Shown here piece by piece: positions 1 through 45,199 of a stretch of 45,199 nt of DNA. Source of the DNA: Lachnospiraceae bacterium (GTDB lineage Bacteria > Bacillota > Clostridia > Lachnospirales > Lachnospiraceae); contig JAFYZH010000018.1 in assembly GCA_017548765.1 (NCBI GenBank), positions 1 through 45,199 on the forward strand, given 5' to 3'. A program made the translations under genes and the position numbers. Within the stretch, counting starts at the first letter, position 1. Each line of letters starts with the position of its first letter. The notes beneath the pieces were generated by a model. The model made no database searches, was not told the origin of the DNA, and was given only the letters and a program-made list of their open reading frames with translations.

Positions 1-141
1 ATGGTGAAGGATCATCGTACGGGCGCTTCCATCGGAAACGCGCAGACCGTCCTGGACGGACGCCTGGATCTCTTTATCAGCGCATATCTGAAGTGGATCA
101 AGACCGGCGAAAAAGACGGCGACACTTCCGATATCGATTGA
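1..141 (+). CDS. prfB: Peptide chain release factor 2, C-terminal end (partial)
   Basis: The window opens inside a reading frame that ends with TGA at 139-141. The visible 46 residues begin MVKDHRT and end with a [14 protein letters not shown]-type segment, which matches the C-terminal end of bacterial release factor 2 (the VKDHRT element followed by a DG-x-D-x-FI-x-AYL helix). RF2 terminates translation at UGA and UAA. The catalytic GGQ loop, the SPF tripeptide and any programmed frameshift site lie upstream, outside the window. The stop is 40 bases before glmM with no terminator between them, so the two may be co-transcribed. The call rests on a short segment but the motif is distinctive. 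Confidence 0.85.
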
Positions 142-181
142 CCGGGATCGAAAGAATAACCAGAAAGAAGTTAATTACAAT

Positions 182-1567
182 ATGGGCAGATATTTCGGAA
201 CCGATGGTTTCCGCGGAGAAGCAAATGTCACACTGAACGTGCAGCATGCATTTATGGTCGGACGTTTCTTAGGCTGGTATTATCAGCGCGAGAAGAAGGC
301 AGCCGACGGCGAGCGCGTGAAGATCGTGATCGGTAAGGATACCCGTCGATCCAGTTATATGTTTGAGTACAGTCTCGCTGCAGGCCTTACCGCCTCGGGC
401 GCAGACGCGTACCTTCTGCATGTAACGACTACTCCTTCGGTCTCTTATGTAGTAAGAACTGAGGATTTTGATGCGGGCGTGATGATCTCCGCCAGCCATA
501 ACCCGTTCTATGACAACGGCATCAAGCTGATCAACGGACGCGGTGAGAAGATGGAGGAGAGCGTGCTCGCCCTCATCGAGGATTACATTGACGGATGTCT
601 TACCGTGGACGGCGTTTCCTATCCGGAACTGCCGCTCGCGACGAAGGACGGCATCGGATTTACCGAGGACTACGTGGCAGGAAGAAACCGCTATGTCGGC
701 TACCTGATCTCCCTGGCTACCCGCTCTTTTAAGAATATGCGCGTGGGCCTGGACTGTGCGAACGGTGCATCCTGGACCACTGCAAAAGCGGTATTTGACG
801 CGCTCGGCGCGAAGACCTACGTGATCAATGCGCAGCCGAACGGCCTGAACATCAACGAGAATGCGGGTTCGACACATATCGAAGGCCTGCAGGAACTGGT
901 GCGTTCAGAGGGGTTGGATGTCGGCTTTGCGTACGACGGTGACGCGGACCGCTGCCTTGCGGTCGACGAAAACGGAAACGTGATCGACGGAGACCTGATC
1001 ATGTATATCTGCGGCCGCTACATGAAAGAACGCGGCGAACTGGATAACAACTGTGTCGTTACGACGCTGATGAGCAATATCGGCCTGTATAAAGCATTCG
1101 ACGAGATCGGTATCTGCTACGAGAAGACGGCCGTCGGCGACAAATACGTTTATGAGTCCATGCAAAAGAACGGACACCGCATCGGCGGAGAACAGTCCGG
1201 ACATATTATATTTTCCAAGTATGCGACCACCGGCGATGGTATATTGACCAGTTTGAAACTGATGGAAGTCATGCTGGAGAAGAAGATGCGGCTGTCGGAA
1301 CTTGCGAAGCCGGTAACGATCTACCCGCAGTGCCTGAAGAACCTGCGTGTGAGCGATAAAAAGGCGGCGCAGGAGGATCCCCGCGTGAAGGAAGCCGTGA
1401 AGAGCGCGGCAGATTACCTGGGGGACAATGGACGCGTTCTGGTGCGTGAGTCCGGAACGGAACCGCTGATCCGCGTTATGGTGGAAGCTTCGACGGATGC
1501 GATCTGCACATCCTGTGTAGATGCGATCATCGATGTGATCAAAGCCTGCGGTTACGAGCAGACTTGA
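182..1567 (+). CDS. glmM: Phosphoglucosamine mutase
   Basis: GlmM converts glucosamine-6-phosphate to glucosamine-1-phosphate for UDP-GlcNAc and peptidoglycan synthesis. The 461-residue product shows the alpha-D-phosphohexomutase motifs in order: an N-terminal RYFGTDGFRG element; the SASHNP catalytic loop with the phosphorylated serine near residue 105; the metal-binding DGDADR loop at 252-257; the GGEQSGH sugar-specificity loop; and the C-terminal RESGTEPLIRVMVE phosphate-binding site. FGTDG at the very N-terminus and the NPFYDNGIK context favour GlmM over phosphoglucomutase/phosphomannomutase, although some Clostridia carry close paralogues. It is slightly longer than the usual 445-450 residues. 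The ribosome binding site is weak (AGAAAGAAG). Confidence 0.9.
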   Translation: MGRYFGTDGFRGEANVTLNVQHAFMVGRFLGWYYQREKKAADGERVKIVIGKDTRRSSYMFEYSLAAGLTASGADAYLLHVTTTPSVSYVVRTEDFDAGVMISASHNPFYDNGIKLINGRGEKMEESVLALIEDYIDGCLTVDGVSYPELPLATKDGIGFTEDYVAGRNRYVGYLISLATRSFKNMRVGLDCANGASWTTAKAVFDALGAKTYVINAQPNGLNINENAGSTHIEGLQELVRSEGLDVGFAYDGDADRCLAVDENGNVIDGDLIMYICGRYMKERGELDNNCVVTTLMSNIGLYKAFDEIGICYEKTAVGDKYVYESMQKNGHRIGGEQSGHIIFSKYATTGDGILTSLKLMEVMLEKKMRLSELAKPVTIYPQCLKNLRVSDKKAAQEDPRVKEAVKSAADYLGDNGRVLVRESGTEPLIRVMVEASTDAICTSCVDAIIDVIKACGYEQT

Positions 1568-1619
1568 TCAGACGGTTTTGGTGTAACATTTTCGCGTCAG
1601 CGAAAGAATGAGGTGCTTT

Positions 1620-2294
1620 ATGGAAAAAGACAAATTCCTGCAAGAGATCGAAGAGCGGATCGAAAAACTGGACTTCATCAAGCCCGGTATGTTCCCGAAG
1701 ATCGATCTTTATATGGATCAGGTCACAACTTTCATGGACAGTCATATGAAGAATTCCAAGCGGAATGAAGATGACAAGATCCTGACGAAGACCATGATCA
1801 ACAACTATGCCAAAAATGATCTTTTTCCTTCACCGGAGAAGAAGAAATATACCAACGATCATATGTACATCCTGACGCTGGTGTATTATCTGAAGAGCCT
1901 TCTTTCGATCAGCGATACGCAGACACTTCTGAAGCCGATGACCGACCGTTACTTCGGCGGCAAGTCGAAGGACCTGTCCATGGAGGAGATCTACAATTCG
2001 ATCTACCGCATGTGCCGTCAGCAGCACAAAAACTCTTCGGAGACCTTCGAGTATGCCTTCGATCTCTCGACCGAAGCGTTCAGTGATCTGGAGCTTCCGA
2101 CAGATGAAAAAGACTACCTGCAGGTGCTTTCCTACATCTGCGTGCTCGGTTTTGATGCATATCTGAAGAAGACCGTCATCGAGATGCTTTTGGATCGGTT
2201 GAAGGTCCAGGAGGAACTGGAGGAGAAGAAACTTCAGGAAGCGAAGAAAGAAGCGAAGAAGTCGAAAGACAATTCAAATAAAAATCAGCAATAA
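1620..2294 (+). CDS. DUF1836 family protein, probable DNA-binding regulator
   Basis: A 224-residue soluble protein resembling the DUF1836 family of Firmicutes. The diagnostic block is DLYMDQV, then LTKTMINNYAK, KKKYTNDH and YYLKSLLSI, which reads like a MerR-type winged-helix segment in which TMINNY is the recognition-helix region. The C-terminus (about residues 200-224) is a highly charged Lys/Glu tail. An in-frame ATG at 1608 lies upstream, but the ATG at 1620 has GAGGTG four bases in front and is preferred. Its target is unknown. It follows glmM by about 50 bases and ends just before a strong terminator. The family call is by motif recognition; regulatory function is inferred from the family only. 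Confidence 0.7.
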   Translation: MEKDKFLQEIEERIEKLDFIKPGMFPKIDLYMDQVTTFMDSHMKNSKRNEDDKILTKTMINNYAKNDLFPSPEKKKYTNDHMYILTLVYYLKSLLSISDTQTLLKPMTDRYFGGKSKDLSMEEIYNSIYRMCRQQHKNSSETFEYAFDLSTEAFSDLELPTDEKDYLQVLSYICVLGFDAYLKKTVIEMLLDRLKVQEELEEKKLQEAKKEAKKSKDNSNKNQQ

Positions 2295-2321
2295 AATACC
2301 ATTCATGTCCATCGGACACGA

Positions 2322-2362
2322 AAAAGGCCGCCCGCGAATGTGCTTCGCGGGCGGCTTGTTTT
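2322..2362. terminator. Bidirectional intrinsic terminator
   Basis: A perfect 12-bp stem (GCCGCCCGCGAA at 2327-2338 with its complement at 2344-2355) encloses a 5-base loop. AAAAA precedes it and TTGTTTT follows it. It lies between the convergent DUF1836 and mecA-like genes and can terminate both. Confidence 0.9.
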
Positions 2363-2374
2363 ATAGGTCGATAT

Positions 2375-3670
2375 TTAAGCGCCGATCTCACGTAAGTGAA
2401 GGATGGCGTCGTTTGCGATCAGGCATTCAAAATGCTCTTTCGCGTAGGATTCGAATACGAAATTCTCGCGGCTCACGATCTTGCCGAACTCCTGGAAGAT
2501 GCTGCAGGTGGAGTTCACTGCATGTGCAGTCGCGCCGACCGTGTGCATCAGGAGATAGTAAGCGCTCTCGGGCGCCGGGGATTTATACAGCGAGTTCTTA
2601 CCGGGATAAGGACCGGAGCAGACTGCTGCGCGGCAGGCGTCGTCAAACGAGTTGAAACGGAAGACGAACAGCATATCCTGCGTGAGCGTAGGCTCGGGAG
2701 CAGGACCGGGCTTTCCGGTCTTCGTGCGTGTCCCGTGTGAGGCACGTCCCTGTTTCGTGTCCGCAGGTACCGGCTTCTTTCCTTCCTGCGCAGTTGCAGG
2801 AATCGCGGTGTCGCGGGGCTCGGCTTTCTGCATGCCGTCCGCGGCTTCCGCACCGACCGCATCGGTGATATCCTTACCGGTGCTCAGGTCGACTGCCTTC
2901 GCTCCGGACAGGTTGCGAAGCTTCGAGATCAGGTTTTTAAACGGGGTGAAGAATTCATTACCCGAGGAGCCTTTCACCAGGTAGTTCATGAAGTGGTCGA
3001 AGGACTGGGATGCGTCGGCATCCTTCGTGATATCCGCGCCGTCCACGAAGATCGAGAAGGAGGCGGTCGCCTCGCCGTTCTCTTTTAACTGACGCATGAA
3101 TTCCTCGATCTGTGCATGGTTGGGATCCGGTTCGCCTTCGTTTTGCGGCTTCATATAATCGAATTCGATGACGTGTGCGGAGATATCGTCTGCTTTCTCT
3201 TCCGGGGTATCTTCGTCGGAGTCACCTTCGTTTTTGAAGACTTCGTTCAGACCGGCGATACCGTCCTCGTCCGAAAGACTCTCAAACGGAGCCTCGTTGT
3301 CGGAGTCGTCCGGTGAATAGAAAACCTCCTCGTCGTCTTCATCATAGTAGTTTTTATAGGCCTGTTCCTGGATGAACGGGGAGAAGGTCGCATAGCGGGG
3401 ATCGGTCTCCTCGAATTCATCGGAAAATGTATAGATCAGCTCCACGCCGCCGTCCGCCTTCGGGATGATCTCGGTGCGCATGCCTTCGTCGGCCGGTTCG
3501 AACTCCAGTTCGATCCGCGCGCGGAACAGGATCTCACGCAAAAAAGAGGCGGTCGTCGCATTCCCATATCGCAGATCCTCGAGACGGACGCCGAGTGTCT
3601 GAAGTTCTTTTTTTGAGATGCTTACGGAAAAGCCGTTATCGTTTTCTTTTACAAACTTCATAAGTCCCAT
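2375..3670 (-). CDS. MecA-like adaptor protein (ClpC adaptor family)
   Basis: The 431-residue product has a MecA-like N-terminal domain (MKFVKENDNGFSVSIS, then a helix-rich segment to about residue 60) and a MecA-like C-terminal domain in the last 110 residues (FRFNSFDDACRAA... KNSLYKS... YYLLM... EFG). MecA proteins target substrates to the ClpC protease and regulate competence and stress responses. It is much longer than the roughly 220 residues of Bacillus MecA, because an acidic, Asp/Glu- and Lys/Pro-rich low-complexity region of some 200 residues separates the domains. The start is ambiguous. ATG 3670 fits an AGGAGG at 3705-3710 only if the intervening hairpin is folded out; ATG 3661 begins at the family-like MKFV. 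Transcribed divergently from the kinase. Confidence 0.75.
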   Translation of the reverse strand: MGLMKFVKENDNGFSVSISKKELQTLGVRLEDLRYGNATTASFLREILFRARIELEFEPADEGMRTEIIPKADGGVELIYTFSDEFEETDPRYATFSPFIQEQAYKNYYDEDDEEVFYSPDDSDNEAPFESLSDEDGIAGLNEVFKNEGDSDEDTPEEKADDISAHVIEFDYMKPQNEGEPDPNHAQIEEFMRQLKENGEATASFSIFVDGADITKDADASQSFDHFMNYLVKGSSGNEFFTPFKNLISKLRNLSGAKAVDLSTGKDITDAVGAEAADGMQKAEPRDTAIPATAQEGKKPVPADTKQGRASHGTRTKTGKPGPAPEPTLTQDMLFVFRFNSFDDACRAAVCSGPYPGKNSLYKSPAPESAYYLLMHTVGATAHAVNSTCSIFQEFGKIVSRENFVFESYAKEHFECLIANDAILHLREIGA

Positions 3671-3710
3671 AGTCCGCGTCGCCTGAAACAGTCGACGTCG
3701 GCAGCCTCCT
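3671..3710 (-). promoter_or_regulatory. Split ribosome binding site: SD and start separated by a hairpin
   Basis: On the minus strand a strong AGGAGG (3710-3705) lies 34 bases from the ATG at 3670, far too distant for normal initiation. The bases between form CCG(A)CGTCG at 3701-3693 pairing with CGACGCGG at 3681-3674. This is eight base pairs with one bulged A around an 11-base loop. With the stem folded, the SD-to-ATG path is only six unpaired bases (CTG plus ACT). The hairpin role is inference from complementarity and spacing. Confidence 0.5.
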
Positions 3711-3758
3711 TTCGTGTATAATGGTGACCCGTCAGGGTCGAGCTTTCTCGTTTTGTCT

Positions 3759-3787
3759 ATTATAGTGGATGGAGACAAAAAAGTAAA
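3759..3787 (-). promoter_or_regulatory. Sigma-A promoter of the mecA-like gene
   Basis: Minus-strand -35 TTTACT (3787-3782), 17-bp spacer, perfect -10 TATAAT (3764-3759). The predicted transcript starts near 3752 and gives a leader of about 80 bases that includes a small GACCC/GGGTC hairpin. Confidence 0.7.
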
Positions 3788-3915
3788 GGGTAAAATCTTA
3801 CGATTTTCTGATACTGTCGGCCCCTCATTTTCCGCGGACAATGCGTGTCGCAAAGTACATAAATTGTGTAATTATGAGAAACAATATTCAAAGTTGGAAA
3901 CATTTGGAATATTCC

Positions 3916-3944
3916 TTGACCTGAAAATCTTTGTGTGATATGTT
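3916..3944 (+). promoter_or_regulatory. Sigma-A promoter of the kinase gene
   Basis: TTGACC (3916-3921), 17-bp spacer, TATGTT (3939-3944). A perfect 10-bp palindrome, GGAATATTCC, abuts the -35 element at 3906-3915 and could be an operator. Confidence 0.65.
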
Positions 3945-3986
3945 TTATTCAACCCGAATTCCAGCAGAAGGAAGGAGTGATAGAAT

Positions 3987-5339
3987 TTGTATTTGCCGGT
4001 AGAGGAATGCGACTTTTTCAGTGCGTACGAGCCATTACGCAGGATGGGTCACGGAGGGAGAAACGGCGTTCTTTTGGCGCGGAGAAAAACGGATCGTGTA
4101 CTTTGCGCCGTGAAACTTTTCGCCGAAGAGGACCGCGCGGCGGCCATACACGAGGCACGCATCCTGAACGGTCTGTACCATCCTGCCATCCCTGTGTTCT
4201 ACGGACTGACACCGATCCGCAGGCGGGGACCGTACGGCCCCGGTTACGGTCTGGTCATGTCGTTTATCCCGGGTGTCCCGCTCTCAACGGCAGTCGGAGA
4301 CGGCCTTACACCGGATACCGCGGTTTCCTACGCCATGCAACTGTGTGAGGTGCTTGCATACCTGCACGGCCTGCCCGAGCCGGTCCTGCATCTGGATCTG
4401 CAACCGCAGAACATCCTCGTCAACGAGTATGGCCGTCTGTTTCTCGTGGATTTCGGAAGCTCCGATTCATCATCCACGACTGCTTCAGCCACGGAACGTT
4501 TCGGAACGCCGGATTTTGCGGCTCCGGAGATCTATCGTCCCGGAAGACTCGACGCAGGCGCCGACCTTTACTCGGTCGGGATGTTGCTGTATTACATGTT
4601 GACGGGAGCGACGGCGGACATGAGCTCGCCGATCATGCTTGGGACATGCTTTGAGGAGATCTGCCGCAGGGTCAGCGACCGCGAGGCAGGGGAGATGCTG
4701 GCGGAGATCATTTGCCGCCTGTTGTATCCGACGCCGTTTTTGCGATGCTACGATGCGAAGACGCTGAACCATCGGTTGGACCGTGTCCTGAGCCGGCTCC
4801 GGGGCGGTGTTTCGAAGCAGCCCGCGACCGAAGCGGCCGCGCGGGATCCGAGGATCGTGAACGTCGGGATATGCGGCGTGAGCGCAGGGATCGGAGTGAC
4901 CCATGTGGCATTGACCTTAAACGAAGCATTCCGGCGAAAGACGAACGACGGGCGCATCGCGGGAAACAGGGGCGAATGTAACCTGCATGTGACGGATTAC
5001 GGCGTGGCTTCGCCGGACGGGGTACGCAGGATGTGCGAGCAGACGGACTGCCAGATCCTGCTGTCCGGGATGCAGACGTGGCAGCGGAGCGCCTACCGGG
5101 CGGCCGCCTCGATGCTTCCGGACAGCGCCATTTTCCTGTTCAATTTCGGCGACGGGAAGATGTTTCGCGGATTTGTTTCCAATCTGGCGGAACCGGAGGC
5201 GAAACGAAGCCTGCGGGTGCCGTACATCTCGGACCCGTATTATGCTTCAAGTGATGTGGAGTCCTTTGCATCGGACGTGTATTCGATGGTACTGCGGTCG
5301 CAGATGCACTTGGAAAATGAAGGGAGACTGTATCGGTAG
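3987..5339 (+). CDS. Hanks-type Ser/Thr kinase-like protein fused to a degenerate ParA/MinD-like P-loop domain
   Basis: The first 270 residues or so are a protein-kinase fold: a Gly-rich segment (residues 21-27), AVK with the ATP lysine K43, helix-C E56, catalytic loop HLDLQPQN (135-142), DFG (155-157), APE (179-181) and DLYSVG (193-198). The catalytic aspartate is present, but the usual HRDLK lysine is Gln139 and the HRD arginine is Leu136, so activity is uncertain. From about residue 290 a second domain begins with VNVGICGVSAGIGVTH, a P-loop-like turn lacking the lysine of a functional Walker A, as in some ParA/MinD/CpaE relatives. No transmembrane segment or PASTA repeat is evident. The start is TTG, with AGGAG nine bases upstream; no in-frame ATG lies nearer. 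Confidence 0.75.
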   Translation: MYLPVEECDFFSAYEPLRRMGHGGRNGVLLARRKTDRVLCAVKLFAEEDRAAAIHEARILNGLYHPAIPVFYGLTPIRRRGPYGPGYGLVMSFIPGVPLSTAVGDGLTPDTAVSYAMQLCEVLAYLHGLPEPVLHLDLQPQNILVNEYGRLFLVDFGSSDSSSTTASATERFGTPDFAAPEIYRPGRLDAGADLYSVGMLLYYMLTGATADMSSPIMLGTCFEEICRRVSDREAGEMLAEIICRLLYPTPFLRCYDAKTLNHRLDRVLSRLRGGVSKQPATEAAARDPRIVNVGICGVSAGIGVTHVALTLNEAFRRKTNDGRIAGNRGECNLHVTDYGVASPDGVRRMCEQTDCQILLSGMQTWQRSAYRAAASMLPDSAIFLFNFGDGKMFRGFVSNLAEPEAKRSLRVPYISDPYYASSDVESFASDVYSMVLRSQMHLENEGRLYR

Positions 5340-5402
5340 ATTCGGCGCAGACTTAAGGCATGTCTGACGGGGGAAGTCGTGTTGCCGAAGCGTGGTCTTG
5401 CA

Positions 5403-5456
5403 GGCTGGCGGATGAATAATATATCACGTTCATGCATTCGTACCGTCCGCCCAGCC
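5403..5456 (+). other. Hairpin upstream of the small gene
   Basis: GGCTGGCGGA (5403-5412) pairs with TCCGCCCAGCC (5446-5456), ten base pairs with one bulged C. No T-run follows, so it is not an intrinsic terminator. It lies between the kinase gene and the small gene at 5538 and may be a structured leader. Confidence 0.4.
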
Positions 5457-5537
5457 GCAAAGACACGGAAGGGAGTAAAGAAGGGATATCAGAAAAGGAG
5501 GATCGATGTGCAAAATACTTATCAGGGGAGAAAAAGT

Positions 5538-5759
5538 ATGGCTTATCGAGAGATATTGACCGAGTTAAAAGAGTTGCAGGCGAAGGGGATCGTCCTGGAA
5601 CTGAACGGGCGGACCTCTTATCCGGAGGCGATCGCGCGGGCGCATTGCGTATGTGAGTCGAAGGGGACGTACGGCATCATGCGTGACTACATCATGAGTG
5701 AAGAAAACAAAACGCTTCAGGAGGTTCATTTCGACTATGTGAAGAACCCGAAGTGGTAG
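5538..5759 (+). CDS. Small conserved-looking hypothetical protein
   Basis: A 73-residue soluble protein starting MAYREILTELKELQAKG, with no signal peptide, membrane segment or recognised catalytic motif. Pattern: an N-terminal helix, a Leu-rich beta segment, a CVCE pair of cysteines near residues 37-39, and an aromatic C-terminal tail ending NPKW. AGGGGAG lies seven bases before this ATG. An alternative in-frame GTG at 5508 has an even better AGGAGG six bases upstream and would add ten residues. A 17-codon frame starting with ATG at 5506 would overlap the gene start and end at 5559, so translational coupling is possible. Function unknown. Confidence 0.6.
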   Translation: MAYREILTELKELQAKGIVLELNGRTSYPEAIARAHCVCESKGTYGIMRDYIMSEENKTLQEVHFDYVKNPKW

Positions 5760-5859
5760 GATCATGGGGAGGGTAGAGCGATCGTGCCGGGCAAATGCAT
5801 ACCACATCCGATCGGTCTATAAGTGGAGGGATATCCTGCGGGAATAGCAGGGAATAGCA

Positions 5860-5888
5860 TTTACATTTCGTCTTGGTTTCGATATAAT
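5860..5888 (+). promoter_or_regulatory. Sigma-A promoter of the GH18 gene
   Basis: TTTACA (5860-5865), 17-bp spacer, perfect TATAAT (5883-5888). It lies 40 bases before the ATG at 5928. Confidence 0.75.
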
Positions 5889-5927
5889 AATAAGAGAGTC
5901 ATATCATCATTATTCGGAGGTGGAAGG

Positions 5928-7850
5928 ATGCCCATGCAAACGGATCCGCAAAACCGCGACGAAATCGAACGATCAAACCAGACAGAAGAGCTTTCGGGGA
6001 TCGACACCGAGTCGGTCGTTTCGGAGGCTGAAAGCGATATAGAGCGGGAACAGTTGAGTAGTTCGACCATTCCGCCGCAGACGACGGTCCCTAAGAAGGT
6101 GATCATCATCGCGGCGGTCGTCGGCGTACTTTTGATAGGTGCGCTCCTGTTCCTCGTAGCCGAGATGTTCGGCCCCAGTAAGAAGCGTATTTCGCCGGAG
6201 GATTATTTCAAGACGGCGAAGGGGATCCCCGTGATCCTGAATACGTCACTCGCCGAACAGCGCGGCTATCGCACCGAGAAGAGCATCTACATTCCGATCA
6301 ATATGCTGGCGGATGTGGACTCGCACTATTATCATGACACGTCGCTCGGGGAAGTCCTCTACGCGACGCCGACAAAGGTCCTGTCGAAGCCTATCGTAGA
6401 AGCGAAGAAATCGGGAGAGGGTAAACTGACGGCGTTAGATGGAAGTGATGCCGCCTTTTTATCCGTGGACGGCGCAGTATACGCCGACATCGAGATCGTG
6501 CGCGAGTGGTCGCCGGTCGAGATCGACCTCCTTTCGGACCCGGAGCGACTTTGGATCCGCACGGACACGAAGGCGAATTATAAGAAGACGACTGTGAAGA
6601 AGAACTCGGCTCTGCGGGACGATGCAAATAATAAAGGCTCGATCCTGGAAGATCTGACCGTCGGCGAGAGCGTTTACGTGCTCGGCGAGCAGGGCGGATT
6701 TACCGAGATATTTACCGAAAAAGGTTACACCGGATTTGTTAAGAAGAATGCACTGGAAACGGCAGGGGAAGCGGTGGCACTCACCGAAAAGAGAGCGCCG
6801 GCCTATAACGGGCACGGGATCGATGGTCCTGTCTGCATGATCTGGCATCAGATCTTCGAAGGCAGTGCAGAAACACAGACGGAGCGTTTTGAGAAAGCGA
6901 TCGCGAAGACGCCCGGGGTCAATGTGGTCTCCCCGACCTGGTTTTCATTGGCCGCGGAAAACGGAGCGATCACGACGTTCGGAGACCCGTCCTACGTCGA
7001 GGCGGCGCATAAGCGCGGCATCAAGGTGTGGGGCCTGGTCGATAACTTCAACAAGCAGGTGGATAACCTGAAGGTGCTTTCCGATCACAATGCGCGTGCA
7101 ACGCTGATCGCGTCGCTTATGGAAGAGGCGAGGCGTACCGGCCTGGACGGCATCAATGTCGACTTTGAGTCAAACAGCACGGGCCTCGGCGGCCTTAGTA
7201 AGGCCTGCGGCATCCACTTCATCCAGTTCCTCCGTGAGCTGGCCATCGAGTGTGATAAGGCCGGACTTACGCTTTCTGTCGACAACTACGTGCCCATGTC
7301 CTACAACGAGTTTTACCATCGTGACCGTCAGGCAGAGTGCGTGGATTACGTGATCATCATGGGCTATGACGAGCATTACGGCGGCAGTGATCCCGGCTCG
7401 ACGGCCTCCATTTCCTTCGTGACGGACGGCATCCTGAACACACTGAAGCAAGTTCCGGCATCGAAGGTCATCAATGCGGTGCCTTTCTACACGCGTCTAT
7501 GGAAGATGACGCCGAAGGATCTGGCTTCACCGAATGCGAAGATCATCGAGGATTATTCGCTGGGGATCGGCCCCTACGCTTTGAGCAGTTCCGCTCTGGG
7601 CGCGGAAGCAGTGAATAACATCCTGGTGGAGAATAACCTGACACCGAAATGGCTGGAAGGTGAGAAGCAGAATTACGTGGAATATTCCAGCGAAGGCTGC
7701 TATTACAAATTGTGGATCGAGGATGCGAAGTCTATGGAGCCTCGTATCTCGATCATGAAGAGCCAGCAGTTAGCCGGCATCGCTTGCTGGAAACTGGGTC
7801 TTGAAAGCACGTCCCTCTGGAACGTGATCAACGAGGCTTACGGCCGCTAA
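5928..7850 (+). CDS. Membrane-anchored GH18-family glycoside hydrolase with SH3-like domain
   Basis: The 640-residue protein has an acidic cytoplasmic tail (1-55), one transmembrane anchor (about 57-80), an extracellular linker region (about 85-215), an SH3b-like segment (about 216-275) and a GH18 TIM-barrel domain (about 300-640). The GH18 signature DGINVDFE (407-414) is intact and E414 is the predicted acid/base; a downstream MGYDEHYGG strand fits the family. Such proteins (YaaH/SleL-like and related surface hydrolases) act on GlcNAc-containing glycans such as peptidoglycan or cortex; the substrate here is inferred only. ATG 5928 is chosen because GGAGG lies seven bases upstream; the longer frame from 5823 has no ribosome binding site. 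Confidence 0.85.
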   Translation: MPMQTDPQNRDEIERSNQTEELSGIDTESVVSEAESDIEREQLSSSTIPPQTTVPKKVIIIAAVVGVLLIGALLFLVAEMFGPSKKRISPEDYFKTAKGIPVILNTSLAEQRGYRTEKSIYIPINMLADVDSHYYHDTSLGEVLYATPTKVLSKPIVEAKKSGEGKLTALDGSDAAFLSVDGAVYADIEIVREWSPVEIDLLSDPERLWIRTDTKANYKKTTVKKNSALRDDANNKGSILEDLTVGESVYVLGEQGGFTEIFTEKGYTGFVKKNALETAGEAVALTEKRAPAYNGHGIDGPVCMIWHQIFEGSAETQTERFEKAIAKTPGVNVVSPTWFSLAAENGAITTFGDPSYVEAAHKRGIKVWGLVDNFNKQVDNLKVLSDHNARATLIASLMEEARRTGLDGINVDFESNSTGLGGLSKACGIHFIQFLRELAIECDKAGLTLSVDNYVPMSYNEFYHRDRQAECVDYVIIMGYDEHYGGSDPGSTASISFVTDGILNTLKQVPASKVINAVPFYTRLWKMTPKDLASPNAKIIEDYSLGIGPYALSSSALGAEAVNNILVENNLTPKWLEGEKQNYVEYSSEGCYYKLWIEDAKSMEPRISIMKSQQLAGIACWKLGLESTSLWNVINEAYGR

Positions 7851-7902
7851 ACGATAGATATTAACCTGGTCCCCCTTGCCTTAGTGCAAAAGGTTTACGC
7901 TT

Positions 7903-9633
7903 ATGCAATTCTATCTGACTTTATTTATCCTGTCGGTCCTCCTTACGTTTTGTTACATTTTTAAGTGGAACCGAAGGTACAGTGTTTATTTTACCATCCT
8001 GTTTTGTATCATTCCGGTAGCTTGTTTCGGCTACCTTCAGCAGGCATGGGCAGAAACGAAAGAGGGAGCCCTGATCGGCCTGAAACTGTCCTATTCGGGC
8101 GGTTGCTTTTGTACGCTTGCGATGGTGCTGAGCATCGTCCAGTTGTGCAAATTCCGCCTGAAGAAGATCTATCGGTCGATCCTTTTGGTGGGCTCGATCC
8201 TGTTCTATCTGTTGGTGCTGACGATCGGACATTTTCCGATCTATTACAAGACCGTTGCTTTCGTGCAGGAAAACGGGCGGTCGATCCTTCAAAAGGAATA
8301 TGCTTTCGGGCATTTTCTGTTTGTGCTTTGGATCTTTTTCCTGATGGTGCTCAGTATGACCGGCATCCTTCAGGGTTATCATCGCAGATCGGAGGTATCG
8401 CGTAAAACAACGCTGATGTTGTTCTCGATGGTGCTGATCTGCATGGTGTCCTATTATCTGGACAGAAAGGCTTCGCTCGGAGTCGAACTGATGCCGCTCG
8501 GCTATGTTTTCGGACAGATCGTTTTCCTGATCATCGCAGACCGGCTCGTGCTGTATGACGTGAACGACACGGTCATCGATGTGTCGCTGAAGCGCGGGGA
8601 TGTCGCCGTTATTTCCTTCGACCGTAAACGGCGTTTCTTGGGATGTAATGAAACGGCGATCCGGTTCTTCCCGGAACTCGACGGTTCCATCATCGACGAA
8701 CCGCTGCGCATGACGAACAACTATGTCAGTCGCGATGCCGATAAGAGGGCGGAGATGGCGAAAGTGCTGGATGACTGGATGGACGAGGTCGAGCTTTCGG
8801 ACGATGTCGTGGAGCACTTATACGACCATGAGGAACGCATTTTCCGATTCCGCGCGGACGAGATCATGGATGCTCGCACTTGCCGTGGCTTCAGTTTCTC
8901 CATTACGGACGAAACGCGCGAGCAACAGTACCTGCGCTTGATCGAAAACTATAATAACACACTGGAAAATGAGGTCGAGAAGAAGACCCGCCACCTGGTC
9001 GAGATGCATGACAAATTCGTCCTGGGCATGGCGGAAATGGTGGAAGGTCGCGACAGTTCGACGGGCGGTCACATCAAGCGCACCAGTCAGGGCGTTCGCC
9101 TGCTGATCGGCGAGATGCGTAAGGATCCGACCCTGAACCTGACCTACGAGTTCGCCCGCGACATGATAAAGGCGGCCCCCATGCACGATATCGGAAAGAT
9201 CACGATCGACGATGCGATCCTGCGTAAGCCCGGCAACTTTACACCGGAGGAACTCGCGAAGATGCGTGAGCATTCCGCCGCGGGCGCGAAGATCCTGCAT
9301 GAACTGCTGGCGGATCTCGGCGATCCGGAGTTCGCGACCATTGCGGAAAATGTCGCCCACTATCACCACGAGTACATGGACGGCACCGGCTATCCCGAAG
9401 GCCTGAAGGGAGAGGAGATCCCCCTCGAGGCCCGTATCATGGCCATCGCTGACGTGTACGACGCTCTTGTGAGCAAACGTTACTATAAAGAGGGCATGAG
9501 CTTCGAAGATGCCGACCGCATCATCATGGAGGGCATGGGGACCCAGTTCGACAAAAACCTCGAACCGTTCTACGTCGCCGCCCGGCCGAAACTCGAGGCA
9601 TATTACAAACGTGAATTTGAAGAGAATAAATAG
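7903..9633 (+). CDS. Membrane-bound HD-GYP phosphodiesterase with PAS-like domain
   Basis: Residues 1 to about 220 hold seven hydrophobic helices resembling the N-terminal 7TM sensor of histidine kinases. A PAS-like domain follows (about 225-345), then a short coiled coil (LENEVEKKTRHLVEMHD), then an HD-GYP domain (about 365-565). The catalytic features are present: GGHIKRT, MHDIGK with the HD pair at 428-429, HHE, and DGTGYPEGL (GYP at 496-498). HD-GYP proteins typically hydrolyse cyclic di-GMP, so this is a likely membrane sensor lowering c-di-GMP. AAAAGG lies about ten bases before the ATG. The 52-base gap from the GH18 gene has no clear promoter, so the two may be co-transcribed. Confidence 0.85.
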   Translation: MQFYLTLFILSVLLTFCYIFKWNRRYSVYFTILFCIIPVACFGYLQQAWAETKEGALIGLKLSYSGGCFCTLAMVLSIVQLCKFRLKKIYRSILLVGSILFYLLVLTIGHFPIYYKTVAFVQENGRSILQKEYAFGHFLFVLWIFFLMVLSMTGILQGYHRRSEVSRKTTLMLFSMVLICMVSYYLDRKASLGVELMPLGYVFGQIVFLIIADRLVLYDVNDTVIDVSLKRGDVAVISFDRKRRFLGCNETAIRFFPELDGSIIDEPLRMTNNYVSRDADKRAEMAKVLDDWMDEVELSDDVVEHLYDHEERIFRFRADEIMDARTCRGFSFSITDETREQQYLRLIENYNNTLENEVEKKTRHLVEMHDKFVLGMAEMVEGRDSSTGGHIKRTSQGVRLLIGEMRKDPTLNLTYEFARDMIKAAPMHDIGKITIDDAILRKPGNFTPEELAKMREHSAAGAKILHELLADLGDPEFATIAENVAHYHHEYMDGTGYPEGLKGEEIPLEARIMAIADVYDALVSKRYYKEGMSFEDADRIIMEGMGTQFDKNLEPFYVAARPKLEAYYKREFEENK

Positions 9634-9636
9634 TAA

Positions 9637-9664
9637 AACGGGGCTGCCTTTGGGCAGCCCCGTT
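9637..9664. terminator. Intrinsic terminator between HD-GYP gene and uxaC
   Basis: AACGGGGCTGCC (9637-9648) pairs perfectly with 9653-9664 around a TTTG loop. The flanking T-tracts are modest. It serves the convergent HD-GYP and uxaC genes. Confidence 0.8.
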
Positions 9665-9682
9665 GCTATTCATATCCGGTCA

Positions 9683-11083
<1,401 letters not shown>

Positions 11084-11127
11084 GCTGATACCCGGCATCT
11101 TCCTTCTGCTGTTGATGCCGCCCTCCT
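11084..11127 (-). promoter_or_regulatory. Split ribosome binding site of uxaC with intervening hairpin
   Basis: On the minus strand AGGAGGG (11127-11121) is followed at once by CGGCATC (11120-11114), a 14-base loop and GATGCCG (11099-11093), a perfect 7-bp stem. Nine further bases lead to ATG 11083. Looping out the hairpin places the SD about ten bases from that start. The alternative ATG 11098 sits inside the 3' arm of the stem. Confidence 0.5.
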
Positions 11128-11149
11128 GTTATACAGTTTTTCGAATCCG

Positions 11150-11171
11150 GATGCCGATGGCTCGCGGCATC
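11150..11171 (-). repeat. GATGCCG/CGGCATC inverted repeat in uxaC leader
   Basis: GATGCCG (11150-11156) and CGGCATC (11165-11171) form a 7-bp dyad with an 8-base spacer just downstream of the uxaC -10 element. The same heptamer recurs at 11093-11099 and 11114-11120, giving four copies in about 80 bases. It could be an operator or an alternative RNA stem. Confidence 0.55.
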
Positions 11172-11182
11172 TGTCTGAAAAC

Positions 11183-11211
11183 AGTATACAATACTTTCTG
11201 AAACGACGCAA
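11183..11211 (-). promoter_or_regulatory. Sigma-A promoter of uxaC
   Basis: Minus-strand -35 TTGCGT (11211-11206), 17-bp spacer, -10 TATACT (11188-11183). It is back to back with the eda promoter. Confidence 0.65.
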
Positions 11212-11230
11212 GAGAGAAATGAATTATGGG

Positions 11231-11259
11231 TTGCATTTTTTGTTCGACATTGTTATAAT
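11231..11259 (+). promoter_or_regulatory. Sigma-A promoter of eda-kdgK
   Basis: TTGCAT (11231-11236), 17-bp spacer, perfect TATAAT (11254-11259). It lies 55 bases before the eda start at 11315. Confidence 0.75.
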
Positions 11260-11314
11260 GAGTGTGATTGAAACGAGAGAGTTTCAAGATCATTGTAAGC
11301 AGAAGGTACAAAAA

Positions 11315-12280
11315 ATGAATATCATTGATGAGATCTCAAAAATCGGTATCGTGCCGGTGATCGCTCTGGATCACGCAGAAGATGCCGAACCGCTGGGCCG
11401 CGCACTTCGCGAGGGTGGTTTAAACTGCGCTGAAGTGACATTCCGTACGGCCGCAGCCGCGGACGCGATCCGCATCCTGTCCCAAACATTTCCCGATATG
11501 TGTGTAGGAGCCGGCACGGTCCTGACGCCCGCCCAGGTGGACGCAGCCGTAGCAGCAGGCGCAAAATTTATCGTTAGCCCCGGTCTGAACCCGACCGTGG
11601 TCTCTTATTGTGTGGAAAAAAATATCCCGATCGTTCCCGGCTGCTCGAGCCCGAGCGACATCGAGACAGCGCTTTCCTTCGGCCTGGACGTGGTGAAGTT
11701 CTTCCCTGCGGAAGCAGCAGGCGGCCTCGCTATGATCAAGGCGATGAGCGCTCCATATACAAAGGTACGCTTCATGCCGACCGGCGGCATCAACGCAGCA
11801 AACCTGAACGACTACCTCGCATTTTCCAAGATCATCGCGTGCGGCGGCAGCTGGATGGTCAGCAAGGACCTGCTGGCAGCGCGTGACTTCGACACGATCC
11901 GCGAGAAGACCCGCGAGGCCGTGATGACCATGCTGGGCTTCAAGGTCGTTCACGTCGGCATCAACGCAGGCGACGAGGCATCCGCCCTCGCGATCGCGAA
12001 CCTCTTCGGCGCAGCCTTCGGTTTCGCCGTAAAAGTGGGCAATTCCTCCATCATGGCGGGTAAGGGCGTAGAAGTTATGAAGAGCGCCGGCCGCGGTGAG
12101 AAGGGCCACATCGCCATCTCCACGAAGAGCGTGGACCGCGCGGTCTACCACCTGGAGAAGCAGGGCATCGAGTTCGACTACGACAGCGCGAAGAAAGACG
12201 AGAAGACCGGTCGTTTGAAAGTGATCTATTTGAAAGAATCCTTTGGTGGATTTGCGATACATTTATTGCAGGAGGCTTAA
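11315..12280 (+). CDS. eda: KDPG/KHG aldolase with C-terminal VOC-like domain
   Basis: Eda cleaves 2-keto-3-deoxy-6-phosphogluconate to pyruvate and glyceraldehyde-3-phosphate, the last step of the hexuronate route here. Residues 1 to about 208 form the aldolase: AEVTFRT with catalytic E40, GAGTVL, SPG, and VVKFFPAE with Schiff-base K128. From about residue 209 an extra domain of some 110 residues (FKVVHVGIN... through FGGFAIHLL) resembles a vicinal-oxygen-chelate/glyoxalase-like half module; its role is unknown. Total length is 321 residues against about 210 for a simple Eda. ATG 11315 is chosen for AGAAGG eight bases upstream. It ends two bases before kdgK, so the two are translationally close. 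Confidence 0.9.
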   Translation: MNIIDEISKIGIVPVIALDHAEDAEPLGRALREGGLNCAEVTFRTAAAADAIRILSQTFPDMCVGAGTVLTPAQVDAAVAAGAKFIVSPGLNPTVVSYCVEKNIPIVPGCSSPSDIETALSFGLDVVKFFPAEAAGGLAMIKAMSAPYTKVRFMPTGGINAANLNDYLAFSKIIACGGSWMVSKDLLAARDFDTIREKTREAVMTMLGFKVVHVGINAGDEASALAIANLFGAAFGFAVKVGNSSIMAGKGVEVMKSAGRGEKGHIAISTKSVDRAVYHLEKQGIEFDYDSAKKDEKTGRLKVIYLKESFGGFAIHLLQEA

Positions 12281-12282
12281 TC

Positions 12283-13302
12283 ATGAAAGTTGTTACATTT
12301 GGTGAATTGATGTTGCGTCTGGCACCGGAAGGTTATTATCGTTTCGTACAGGCGGATACTCTGGGTGCTACCTTCGGCGGTGGTGAGGCCAATGTTGCCG
12401 TATCCCTCGCAAACTATGGCGTAGACGCTGCTTTTGTTACAAAACTGCCGAAGCATGAGATCGGCCAGGCGGCTGTGAACTCATTGCGCAAATATGGCGT
12501 GGATACATCGAAGATCGTACGCGGCGGCGACCGTGTCGGCATCTACTTCCTGGAGAAGGGCGCGAGCCAGCGTCCGTCGAAGGTCATCTACGACCGCGCA
12601 GGTTCCGCGATCGCGAAGGCCGAGCTTTCCGATTTCAATTGGGACGAGATCTTCGAAGGCGTGGACTGGTTCCACTTCACCGGCATTACCCCTGCGCTCG
12701 GTGACAACGTAGCCGAGATCTGCGAGGCAGCCTGCCGCGCAGCGAAGAACCGCGGCATCACCATCAGCTGCGACCTGAACTACCGCGCGAAGCTGTGGAC
12801 GAAAGAGAAGGCCGGCGAGGTTATGGGCCGCCTGTGTCAGTATGTCGACGTCTGCATCGCGAACGAAGAGGATGCGGGCGATGTCTTCGGCATCCGCGCG
12901 ACGAACACCGACGTTACGACCGGTAAGGTAAACCACGAGGGCTACAAGGAAGTTGCGAAGAAGCTGCAGGAGCGCTTCGGTTTCACGAAGGTTGCGATCA
13001 CCCTGCGTACTTCCATTTCGGCCAATGATAACCTGTGGGCTGCTATGCTGTACGACGGCGAGGACTACTATTTCAGCAAGAGCTATTCGATGCACATCGT
13101 GGATCGTGTCGGCGGCGGCGACTCCTTCGGCGGCGGCCTGATCTATGCCTGCTTAAATGGCTATGACTCCCGCAGTACCATCGAATTTGCTGTAGCAGCG
13201 AGCTGCTTGAAGCACAGCATCGAGGGTGACTACAACATGGTCAGCGTGGATGAAGTAAAGAAACTCGCGGGCGGCGACGGCTCGGGCAGAGTTCAGAGAT
13301 AA
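12283..13302 (+). CDS. kdgK: 2-dehydro-3-deoxygluconokinase (PfkB family)
   Basis: KdgK phosphorylates 2-keto-3-deoxygluconate to KDPG, the substrate of the upstream aldolase. The 339-residue protein has the PfkB-family features: an N-terminal FGELMLRLAP strand, GGGEANVAVSLA substrate-binding region and the C-terminal DRVGGGDSFGGGL signature with the catalytic aspartate. The TFGELMLRL...RFVQADTLGATFGGGEANVA pattern is typical of clostridial KdgK. AGGAGG overlaps the end of eda. No terminator follows before the promoter at 13320. Confidence 0.88.
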   Translation: MKVVTFGELMLRLAPEGYYRFVQADTLGATFGGGEANVAVSLANYGVDAAFVTKLPKHEIGQAAVNSLRKYGVDTSKIVRGGDRVGIYFLEKGASQRPSKVIYDRAGSAIAKAELSDFNWDEIFEGVDWFHFTGITPALGDNVAEICEAACRAAKNRGITISCDLNYRAKLWTKEKAGEVMGRLCQYVDVCIANEEDAGDVFGIRATNTDVTTGKVNHEGYKEVAKKLQERFGFTKVAITLRTSISANDNLWAAMLYDGEDYYFSKSYSMHIVDRVGGGDSFGGGLIYACLNGYDSRSTIEFAVAASCLKHSIEGDYNMVSVDEVKKLAGGDGSGRVQR

Positions 13303-13319
13303 AAAATTGAAAAAAAGTA

Positions 13320-13356
13320 TTGACAGAGGTAAATGAAAGTGTTATAGTACTTTCAT
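13320..13356 (+). promoter_or_regulatory. Strong promoter of the aromatic operon with overlapping inverted repeat
   Basis: Perfect -35 TTGACA (13320-13325), 17-bp spacer, -10 TATAGT (13343-13348). A perfect 8-bp inverted repeat, ATGAAAGT (13333-13340) and ACTTTCAT (13349-13356), brackets the -10 box with an 8-base centre. This is a good position for a repressor operator. The predicted start of transcription is near 13355. Confidence 0.8.
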
Positions 13357-13408
13357 CGGCGGTACAACACTTTAAACTGTAAAAGTGTAAAGCGACAAAC
13401 ATCCGCCG
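13357..13408 (+). other. Structured 5' end of the aromatic operon leader
   Basis: CGGCGG (13357-13362) pairs with CCGCCG (13403-13408), enclosing a second perfect hairpin, ACACTTT (13367-13373) with AAAGTGT (13382-13388). It begins at the predicted transcript start, so it may stabilise the leader or be a sensing element. Structure inferred by eye. Confidence 0.5.
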
Positions 13409-13463
13409 TCATCCGGGTGACCGGGTGGACAGAAAGACGACACTTGCGAAAGGACAGCGTAAT

Positions 13464-13553
13464 ATGTTACAATTAACGAATACAAAGTTTTATGCATATT
13501 ACTTTTACTTTCAGGGCTTTACCAAGAAGACCTGTTCCTTTTGCTGTGTCTGA
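13464..13553 (+). CDS. Phe/Tyr-rich leader peptide of the aromatic amino acid operon
   Basis: A 29-codon open frame with AAAGGA nine bases before its ATG and TGA at 13551-13553. Codons 9-16 read F-Y-A-Y-Y-F-Y-F, seven aromatics in eight, followed by QGF and a later Phe; in all five Phe and four Tyr codons and no Trp. It lies between the operon promoter and an intrinsic terminator placed just before pheA. The gene order and codon run match the logic of amino-acid leader peptides such as pheL, in which ribosome stalling at scarce charged tRNA prevents termination. The frame and codons are directly seen; the regulatory function is inference. Confidence 0.82.
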   Translation: MLQLTNTKFYAYYFYFQGFTKKTCSFCCV

Positions 13554-13587
13554 ACATCAACCTCAGAATACGATCATGTAGGATAGA

Positions 13588-13625
13588 GACCGGTGTTTGC
13601 GAGCAGCAAATACCGGTCCTTTTTT
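13588..13625 (+). terminator. Attenuator terminator upstream of pheA
   Basis: GACCGGTGTTTGC (13588-13600) pairs with GCAAATACCGGTC (13606-13618), a 13-bp stem with one G-U pair and a GAGCA loop, followed by a T-run at 13620-13625. It starts 34 bases after the leader-peptide stop. A candidate antiterminator is TGAACATC at the leader stop (13551-13558) pairing with GGTGTTTG (13592-13599) through several G-U pairs. A further stem, CGGTCC (13614-13619) with GGACCG (13631-13636), would form only in read-through RNA. Confidence 0.85.
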
Positions 13626-13649
13626 GTACAGGACCGATAAGGAGAGATC

Positions 13650-14648
13650 ATGGAAGACGTTAAGACGATCAAGGAAGATTTGAAGAAATTAGACAGCGAG
13701 ATCGACCGCCTCATTATGGAGCGGAGCCACCTGCAGGGGCAGTTGGCGGCCAGCCACACGAAGCGCGACAAACAGCGGACGCTGGAAGATAAGGTGCGCG
13801 AGGCGATCTACGCCGAGCCGGTCGCATTTCCCAGAAAGGCCTCGGTAGCCTGCCAGGGCGTTGCGGGCGCGAACTCGCAGATCGCGGCAGAGAAACTGTT
13901 CGCGACTCCCTACGAGATGTATTTCAAAACATTTGAAGGCGTGTTTTCCGCCATTGATAAGGGCCTGTGCGAATACGGCGTCCTGCCGATCGAAAACTCG
14001 ACGGCCGGCCAGGTCAATGCCGTCTACGACCTGATGATGAAATATCGTTTCTACATCGTGCGCAGCGTGCGCGTGAAGGTGGATCACAACCTGATGGTGA
14101 AGCCGGGGACGAAGAAGGAAGAGATCCGCGAGATCTTCTCCCACGAGCAGGCGCTGATGCAGTGCGCGGAGTACCTGAAGGGCTTCCCGGGCGTGAAGAT
14201 CACGGCGGTCGAAAACACGGCAGTGGCGGCGCGGATGGTCGAAGAGTCCGAGGATCCGAACGTAGCCTGCCTGTGCACACGGGCCTGCGAGGAGCTCTAC
14301 CACCTCGAGTGTTTGGAGAAATCCGTGCAGGATCACGGGGGCAATTATACGCGCTTCATATGCATTGCCCGCCACCTGCAGATCTTCCCGGGTGCGAACC
14401 GCACCAGCGTGATGGCCGTCCTGCCGCATAAGCCGGGCGCTCTGTTCCACATCCTGAAGCAGTTCGCGGATCTGGGTTGCAACCTGACGCGCATCCAGAG
14501 CCGTCCCATCCCGGAGCGGGATTTCGAATTCATGTTCTACCTGGATTTCGAGACCTCCGTCTACTCGGAGGAATTCACGAAGATGCTGATGAACCTGGCA
14601 ACATCATGTGAAGAGTTTGAATATCTGGGATCGTACATAGAACAGTAA
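13650..14648 (+). CDS. pheA: Prephenate dehydratase with vestigial chorismate mutase segment and ACT domain
   Basis: The enzyme converts prephenate to phenylpyruvate. Residues 63 to about 245 are the dehydratase domain (SVACQGVAGANSQIAA, IENSTAG, and the catalytic TRF at 234-236). Residues 250-332 are an ACT domain with GALF (263-266) and QSRP (283-286) in place of the ESRP Phe-binding motif, consistent with Phe feedback. The first 55 residues look like helix 1 of an AroQ-type chorismate mutase, but helices 2 and 3 are largely missing: the dehydratase begins some 40 residues earlier than in bifunctional P-proteins. Chorismate mutase activity is therefore doubtful and probably supplied by the fusion protein at 20294. 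AAGGAG lies five bases before the ATG. Confidence 0.88.
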   Translation: MEDVKTIKEDLKKLDSEIDRLIMERSHLQGQLAASHTKRDKQRTLEDKVREAIYAEPVAFPRKASVACQGVAGANSQIAAEKLFATPYEMYFKTFEGVFSAIDKGLCEYGVLPIENSTAGQVNAVYDLMMKYRFYIVRSVRVKVDHNLMVKPGTKKEEIREIFSHEQALMQCAEYLKGFPGVKITAVENTAVAARMVEESEDPNVACLCTRACEELYHLECLEKSVQDHGGNYTRFICIARHLQIFPGANRTSVMAVLPHKPGALFHILKQFADLGCNLTRIQSRPIPERDFEFMFYLDFETSVYSEEFTKMLMNLATSCEEFEYLGSYIEQ

Positions 14649-14715
14649 GTATAAAGACGATAACGCGGCGAGGGCCGCGAGACTAATATAGAGTTGAAAG
14701 AAAAGAGGATTTATC

Positions 14716-15717
14716 ATGATAGCAGTATTAAAGCCGGGCGTATCCGGAGAGCAGAGCGCAAAATTGATCGAATGGTTTGAGGAGCAGGGCGTTAAGGTCC
14801 ATGTTTCCAATGGTGAATTCCAGACCGTCCTGGGTCTGATCGGCGACACCAGCCGCATCGACGCGGAGTTGGTCGAGTCTCTGGATATCATCGAAAGTGT
14901 AAAACGCATCAGCGAGCCGTATAAGAAGGCGAACCGTAAATTCCATCCGGAAGATACCATCGTTGAGGCGGGCGGCGTGAAGTTCGGCGGCGGCAATTTC
15001 GCCATCATCGCGGGACCGTGTTCCGTCGAGACGCCGGAGCAGATCACCTATGTGGCACAGCGCGTGAAGGAGTCCGGAGCGGCGATGCTGCGCGGCGGCG
15101 CGTTCAAGCCCCGCACCAGCCCGTACGACTTCCAGGGCCTGCACGAAAAAGGCATCGAGCTCCTGCTCGAGGCGAAGCGCCAGACCGGCCTGCCCATCGT
15201 AACCGAGATCATGAACGCCGAGCATTTGCCGCTGTTTGAGGAAGTGGACCTGATCCAGGTCGGCGCCCGTAACATGCAGAACTTCGAGCTCCTGAAGGCT
15301 CTGGGTAAGACGAACAAGCCCATCCTTCTGAAGCGCGGCCTGGCAAATACCCTGAAGGAATTTTTGATGAGCGCGGAGTACATCATGGCAGGGGGCAATG
15401 AAAACGTCATCCTCTGCGAGCGTGGCATCCGCTCCTTCGATCCGGCGACCCGTAACGTTTTGGACCTGGCCTCGGTCCCGCTCCTTCATGAAATGACGCA
15501 TCTGCCCATCGTGGTAGACCCGAGCCATGCGACAGGTATCGCGAGACTGGTTGAGCCCATGTCCCTGGCAGCGGTTGCAGGCGGCGCCGACGGCCTGATC
15601 ATCGAGGTACACAACGACCCGCAGCACGCATGGAGCGACGGCGCGCAGTCATTGACCCCGGACCAGTTCGACGTGGTCAGTAAGAAAGTAAGAAAGATCC
15701 AGGCAGCACTGGCCTGA
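14716..15717 (+). CDS. aroF: 3-deoxy-7-phosphoheptulonate (DAHP) synthase, type I beta
   Basis: Catalyses the first committed step, condensing phosphoenolpyruvate and erythrose-4-phosphate. The 333-residue protein has an N-terminal ferredoxin-like regulatory domain (about 1-75) of the kind found in Thermotoga and clostridial enzymes. The barrel follows, with IAGPCSVE, RGGAFKPRTSPY, GARNMQNF, LLKRG and VVDPSHATG, the last four contributing substrate and metal ligands. No chorismate mutase domain is attached. Feedback control by Tyr or Phe through the N-terminal domain is likely from the family. It follows pheA after 67 bases with its own AGAGGA. Confidence 0.93.
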   Translation: MIAVLKPGVSGEQSAKLIEWFEEQGVKVHVSNGEFQTVLGLIGDTSRIDAELVESLDIIESVKRISEPYKKANRKFHPEDTIVEAGGVKFGGGNFAIIAGPCSVETPEQITYVAQRVKESGAAMLRGGAFKPRTSPYDFQGLHEKGIELLLEAKRQTGLPIVTEIMNAEHLPLFEEVDLIQVGARNMQNFELLKALGKTNKPILLKRGLANTLKEFLMSAEYIMAGGNENVILCERGIRSFDPATRNVLDLASVPLLHEMTHLPIVVDPSHATGIARLVEPMSLAAVAGGADGLIIEVHNDPQHAWSDGAQSLTPDQFDVVSKKVRKIQAALA

Positions 15718-15729
15718 GGAGGCATACAC

Positions 15730-16587
15730 ATGAAAACAGTTGGCGTAGTCGGTTTGGGACTGATCGGGGGATCGTTTGCAAAGGCATATCATGCGGACGG
15801 CGGCTGGAAGGTCCTGGCGCATGACCGCGACGAGTCGATCCTCGGGATCGCGCAGCTCGGCGGCGAGATCGACGGAAGACTTACTAAAGAAAATATCGGG
15901 AGCTGTGATCTGATCCTGCTCGCCCTGTATCCGGAGGCGACCGTGGACTACCTCACGGAGATGGCGCCGCACATCGCTAAGGGTGCCATCGTCATCGATG
16001 GCTGCGGTATCAAGCGCTTCGTATGCGAGCATTGCTTCGCCCTCGCGAAGGAGCACGGCTTTACGTTTTTGGGCGGCCACCCCATGGCCGGCCGGCATTT
16101 CTCGGGCTACAAATACAGCACGAAGACCTTGTTTAAGGACTCTTCGATGGTTATCGTCCCTGAGCATTTTGACGATATCGCGGAGCTGGAACTGTTGGCT
16201 CGCGTGAAGGAGCTTCTGAAGCCCGCCATGTTCGGCCGCATCACGATCTCCACACCGCAGCAGCACGACGCGATGATCGCATTTACCTCGCAGCTGGCGC
16301 ACGTGGTCTCCAACGCCTACGTGAAGAGCCCGACCGCCCGCTCGCACAAAGGATTTTCCGCGGGCAGTTACAAGGACCTGACCCGTGTCGCATGGCTCAA
16401 CGAAGACATGTGGACCGAGCTCTTCCTCGAAAACGGAGATAATCTCGTGAAGGAGCTGGATACGATCATCGGCAACCTCACGAAATATCGTGACGCCATC
16501 GCGCAGAACGATGCGGCGACGCTGCACGACCTGCTCGCAGAAGGCAAACATTGCAAAGAGGAGATTGACGGAAAGTTCAATCGATAG
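15730..16587 (+). CDS. tyrA: Prephenate dehydrogenase
   Basis: Oxidatively decarboxylates prephenate to 4-hydroxyphenylpyruvate for tyrosine synthesis. The 285-residue protein starts with a Rossmann motif, VGLGLIGGSFAKA, followed by LALYPEATVDYL and the active-site region GGHPMAGRHFSGY, with SQLAHVVSNAY in the helical C-terminal domain. It lacks a C-terminal ACT domain, so feedback by Tyr at the protein level is less obvious than in ACT-containing forms. It starts 12 bases after aroF with GAGGAGG in front. Confidence 0.92.
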   Translation: MKTVGVVGLGLIGGSFAKAYHADGGWKVLAHDRDESILGIAQLGGEIDGRLTKENIGSCDLILLALYPEATVDYLTEMAPHIAKGAIVIDGCGIKRFVCEHCFALAKEHGFTFLGGHPMAGRHFSGYKYSTKTLFKDSSMVIVPEHFDDIAELELLARVKELLKPAMFGRITISTPQQHDAMIAFTSQLAHVVSNAYVKSPTARSHKGFSAGSYKDLTRVAWLNEDMWTELFLENGDNLVKELDTIIGNLTKYRDAIAQNDAATLHDLLAEGKHCKEEIDGKFNR

Positions 16588-16595
16588 GAGGGTTT

Positions 16596-17666
16596 ATGTT
16601 AACTGTTACGGTCAATGCATCTAAGAAATACGATATCCTCATCGGCGGGGGCTTGCTTTCGCGTAGCGGTGAGATCGTCCGCTACCTGTACCGCTGTAAG
16701 ACGGCGGTCGTTGTGACGGACGACAACGTGGCGCGGTTTCACCTGTCGAAGGTGACGCAGTCATTCGAGTCGGCGGGATATCAGGTGCTGACGTATGTGA
16801 TCCCGCATGGCGAGGCGTCCAAAAGCCGCGAGCAGTATTTCGCTATCCTGGACTTCCTGGCGGAAAACCGCGTAACGCGCACGGATCTGCTGGTGGCGCT
16901 CGGCGGCGGCGTGGTCGGCGACCTCACCGGCTTTGCGGCGGCGACCTACCTGCGCGGCATCAAATTCATCCAGATGCCGACGACCGTGCTGGCGGCGGTG
17001 GATTCGTCCGTCGGCGGTAAGACCGCCATCGACATTCCGGCGGGGAAAAACCTGGTGGGCGCGTTCTATCAGCCCATCCTGGTCATCTGCGATACATTGA
17101 CCCTGAATACATTGCCCGATAGCGTATATGACGACGGCTGCGCGGAGATCATCAAATACGGATGCATCGCGGACGCGGAGCTGTTCGAGTGGCTGAAGAG
17201 CCCGATCCGGCCGCAGATCGATCGCGTGATCGAGCGCTGCGTATCCATCAAGCGCGACATCGTCAACCAGGACGAGCTCGACATGGGCATCCGCGCGACC
17301 CTGAATTTCGGCCACACCATCGGCCACGCCATCGAGAAGGCGTCGGATTTCACCATCACGCACGGCCAGGCGGTCGCGACCGGAATGGTGATGATCGCGA
17401 ACGCGATGTTTAGACTCGGTAAGGCGTCCGAAGCGACCTACGAGGCCATACGCGACATGGTGGCGGCGTACCGCCTGCCGGTGAAGACTTCCTTTACAGA
17501 GGAAGAATTATATGATACGATGACGACAGATAAAAAACGTTCCGGCGACCGGCTGCGTTTTATCATCGTGAAAGAAATCGGATCCTGCGAGTACCTCGAC
17601 GTGCGTGTCGAGGACGGTGGGGATGGCATCACACTGCGGAAAGTTCTTAAGGAGGCCTTGAAGTGA
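16596..17666 (+). CDS. aroB: 3-dehydroquinate synthase
   Basis: Converts DAHP to 3-dehydroquinate using NAD+ and a divalent metal. The 356-residue protein shows the family motifs: ALGGGVVGDLTGFAAATYLRGI, PTTVLAAVDSSVGGKT, the metal-ligand glutamate in CAEIIKYG, and LNFGHTIGHAIE followed by HGQAVA with the histidine metal ligands. Its length is typical. It starts eight bases after tyrA and its stop overlaps the GTG start of aroA by four bases, indicating translational coupling. Confidence 0.95.
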   Translation: MLTVTVNASKKYDILIGGGLLSRSGEIVRYLYRCKTAVVVTDDNVARFHLSKVTQSFESAGYQVLTYVIPHGEASKSREQYFAILDFLAENRVTRTDLLVALGGGVVGDLTGFAAATYLRGIKFIQMPTTVLAAVDSSVGGKTAIDIPAGKNLVGAFYQPILVICDTLTLNTLPDSVYDDGCAEIIKYGCIADAELFEWLKSPIRPQIDRVIERCVSIKRDIVNQDELDMGIRATLNFGHTIGHAIEKASDFTITHGQAVATGMVMIANAMFRLGKASEATYEAIRDMVAAYRLPVKTSFTEEELYDTMTTDKKRSGDRLRFIIVKEIGSCEYLDVRVEDGGDGITLRKVLKEALK

Positions 17667-18931
17667 ATATCAGCGTGAAGGTGGAGACACCGCAGGCGGG
17701 CTCTTCGAGCTTTACAGCGATCGCGTCGAAATCCATGGCGCATCGTTTTCTTTTGGCCAATGCACTGACCCGCCTGTGCGGCGGCGAGGGCGCCGAGCTA
17801 CTGATCTCGACGACCTCACGTGACATCGAAGCGACGCGCGACTGCGTTTCGGAGCTGCTGGCTCCGGAGGTTGAAGGCAGGCGGGCGCGCTTTTTGTGTC
17901 AGGAGAGTGGTTCGACGTTCCGCTTTTTACTGCCCATCGTGGGCGCTTTGGGGCGCAGGGGCTGCTTCGTTTTGGAGGGTCGTCTGAAGGACCGTCCGCT
18001 GTCTCCGCTTTATGAGGAGATGACGGCGCACGGTTGCATTTTATCGCCGCAGGGGACGCCGCAATTCCTGATCGATGGGCGTATGACCGGCGGCGTCTAC
18101 ACGATCGCGGGGGATATTTCCTCGCAGTATATCACAGGACTATTATTCGCGCTTCCGCTCGCGCGGGAGGACAGCGAGATCCATATAACCGGGAAACTGG
18201 AGAGCCGGGACTATGTCGAGATGACGTTGAAGGTCCTGGCGGCCGCGGGCATTCAGATCCGCCGGACCGACTATGGTTTTGCCGTGCCGGGCGGGCAGAA
18301 GTACGCGCTTTCCGGGCAGATCCGCGTGGAAGGCGACTGGTCGAACGCGGCTGTATTTTTGGCGCTCGGCGCCCTGACGAAGGGCGGCGTGACCTGTAAC
18401 AATCTGGACATCGACAGCGCACAGGGGGATAAACGTATCCTCGATGTGCTCCGCGGTTTCGGCGCGACCGTGATCGTGGATGCGCAGACGCAGAGCGTGA
18501 CGGTGCGACAGGATGCGGGGCTGCGAGGTATCGACCTCGATGTTTCGGATATCCCGGACTTGGTGCCGGTGATGTCGGTCGTGGCAGCCGGCGCGCATGG
18601 GGTGACACATTTTACGAATGCGTCGCGACTGAAGTTAAAGGAATCCGACCGGCTGGTGAGCGTGACGCAGGCGATCACGGCGCTGGGCGGTCAGGCGAGT
18701 CAGGACGGCGAGAGCCTGACGGTTTGGGGCGACGGGACGCTCGCGGGCGGCACGGTGTGTTCGGAAAATGACCACCGGATCGTCATGCTGGGAGCCCTGG
18801 CCGCGTTTATCAGCAGCGGGGCGGTGCGCATCGAAGACGCAGGCGCCATCGCGAAATCATTTCCCACGTTTTTTGACGAATTGAAAGAAGGGGGAGCACT
18901 CTATGGCATCGATATTCGGGAACAAGATTAA
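17663..18931 (+). CDS. aroA: 3-phosphoshikimate 1-carboxyvinyltransferase (EPSP synthase)
   Basis: Joins phosphoenolpyruvate to shikimate-3-phosphate. The 422-residue protein carries the N-terminal ASKSMAHRFLLANAL (PEP-binding lysine), ESGSTFRFLLPI, a central GDWSNAAVFLALGAL, SRLKLKESDRL and DHRIVM. The start is GTG within the GTGA overlap with aroB and has AAGGAGG upstream. The gene overlaps aroC by 29 bases. GESGSTFRF in place of the more common NSGTT is frequent among clostridial enzymes (family recollection). Confidence 0.94.
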   Translation: MNISVKVETPQAGSSSFTAIASKSMAHRFLLANALTRLCGGEGAELLISTTSRDIEATRDCVSELLAPEVEGRRARFLCQESGSTFRFLLPIVGALGRRGCFVLEGRLKDRPLSPLYEEMTAHGCILSPQGTPQFLIDGRMTGGVYTIAGDISSQYITGLLFALPLAREDSEIHITGKLESRDYVEMTLKVLAAAGIQIRRTDYGFAVPGGQKYALSGQIRVEGDWSNAAVFLALGALTKGGVTCNNLDIDSAQGDKRILDVLRGFGATVIVDAQTQSVTVRQDAGLRGIDLDVSDIPDLVPVMSVVAAGAHGVTHFTNASRLKLKESDRLVSVTQAITALGGQASQDGESLTVWGDGTLAGGTVCSENDHRIVMLGALAAFISSGAVRIEDAGAIAKSFPTFFDELKEGGALYGIDIREQD

Positions 18932-19973
18932 GGTATCCGTGTTCGGACAGTCGCATTCGGCGGCGATCGGCGTGACCGTGGACGGGCTGCCGGCCGGGAT
19001 CCGCGTGGATCAGGAGCGGCTGCTTAAGTTCATGAGCCGGCGCGCGCCGGGACGGGACCGTTTTTCGACACAGCGGAAGGAGGCCGACGCGCCGGAGTTT
19101 CTGGCGGGGCTGGTGGACGATGTCACCTGCGGCGCTCCTTTGACGGCGATCATACATAATACCAATACGCGCTCGGGCGACTACGATAACCTGCGGGATG
19201 TTCCGCGCCCCGGGCATGCGGACTATACCGCGCAGGTGAAGTATCACGGTTTCCAGGACGTGGCGGGCGGCGGCCATTTTTCAGGCCGGCTGACGGCACC
19301 CCTGTGCATCGCGGGCGGCATTTGCCTGCAATATCTGGAGGCACTCGGCGTGAAGATCTCGGCGCACATCGCACGGATCGCCGATGTCAGCGACACCGCG
19401 ATCGATCCGATGATCGCGGATGCTTCTGAAGTTTACGTCGGGGATAAGGCATTTCCCGTTTTGTCGGATGCGGCGGGCGAGAAGATGATGCAGGCGATCG
19501 ACGCGGCGCGGATGGACTTAGACAGCGTCGGCGGCGTGATCGAGTGCGTGATCACGGGACTTCCCGTGGGCCTCGGCGATCCGATGTTTGACGGGGTGGA
19601 GAACCGCCTGGCGGCGGCCCTCTTCGGCATCCCGGCGGTGAAAGGGCTCGAGTTTGGCGAGGGATTCGCGGCGACGCAGCTGCGCGGCTCCCAGAACAAT
19701 GACGCATACACCATGCAGGACGGACGCGTGGTCACGAAGACCAACCATGCCGGCGGCATCCTGGGCGGCATCACAAACGGCATGCCCGTGATCTTCCGCC
19801 TAGCCATCAAGCCCACACCCTCCATCGCAAAAGAGCAGGAGAGTGTGTCGTTTTCAGAACAGGCAGATAAGAAACTTTCCATCGTCGGCCGCCACGACCC
19901 CTGCATCGTACCGAGAGCCGTACCCGTGGCAGAAGCAGTAGCAGCAATCGTAGTAACGGACCTGATGATTTGA
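18903..19973 (+). CDS. aroC: Chorismate synthase
   Basis: Produces chorismate from EPSP, requiring reduced FMN. The 356-residue protein begins GNKIKVSVFGQSHS, the family's first signature in the FGQSHS form seen in Clostridia. It continues with RRAPGRDRFSTQRKE, GGGHFSGR in the active-site region, and the C-terminal RHDPCIVPRAVPVAEA. The ATG lies 29 bases inside the end of aroA, with GGGGGAG in front. Its TGA stop falls at the beginning of the first 62-bp hairpin repeat, so the array is part of the aroC 3' end. Confidence 0.95.
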   Translation: MASIFGNKIKVSVFGQSHSAAIGVTVDGLPAGIRVDQERLLKFMSRRAPGRDRFSTQRKEADAPEFLAGLVDDVTCGAPLTAIIHNTNTRSGDYDNLRDVPRPGHADYTAQVKYHGFQDVAGGGHFSGRLTAPLCIAGGICLQYLEALGVKISAHIARIADVSDTAIDPMIADASEVYVGDKAFPVLSDAAGEKMMQAIDAARMDLDSVGGVIECVITGLPVGLGDPMFDGVENRLAAALFGIPAVKGLEFGEGFAATQLRGSQNNDAYTMQDGRVVTKTNHAGGILGGITNGMPVIFRLAIKPTPSIAKEQESVSFSEQADKKLSIVGRHDPCIVPRAVPVAEAVAAIVVTDLMI

Positions 19974-20281
19974 AAAGACCTCCTGAAAGGCGGAAACAAC
20001 GAAAAAGGAGGTCTTTTCGGAGAGGCGAAATTTGAAAAGACCTCCTGAAAGGTCGAAACAACGAAATAGGCGGTCTTTTCAGAGAGATGAAATTTGAAAA
20101 GACCTCCTGAAAGGTCGAAACAACGAAATAGGCGGTCTTTTCAGAGAGACGAAATTTGAAAAGACCTCCTAAAACGCCGAAACAGCAAAATAGGCGGTCT
20201 TTTCGGAGAGATGAAATTTCAAAAGACCTCCTAGAAAGACAAATCATCAAAATAGGTGGTTATGCCTTCAAATACTCCGAA
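19972..20281 (+). repeat. Tandem 62-bp hairpin repeat array A (five units)
   Basis: Five units start at 19972, 20034, 20096, 20158 and 20220, each exactly 62 bases. Every unit has a left arm GAAAAGACCTCCT (CAAAA.. in unit 5), a 21-base A-rich loop, a right arm of the AGGNGGTCTTTTC type and a 15-base spacer. Unit 1 forms a perfect 13-bp stem. Units 2-4 share the same single mismatch in the right arm (AGGCGG), and unit 5 is decayed on its right side. It fills the gap between aroC and the aroE/K fusion and ends 13 bases before that gene. T-runs after the stems are only four long, so strong termination is uncertain. Confidence 0.92.
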
Positions 20282-20293
20282 AGGAAGAATGAA

Positions 20294-21796
20294 ATGCAAG
20301 AAGATATAAAGACATTGCGGCTGGCTATCGACCGCATTGACCGGCAGATCGCGGAGCTTCTGGAGCAGCGCATGGACGTTGTGTCCGGGATCTACGAATA
20401 CAAAAAGGCGAAAGGACTTCCGATTCTGGATCGCAGCCGCGAGGCGCAGAAGATCGAGTCGCTCCGCGAACTATTCCGCGCCGAGACCTATCCGTACGGC
20501 GCGCAGTGCTTCCAGGGTGTCATGGACGCGTGCAGAAGTTTTCAGGAGCAGAAGCTCGCGGATGAGGAGAAGCCTGCGCGCTACGGCCTGCTGGGTCGCA
20601 AGTTGGGGCATAGTTTCTCGCCGTACCTCCACCGGAAGTTCGGCGGCTACGAGTATGCCCTCTTTGAGCGCGAGCCGGAGCAACTCGAAGACTTCCTGAA
20701 GAACGGCGGTTTCACCGCGATCAATGTCACGATCCCGTATAAGAAGGCGGTCCTGCCGTACCTCGACGAGGTTTCGGAGACGGCGAAGCGCATCGGCAGC
20801 GTGAACTGCGTGGTACGCCGTGCGGACGGTACACTCTATGGCGATAATTCCGATTATTTCGGACTCAAATATTCCATCGAAAAGCATAACATCGACCTTC
20901 AGGGTAAGAAGGTCATCATCCTCGGGGACGGCGGCGCCGCTGCGATGGTGCGCGTGCTGGCGGCCGACCTCGGCGCCGCGCGCGTGGTCACCATTTCCCG
21001 CCACGGCGAGGATAACTACGACAATCTGGAGAAAAACCGCGACGCCGACGTGATCATCAACACCACACCGGTCGGGATGTTCCCGGAAAACGGCGTGAGC
21101 GTGGTGGATCCTACGTATTTCACAAATTGTAAAGTCGTCATCGACCTGATCTTCAATCCGGCGAAAACGAAGCTTCTGCTGCTGGCGGAGCAGGCGGGCA
21201 TGCTCGCGGTGGGTGGACTCGAGATGCTGACGGCGCAGGCGGCGCGCGCATGTGAGGTCTTCACCGGCGCGACGATCGCACGCGAGAAGATCGACGAAGT
21301 GTACGACGATATCGCGGCGCGCACGACGAGTATCATTCTCATCGGGATGCCGGGCAGCGGCAAATCTTCGGTCGCGAGAGCGATCGGCAGCCTGACGGGA
21401 CGTGAGGTGGTCGACAGCGACGTCGAGATCGAGAAGCGCACCGGCCGCACCCCGAAGGAGATCATCCTGGCGGATGGCGAGGACGCTTTCCGCAAGATCG
21501 AGACGGAGGTCCTCGCGGACCTGACGAAGCAGCCGGGCATCCTGCTGTCCTGTGGCGGCGGCGTGGTCGTCCGCCCGGAAAATGAAGCCCTGCTTAAGCA
21601 GAATGGTCGCATCTATTACCTGAAGCGCCCGCTCGAGCACCTGGCGGTCACAGGCCGTCCGCTGTCCGAGCAGCAGTCGGTGCAGCTCCTGTTTGCGAAG
21701 CGCCGCGCCCTCTACGAAGCATTTGCCGATGCGACCGTGGACAATGTGACCACGATCGAAGAAGCGGCTCAGACCATAGTGGACCTGCACTTTTAA
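20294..21796 (+). CDS. Trifunctional fusion: chorismate mutase - shikimate dehydrogenase - shikimate kinase
   Basis: A 500-residue protein with three recognisable enzymes. Residues 1-90 form a complete AroQ-class chorismate mutase (LRLAIDRIDRQIAELLEQR, YKKAKGLPILDRSRE, and a third helix around FQGVMDACRSFQ). Residues 95-340 are an AroE-type shikimate dehydrogenase: SFSPYLHR, NVTIPYK with catalytic K150, GDNSDYFG with D187, and GDGGAAAMVR for NADP. Residues 345-500 are shikimate kinase: Walker A GMPGSGKSS (351-359), DSD (374-376), FRKIE, CGGG, and the lid region RPLSE. All key residues are present. It performs two common-pathway steps and the Phe/Tyr branch-point mutase. ATG 20294 follows AAGGAAG by six bases; the longer frame from 20156 only translates the repeat array. 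Confidence 0.93.
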   Translation: MQEDIKTLRLAIDRIDRQIAELLEQRMDVVSGIYEYKKAKGLPILDRSREAQKIESLRELFRAETYPYGAQCFQGVMDACRSFQEQKLADEEKPARYGLLGRKLGHSFSPYLHRKFGGYEYALFEREPEQLEDFLKNGGFTAINVTIPYKKAVLPYLDEVSETAKRIGSVNCVVRRADGTLYGDNSDYFGLKYSIEKHNIDLQGKKVIILGDGGAAAMVRVLAADLGAARVVTISRHGEDNYDNLEKNRDADVIINTTPVGMFPENGVSVVDPTYFTNCKVVIDLIFNPAKTKLLLLAEQAGMLAVGGLEMLTAQAARACEVFTGATIAREKIDEVYDDIAARTTSIILIGMPGSGKSSVARAIGSLTGREVVDSDVEIEKRTGRTPKEIILADGEDAFRKIETEVLADLTKQPGILLSCGGGVVVRPENEALLKQNGRIYYLKRPLEHLAVTGRPLSEQQSVQLLFAKRRALYEAFADATVDNVTTIEEAAQTIVDLHF

Positions 21797-21871
21797 ACGC
21801 CGGCTCTTCACTTTTTGCCTCGCTTGCATTATTCTGAAAATTAAAACAATATTGATTTTTTGCATTGCCAC

Positions 21872-21901
21872 TTGACACGCAGACTATAGCTGTAGTATGT
21901 T
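21872..21901 (+). promoter_or_regulatory. Promoter of the lipoprotein gene
   Basis: TTGACA (21872-21877), 18-bp spacer, TATGTT (21896-21901). It is followed by an AT-rich leader to the ATG at 21976. Confidence 0.6.
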
Positions 21902-21975
21902 GTATATAGAAATGTAATTCAGGCCTTATTTGAATGCCTTTGAGCGTTAGACGGAATAGTGGAGGTGACGAAGCA

Positions 21976-22605
21976 ATGAAGAAGCGTCAAAAAGTATGCA
22001 TTATACTATTTGTTTCTGCCTTAACAGGGGTAATGCTGTGCGGATGCAGAAAAACGACTGCATCGAGTACCATAGAGACCACAGCGGAGACTAAGCATAT
22101 TGAGGGAAGCATAGCGGATGTTCCGGTCGGGGACGGAGTAAAAGAAGTAGTGATCGGTGATGAGGTTAAGATCATCACGCAGACCGGAAAGGAATACATT
22201 GCCCCGCTTAATAAAGTTGCGTCCGATGTCGGGATAGGCTCGTATACGGCGGCTGCGGAGCGGGAAAAGGCAAAGCAGGAAAACAGGATATTGCCTGCAT
22301 TTCCCGATGTAAAATTCCCGCTGATTTTTGAACGTCCGTTGCCCGAATGGGTGAAGGTGTACGGCGGTTATGCTGTCACAGAGGACGGACAGATACTCTC
22401 TCCGTCAATGAGCGGAGAGGTGTTCAGCGGAGCACCGGCTGAGACCATGGAAATATCGGCGGGCATGGATCCGGTCTACTTAAATAGCGATACGAAGGCA
22501 TATTCACAAGAACGCTACCAGGTGGTAAAGATCATTTTTGAAGTTGACGGACAGATGTATGAGAGCTATCTGTTCGGAAAGAAAGGCGGCGCGGAAACAG
22601 AATAG
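21976..22605 (+). CDS. Predicted lipoprotein of unknown function
   Basis: A 209-residue product starting MKKRQKVCIILFVSALTG with a lipobox-like LCGC that would place the lipidated cysteine near residue 24. A Thr/Ser/Glu-rich linker and a secreted domain with no recognised motif follow. It has its own promoter and terminator, so it is a separate unit inside the aromatic cluster. Base composition is visibly more AT-rich than its neighbours, with ATA codons that are rare elsewhere here, which suggests later insertion or transfer. GGAGGTGA lies seven bases before the ATG. Function cannot be assigned. Confidence 0.75.
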   Translation: MKKRQKVCIILFVSALTGVMLCGCRKTTASSTIETTAETKHIEGSIADVPVGDGVKEVVIGDEVKIITQTGKEYIAPLNKVASDVGIGSYTAAAEREKAKQENRILPAFPDVKFPLIFERPLPEWVKVYGGYAVTEDGQILSPSMSGEVFSGAPAETMEISAGMDPVYLNSDTKAYSQERYQVVKIIFEVDGQMYESYLFGKKGGAETE

Positions 22606-22620
22606 CGGACCGCTTGTGCG

Positions 22621-22663
22621 CGGTGAGGTGTGGAGTAGCGACTTCATGCTTCACCGTTTTTTT
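22621..22663 (+). terminator. Intrinsic terminator after the lipoprotein gene
   Basis: A 16-bp stem with several G-U pairs (22621-22636 with 22641-22656), an AGCG loop, and seven T at 22657-22663. Confidence 0.85.
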
Positions 22664-22695
22664 ATGTGTGAAAGCCGGAGTGGAAGTCGCGCGAT

Positions 22696-22725
22696 TTGAC
22701 GCTTTCGGGCGGTCTGTGATACAAT
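22696..22725 (+). promoter_or_regulatory. Promoter of aroQ
   Basis: TTGACG (22696-22701), 18-bp spacer, TACAAT (22720-22725). aroQ is thus likely transcribed separately from the attenuated aro operon. Confidence 0.65.
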
Positions 22726-22768
22726 AGGAGCGTTGAGAAAAACCATAACTCAAAGGAGACTCGACTCT

Positions 22769-23218
22769 ATGAAGATTTTAGTGATCAACGGACCGAATTT
22801 GAATATGCTGGGCATTCGCGAGCCGGGCATCTACGGCGCGCAGACGTTTGAGGCCCTGGAGGCGCAGATCCGCGCGTGGGCGCAGGAACTGTCGCTGGAC
22901 GTCGACCTCTACCAGTCGAACGTCGAAGGATTTATTGTCGACCGCATCCAGGCGGCGTACCAAAAGTACGATGGCATCGTGATCAATCCCGCCGCGTACA
23001 CGCACACCAGTGTCGCGATCCTGGACGCGCTGAAGGCCGTCGCTATCCCGACGATCGAGGTGCACCTGTCGGACATTAACCAGAGAGAGAAGTTCCGCCA
23101 GTTCTCATACATTTCCCTGTACGCGAAGGAAACGATCTGCGGCCTCGGCTTCGAGGGCTACCATGTGGCGCTCGAGCATTTCGCCGAGAAACGGTTCGTA
23201 GGACCGGAGATCGTATAG
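22769..23218 (+). CDS. aroQ: 3-dehydroquinate dehydratase, type II
   Basis: Dehydrates 3-dehydroquinate to 3-dehydroshikimate, filling the step between aroB and the aroE domain. The 149-residue protein opens KILVINGPNLNMLGIREPGIYG and contains QSNVEGFIVDRI, INPAAYTHTSVAI and EVHLSDINQRE, all typical of the type II (dodecameric) class, including the catalytic tyrosine and histidine. ATG 22769 is chosen because AAAGGAG lies ten bases upstream and homology starts at this methionine. Despite its name it is unrelated to AroQ-class chorismate mutase. Confidence 0.96.
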   Translation: MKILVINGPNLNMLGIREPGIYGAQTFEALEAQIRAWAQELSLDVDLYQSNVEGFIVDRIQAAYQKYDGIVINPAAYTHTSVAILDALKAVAIPTIEVHLSDINQREKFRQFSYISLYAKETICGLGFEGYHVALEHFAEKRFVGPEIV

Positions 23219-23315
23219 GGACTCAGAATGGCTTTTGCGCAGACGGAAACTCTGAGGACCGTTATGACGCCGCGACCGTTTTTGGGACAATGAGACCATA
23301 AATTTGGAGGTGCCT

Positions 23316-24554
23316 ATGGCACAGAAAACAGAGCGTTTCGACGAGGTCGCGAGCTTTTTGACGGCGACCGCGCGGGAAATGCAGGGCAGTGAGCCGAATG
23401 AAGAATATAAAGAGAAACTAGAGGAATACGCGGGGAAAATGCTTTCCGCGGCGGAGGACCGGACAGGCGTAGACTGCTACCTCAGCGTGATCAATATCCT
23501 GCAGGGCGTTATGATCCTGGACGTGGAGCACGCGGTCTGCCTGATCGCGGCGGACAGTGAGCGCGCGGTGCGCGACCTGATCCGCAACGTACCGAACGAC
23601 ATTACGTTCGATTTCTATTTTGAAGACAGATATCAAAGCGTGGCAGGAGAATACATTTGCCGTGAAGACATACCCGAGCGGCCGTGCCGGATGCACGGCA
23701 TGCGCAGGGCGAACCCCGCTGGCACCACCGCCCGCCAGAAGAGCGAGCGCGTGATCAACTCGAAGAAGGACGACATCGTCGCGGAGTTCAAAAAACTGAC
23801 GACCCTGAAGGCCAGGATCGACAACGACCGCGTTGTGATGGAAGGCTTTTTGATGGTGAACCGCGCGTTGAAGGATCACCTGCCTGTGGAGAAGGTGGTC
23901 TACTCCGACGCCCTGGGTGAGGAGCAGCGCCGTGCGATCGCCGACGCCTGCATCGAGGCCGGCATCGCCTACTACCGCGTGAGCGCGGGCATCTTGGCGG
24001 CGATGACATCGACGAACCCGACGCCGGATGTGCTTTGCACGGTCCGCGCCGTGGTGCGCAGCCAGGACCAGCTCATCTTCTCGCGCAAGCGGAATTTCTT
24101 CCTGATCCTGGACGGCATTGCGAATCCCGACAACCTCGGCATGGTCCTGCGGACAGCCGACGCTTCCGGCGTGGATGCGGTCATCCTGCTTTCACCGTCC
24201 ACTCACCATTTCAACAAAAACGCGATCCGCGGCGCACGTGGCGCGGTCGGCCGCGTCCCGATCTATTTCTGCTCGGACGACATGGCCATGATGGAAACCC
24301 TGCGCGCCCACAACTTCCGCATCTGGGGCACCAGCGCCCGTTTTTCGGCGAGCAACTTCTACGATATGCGCTTCGACGAAGCTAACATCGCCGTCATCGT
24401 GGGCAATGAGAGCAATGGTGTCCGCAAGGAGATCCTGGACCTCTGCACGGACTACGTCAAGATCCCCATGGTCGAAGGCCAGTCCTCGCTCAACATCGCA
24501 GTTGCCGCCGCGCTGGTACTCTATGAGTACGACCGCGAGTTTTATAAAAATTGA
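23316..24554 (+). CDS. SpoU/TrmH-family RNA 2'-O-methyltransferase with long N-terminal extension
   Basis: The C-terminal 160 residues are a SPOUT methyltransferase with all three motifs: LDGIANPDNLGMVLRTAD, IVGNESNGVRKEI, and VKIPMVEGQSSLNIAVAAALVLYE. A substrate-binding region precedes it (about residues 170-255: VVMEGFLMVNRAL through PTPDVLCTVR). Together they resemble TrmH/RlmB-type enzymes acting on tRNA or 23S rRNA; the target is unknown. The first 150 residues or so form an additional domain rich in Cys and acidic residues that I do not recognise, so the protein is 412 residues instead of about 250-270. ATG 23316 has GGAGG five bases upstream. Confidence 0.85.
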   Translation: MAQKTERFDEVASFLTATAREMQGSEPNEEYKEKLEEYAGKMLSAAEDRTGVDCYLSVINILQGVMILDVEHAVCLIAADSERAVRDLIRNVPNDITFDFYFEDRYQSVAGEYICREDIPERPCRMHGMRRANPAGTTARQKSERVINSKKDDIVAEFKKLTTLKARIDNDRVVMEGFLMVNRALKDHLPVEKVVYSDALGEEQRRAIADACIEAGIAYYRVSAGILAAMTSTNPTPDVLCTVRAVVRSQDQLIFSRKRNFFLILDGIANPDNLGMVLRTADASGVDAVILLSPSTHHFNKNAIRGARGAVGRVPIYFCSDDMAMMETLRAHNFRIWGTSARFSASNFYDMRFDEANIAVIVGNESNGVRKEILDLCTDYVKIPMVEGQSSLNIAVAAALVLYEYDREFYKN

Positions 24555-24571
24555 TCAAAGGAGTAAATACG

Positions 24572-24868
24572 ATGGTAAGACATGTGATCCTGTGGAAATT
24601 AAAAGAAGAGTACTGTGCAGACGAAGCGGTTCGGGAAGGCATCAAAAACGGACTGGAAGGTCTGAAGGGACAGGTTCCGGGCATCATTGACATCAAAGTG
24701 ATCATTAGCCCGCTGGAGTCCTCCAATTGTGAGGTAATGCTGGACTCGACATTTGTCGATGAGGCCGCGCTGAAGGGCTACGCCGTACATCCCGCGCACG
24801 TGGAAGTGGCGAACACGAAGGTAAGACCCTACACTGTCAGCCGAAACTGCATGGATTTTGAATGCTGA
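24572..24868 (+). CDS. Dabb-family (stress-responsive alpha/beta barrel) protein
   Basis: A 98-residue protein beginning MVRHVILWKLKEE and ending with HPAHVEVANTKVRPYTVSRNCMDFE. The VRHVxLWKLK opening, the PGI-x-D-x-KV strand and the HPAH motif before a C-terminal strand are typical of Dabb-domain proteins, small dimeric barrels often induced by stress but without a defined general activity. ATG 24572 has AAAGGAG nine bases upstream. It starts 17 bases after the methyltransferase and is followed by a strong terminator. Confidence 0.85.
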   Translation: MVRHVILWKLKEEYCADEAVREGIKNGLEGLKGQVPGIIDIKVIISPLESSNCEVMLDSTFVDEAALKGYAVHPAHVEVANTKVRPYTVSRNCMDFEC

Positions 24869-24894
24869 TCTTGAAATTCAAATAGACAAAATGA

Positions 24895-24930
24895 AAAACC
24901 GGAGGCCCCGTAACGGGTGCCTCCGGTTTT
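24895..24930. terminator. Bidirectional intrinsic terminator
   Basis: AAAACCGGAGGC (24895-24906) pairs perfectly with 24919-24930, with an inner CCCG/CGGG stem. A-runs and T-runs on both sides serve the convergent Dabb and ABC-F genes. Confidence 0.92.
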
Positions 24931-24955
24931 GCTTTGCGATATTCTATTTCGAAGA

Positions 24956-26605
24956 TCAATCCAATTCTTCGATGTCGTCGGTATCCTCGGCTTTGATCTG
25001 GAATACCTGGCGCTTCATGGCCATCTCGTCGCTTGCGAGGTACTCATCGTACGTCGTGATCTTATCGATGATGGAACCATTGATGATCTCGATGATGCGG
25101 TTCGCCGTGGTCTGTACGATCTGGTGGTCACGCGAGGAGAAGAGGATCACGCCCGGGAACTTCATCATTCCGTTGTTGAGCGCCGTGATCGACTCCATGT
25201 CGAGGTGGTTGGTCGGCTCGTCGAATACCAGACAGTTCGCGCCGCTGATCATCATCTTCGAGAGGAGGCAACGCACCTTCTCACCACCGGAGAGCACGCG
25301 GACTTTCTTCACGCCGTCCTCACCTGCGAACAGCATGCGGCCCAGGAAACCACGAACATAGGTGACATCCTTGATCGGGGAGTACTGCTGCAGCCAGTCG
25401 GCGATCACGAGGTCGGAGTTGAACTCTGCCGAGCTGTCCTTCGGGAAATATGCCTGGCTCGTGGTCACGCCCCACTTGAAGCTTCCGGAGTCGGGCTCGA
25501 TCTCGCCCATCAGGATGCGGAAGAGAGTGGTCTTCGCAAACTCATCGGAGCCTACGAAAGCGATCTTATCGTTGTGATTTACGATGAAGCTGACATCGTC
25601 CAGGACCTTCACGCCGTCGATCGTCTTCGTCAGATGCTCAACGGTCAGAACCTCGTTACCGATCTCGCGCTCGGGGCGGAAATCGATGTACGGGTACTTA
25701 CGGCTGGACGGGCGGATCTCATCGAGCTGGATCTTCTCGAGCGCACGCTTACGGGAAGTCGCCTGCTTGGACTTCGAAGCATTGGCCGAGAAACGCTGGA
25801 TGAACTCCTGCAATTCCTTGATCTTTTCCTCTTTCTTCCGGTTGGCTTCCTTCATCTGGCGAATGAGCAGCTGGCTCGACTCGTACCAGAAGTCGTAGTT
25901 ACCGGAGTAGAGCTGGATCTTTGCGTAGTCGATGTCTGCGATCTGGGTGCAGACTTTATTCAAAAAGTAACGGTCGTGGGATACCACGATGACGGTGTTC
26001 TCAAAATCGATGAGGAACTCTTCGAGCCATGCGATCGCAGCCAGGTCGAGGTGGTTCGTCGGCTCGTCGAGGAGCAGGATGTCGGGATTTCCGAACAATG
26101 CGCGCGCCAGAAGGACTTTGACCTTCTCTGCGCCGGTGAGTTCGCCGACGAGCTTGTAGTGCAGGTCGGTCTCGATGCCGAGGCCGTTCAGAAGGGCGGC
26201 AGCGTCAGACTCCGCTTCCCAACCGTTCATGTTTGCGAACTCAGTCTCGAGCTCACTCGCACGGATGCCGTCTTCGTCGGTGAAATCTTCCTTCGCGTAG
26301 ATGGCGTCCTTTTCCTTCATGATCTCGAACAGACGCGCATTGCCCATCATAACGGTATCGAGCACTACGCAGTCGTCGTATTTGAAATGATCCTGCTCGA
26401 GCACGGACATACGCTGGCCGGGGGTGATCGATACCGAGCCGTTGGTGGGTTCGAGCTGCCCTGAGAGGATCTTCAGGAAGGTGGATTTGCCGGCGCCGTT
26501 CGCACCGATCAGTCCGTAGCAGTTTCCTTCGGTAAATTTAATGTTAACATCTTCAAAGAGGGCACGCTTGCCGAGACGCAGCGTGATTCCGTTAGCACTG
26601 ATCAT
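24956..26605 (-). CDS. ABC-F family ATPase (YbiT-like)
   Basis: A 549-residue soluble protein with two ABC domains and no membrane segment, the ABC-F pattern of ribosome-associated translation factors. Domain 1 has Walker A GANGAGKST, LTGAEK signature and DEPTNHLD. A basic interdomain linker of about 80 residues (RQMKEANRKKEEKIKELQEF, ANASKSKQATSRKRALEKI) follows. Domain 2 has GSDEFAKTT as a variant Walker A, LSGGEK, DEPTNHLD, and SSRDH where the H-loop is expected. The overall pattern is closest to YbiT rather than to antibiotic-resistance ABC-Fs. The start at 26605 has AGGAGAA upstream; the longer frame to 26704 covers the promoter region. Confidence 0.9.
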   Translation of the reverse strand: MISANGITLRLGKRALFEDVNIKFTEGNCYGLIGANGAGKSTFLKILSGQLEPTNGSVSITPGQRMSVLEQDHFKYDDCVVLDTVMMGNARLFEIMKEKDAIYAKEDFTDEDGIRASELETEFANMNGWEAESDAAALLNGLGIETDLHYKLVGELTGAEKVKVLLARALFGNPDILLLDEPTNHLDLAAIAWLEEFLIDFENTVIVVSHDRYFLNKVCTQIADIDYAKIQLYSGNYDFWYESSQLLIRQMKEANRKKEEKIKELQEFIQRFSANASKSKQATSRKRALEKIQLDEIRPSSRKYPYIDFRPEREIGNEVLTVEHLTKTIDGVKVLDDVSFIVNHNDKIAFVGSDEFAKTTLFRILMGEIEPDSGSFKWGVTTSQAYFPKDSSAEFNSDLVIADWLQQYSPIKDVTYVRGFLGRMLFAGEDGVKKVRVLSGGEKVRCLLSKMMISGANCLVFDEPTNHLDMESITALNNGMMKFPGVILFSSRDHQIVQTTANRIIEIINGSIIDKITTYDEYLASDEMAMKRQVFQIKAEDTDDIEELD

Positions 26606-26641
26606 TGCAGTTCTCCTGTCATTTATTTGGTAATGCGCGCA

Positions 26642-26666
26642 CAAAAAACAAGCGTGTTGCGCACGC
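26642..26666 (-). terminator. Terminator-like hairpin in the ABC-F leader
   Basis: On the minus strand GCGTG, loop CGCAA, CACGC is followed by TTGTTTTTT. It lies within about 30 bases of the predicted transcript start and before the ABC-F gene. The stem is only five base pairs, so termination would be partial. Confidence 0.4.
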
Positions 26667-26675
26667 GCCTGTAAT

Positions 26676-26704
26676 ATTGTAAACGGAAGCGCGGGCAGTG
26701 TCAA
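26676..26704 (-). promoter_or_regulatory. Promoter of the ABC-F gene
   Basis: Minus-strand TTGACA (26704-26699), 17-bp spacer, TACAAT (26681-26676). Confidence 0.75.
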
Positions 26705-26851
26705 GGGGGAATTACCGAATACCGGGCCTCGGGACTGCTTTCGGAGCCTGCAGCGTGCCGGCGCGTGCGACAGAAAAGGGAAAAAGAATTCATCCGGGTG
26801 GTATAACGGGGTTGTAGGAAAACCCGAAAGAAAATCGTAAGAATTGTGTAC

Positions 26852-26892
26852 TTGACAAAGATGAACAAGTGTACTATTATGGGTAGTACAGT
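26852..26892 (+). promoter_or_regulatory. Promoter with YtrA-like operator for the ABC-permease pair
   Basis: TTGACA (26852-26857), 17-bp spacer, TATTAT (26875-26880). A perfect dyad, TGTACTA (26870-26876) and TAGTACA (26884-26890), covers the -10. Equivalently AGTGTA (26868-26873), 13 bases, TACAGT (26887-26892) is one base from the B. subtilis YtrA operator AGTGTA-N13-TACACT (from memory). A GntR/YtrA-type repressor is the likely ligand, but none is encoded in the window. Confidence 0.65.
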
Positions 26893-26959
26893 TAGGAAGT
26901 GCATTGCCCGCGGGGGGCGGGAGGCGTTCGAAACTGACAGAATTACGAGAGGTGTTACC

Positions 26960-28990
26960 ATGGCATTATTGGAACTTAAGGACATAGGAAAGATCTACGT
27001 CTCGGACAATACGGTCGCCGTCGGCATACGTGGGGTCAATCTGACCTTCGACCGCGGTGAGTTCGTAGCGATCACCGGCCAGTCCGGTTCAGGTAAATCC
27101 ACCCTGCTGAACGTGATCAGCGGCATGGATTCCTATGAAGAGGGTGAACTTTACATCGAAGGTGAGCCGACCTCGCACTACACCCAGGCGGACTGGGAGA
27201 AATACCGCGAGAAATACATCAGCTTCATCTTCCAGGAATACAACATCATCGACAGCTTTACCGTTTTGGAAAATGTAGAACTGTCCCTGATGCATATCAC
27301 GAACGTGAAGGAGCGCCGCCGCCGCGCCATGGAATTGATCCGCCGCGTCGGCTTGGAGGACCACGTTCGTCATAAGGGCAGCCACCTGTCCGGCGGTCAG
27401 AAGCAGAGGACGGTCATCGCCAGAGCATTGGCGAAGGACAGCCCGATCATTCTGGCGGACGAGCCGACCGGAAACCTCGACTCGGAAACGTCAAAGGAGA
27501 TCATTGCCCTCCTGAGAGAAGTGTCAAAAGACAAACTTCTGATCGTAGTCACGCATAACTTCGAGGAAGTGCAGGAGCACGCGACCCGCGAGATCCGCGT
27601 CTACGATCACGCGGTGGCTACGGACCGCGAGATGGCGCCGCATGAGGTGCCGGAAACGGAGAGCGGCGAAAGTACGGCAGAGGAGCCCCATAAGACGGCC
27701 CGAAACAGCCTTCGGTTAGGCCTGACCATCTTTAAATCCAAACCGCGTCTGTCCTTCTTTATTGCGACACTGATCTTAGCGGCGGGCGCCGTCCTGTTTA
27801 TGGAGTTCGGCGGATTTTGGGACACTCTTAAGCCATTGTTCTTTGATCAGCACTATATGTTCGCCCGCGTGGACGGCCGCGTAGTCATTGTAAAAAATGA
27901 CGGAAGCGCGATGACGCAGGAGGAACTCGAGGAGGCTGCGACGAAGACCGGTGCGAAGGATTGGCTGCGTTACGATAAAGCCATGGATGATAAGTTGGAT
28001 CAGGTAGCATGGCGTAATTTCTGCTATGACTACCAAGATGATGTTCGTTATTGGACCATTCCGGTCAATGCGCGCTTCGATTTGGATTCGGTGGAGCCGG
28101 ATATCGGAAGAAAGCCGGAAAATGCGAACGAGGCTTTGCTGAGCGTGCCCTACTACATGCGCGATGTCTTCGGAACGGATCGGATCGACATTCCTTCCTT
28201 GCCTTATTTGAACTTTGGCGATGAGGATATGAGGGTCAATATCGTTGGTATGCACTACTACTATGACCGCGAGAAGCAGGGAGCCTTCTACATGACAAAA
28301 GAAGGCGTAGAGGAAATGTCTAAGGTGTTGATCTCTTTCGATACTGTAGGCTATGAGGAACTAAACAGGCTGAAGGAGTTGATGTACGGGGAAATGACCG
28401 GCGAGGGCTTTGCAGTTTTGAAAAAGATGCTTACAAAGTCAAAGGATGAATACATTTCGGACTACCGTCAGGCTTCTTTGTTCTATTCTTCCAACGCGGA
28501 AGCAAAGAGCAAACTGAAAGAACTGAAGAATATGGGCTTTATGGCGTCCTTATCTACGGAGACTTATAAGGTCGGCTCGCAACTTGAAGTTCTGGAGTAC
28601 GTGATACTCGGCGTTTTCGCCCTGATCACGGTGTGGTTGCTCCTGACATTTATCATTTTCTTTATCCGGACCTGCACGAAGAAGTCCATGGATGCGTTTA
28701 AGCCGGATATCGCGATCATGCGCTCCATGGGTATTCGCGTAAAAGAGATAAAGGCGGCTATCTACATCCGGATGTTCCTGTGCATGATCCCGACCATGAT
28801 CCTGCTGCCTACGGTAGCGACATTTTTATATCGAACCAGTTGGGGCGGCCGCAACCTGGCCTACGTTGAATTCCCGCATTATATCATCATCTTCGGAATT
28901 CTGTTGATCGTGGTCAATGCGGTAGCGACCCAGCACATAAAGCGCCTGTTCTCTGAGAACGTCCGCACTGCATTGAAAGGAGGAGAGTAA
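26960..28990 (+). CDS. ABC transporter, fused ATPase and FtsX/MacB-like permease (first subunit)
   Basis: A 676-residue protein. Residues 1 to about 225 are a MacB/LolD-type ATPase: GQSGSGKST (Walker A), Q-loop FQEYN, LSGGQKQR signature, ILADEPTGNLD (Walker B) and VTHN (H-loop). An acidic linker follows, then one transmembrane helix (about residues 255-275), a large extracytoplasmic domain, and three C-terminal helices (about residues 550-670) with an FtsX-like RSMGIRVKEIKAAIYIRM coupling segment. The 1+3 helix topology is that of type VII (MacB) machines. ATG 26960 follows GAGAGGTG. It precedes the second subunit by five bases. Confidence 0.85.
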   Translation: MALLELKDIGKIYVSDNTVAVGIRGVNLTFDRGEFVAITGQSGSGKSTLLNVISGMDSYEEGELYIEGEPTSHYTQADWEKYREKYISFIFQEYNIIDSFTVLENVELSLMHITNVKERRRRAMELIRRVGLEDHVRHKGSHLSGGQKQRTVIARALAKDSPIILADEPTGNLDSETSKEIIALLREVSKDKLLIVVTHNFEEVQEHATREIRVYDHAVATDREMAPHEVPETESGESTAEEPHKTARNSLRLGLTIFKSKPRLSFFIATLILAAGAVLFMEFGGFWDTLKPLFFDQHYMFARVDGRVVIVKNDGSAMTQEELEEAATKTGAKDWLRYDKAMDDKLDQVAWRNFCYDYQDDVRYWTIPVNARFDLDSVEPDIGRKPENANEALLSVPYYMRDVFGTDRIDIPSLPYLNFGDEDMRVNIVGMHYYYDREKQGAFYMTKEGVEEMSKVLISFDTVGYEELNRLKELMYGEMTGEGFAVLKKMLTKSKDEYISDYRQASLFYSSNAEAKSKLKELKNMGFMASLSTETYKVGSQLEVLEYVILGVFALITVWLLLTFIIFFIRTCTKKSMDAFKPDIAIMRSMGIRVKEIKAAIYIRMFLCMIPTMILLPTVATFLYRTSWGGRNLAYVEFPHYIIIFGILLIVVNAVATQHIKRLFSENVRTALKGGE

Positions 28991-28995
28991 GGAAT

Positions 28996-31221
28996 ATGAT
29001 TCGTCTGCAAAACGTAAATAAATACTTCTTTAAGGGTAAGCAGAATGAGATCCATGTCATCAATGACATATCCCTGGAACTCCCGCAGAAGGGCATGGTA
29101 GCCCTGTATGGTCACAGTGGATGCGGTAAGACGACGTTGCTGAATGCGATCGGAGGATTGGATGACATTAAGAGCGGAAGCATCGAGATCGATGGTAAAA
29201 ACATCCGCAAAAACACAGATAACATTCGTAACCGCTATATCGGTTATATCTTTCAGAATTACAACTTAAATCTCAAGGTCTCCAACTACGAAAACGTAGC
29301 AGAAAGCTTACGTTTGTGTGGCATGGAAGATGAAGAGCAGATCCGCACACGGGTCTATGCGGCGCTGAAAAACGTGGGCATGGATAAATTCGCCTACCGT
29401 ATGCCGGATACATTGTCCGGCGGACAGAAGCAGAGGATCGCCATCGCCCGCGCCATCGTAAAGAACCCGGCGATCATCCTGGCGGACGAACCGACCGGAA
29501 ACCTCGACGAGGCGAACACCATCGTGATCATGGACTTGTTGAAGAGCATTTCCAAAGAGCATCTCGTTCTTCTGGTTACCCACGAGAGTAATCTGGTCGA
29601 CTATTACTGCGACCAGGTCATCGGTCTGAAAGACGGAAGTGTTACGGAGATCCGGGAAAATGAGGACGCCAACGGTTATGTGGGCCGTGATAAAAACGTC
29701 GTTTATCTCGGCGAGTACGAGAAGAATGAAACGACGTTGGGACACGTTCGCCTGACTTGCTATGGCGATGATATGCCGGAAGATGTATCCGTGCGGATCG
29801 TCAACCGGGACGGCACGCTTTTGCTGATGTGTGACTCTCCGAAGGTGAAACTCGTGGATTCCAACAGTGAGATCTCATTCAGGGAAGGCAGTTTTGAAGA
29901 AGAGCAGAAGAAGGCGGAGAAGAAGAATTCGATCCAGATGGATGAATTGCCCCCCTTCGAAGGCAAACATTATGGCAGACTGTTCCACTGGAAGAATGCG
30001 ACGATCGAAAGTGCGCAGCAGATCCGCGGTCCGAAGTCGAAGGGCAATAAAGCGTTGAAACGTGTCATGGGCTTCTTTGCGGTGATCCTGGTGATGCTCT
30101 TTGCCATGGCTGGTAAGGATATCAAGAACTACATCGAAGCTAAAGAGTCGTTCAATCACAATGTATTCATCGTTAGAGGAAGCCTCGAAAACCTGAAGCC
30201 GTTGTTCGAAGAGGTGAAGAAAAAAGGCAGCGGGATCGACAGTGTTTTGAACACGTACCACAGCGAGTTCGATGTTGATGTGGATCTGTTTGAAACCTTC
30301 CGTTACGAAACGCATTCGTTTTTCGGTTTGGGCTTGGCTTCTCCGATCACTACATTGGGCGTTATGCTTCCGATGGAACTGGCAGAAGATAAGACCGTAG
30401 TCTGTGGACGAGGTGTTTCGGAATTGCAGGAAGGCGAGGCTCTGATCTCTTCCTTCATGGCAGATAAGATGCTGAAGAGTTCGAAGATGGGCTTTATTAA
30501 GGATGTGTCGGATTTCATTGGCCTGTCCATCGATGGAAAACGGATCGCCGGCATCGTGAAAGCGGATGAGCCGGTAGCTTATATGTTCTTATCGGACATG
30601 TACTCTGGAGGAAACTATTATGAGCAGTATGATCCTGCCCGTTACATGAAGGAAGACTTTGAGGTCACGGAACAAAATATGTTCGAAGGGACTGAGGTAC
30701 AAGTTCACTCGAACGATATCGAAGCTACCCGTGATTTTCTGAACCAGAACTTAAAGGGGAAGGTGGGCGTGCAGATCGTTACCCCTGAGACTCAGATGGA
30801 TGATGCCGCCGGCGAAGCGCTGGAGTCACTGATGAAGCAAATGGCCATCGTTCTGGTCTTCGTCCTCATGCTCAGCTTCTGTATGCTTATGATCATGCGT
30901 AGTTCGGTTATGTCCCGTATCCGCGAGATCGGCGTGTATCGCTGCATCGGTGTTACCCGGAAGAATATGTATTTCCGCTTCATAGTCGAAGGTTTGCTGA
31001 CCGCGGCATTGTACATCCTTCCGACGTTCCTGATCATGGTGGGCAGTATTCACTGGATCACACATTGCTCCGGTGTTCAGATGGAGATCTTCCTCCCTTG
31101 GTGGATCTGCCTGCCGCTTATGATCTTCTTCTTTGTGCTGGCGATCATCTGCGCATTGTTGCCGATCATTTCGCTCTTACGTAAGACACCCGCCCAGATC
31201 ATGGCGAAGTATGATATTTAA
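28996..31221 (+). CDS. ABC transporter, fused ATPase and FtsX/MacB-like permease (second subunit)
   Basis: A 741-residue protein with the same architecture as its neighbour. The ATPase (1 to about 230) has GHSGCGKTT, FQNYN, LSGGQKQR, ILADEPTGNLD and VTHE. A linker domain of about 120 residues follows, then a transmembrane helix (about 355-372), an extracytoplasmic domain, and three C-terminal helices with REIGVYRCIGVTRKNMYFRF, a typical FtsX-domain coupling segment. Two different full-length fusions in one operon suggest a heterodimer with two intact ATP sites. Substrate unknown; peptide, lipid or cell-envelope stress functions are typical of YtrA-controlled or BceAB-like systems. AAAGGAGGAG lies upstream. 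Confidence 0.85.
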   Translation: MIRLQNVNKYFFKGKQNEIHVINDISLELPQKGMVALYGHSGCGKTTLLNAIGGLDDIKSGSIEIDGKNIRKNTDNIRNRYIGYIFQNYNLNLKVSNYENVAESLRLCGMEDEEQIRTRVYAALKNVGMDKFAYRMPDTLSGGQKQRIAIARAIVKNPAIILADEPTGNLDEANTIVIMDLLKSISKEHLVLLVTHESNLVDYYCDQVIGLKDGSVTEIRENEDANGYVGRDKNVVYLGEYEKNETTLGHVRLTCYGDDMPEDVSVRIVNRDGTLLLMCDSPKVKLVDSNSEISFREGSFEEEQKKAEKKNSIQMDELPPFEGKHYGRLFHWKNATIESAQQIRGPKSKGNKALKRVMGFFAVILVMLFAMAGKDIKNYIEAKESFNHNVFIVRGSLENLKPLFEEVKKKGSGIDSVLNTYHSEFDVDVDLFETFRYETHSFFGLGLASPITTLGVMLPMELAEDKTVVCGRGVSELQEGEALISSFMADKMLKSSKMGFIKDVSDFIGLSIDGKRIAGIVKADEPVAYMFLSDMYSGGNYYEQYDPARYMKEDFEVTEQNMFEGTEVQVHSNDIEATRDFLNQNLKGKVGVQIVTPETQMDDAAGEALESLMKQMAIVLVFVLMLSFCMLMIMRSSVMSRIREIGVYRCIGVTRKNMYFRFIVEGLLTAALYILPTFLIMVGSIHWITHCSGVQMEIFLPWWICLPLMIFFFVLAIICALLPIISLLRKTPAQIMAKYDI

Positions 31222-31278
31222 GGATTTGTGATCTCGTTTTTCTCGATCGAGAGGAGATCCGTTCGAATAAGCACAAAT

Positions 31279-31326
31279 AAAGGACCACCCGCAGGGCTGT
31301 TTTCGCCATGTGGGTGGTCCTTTTCC
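31279..31326 (+). terminator. Intrinsic terminator of the ABC operon
   Basis: AAAGGACCACCC (31279-31290) pairs perfectly with GGGTGGTCCTTT (31312-31323) around a 21-base loop, followed by T-rich sequence. Confidence 0.85.
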
Positions 31327-31352
31327 TACCTGAGACTTTTATCTGGCGTTAC

Positions 31353-31580
31353 ATGTCGTAAATTATCCGGGAGGCTGAGAAACATTACGACATACATGAG
31401 TTTGACTTGTCATTTGTCGTAAAGAAGTAGTGCATACCGGAGGTGAACACGACATATTATCATTCGCCGTCCCGTATGTCGTAAATGATGTTTCAGACAT
31501 GCGCGTTTTACGACATGCAGGAAGTTGCTGTGTTATATGTCGTAAAGCCGGATCGTCCGCCCGAGGTGAATATGATATCT
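31353..31580 (+). repeat. Tandem hairpin repeat array B (four units, about 61-bp period)
   Basis: The motif ATGTCGTAAA starts at 31353, 31414 (as TTGTCGTAAA), 31476 and 31537, spacings 61, 62 and 61. Three units are closed by an inverted copy: TTACGACAT at 31385-31393, ACGACA at 31449-31454 and TTTACGACAT at 31507-31516. The fourth is decayed. Units 1 and 3 give 9-10 bp stems with 21-23 base loops. Loops and spacers differ between units. This is the main content of the roughly 500-base gap between the ABC operon and the gene at 31740. Confidence 0.82.
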
Positions 31581-31600
31581 TCCGGTCACCGAGTTTATGG

Positions 31601-31629
31601 TTCATACTTTGTAGGTGTTATGGTATAAT
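31601..31629 (+). promoter_or_regulatory. Promoter of the small membrane protein gene
   Basis: TTCATA (31601-31606), 17-bp spacer, perfect TATAAT (31624-31629). Confidence 0.6.
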
Positions 31630-31739
31630 AGTATCGTAGTTATTCAGCGTTTTGAATGCAGTCAAAACAGACGTGAAGATTTGCACCGGTTCGGAAGAGA
31701 CCGGGTGGATGAGACATAGTAAAAATCGGGAGGAATATT

Positions 31740-32261
31740 ATGAGTAAGAGATCGGAACGAAAGAAGCGCGCGGAAGAACGGAAAAAGGAAGCCAGGAAGA
31801 AGATGATACAGGGTGCTGTGATCACGATGGTGTTTGCGGCGGTCATGCTGGTGCTGGGCATCGTTGGCTATGTTTCCAACCGCAACAAGTTTGAAGATTA
31901 TTCTTCTTCGTCGGACGTGCGCATGGTGGATGCGCAGGTGACGGGTGTCGAGACGAAATCCCGTAAGGATGAATATGGAACGAAGCGTTACTACTATAAG
32001 GCCCAGGTCACCTATGTGATCGACGGTACAGAATACAAAGGCGTGAACGAATTCGACGATGCGGTAAAAAAGGGCGACGCGGTCCGCGTAAAGGTTTATA
32101 AGGCAAAAGACGGGACTTATAAGATCCCCGCGGTCACAAATGAAACCGCGAGCAAACTCAATAATATCCTGTATATCTGCGTAGCTGCTTTCGGAGCGGT
32201 TCTGCTCCTGATCGGACTTTTCGTTCTGATCTCATCCATAAAAGATAAGGGAAAGTCATAA
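31740..32261 (+). CDS. Small membrane protein, DUF3592-like
   Basis: A 173-residue protein: a strongly basic N-terminus (KRSERKKRAEERKKEARKK), a transmembrane helix (about 24-46), an extracytoplasmic beta-rich domain of about 90 residues (VDAQVTGVETKSR... YYYKAQVTYVIDGTEYKG... GDAVRVKVYKAKDGTYKI) and a second helix (about 142-166). The pattern of two helices flanking a V-T-Y-x-V-D-G-x-x-Y strand domain resembles DUF3592-type proteins of unknown function. GGGAGGA lies seven bases before the ATG. It is bracketed by two different hairpin repeat arrays, B upstream and C immediately after its stop. Confidence 0.7.
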   Translation: MSKRSERKKRAEERKKEARKKMIQGAVITMVFAAVMLVLGIVGYVSNRNKFEDYSSSSDVRMVDAQVTGVETKSRKDEYGTKRYYYKAQVTYVIDGTEYKGVNEFDDAVKKGDAVRVKVYKAKDGTYKIPAVTNETASKLNNILYICVAAFGAVLLLIGLFVLISSIKDKGKS

Positions 32262-32287
32262 AGACACGGAAGGGCGGAAGATCGGGT

Positions 32288-32584
32288 TTACGCGCAAAAC
32301 AGCAAAATCAAGAAAATGCGCGTAAGGGAGCACCACTCGGGAGGATATTCCTACGCGCAAAACAGTGAAAAACAAGAAAATGCGCGTAAGAAACTGGGGG
32401 GTTGGAAGACTCGTTCTACGCGCAAAATAGAAAAAAGCAAGAAAATGCGCGTAAGATCAGGCCGCCTGGGAAGGCATTCCTACGCGCAAAACAGTGAAAA
32501 GCAAGAAAATGCGCGTAAGGATGCACCACCCGGGAAGATATTCCTACGCGCAAAACAGCCTAAAGCAAGAAAATGCGCGTAAGG
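32288..32584 (+). repeat. Tandem hairpin repeat array C (five units, 63-65 bp period)
   Basis: TACGCGCA starts at 32289, 32352, 32417, 32481 and 32545. Each copy is followed by a 20-21 base A-rich loop and TGCGCGTAAG, giving an 8-9 bp perfect stem. Spacers of about 25 bases between stems resemble one another (for example a CGGGAAGATATTCC-type end), unlike CRISPR spacers. It begins 27 bases after the stop at 32261 and ends about 20 bases before the next promoter. Confidence 0.92.
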
Positions 32585-32604
32585 GACTGGGGAGCGCGCT
32601 CGGA

Positions 32605-32633
32605 TTGACATCCCACCCTGAATCTTGTATAAT
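32605..32633 (+). promoter_or_regulatory. Consensus sigma-A promoter of the hydrolase-proA unit
   Basis: Perfect TTGACA (32605-32610), 17-bp spacer and perfect TATAAT (32628-32633), 33 bases before the ATG. Confidence 0.88.
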
Positions 32634-32666
32634 GATTAGAACTATACGCAGAAAGGAGATGAGCCG

Positions 32667-33677
32667 ATGATCCGCAAGATGCATTCGACTTTTTTATCGG
32701 CGGATGGAGTACATAAGCTTCATTTGGTGACGTATCTGCCGAACCCGAAGTACTGCCTGTTCCCGGAGGGAATGGAGGAGACGGACGGCGTCCCGCGTGC
32801 CATCCTTCAGATCGCGCACGGTATGACGGAGCACATCGAACGCTACGATGCTTTCGCTAAGTACATGGCGAACCGCGGTATCCTGGTGATCGGGCATGAT
32901 ATGCTGGGTCATGGTATGAGCGTGGAAGACCCCGAAGATCCGGATCAGTACGGCTATTTCGCCCCGAAGGATCCCAACCGGGTCCTGCTCGAGGACATCT
33001 ACCAGCTGATGCAGGACGTGAAGAAACGCTATCCGACCGTCCCGTACGTGCTGATGGGCCACAGTTTCGGCTCCTTTCTGGCGCGCCAGTTCGTGATGGA
33101 CTATCCGGGCATGGCGGACGGCGTCATCGTGATGGGCACGGGCATGCCGCCCCGTCCGGCGGTTCGGTTCATGAAGATCCTTTTAGGCATCCTGGGCCGT
33201 GTGCAGGGCGATCATCACCACAGCAAACTGGTCACGAAGATGATCTTCGGCCCCTATTCGAAAGCATTTCCCGAGGACGAAACGGGCTACGGTTGGCTGA
33301 CGAAAGAAAAAAGCATCGTGGATGCTTACGTTGCTGACCCGCGTTGTGGTTTTGTCTTTACGGTCAATGGATATAAGGCCATGTTTGAAGGCATTGGCCG
33401 CCTGCAGAAGAAACACAATCTGAAAATGATACAAAAGGAACTGCCCATGCTGTTTATTTCGGGTGAGGATGACCCCGTCGGCAGCAAAGGCCGCGGACCG
33501 AAGAAAGTGGTCCGGAAACTGCGGCGCCTGGGCATGAAACATATAACGTTGCGGCTCTTTTTGGGAGACCGCCACGAGGTGCTGAGCGAGCCCGACCGGG
33601 AACTGGTCTACTACTATTTGTACCGCTGGATGAAGCGGGAGAACCTGGTGAGCGAGCTGAAGGCGCAGGAGGATTGA
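32667..33677 (+). CDS. Alpha/beta hydrolase, lysophospholipase/monoacylglycerol-lipase-like
   Basis: A 336-residue cytoplasmic alpha/beta-hydrolase. It has the ILQIAHGMTEHIERYDAFAKYM start characteristic of the serine aminopeptidase S33/lysophospholipase group (oxyanion HGM), DMLGHGMS, the nucleophile elbow GHSFGS (S133), SGEDDPVG supplying the acid, and GDRHEVL supplying the histidine. The triad therefore appears complete. The natural substrate is probably a small ester or lipid but cannot be fixed from sequence. AAAGGAG precedes the ATG. It stops one base before proA, so the two are co-translated. Confidence 0.85.
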   Translation: MIRKMHSTFLSADGVHKLHLVTYLPNPKYCLFPEGMEETDGVPRAILQIAHGMTEHIERYDAFAKYMANRGILVIGHDMLGHGMSVEDPEDPDQYGYFAPKDPNRVLLEDIYQLMQDVKKRYPTVPYVLMGHSFGSFLARQFVMDYPGMADGVIVMGTGMPPRPAVRFMKILLGILGRVQGDHHHSKLVTKMIFGPYSKAFPEDETGYGWLTKEKSIVDAYVADPRCGFVFTVNGYKAMFEGIGRLQKKHNLKMIQKELPMLFISGEDDPVGSKGRGPKKVVRKLRRLGMKHITLRLFLGDRHEVLSEPDRELVYYYLYRWMKRENLVSELKAQED

Positions 33678-33678
33678 T

Positions 33679-34977
33679 ATGAGCACAATGAAAGAAAAAA
33701 CGAGACAGTTGAAACTGGACAGCCCGAAGTTAGCGGCCCTGTCCGAAGACATAAGAAATGCGGCGCTGCTCGCGGTTGCGGACGCGCTGGTGGCAAATAA
33801 AGACGCGATCTTCGCGGCGAACCAGAAGGATCTTAAGAAGGCAGAGGAGGATAATCTCGATATGCCTGTGCGCAAGCGCCTGAAGTTCGACCAGGCGAAG
33901 CTGGATGGTGTAGTGGACGGCATTCGCCAATTGGTGAACCTGCCCGATCCGCTCGGCAAAAACCTGATGGTGCGCGAGCTCGACGAGGGTCTGACCCTGT
34001 ACCGCCAGTCCTGCCCGATCGGCGTCATCGGTGTGATCTTCGAGTCCCGCCCCGATGCCCTGGTGCAGATCGCGACGCTGTGCATCAAGAGCGGCAACTG
34101 CGCGATCCTGAAGGGCGGCAGTGAGGCGATGAATTCGAACGCCATTCTGTTCGAGACGATCTATAATGCCGCAGTCGCAGCCGGACTTCCGAAGGGCTGC
34201 ATGACACTGGCGCAGCAGCGCGAGGAGATCCGCGAGCTGCTGGATTGTTACGAGTCAGTGGACCTGCTCATTCCGAGAGGCTCCAACGCATTCGTACAGT
34301 ACATCATGAATAATACAAAGATACCGGTCATGGGCCACGCCGACGGCATTTGCCACGTATACGTGGATAAGGCTGCTGACCTTCAGAAGGCGATCCGCAT
34401 CGTTGTGGATTCAAAGACACAGTATGTATCGGTGTGCAATGCGACCGAGACACTTCTCGTGCATCGTGACATCCTGAAGGAGTTCATGCCCGCGCTTTCC
34501 GAAGCGCTTCGTAAGAAGAACGTCGAGCTGCGTGCGACGAAAGAAGTCCGCGACGCTTCCGGCGCATTTGCTGACGAGATGCTGGATGCGACCGAGGAGG
34601 ATTTCTCCACCGAGTATCTGGATTACATTTTGTCGATCAAAGAGGTTTCCTCCGTGGAGGAAGCTATCGACCATATCAACCGCTACGGCTCGCATCACAC
34701 CGACGCGATCGTGACGGAGGATGCCCAGACGGCGCAGGAGTTCATGCAGCTCGTGGACTCGGCGGGCGTGTTCTGGAACGCTTCAACGCGTTTCTCGGAT
34801 GGCTACCGCTATGGTTTCGGCGCCGAAGTCGGCATCAGCACCGGCAAACTGCATGCGCGCGGACCTGTCGGCCTCGAAGGACTGGTCACCTACAAATACA
34901 AACTGATCGGTGACGGCCACATCGTCGACGACTATTCGACGGGTGTAAAGCAGTTCCACCACAAGGATCTGATCTAA
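33679..34977 (+). CDS. proA: Glutamate-5-semialdehyde dehydrogenase (gamma-glutamyl phosphate reductase)
   Basis: ProA reduces gamma-glutamyl phosphate to glutamate semialdehyde in proline biosynthesis. The 432-residue protein has PIGVIGVIFESRPDA, LKGGSEAMNSN, LIPRGSNAFVQYI, the catalytic cysteine in SVCNATETLLVH (C253), and the C-terminal STGKLHARGPVGLEGL typical of ProA. It follows the hydrolase by one base with AGGAGG in front. The usual partner proB (glutamate 5-kinase) is not adjacent, nor elsewhere in the window. Confidence 0.96.
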   Translation: MSTMKEKTRQLKLDSPKLAALSEDIRNAALLAVADALVANKDAIFAANQKDLKKAEEDNLDMPVRKRLKFDQAKLDGVVDGIRQLVNLPDPLGKNLMVRELDEGLTLYRQSCPIGVIGVIFESRPDALVQIATLCIKSGNCAILKGGSEAMNSNAILFETIYNAAVAAGLPKGCMTLAQQREEIRELLDCYESVDLLIPRGSNAFVQYIMNNTKIPVMGHADGICHVYVDKAADLQKAIRIVVDSKTQYVSVCNATETLLVHRDILKEFMPALSEALRKKNVELRATKEVRDASGAFADEMLDATEEDFSTEYLDYILSIKEVSSVEEAIDHINRYGSHHTDAIVTEDAQTAQEFMQLVDSAGVFWNASTRFSDGYRYGFGAEVGISTGKLHARGPVGLEGLVTYKYKLIGDGHIVDDYSTGVKQFHHKDLI

Positions 34978-34993
34978 AATAGGATGAGGGAAA

Positions 34994-36073
34994 ATGGATA
35001 AGACCATCGCATTGGTCGTGACGGTACGTAACCAGGAGAAGGAGATCCAGCCGTTTTATGAGTGTGTGCTCCGACAGAAGAGGGCTCCGGAGGAGATCTG
35101 GTTTGCGGATGCCGAGTCGACCGACGAAAGCAGAGAAATCTTGAAGAAACTGGAAGCATCGGATGACCGTGTGCATGTTGTGCGCACGGAGCATGCGAAT
35201 CTTTCGCGTGCCCGCAATCTGGTAATGGAGCGGGTGGGCGCCGATCTTCTGGTATTCCCGAGACTCTCGGATCGCCTGGCGCCCGGTTACCTGCGTGACC
35301 TGGCACATGTGATGGAACGCGACAGCGATTTCGACATGGTCGCTTCCGGTTATGCGGAGATCACGTCCGGCGGAAAGGTGATCTCGACCTGTAAGGATTT
35401 CGGAGGCGTCATCAGCTGGAAGAAGATGCTGGGACACTGTTTTTCGAACCGCGGAATGAAGACCGGCCTGTGGAATAAGATGCTGCGCCGCGACCTGATC
35501 GAGCGTGAGCAGCTCAGCTTCTGCGAGGATCTGGAGGACGGCGGCGATGTTCTGTTCCTGACCTGTTACAGCGCGCACGTGCGTAAAGTGCAGATGCTGC
35601 CGCAGTGCCTTTACGGTCATGTCTACGATCCTCTGGAGATTCGCGAACGGATACGTGAAGAAAAGCGCCACATCAAAGAGCAGGCGCTTCAGATACACAA
35701 ACATTATGAGGCGATCCGGAAGATCCGCAGGGAACTGCGCATCCGGAAGGCCCTCCGGGACTGGGAGGCGATGGCGCGGGTCCATGACGTTTTGAAGAAG
35801 GCAGACGCTCTCCGTGAGATCCCCGCATTTTCCAGTTATAAAGCACGGAAGGCGCGCCGCCTGTTGTGGGCGACGCAGCGCTCGAAAAAAGAATACAAGG
35901 CCGAGCGTAAGGAGGCGATGGCCTGCCTGCACAGCAAGACGATCGCCGTCATGCGCGACCGAAATCTCTCCGGCCTGCACCGCCTGTCCGTCGTAGCGAG
36001 CGGCCTGTCCCCGCGACTGGGACTGTGCTTTGCGAAGATGCGCAAAGGGTGGAAGAACGTAAAGAAATCTTAA
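34994..36073 (+). CDS. Glycosyltransferase family 2 protein
   Basis: The first 220 residues or so show a GT-A fold of family 2: IALVVTVRNQEKEI, EEIWFADAESTDES in place of the usual VDDGSTD, NLSRARNLVMERV, and a VFPRLSDRLAPGYL segment where the DxD motif is expected, here altered to SDR. The C-terminal 140 residues are highly basic and helical (RIREEKRHIKEQALQ... KKEYKAERKEA) and could bind the membrane or a partner. No transmembrane helix is evident. Donor and acceptor are unknown. It lies 16 bases after proA with only a GAGGG upstream of the ATG and is probably in the same transcript. Confidence 0.75.
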   Translation: MDKTIALVVTVRNQEKEIQPFYECVLRQKRAPEEIWFADAESTDESREILKKLEASDDRVHVVRTEHANLSRARNLVMERVGADLLVFPRLSDRLAPGYLRDLAHVMERDSDFDMVASGYAEITSGGKVISTCKDFGGVISWKKMLGHCFSNRGMKTGLWNKMLRRDLIEREQLSFCEDLEDGGDVLFLTCYSAHVRKVQMLPQCLYGHVYDPLEIRERIREEKRHIKEQALQIHKHYEAIRKIRRELRIRKALRDWEAMARVHDVLKKADALREIPAFSSYKARKARRLLWATQRSKKEYKAERKEAMACLHSKTIAVMRDRNLSGLHRLSVVASGLSPRLGLCFAKMRKGWKNVKKS

Positions 36074-36094
36074 GAAGTTTTTAAGGGAATATCA

Positions 36095-36123
36095 TTTATT
36101 TCTTTGGGATAATATGGTATAGT
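36095..36123 (+). promoter_or_regulatory. Possible promoter of the BI-1-like gene
   Basis: Weak TTTATT (36095-36100), 17-bp spacer, good TATAGT (36118-36123), in an AT-rich stretch after the glycosyltransferase. Confidence 0.4.
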
Positions 36124-36178
36124 ATGTGATGTAGAACAAAAATATTCCGGTTACAGACCGATGTAAGAGAGGTAGAAT

Positions 36179-36976
36179 ATGGAAGAGTTCAGAAACAATA
36201 ATCAGAATAATCAAAACAATGAAGAATATGAGCCCTATGATAGCTGGGGCACTATTGAAACTGCTGTGAATGTAGGATCCGCAGCAAAGCCTGCTTTCGG
36301 CACGGCCGGCAGAGGCTATACGGAAGTTTTTTATGGCGAGGGCGTCGAGGATCGCCAGTATCTGCTGACCATCATCGGCTGCCTGTTCTGGGGTTTCTTA
36401 GTAAACCTGCTGATGTGCGTTACTCTGGGTAAGTCTTTAGCCCAGTCCTCAGATGGATCTTTCCTGGCTTTAGTGGTTCCGCTCCAGATCGTCAGCTGTT
36501 TCATGAATGCATTTTCCAAGAAAGCGATCACCAAGTTTATCGCATATAACATGCTGGTCGTTCCGATGGGCCTTGAGATCGCGTTCGTTGTTGGCGTGAT
36601 GACTGCTGTAGGCTTGATGGATGCAGTGCTTATGGCACTCATCGGTACTCTGATCATCGGTGCGGTAATGTTTGCTATGGCATATTTTAAGCCGGAAGTT
36701 TTCCTTTCTCTCGGAAGAACACTTCTTGTAGTTACCATCGCAGCGATCCCCGCAGCACTTCTCATTGCGATCTTCGCTCCGGCAGCTTATATCACGATGG
36801 ATATCGTTTTCACCTTGATCTTTGCTTTGTGGCTTGGATTTGATATCAGCAGAGCTATGGCACAGCCGAAGTCGGTGGCAAATGCGATCACATCTGCATT
36901 TGATGTATACTATGATCTGGCGTACATTTTCCTGCGCCTGCTGCTGCTCATGGCGAAGAATTCTTCGAAAAGATAA
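36179..36976 (+). CDS. Bax inhibitor-1 (BI-1/YccA)-like integral membrane protein
   Basis: A 265-residue protein: an Asn/Gln-rich cytoplasmic N-terminus (NNNQNNQNN) of about 60 residues, then six to seven hydrophobic helices between about 62 and 258, ending with YYDLAYIFLRLLLLMAK. The final aromatic-Asp-x-x-x-(I/L)FLRLL motif and the helix spacing resemble BI-1 family proteins, which form calcium-leak or pH-sensitive channels; the call is by pattern only. AGAGAGGT lies upstream of the ATG. A terminator follows. Confidence 0.6.
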   Translation: MEEFRNNNQNNQNNEEYEPYDSWGTIETAVNVGSAAKPAFGTAGRGYTEVFYGEGVEDRQYLLTIIGCLFWGFLVNLLMCVTLGKSLAQSSDGSFLALVVPLQIVSCFMNAFSKKAITKFIAYNMLVVPMGLEIAFVVGVMTAVGLMDAVLMALIGTLIIGAVMFAMAYFKPEVFLSLGRTLLVVTIAAIPAALLIAIFAPAAYITMDIVFTLIFALWLGFDISRAMAQPKSVANAITSAFDVYYDLAYIFLRLLLLMAKNSSKR

Positions 36977-37008
36977 TGAACTAAGACCGGTTTGACGGTT
37001 GTATACAG

Positions 37009-37042
37009 AAAACGCACCCCCTAAACCGGAGGTGCGTTTTTT
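37009..37042 (+). terminator. Intrinsic terminator after the BI-1-like gene
   Basis: AAAACGCACC (37009-37018) pairs with GGTGCGTTTT (37031-37040) and a T-run follows to 37042. Confidence 0.88.
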
Positions 37043-37065
37043 GCTAAATAGACTTCATGAGAAAA

Positions 37066-37108
37066 GAAAAACCCCCGCGGGTCTGGCTTTATGCCGGGTC
37101 CGCGGGGG
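37066..37108 (-). terminator. Intrinsic terminator of azlCD
   Basis: CCCCCGCGG (37072-37080) pairs perfectly with 37100-37108, with an inner CTGGC/GCCGG stem. On the minus strand it is followed by a TTTTT run at 37071-37067. Confidence 0.88.
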
Positions 37109-37117
37109 CTTTGCGTA

Positions 37118-37426
37118 TTATATAAACAACTGTAGTAAGTATACCACGATGCATGAGAGGGAAGCCACGATGAAGAGGTTTCCTGTCAGCCATGCGGTGA
37201 TGATGCCGACGACCATAGCGACTAGGCCGGGGATGATGTTTCCTTCGACCACGTAGAGGATCGCGGGAAATGTCATGACGGAGAGCGTCACGTAAGGTAC
37301 GTAGAATAAGAACGAACGGATGAACCGGTTCTTTATCGGCTTGCGGATCAACGTCAGCGGCAGGGCACGGATCGCGTAGGTCACGAGCGCGATGACGGTG
37401 ATGTAAAGATAGATATTATGCTTCAT
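37118..37426 (-). CDS. azlD: AzlD family branched-chain amino acid export subunit
   Basis: A 102-residue protein with three to four transmembrane helices (IYLYITVIALVTYAIRALPLTLI; FLFYVPYVTLSVMTFPAIL; PGLVAMVVGIITAWLTGNLFIVASLSCIVVYLLQL). The ALPL motif after helix 1 and the P-Y-V-T-L-S-V-M-T-F-P-A-I-L segment are typical of AzlD. It partners AzlC to export branched-chain amino acids or related compounds. AAGGAGGTGA lies eight bases before the ATG, and its first 11 bases overlap the end of azlC, so the pair is translationally coupled. Confidence 0.9.
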   Translation of the reverse strand: MKHNIYLYITVIALVTYAIRALPLTLIRKPIKNRFIRSFLFYVPYVTLSVMTFPAILYVVEGNIIPGLVAMVVGIITAWLTGNLFIVASLSCIVVYLLQLFI

Positions 37427-38192
37427 CCGCGTCACCTCCTTGTGAGGAGTCTGCTGCGGCAGCTTCGCCCGGCTGTTTCTCATCCGGGATCGGGAAGAAC
37501 CAGGCCGCGAGGGCGGAGATCACAACGGTCAGCAGGATGGTGCGGGTGCCGACGGAGATCTTCGAGATCAGCGGCAGGAGGGAGCAAGCGAGGCTCGCGC
37601 CCATCGAGACGGTGCAGATGCCGATGATAACGCGGCTTTTCTTCGCTGCGGGCACGATGATGGCCAGAAACATGCCGTATAAGCCCACAGAAAGCGCATT
37701 TACGAGGTTTTGGGGCAGCAGGTTACCGAATATAACACCGAGGCCCGTACCGGCCGCCCAGAGCGACAGGGCGACGAGCATCATGCCATAGTAGAACGGC
37801 GGTTCGACCGGCGTCTGCCGCGACATCGACACGCCGAAGAGTTCATCGGTAACACCGAAACTCATGACCAGACGGTGCGGCAGCGTGACACGCTTCGAGA
37901 GCTTCTGGCTCAGCGAGCACGACATCAGGAGGTAGCGCGCATTGGCCACGAGGACCATGAGCGCGATCTCGATGTAGGCCGCCTGTTCCGCGATCAGGGA
38001 AAATGCGACATATTCGCCGGCAGATGCGTTCAGCAGCATGCTCGTGAGCGTGGCCTGAAACGCCGACAGCCCGGCGTTGCGCGCGTGGATGCCCAGGGAG
38101 AACGATACGGCGAAATATCCCAGACCGATCGGGATGCCCAGCCGCATGCCGCGAAACAACTCCGCGCGCGGATCATATTTGGAACTATTCAT
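37416..38192 (-). CDS. azlC: AzlC family branched-chain amino acid export permease
   Basis: A 258-residue membrane protein beginning RAELFRGMRLGIPIGLGYFAVSFSLG. It includes LSAFQATLTSMLLNASAGEYVAF, ALMVLVANARYLLMSCSLSQKL and FGVTDELFGVS, the conserved AzlC blocks, within about seven helices. The last 25 residues form an acidic Gly/Ala-rich tail. ATG 38192 has AAAGG seven bases upstream; the longer frame adds seven residues without a better ribosome binding site. Overlaps azlD by 11 bases. Confidence 0.92.
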   Translation of the reverse strand: MNSSKYDPRAELFRGMRLGIPIGLGYFAVSFSLGIHARNAGLSAFQATLTSMLLNASAGEYVAFSLIAEQAAYIEIALMVLVANARYLLMSCSLSQKLSKRVTLPHRLVMSFGVTDELFGVSMSRQTPVEPPFYYGMMLVALSLWAAGTGLGVIFGNLLPQNLVNALSVGLYGMFLAIIVPAAKKSRVIIGICTVSMGASLACSLLPLISKISVGTRTILLTVVISALAAWFFPIPDEKQPGEAAAADSSQGGDADEA

Positions 38193-38279
38193 GGTAATAC
38201 CTTTCTGAAACATCCCGAGGTGAGCGGCGGGAGGCTTTTTTCCTCCGGCTTACATAAGTTCTGCTCGAAATGTATATGC

Positions 38280-38308
38280 ATTTTATCACAAAAACAGAGG
38301 GGTGGCAA
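38280..38308 (-). promoter_or_regulatory. Promoter of azlCD
   Basis: Minus-strand TTGCCA (38308-38303), 17-bp spacer, TAAAAT (38285-38280). Confidence 0.6.
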
Positions 38309-38311
38309 TAC

Positions 38312-38329
38312 TTGTGAAATACTTGTCAA
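38312..38329 (+). promoter_or_regulatory. Possible Rex operator over the flippase-rex promoter
   Basis: TTGTGAAATACTTGTCAA has the 7-4-7 layout of the Firmicute Rex site TTGTTAA-N4-TTAACAA (from memory) and matches 11 of its 14 defined bases. It overlaps the -35 element of the promoter driving the operon that contains rex. Confidence 0.4.
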
Positions 38330-38351
38330 TTAATGCCGTTTCGGGTATAAT
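38323..38351 (+). promoter_or_regulatory. Promoter of the flippase-rex-nnr unit
   Basis: TTGTCA (38323-38328), 17-bp spacer, perfect TATAAT (38346-38351). The leader to the GTG at 38447 is about 90 bases. Confidence 0.75.
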
Positions 38352-38446
38352 AGAACACGGGATTGATGAGCGCGGATCCGTTCGTAACGAGCGCCGCGCG
38401 GCACAAAAGATCTTAAGAAACCGATAGGATACAAGAGGGCACAGCG

Positions 38447-39889
38447 GTGAAGCAAAAACTGGCGGGCAATTATATGATGTTTACGGCATATCAGTTCTTC
38501 ATACTGTTGGTGCCGCTTATTTCCATGCCCTATGTGGCGCGTGTGCTGGGACCGGAGAGTAACGGAACCTACAGCTTCCTCGAGTCGACCGTGATGTACT
38601 TTACGCTGGCGGCTTCCTGCGGCAGCGCCGTGTACGGCCAGCGCGAGATCGCCTATCTGGATAATAAAGCCGACCGCACCCGCGTCTTCACCGAGATCTT
38701 CCTGATCCGCCTGATCATGACGCTGATCAGTTTCGGCATCTTCTTCTTCGTTTTCGGCCTGCAGGAGAGGTACGGTTCCCTGTATCTGCTCTTTTCGTTC
38801 AACATATTGACCGTGATCTTCGACATATCCTGGTTCTACCAAGGTATGGAAGAATTCACGCGTGTCGTAGTCCAGTGTACGCTCATCCGTCTGGTCGCCC
38901 TGGTGTGTATCTTCCTGTTTGTGAAATCGCCGGACGACCTGCCGATCTACATCCTGTGTCAGAGTATCCCGAACCTCGTCGGCGCGTTTTCACTCTGGCC
39001 CGGCGTGCATCGGAAGATGACGAAGATCTCCTTCAAAAACCTGCAACTGAAGAAGCACATGCTTCCGATCCTGTTGCTCTTCCTCCCGCAGATCTCCTCC
39101 GAGATCTTCGGCATGCTCGATAAGACCATGATCGAGGTCCTGACGCACCAGGCGGAACTGAACGCTTACTATCAATATTCGCAGAAGATCGTAAAGATCA
39201 TTCTGATCGGCATCACATCGCTCGGCATCGTCATGATCCCGTCCATGTCGGCCGCCTTCGCACGAAAGGCCTACGACGAGATCCGCAAACGCATGGAAGA
39301 CATCTTCCGTTTCGCGTTCTTCCTGGGATGCCCGCTGATGTTCGGCCTCCTCTCCGTCGCGGATGTTTTCATCCCGCTGTTCTTCGGGGATAAGTACCTG
39401 CCGGCCATCGAGCTCGCCTGCTTCCTGGCTCCGACCGTCATTCTGGTCAGCTGCAGCAACGTCCTCGGCGTGCAGTACCTTCTGCCTTCCCGCCAGCAAG
39501 GCGTCTTCACCCTGTCGCTGGTTCTGGGCATTATCGTCAACATTGTGGGCAATGCACTTCTGGTCCCGCATTTTGCGGCTCTCGGTACAGTCTATGCGAC
39601 CGTCGCCGCCGAATTTACCGTAACATTGACCCAGTCGATCGCCGTGCGGAAACAACTGCCCATCGGTAAGATGTACCGCTCCGGCGCCGTTTACCTGATA
39701 TCGGGCGCCGCGATGGCCGTCATCACCTACATGGTCGGTTCCCTCATCCCGGGACGCGCCCTCTCCTTCGCGATCCGCGTTGTGATCGCTGTGATCACCT
39801 ACACCATCGCCATGATCCTGGCACACGACCCCATGTTTACACGCATGGTTGACATCATAAAGACAAAAGTACTCAGAAAAGGAAGATAA
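38447..39889 (+). CDS. Polysaccharide flippase (Wzx/MATE-like, MOP superfamily)
   Basis: A 480-residue integral membrane protein with about 12-14 helices. It opens KLAGNYMMFTAYQFFILLVPLISMPYVARVLGPESNGTYSF, the typical start of Wzx/RfbX lipid-linked oligosaccharide flippases, with FYQGMEEF and LFFGDKYLPA later, both common in the family. It probably exports a surface polysaccharide precursor, but no other biosynthesis genes adjoin except the glycosyltransferase at 34994. The start is GTG with AGAGGG seven bases upstream. The stop is one base before rex. Confidence 0.88.
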   Translation: MKQKLAGNYMMFTAYQFFILLVPLISMPYVARVLGPESNGTYSFLESTVMYFTLAASCGSAVYGQREIAYLDNKADRTRVFTEIFLIRLIMTLISFGIFFFVFGLQERYGSLYLLFSFNILTVIFDISWFYQGMEEFTRVVVQCTLIRLVALVCIFLFVKSPDDLPIYILCQSIPNLVGAFSLWPGVHRKMTKISFKNLQLKKHMLPILLLFLPQISSEIFGMLDKTMIEVLTHQAELNAYYQYSQKIVKIILIGITSLGIVMIPSMSAAFARKAYDEIRKRMEDIFRFAFFLGCPLMFGLLSVADVFIPLFFGDKYLPAIELACFLAPTVILVSCSNVLGVQYLLPSRQQGVFTLSLVLGIIVNIVGNALLVPHFAALGTVYATVAAEFTVTLTQSIAVRKQLPIGKMYRSGAVYLISGAAMAVITYMVGSLIPGRALSFAIRVVIAVITYTIAMILAHDPMFTRMVDIIKTKVLRKGR

Positions 39890-39890
39890 G

Positions 39891-40532
39891 ATGGACCGCA
39901 AGAATATTTCCAAGGCAGTCATTCAGCGTCTGCCCCGTTACTATCGTTACCTCGGAGAACTGCTGGAGGAGCAGACCTTGCGTATCTCCTCGCAGGAACT
40001 GTCCGAGCGTATGCACGTGACATCCTCGCAGATCCGTCAGGATTTAAATCAGTTTGGAGGCTTCGGCCAGCAGGGCTACGGCTACAACGTGGAAGTCCTG
40101 TACCACGAGATCGGTAAGATCCTCGGTATCGACCGCAAGCATAATATGATCGTGGTCGGCGCGGGTAACCTGGCGCAGGCCATCGCAAACTATACGAACT
40201 TCGAACGCCGCGGCTTCGTGATCCGCGCGCTGTTCGACCGCGACCCGAAACTCATTGGCCGGACGTTCCGTGATATCCCGGTCTATCCGATGGAGCAGCT
40301 CGAAACGTTCATCCGGGAAAATGACATCCACATGGCTGCGATCTGCATCCCGAAGGGAAGCGCGATCCCGGTGGCGGAGCGCCTCGTATCCTGCGGCGTG
40401 AAGGCGATCTGGAATTTCGCCCACACGGACCTGAACGTGCCCGAGGACGTCGTCGTGGAAAATGTACACCTTTCCGAGAGCCTGATGCGTCTGTCTTACC
40501 GTCTGGCGCAGAGCGATCAGAAAGACCGGTAG
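39891..40532 (+). CDS. rex: Redox-sensing transcriptional repressor Rex
   Basis: Rex senses the NADH/NAD+ ratio and represses fermentation and respiration genes. The 213-residue protein has an N-terminal winged helix (VIQRLPRYYRYL... LSERMHVTSSQIRQDLNQFGGFGQQGYGY), a Rossmann domain with VGAGNLAQAIANY for NADH, and a C-terminal NFAHTDLNVPEDVVVENVHLSESLMRLSY domain-swap helix, all canonical. It starts one base after the flippase. A degenerate Rex-like site overlaps the operon promoter, suggesting autoregulation. Confidence 0.96.
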   Translation: MDRKNISKAVIQRLPRYYRYLGELLEEQTLRISSQELSERMHVTSSQIRQDLNQFGGFGQQGYGYNVEVLYHEIGKILGIDRKHNMIVVGAGNLAQAIANYTNFERRGFVIRALFDRDPKLIGRTFRDIPVYPMEQLETFIRENDIHMAAICIPKGSAIPVAERLVSCGVKAIWNFAHTDLNVPEDVVVENVHLSESLMRLSYRLAQSDQKDR

Positions 40533-40544
40533 AGAAAGGAATGT

Positions 40545-42278
40545 ATGGAGAGAGTATACAGCAGCGCCGGAATGAAGCGCATCGATGAATATACGATAAA
40601 CCAAGGCTTCCGTAGCGCCAGAGAGTTGATGGAGGCAGCGGCAGCGCGTGTGTTCGACGTGGTTTGGCGCCACATCGAGACCGATTTATCCTGGCAGAAT
40701 ATCGAAGAGGAAGAAGATAAACCGTTTTGTGTCGGCGTGATCGCCGGCGTGGGGAACAATGGCGGCGACGGCATCGCTGTGGTGCGTAAGCTCCTGCAGC
40801 GTTCGCAGGATTATCCGAAACTGACTATCAAACTGCTCGTTTGCGGCGATACCGCCGAGGAGAACAACCGCACGACGTACGCGTGGAGGGAGCAGTGGGA
40901 CCTGCTGCAGGAAGAAGGCAGACGCGGCGAAGGCGCCATGACGGCGAAACTGGATTACCGCCACATTCTTCCCGAGTGGGAATATACAGATGATGAATTA
41001 AATGATGAGCTGAGCGGCTGCAGTATCCTGGTGGATGCGTTATTCGGGATCGGCCTGTCGAGGCCGGTGACCGGCGTGTTCGCGCAGGTGATCCGGGCAG
41101 CGGCCGGCTTAAACGTTCCGGTGATCGCGGTGGACATGCCGAGCGGCGTTTCCACGGACAGCGGCGCGGTTTTGGGAGAAGCATTGCCCGCGACGACTAC
41201 GGTGACCTTCGGGTACCGCAAGCGCGGCCAGATCCTGCTTCCCGGACGCGACCTCTGCGGCGAGCTCATCGTGGCTGACATCGGCTTTGCAAGCGACGCG
41301 CCCACGGTCGCCCTGTCCGACCCGTTTTCGGGATCGGATATCATCCGCGTGGAGCGGCCGGAGATACCGAAGCCGACCTACGTTTGGAATGCGGACGATG
41401 TAGCGGCGGTGCTGCCGAAGCGCCCCGCCTACTCACATAAAGGAACCTTCGGAACGACGGCCTTCGTTGCGGGAAGCCGCGGAATGGCAGGCGCAGCGAT
41501 GATCGGCGCCATGGCGGCGTATCGCGGCGGAGCCGGTCTGGTCATGGTGCTCAGCGATGCGGAGAACCGCCTGATCCTGCAGACGGGCGTGCCGGAAGCG
41601 ATCTTCCTGCCCTGGCAGTCGGCGAGCAGCCTGGACCGCCTGCGCAGTCTGGATCCGAAGCGGAGCGCTCTCGTGATCGGACCGGGTCTCGGTTCGAATG
41701 CGGAGGGAAAACAGGTCCTGCAGGGCCTGCTGAAAGCATTGAATGAAACACCGGGCCTGCCGCTCGTGATTGACGCGGATGGCCTGAACCTGATAGCGAA
41801 GCACGACTCGCTCGACAAACTGGTGCGCGACTACACTGCGGCCGGCGGCCCCGTGATCCTGACGCCCCATGTCGGTGAGATGGTGCGCCTGCTTTCGCGG
41901 CACGAGGCGTGGAGCGACGCGCAGAAGGTGCGCACGCAGTTGCCTGCGGCTGCCCAGGCGGTCGCGCAATACTACAACGCGGTCTGCGTGGCAAAGGATG
42001 CCTCTACCGTGATCGCGATGCCGGATGGCGAACTGGTCGTAAATCCCACCGGATGCGCGGCATTGGCCGTGGCCGGGAGCGGGGATGCACTCGCCGGACT
42101 GATCGGAAGTCTGCTGGGACAGGGCCTTCGTGCATCGGATGCCGCTGTAGCCGGCGTCTGGATCCACGGACGCGCGGGCGAAGAAGCTGCCCGCCGCATC
42201 GGAACACGGTCCTGCATGGCCCGCGACATCGTGGAAGGCATCGCAAATGTATATCGTGTTGACTTTTCCGAAATGTAA
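40545..42278 (+). CDS. nnr: Bifunctional NAD(P)H-hydrate epimerase / ADP-dependent dehydratase
   Basis: Repairs hydrated NADH and NADPH. The N-terminal 255 residues or so are the epimerase (YjeF-N): MKRIDEYTINQG, GVGNNGGDGIAVVRKL, DALFGIGLSRPVTG and AVDMPSGVSTDSG. The C-terminal 300 residues are the ribokinase-like dehydratase: YSHKGTFGTTAFVAGSRGMAGAA, VIGPGLGSN, LVIDADGLNL, ILTPHVGEM and AVAGSGDALAG. The two-domain arrangement and 577-residue length are usual. An insertion of about 40 acidic residues interrupts the epimerase domain between residues 105 and 145. Placement beside rex links NAD redox sensing and NAD repair. Starts 12 bases after rex. Confidence 0.94.
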   Translation: MERVYSSAGMKRIDEYTINQGFRSARELMEAAAARVFDVVWRHIETDLSWQNIEEEEDKPFCVGVIAGVGNNGGDGIAVVRKLLQRSQDYPKLTIKLLVCGDTAEENNRTTYAWREQWDLLQEEGRRGEGAMTAKLDYRHILPEWEYTDDELNDELSGCSILVDALFGIGLSRPVTGVFAQVIRAAAGLNVPVIAVDMPSGVSTDSGAVLGEALPATTTVTFGYRKRGQILLPGRDLCGELIVADIGFASDAPTVALSDPFSGSDIIRVERPEIPKPTYVWNADDVAAVLPKRPAYSHKGTFGTTAFVAGSRGMAGAAMIGAMAAYRGGAGLVMVLSDAENRLILQTGVPEAIFLPWQSASSLDRLRSLDPKRSALVIGPGLGSNAEGKQVLQGLLKALNETPGLPLVIDADGLNLIAKHDSLDKLVRDYTAAGGPVILTPHVGEMVRLLSRHEAWSDAQKVRTQLPAAAQAVAQYYNAVCVAKDASTVIAMPDGELVVNPTGCAALAVAGSGDALAGLIGSLLGQGLRASDAAVAGVWIHGRAGEEAARRIGTRSCMARDIVEGIANVYRVDFSEM

Positions 42279-42287
42279 TGTTATAGT
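42259..42287 (+). promoter_or_regulatory. Promoter of the CorC-like gene, inside the end of nnr
   Basis: TTGACT (42259-42264), 17-bp spacer, TATAGT (42282-42287). It gives a leader of about 205 bases before the ATG at 42499. Confidence 0.75.
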
Positions 42288-42357
42288 AGAAACGCTGTGG
42301 TTTTTTCACTATATATTTTTCAGGTGGGCTGGAAGTCCATGACGAAGGTATACAAGG

Positions 42358-42498
42358 AAGGTTTGCTCCGCAAACCTTATAGGCTCGAAATAATTCTGAA
42401 TACTTCGGCTGTCGCCTTGCATTCAGAGGATTATTTCTCACATTCTTGTACTCCTTAGCATGAGAAGACATCCTGCTCATGCTAAGGAGTACAAGAAT
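42358..42498 (+). promoter_or_regulatory. Three-hairpin leader that buries the ribosome binding site
   Basis: Hairpin I: AAGGTTTGC (42358-42366) with 42370-42378, a perfect 9-bp stem and TCC loop. Hairpin II: 42387-42401 with 42421-42437, 14 pairs with a small internal loop. Hairpin III: 42442-42464 with 42476-42498, a perfect 23-bp stem and 11-base loop, ending directly before ATG 42499 and containing the AAGGAG ribosome binding site at 42484-42489. No T-run follows any stem, so control would be translational. It matches no riboswitch I recognise. Confidence 0.75.
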
Positions 42499-43821
42499 AT
42501 GGACGACGGCGCGCTATGGTGCGTAATCATCAGTTTTGCTTTGACAATCTTATCGGCAGTGTTCATCGGATTTCTCACGGCAGTCACGCAGGCTGTGGCA
42601 GGGGAGGATCCCAAGGAGGCTTCAGAACGTGAAGAGAAGGGTATGGACGTGTTCAATGAACGGATCCGCGACCGCTTCGGCTCCACCGGCATCTATTTCG
42701 CCTCGTTGTGCCTGACGATCGTTGCCTGCGGGTTCGGCCTGTCCTACTGCGCGTACTATCTGTCCGGAGTGATCCCCGGGCACGAATACATCGCAGTCAG
42801 GATCGTATTTCTCCTGTTATATGCGGTGCTGGTCTGCGCGTTCGGCGTTTTGATCCCGATGCGCATGGCCCAGAAGGCGCCCGAGTCCTGGGTCCGCAAG
42901 ACCTGGCACGTCGTGGTCGCGATCAGCATGATCTTCGTTCCCTTTGCCTGGGCGGCACGCATGCTGGCCCGTGGTGTGGTCCGCATTTTCCGTGTGAACT
43001 ATGACGCGGAGGAAGACTCCGTGACGGAGCAGGGCATCATCACCATGGTCAATGAAGGCGCCGAGCAGGGCGTCCTCGAGGACGATGAAGCGGAGATGAT
43101 CACGAATATCTTCGAATACGGAGATAAGGAGGCCGCCGATGTTATGACGCACCGCGGCTCGATCAAGTATTTAAGCCGCGACTGCACGCTGGAACAGGCG
43201 CTGCACGAGCTGGCGACCGCGAAGAACACCCGTTATCCGGTCTGCGGCGCGGACATCGATGAGATCATCGGTATCCTGCACATGCGGGAAGCGCTCGAGG
43301 CTATGGAAGATAAGGGAAATCTGCAGAAGAAGCTCTGCGAGATCGATGGGCTGCTGCAGAAACCGGTCTATGTTGCGGAAACGAAAAACATAGACGATCT
43401 GCTTCGCGAGATGCAGAAAAACAAAAACCATATGGTCATCGTTCTGGACGAATACGGACAGACGAGCGGCCTGATCACGATGGAAGATATCCTCGAGGAG
43501 ATCGTCGGAAATATCATGGATGAGTACGACGAGGACGAGGAGACCATCACTGAAAAAGAAGACGGAAGCTTCGACATTCCGGGCCTGACTCCCTTCGACG
43601 AGGCGGCGCAGCTGCTCTCGATCGACCGCGACGAAGAGGCCGAAGAAGTCGAAACATTAAACGGATACATCTTAAACCGGCTCGACCACATTCCTTCGGA
43701 TCAGGAGCATCCGACGCTGGAGGCAGACGGGTGGCGGTTTGAAGCATTTGAGATCCATAAGGGCGTCATCGGCCGCGTACACGTGACCAAACTGCCCGAA
43801 GAAGAAAAGACCGAAGACTAG
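42499..43821 (+). CDS. CorC/HlyC-type (CNNM-like) membrane protein with CBS pair
   Basis: A 440-residue protein. Residues 1 to about 170 form a DUF21-type transmembrane domain of four helices with a cytoplasmic insert. Two CBS motifs follow (about 210-340: VMTHRGSIKYLS, RYPVCG and GILHMREALEA, then MVIVLDEYGQTSGLITMEDILEEIVGNI), then a C-terminal CorC_HlyC domain (about 350-440: LNGYILNRLDHIP, FEIHKGVIGRVHV). The family is linked to magnesium and cobalt transport or efflux; the ion is not determinable here. The start at 42499 gives MDDGALW, typical for the family, and its AAGGAG lies within the 23-bp stem. Ends nine bases before the YebC gene. Confidence 0.88.
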   Translation: MDDGALWCVIISFALTILSAVFIGFLTAVTQAVAGEDPKEASEREEKGMDVFNERIRDRFGSTGIYFASLCLTIVACGFGLSYCAYYLSGVIPGHEYIAVRIVFLLLYAVLVCAFGVLIPMRMAQKAPESWVRKTWHVVVAISMIFVPFAWAARMLARGVVRIFRVNYDAEEDSVTEQGIITMVNEGAEQGVLEDDEAEMITNIFEYGDKEAADVMTHRGSIKYLSRDCTLEQALHELATAKNTRYPVCGADIDEIIGILHMREALEAMEDKGNLQKKLCEIDGLLQKPVYVAETKNIDDLLREMQKNKNHMVIVLDEYGQTSGLITMEDILEEIVGNIMDEYDEDEETITEKEDGSFDIPGLTPFDEAAQLLSIDRDEEAEEVETLNGYILNRLDHIPSDQEHPTLEADGWRFEAFEIHKGVIGRVHVTKLPEEEKTED

Positions 43822-43830
43822 GAGGACCAT

Positions 43831-44559
43831 ATGTCAGGACATTCAAAATTTGCAAATATCAAGCATAAGAAAGAGAAGAACGATGCCGCGAAGGGTAAGA
43901 TCTTCACTCGTATCGGCCGTGAGATCGCCGTTGCCGTAAAGGAAGGCGGCGCAGATCCGAATAACAACAGCCGTCTGCGCGATGTCATCGCAAAGGCGAA
44001 GGCAAACAACATGCCGAACGATACGATCGACCGCAGCATCAAGAAGGCAGCGGGCGATGCGAACGCTGCAAACTACGAAGCGATCACCTACGAAGGCTAC
44101 GGTCCCTCCGGCACCGCGATCATCGTTGAGACATTGACCGACAACAAAAACCGTACCGTGGGCAATGTCCGCAATGCGTTCACGAAGGGCGGCGGCAGCG
44201 TCGGAACCTCCGGCTGCGTATCCTTCATGTTCGATAAGAAGGGTCAGATCATCATCGATAAGGAAGAGTGCGACCGCGACGTCGACGACCTGATGATGCT
44301 CGCGCTCGATGCAGGCGCAGAGGATTTCACGGACGACGAGGATTGCTACGAAGTTCTGACCGCTCCGGACGATTTTTCCGCAGTGCGCGAGGCGCTCGAG
44401 GCAGAGGGTATCCCGATGGTCAGCGCGGACGTTACCATGATCCCGCAGACCACCGTTGAGCTTACCTCCGAAGAGGATATCAAGAAGATGAACCGCATCC
44501 TGGATCTCCTGGATGAGGATGATGACGTACAGGAAGTTTATCACAACTGGGACGAATAA
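43831..44559 (+). CDS. YebC/TACO1-family protein
   Basis: A 242-residue protein starting [27 protein letters not shown], the near-invariant signature of the YebC/PmpR/TACO1 family. It is followed by REI-x-VAVKEGG, [45 protein letters not shown] and [18 protein letters not shown]. Members have been described as transcription regulators and, more recently, as translation factors helping ribosomes through difficult motifs. GGAGGACC lies upstream. It stops one base before the next gene. Confidence 0.95.
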
Positions 44560-44560
44560 T

Positions 44561-45199
44561 ATGACACAGGTAAAACTGAAGAAAGGTGAGGGACGTACGG
44601 TTAATGCCGGCGGCCTCTGGGTCTATGACAACGAGATCGACGCGGTGCTGCCGGGCAGCGACGGGCGCATGCCCGAGCCGGGTGATCCGGTCCGTGTCCT
44701 CGCCTTCAACGAATATCCTTTGGGCGTCGGATTTTATAATCCTGCGTCCAAAATTCGCATTCGGCTCCTTTCGCGGGACGCCGATGCCGACATCACATCG
44801 GACGCGTTTTTCGCCGTGCGCGTACACAACGCGGTGGAATACCGCAGACACATCATGGACGACCTCGGAAGCTGCCGCCTGATCTTCGGTGAGGCGGACT
44901 ACCTTCCCGGACTTACGGTGGATAAATTCTCCGACTGTCTGGTCGTTCAGTCGTTGTTCCTCGGAACGGACCGCTATAAGGAGAAGATCATCGACCTGCT
45001 GAAGCGTGAACTGGCCGGCCTGGGCATTCCGATCCGCGGCGTTTTCGAACGCAGCGACGCGAAGGTGCGCCTGCAGGAGGGCATGGAACTCACCACCGGC
45101 TTTATCGGCGAGCCCTTCGATACGGTCGTGACCATCGAGGAAAATGGAGTGAAGTACCGCGTGGATGTGGCGGAAGGCCAGAAGACCGGTTTCTTCCTG
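44561..45199 (+). CDS. RlmI-type class I SAM-dependent rRNA methyltransferase (partial, 3' end cut by window)
   Basis: The frame runs from ATG 44561, one base after the YebC stop, to the end of the window (213 codons, no stop). The N-terminus is a PUA-like domain (KLKKGEGRTVNAGGLWVYDNEIDAV... PGDPVRVLA... LGVGFYNPASKIRIRLLS). An RlmI-like core follows, with GEADYLPGLTVDKFSDCLVVQ and the visible end VAEGQKTGFFL, a hallmark preceding the SAM-binding part of RlmI (23S rRNA m5C methyltransferase) proteins. The catalytic motifs lie beyond the window. Confidence 0.87.
   Translation, partial: MTQVKLKKGEGRTVNAGGLWVYDNEIDAVLPGSDGRMPEPGDPVRVLAFNEYPLGVGFYNPASKIRIRLLSRDADADITSDAFFAVRVHNAVEYRRHIMDDLGSCRLIFGEADYLPGLTVDKFSDCLVVQSLFLGTDRYKEKIIDLLKRELAGLGIPIRGVFERSDAKVRLQEGMELTTGFIGEPFDTVVTIEENGVKYRVDVAEGQKTGFFL

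Follow-up and report, generated by a model that had tools for sequence, protein, structure and literature searches.

The question raised by this locus is how a complete shikimate-Phe-Tyr operon is matched to the supply of its two end products in a Lachnospiraceae bacterium. Control of aromatic amino acid genes in Firmicutes is commonly ascribed to T-boxes, which answer uncharged tRNA by a choice between terminator and antiterminator, and to TRAP. Leader-peptide control is ascribed mainly to proteobacteria and actinobacteria; the enteric pheA (pheL) and pheST genes are under leader-peptide attenuators. In the window, as we call the whole analysed stretch of 45,199 nucleotides, the original prediction placed a Phe/Tyr leader-peptide attenuator before the operon. 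From sequence comparisons, we conclude that the region is very probably a ribosome-mediated transcription attenuator that would answer jointly to Phe and Tyr.

Anatomy of the leader region and its operon

The original prediction described a promoter, a 29-codon frame with a ribosome binding site, a 13-bp terminator with a six-T run and then pheA, and we found each of these elements in its place:

13320..13348, + strand: sigma-70 type promoter, TTGACA-17 nt-TATAGT with TG before the -10 element (11 of 12 consensus matches)
13449..13454, + strand: AAAGGA, the leader's ribosome binding site, 9 nt 5' of ATG 13464
13464..13553, + strand: leader peptide frame of 29 codons, MLQLTNTKFYAYYFYFQGFTKKTCSFCCV followed by the stop, from the sequence and kept in the four of four genus relatives with pheA
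13488..13511, + strand: regulatory codons 9-16 in the sequence, Phe Tyr Ala Tyr Tyr Phe Tyr Phe
13588..13618, + strand: intrinsic terminator hairpin of 13 bp with a loop of 5 (folding -22.1 kcal/mol), followed by C and then six T (T-run 13620-13625)

The run F-Y-A-Y-Y-F-Y-F and the lack of any Trp codon in the frame were likewise as predicted. Such a frame is not expected by chance: when the 347-nt intergenic region was shuffled 20,000 times by a first-order Markov model, no frame of 9-60 aa reached 7 of 8 Phe/Tyr codons and 12 reached 6 of 8. On neither strand of the 45-kb window does any other frame of this length reach 6 of 8 Phe/Tyr codons, and a terminator of equal score appeared in 0 of 2,000 shuffles of the intergenic region.

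The following genes, which had been predicted to form a seven-gene shikimate-Phe-Tyr operon, were all identified by Pfam:

13650..14648, + strand: pheA, prephenate dehydratase with an ACT domain and no chorismate mutase match (Pfam PDT and ACT)
14716..15717, + strand: aroF, DAHP synthase with a ferredoxin-like domain (Pfam)
15730..16587, + strand: tyrA, prephenate dehydrogenase (Pfam)
16596..17666, + strand: aroB, 3-dehydroquinate synthase (Pfam)
17663..18931, + strand: aroA, EPSP synthase (Pfam)
18903..19973, + strand: aroC, chorismate synthase (Pfam)
20294..21796, + strand: fusion of chorismate mutase, shikimate dehydrogenase and shikimate kinase, CM.aroE.aroK (Pfam CM_2, Shikimate_dh_N, SKI)

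For the fusion gene, the true start is probably ATG 20294, which comes after a tandem repeat array, and the mechanical open reading frame start, TTG 20156, is unlikely.

The -10 side of the promoter is recognisable by reading in the genus relatives. The promoter match by itself proves little, since a 1.4-kb scan found three promoter-like sites against a shuffle mean of 0.9. We also noticed two 7-bp inverted repeats with 8-nt spacers at 13334-13355 and 13367-13388, their centres 33 bp apart, which sit over and just behind the -10 element and by reading are largely conserved in the genus relatives; they are a possible operator. They could be taken to mean that control lies at the promoter, the terminator being constitutive and partial and the frame a small coding gene, with no regulation by Phe or Tyr at all. 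We regard this explanation as very improbable, as it leaves the aromatic codons, their match to the gene content and the antiterminator unexplained. In addition, three genus genomes have a single occurrence each of the second repeat (at most one mismatch), which is no commoner than chance, because a backward control pattern is equally frequent. Promoter control and attenuation need not be mutually exclusive.

Proposed switch between antiterminator and terminator

In the leader-peptide attenuator that we favour, two RNA strands would decide between the alternative structures:

13540..13558, + strand: 5' strand of the antiterminator, made up of 13540-13547 and 13551-13558 and running across the leader stop codon (folding; duplex test)
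13592..13612, + strand: antiterminator 3' strand (13592-13599 and 13605-13612), within the terminator hairpin (folding; duplex test)

The pairing of 13551-13558 with 13592-13599, overlapping the stop codon, had been predicted and was recovered, and its extent had been underestimated: it is half of the structure, and folding adds the arm 13540-13547/13605-13612, giving -20.4 kcal/mol for the two together. RNA polymerase would initiate near 13355 and a ribosome would load on the leader frame. With plentiful charged tRNA-Phe and tRNA-Tyr, the ribosome would arrive at the stop codon and cover 13540-13558, so that the 13588-13618 hairpin could form and transcription would end before pheA. When charging of either tRNA-Phe or tRNA-Tyr is short, the ribosome would pause in codons 9-16 and leave 13540-13558 free to pair with the emerging 13592-13612; both terminator arms would then be occupied and the polymerase would read into pheA-aroF-tyrA-aroB-aroA-aroC-(CM.aroE.aroK).

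Folding of the window's leader is consistent with these steps. With the ribosome at codon 9, 13 or 16 and the polymerase at 13611, the freed RNA is predicted to fold into the antiterminator, and a ribosome placed on the leader stop codon covers the antiterminator 5' strand. Once the complete hairpin has been transcribed, the terminator is the more stable structure; antitermination would therefore have to be kinetic.

Conservation within the genus

An alignment with related genomes had been proposed as a check on the prediction, and pheA is present in five of six genus genomes, the window's own included. In the other four the leader is present, with frame, aromatic run and terminator all retained, which supports the reading as a Phe/Tyr leader-peptide attenuator. 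The aromatic runs of these relatives differ by Phe/Tyr exchanges and synonymous changes only: codon 9 changes from Phe to Tyr, codon 10 from TAT to TAC, and codon 14 from Phe to Tyr with either Tyr codon. In two genus relatives the frame stops earlier, after KT, and the DNA TCCTTTTGCTGTG is retained 3' of the new stop, indicating that the RNA strand rather than the peptide end is conserved.

The retained strand also bears on the possibility that the nascent chain itself is sensed, by an arrest of the TnaC kind in response to the free amino acid, instead of codon-paced stalling by uncharged tRNA. The residues FQGF and CC near the end recur in the window's genus and in loci L009 and L047, as a functional peptide might. 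These C-terminal residues overlie the RNA strand that relatives read in other frames or carry behind the stop, and loci L004 and L006 lose the residues and keep the RNA. We therefore rejected the conserved C-terminal Cys as a functional peptide. Moreover, Phe and Tyr interchange within the run, and a biosynthetic operon that the free amino acid induced would be regulated in the wrong direction. Together these points make nascent-chain sensing highly unlikely, and codon-paced attenuation remains our preferred reading.

Leaders in wider relatives and across the class Clostridia

For a wider set, we used the best 80 of 582 confirmed stretches from a PheA-alignment scan of GTDB species genomes; they are mostly Oscillospiraceae with some Lachnospiraceae metagenome genomes, and they include isolates, e.g., Emergencia timonensis and [Clostridium] viride. 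Under a strict rule, which asks for a terminator and for F/Y/W at 5 or more of 8 codons, a leader was identified in 51 of the 57 loci with aroF in view and in 54 of the 80 overall, the operon start being out of view in 12 of these 80. Elsewhere on the two strands of these 1.35 Mb, the rule matched 8 places, none above 5 of 8, and in 2.70 Mb of Markov shuffles it matched one. A terminator without the aromatic frame had been named as a case that would speak against attenuation. It is absent from the four genus relatives. In the wider set, six of the 57 aroF loci fail the strict rule: four hold an aromatic frame but lack a called terminator, L086 is weaker, and L042 has the operon with no leader seen.

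The usual order among the best 80 of 582 is leader-aroF-tyrA-aroB-aroA-aroC-pheA-aroE.aroK-aroQ, and pheA comes first, right after the leader, in the window's genus and in L009. In 14 of 14 more distant loci of the family (L021-L034), whose operon starts are out of view, we found no leader directly before pheA; the operon starts of seven family genomes yielded seven further leaders (L145-L151). L086 as well as L057 and L110, with only 4 of 8 codons, were added to the leader collection by name, and the terminator of L012, where the rule made no call, was identified by eye.

AroF is present in at least 212 of 291 genomes of the class Clostridia. From the matches listed we took 102 high-scoring AroF places, not a random sample, two of which have less than 300 nt upstream, leaving 100. 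Among these high-scoring places, a leader with a terminator precedes 58 of 100, compared with 1 of 100 when the reverse strand is read; one of the 58 matches (L185) is probably spurious. Counting frames with at least 6 of 8 codons and no called terminator raises the number to 65 of 100 of the same high-scoring places, and the other 35 have neither a leader nor a strong aromatic frame; 20 of these 35 leaderless places had no Rfam match. The strict match occurs in 25 of 34 family labels among the high-scoring AroF places listed. A joint Phe+Tyr leader in Firmicutes had been expected to be unusual, and this part of the original prediction is overturned by its frequency in Clostridia, both in the related aroF loci (51 of 57) and class-wide (58 of 100). 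Some families have one Trp codon among the Phe/Tyr codons (L175, L178, L203, L210, L214, L215 and L218), as in the L218 leader YYFYFSWGYFYFSTGYFFC.

Comparative evidence for the two RNA structures

We compared the duplex between the region behind the regulatory codons and the terminator with dinucleotide shuffles in 130 leaders. It reached p ≤ 0.05 in 68 of the 130 and p ≤ 0.005 in 24, and 62 of 130 miss p ≤ 0.05; L002, which is nearly identical to the window, gave p = 0.025. The median extent of the antiterminator 5' strand in the 130 leaders is from -20 to +9 relative to the stop codon. In 49 loci this strand holds a common element, about TAAKRGYRATTTGTGCTGC, which by reading is translated as SDLCC or AICAA in different leaders and lies 3' of the stop in many.

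Covariation was followed in 20 sequences outside the window's own genus, picked by eye from 35 (of the 49 loci with the motif) for one common pairing register. In this selected set, 96.3% of the antiterminator cells are paired, compared with 29-60% in slid controls, and in 15 cells both partners have changed (0 of 500 shuffles); the terminator has 95.3% of cells paired and likewise 15 cells in which both partners differ (0 of 500 shuffles), counts that are favoured by the selection for a shared register and of a kind in which related sequences can surpass shuffles without structure. Antiterminator pair 8-73 occurs as GC, AU, GU and CG, and pair 9-72 as UA, CG and GU. The number of pair types in the 20 sequences is not above that of shuffles for the antiterminator (307 of 500) or the terminator (103 of 500). 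Since both hairpins share alignment columns, they are mutually exclusive.

At equilibrium, folding of the 130 leaders mostly favours the terminator at any ribosome position, with a median p_term of 0.95 with the ribosome at mid-run and 0.97 at the stop. p_term is higher at the stop than at mid-run in 100 of 130 leaders, by more than 0.3 in 19. Equilibrium p_term does not differ significantly from that with shuffled spacers (p = 0.088, n = 130), and equilibrium folding alone shows no switch.

Leader codons follow the genes of the operon

The codon content of the leaders matches the genes behind them. All 55 leaders over tyrA-containing operons have at least two Tyr codons, 239 Phe, 210 Tyr and 3 Trp in total, a tally with one duplicate, as L005 and L035 are, judged by length and leader, the same contig. 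L006, whose contig ends inside pheA, was counted as without tyrA in that tally and was excluded from later composition counts; here, the absence of tyrA means that none lies within the stretch in view. Where pheA stands alone, without other aro genes in view, six leaders directly before it contain 6-7 Phe codons each and at most one Tyr codon; these six seem to fall into about two related groups, and the sixth (L012) comes from the genome set. Among the best 80 of 582, 6 of the 11 loci with pheA and no other aro gene have no leader, one of them (L097) with less than 300 nt upstream.

The aroF-pheA leaders L020 and L155 have 9 Phe and 0 Tyr, and 7 Phe and 1 Tyr, respectively; L147 has 10 Phe and 2 Tyr, and L047, over an aro operon without tyrA, has 9 Phe and 3 Tyr. 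In other families, seven leaders precede aroF-tyrA with no pheA visible and sum to 35 Phe and 37 Tyr codons; for nine leaders over operons with both tyrA and pheA the sums are 69 Phe and 45 Tyr. In three genomes with a Phe-only pheA leader, a separate leader before aroF-tyrA-aroB mixes Phe and Tyr (L258, L254, L264); the aroF genes in the L012, L111 and L114 genomes (L257, L259, L253) have no called leader with a terminator. Weak cases for the match of codons to genes are L149, L234 and L239, at 40-45% Tyr and without a visible tyrA. As the leader codons differ with the operon content, nature seems to have run the codon-swap experiment itself, which makes these leaders a good system for studying how an attenuator changes its specificity.

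T-boxes, TRAP and a proposed division of labour

T-boxes are common for aromatic genes of Firmicutes, and the genome of the window itself has them before trpE (L229) and pheS (L280), both at the Rfam gathering score. A T-box has also been described before a tyrosine operon in the B. cereus group (accessible text of PMC2494555). A T-box riboswitch or a TRAP-type element, sensing tRNA or tryptophan directly and leaving the aromatic frame incidental, therefore had to be weighed for the leader itself. The known models fail there: the window has no T-box at the Rfam gathering score (RF00230), and around the leader Rfam gives just two weak unrelated matches up to E 5. A glmS fragment near the leader (E 0.25, below the gathering score) was taken as chance. 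A TRAP gene (PF02081) was found in 0 of the 5 genomes searched, with a positive B. subtilis control. Neither the window nor 20 class-wide upstream regions contained an Rfam leader, the latter giving only two tRNAs. Furthermore, a T-box needs no translated frame, in contrast to the window, where frame and codons are conserved. Direct sensing by either element is thus extremely improbable here, and we return to the translated leader.

At six trpE loci we found no Trp-rich leader, and four of the six have a T-box at the gathering score; a T-box is also present at six of seven pheS loci. An aromatic frame before pheS in L279 (4 of 8 codons, terminator in reach), the sole case in the seven loci, was judged irrelevant, lying 718-871 nt before the match. 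In the window's own genome, Trp synthesis and tRNA-Phe charging would be under tRNA-sensing riboswitches, and Phe/Tyr synthesis under the translated leader. A leader without Trp codons fits this division.

Of six hisG loci, three were compared with Rfam and gave no match. One of the six, L273 (genome G100, same family), has a frame MFCIFNHHHHHGITRL followed by a stop and then a terminator, 308-359 nt before the HisG match. This frame is likely a His leader-peptide attenuator and would be a second type in the lineage.

Relation to known attenuators

The mechanism of leader-peptide attenuation is classical, with single cases known from Firmicutes and their relatives. The enteric pheL and pheST leaders resemble the window in having a short frame with Phe codons, a terminator before the first gene and a logic based on ribosome position; they differ from the window, which mixes in Tyr codons and would control a whole shikimate-Phe-Tyr operon. 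The uORFC-13-1 motif of Acholeplasma likewise places a predicted frame, with one or more Phe codons, immediately 5' of a terminator and aroF (PMC8632094). In contrast to the window, it is described, in the accessible part of that source, by 24 representatives from one genus and environmental sequences, with no Tyr codons, operon or codon-content analysis (PMC8632094). The uORF candidates in the accessible part of PMC11109978 include none that is aromatic, and phenylalanine attenuators and tyrosine T-boxes are named for other species in that of PMC1262725.

In Bacillus, the accessible text of PMC2965389 gives a His leader before hisZ/hisS paralogues, where leader-peptide attenuation in Firmicutes replaces T-boxes; it differs from the window in the amino acid, histidine, and in its tRNA-synthetase family genes. 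The Leu-rich ilv-leu attenuator of S. aureus is, like the window, a leader over a Firmicutes biosynthetic operon and is experimentally supported in S. aureus, but it serves branched-chain amino acids and comes from another bacterial class (PMC5794164, in part). In the open-access literature, which leaves most subscription papers outside, we found no attenuator with a Tyr-codon leader and no account of this class.

We think it probable that the Clostridia hold a widespread, undescribed family of aromatic attenuators that includes the first Tyr-codon leaders. One kind of terminator/antiterminator switch would be retuned as the operon gains or loses genes, by swaps of Phe and Tyr codons and, in some families, of Trp codons too. 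It would thereby sense a shortage of either amino acid among the downstream products, with the trp and tRNA-synthetase genes of the same cell under T-boxes. A leader-peptide system before aroF in 25 of 34 sampled family labels, among the AroF places listed, would concern many gut bacteria.

Other features of the operon region

A lipoprotein-like frame (by reading), with no Pfam match at E 1e-5, lies at 21934-22605 between the aroE.aroK fusion and aroQ. Inside the operon, between aroC and the CM.aroE.aroK fusion, we observed a 62-bp tandem repeat of 4.4 copies at 19968-20238. Each repeat unit contains GAAAAGACC and GGTCTTTTC, which by reading could form a hairpin. Genome G002 has a copy of the tandem repeat on a further contig too. 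The closest relative, G004, has a longer array of about 790 bp at the same operon site, indicating that the copy number varies.
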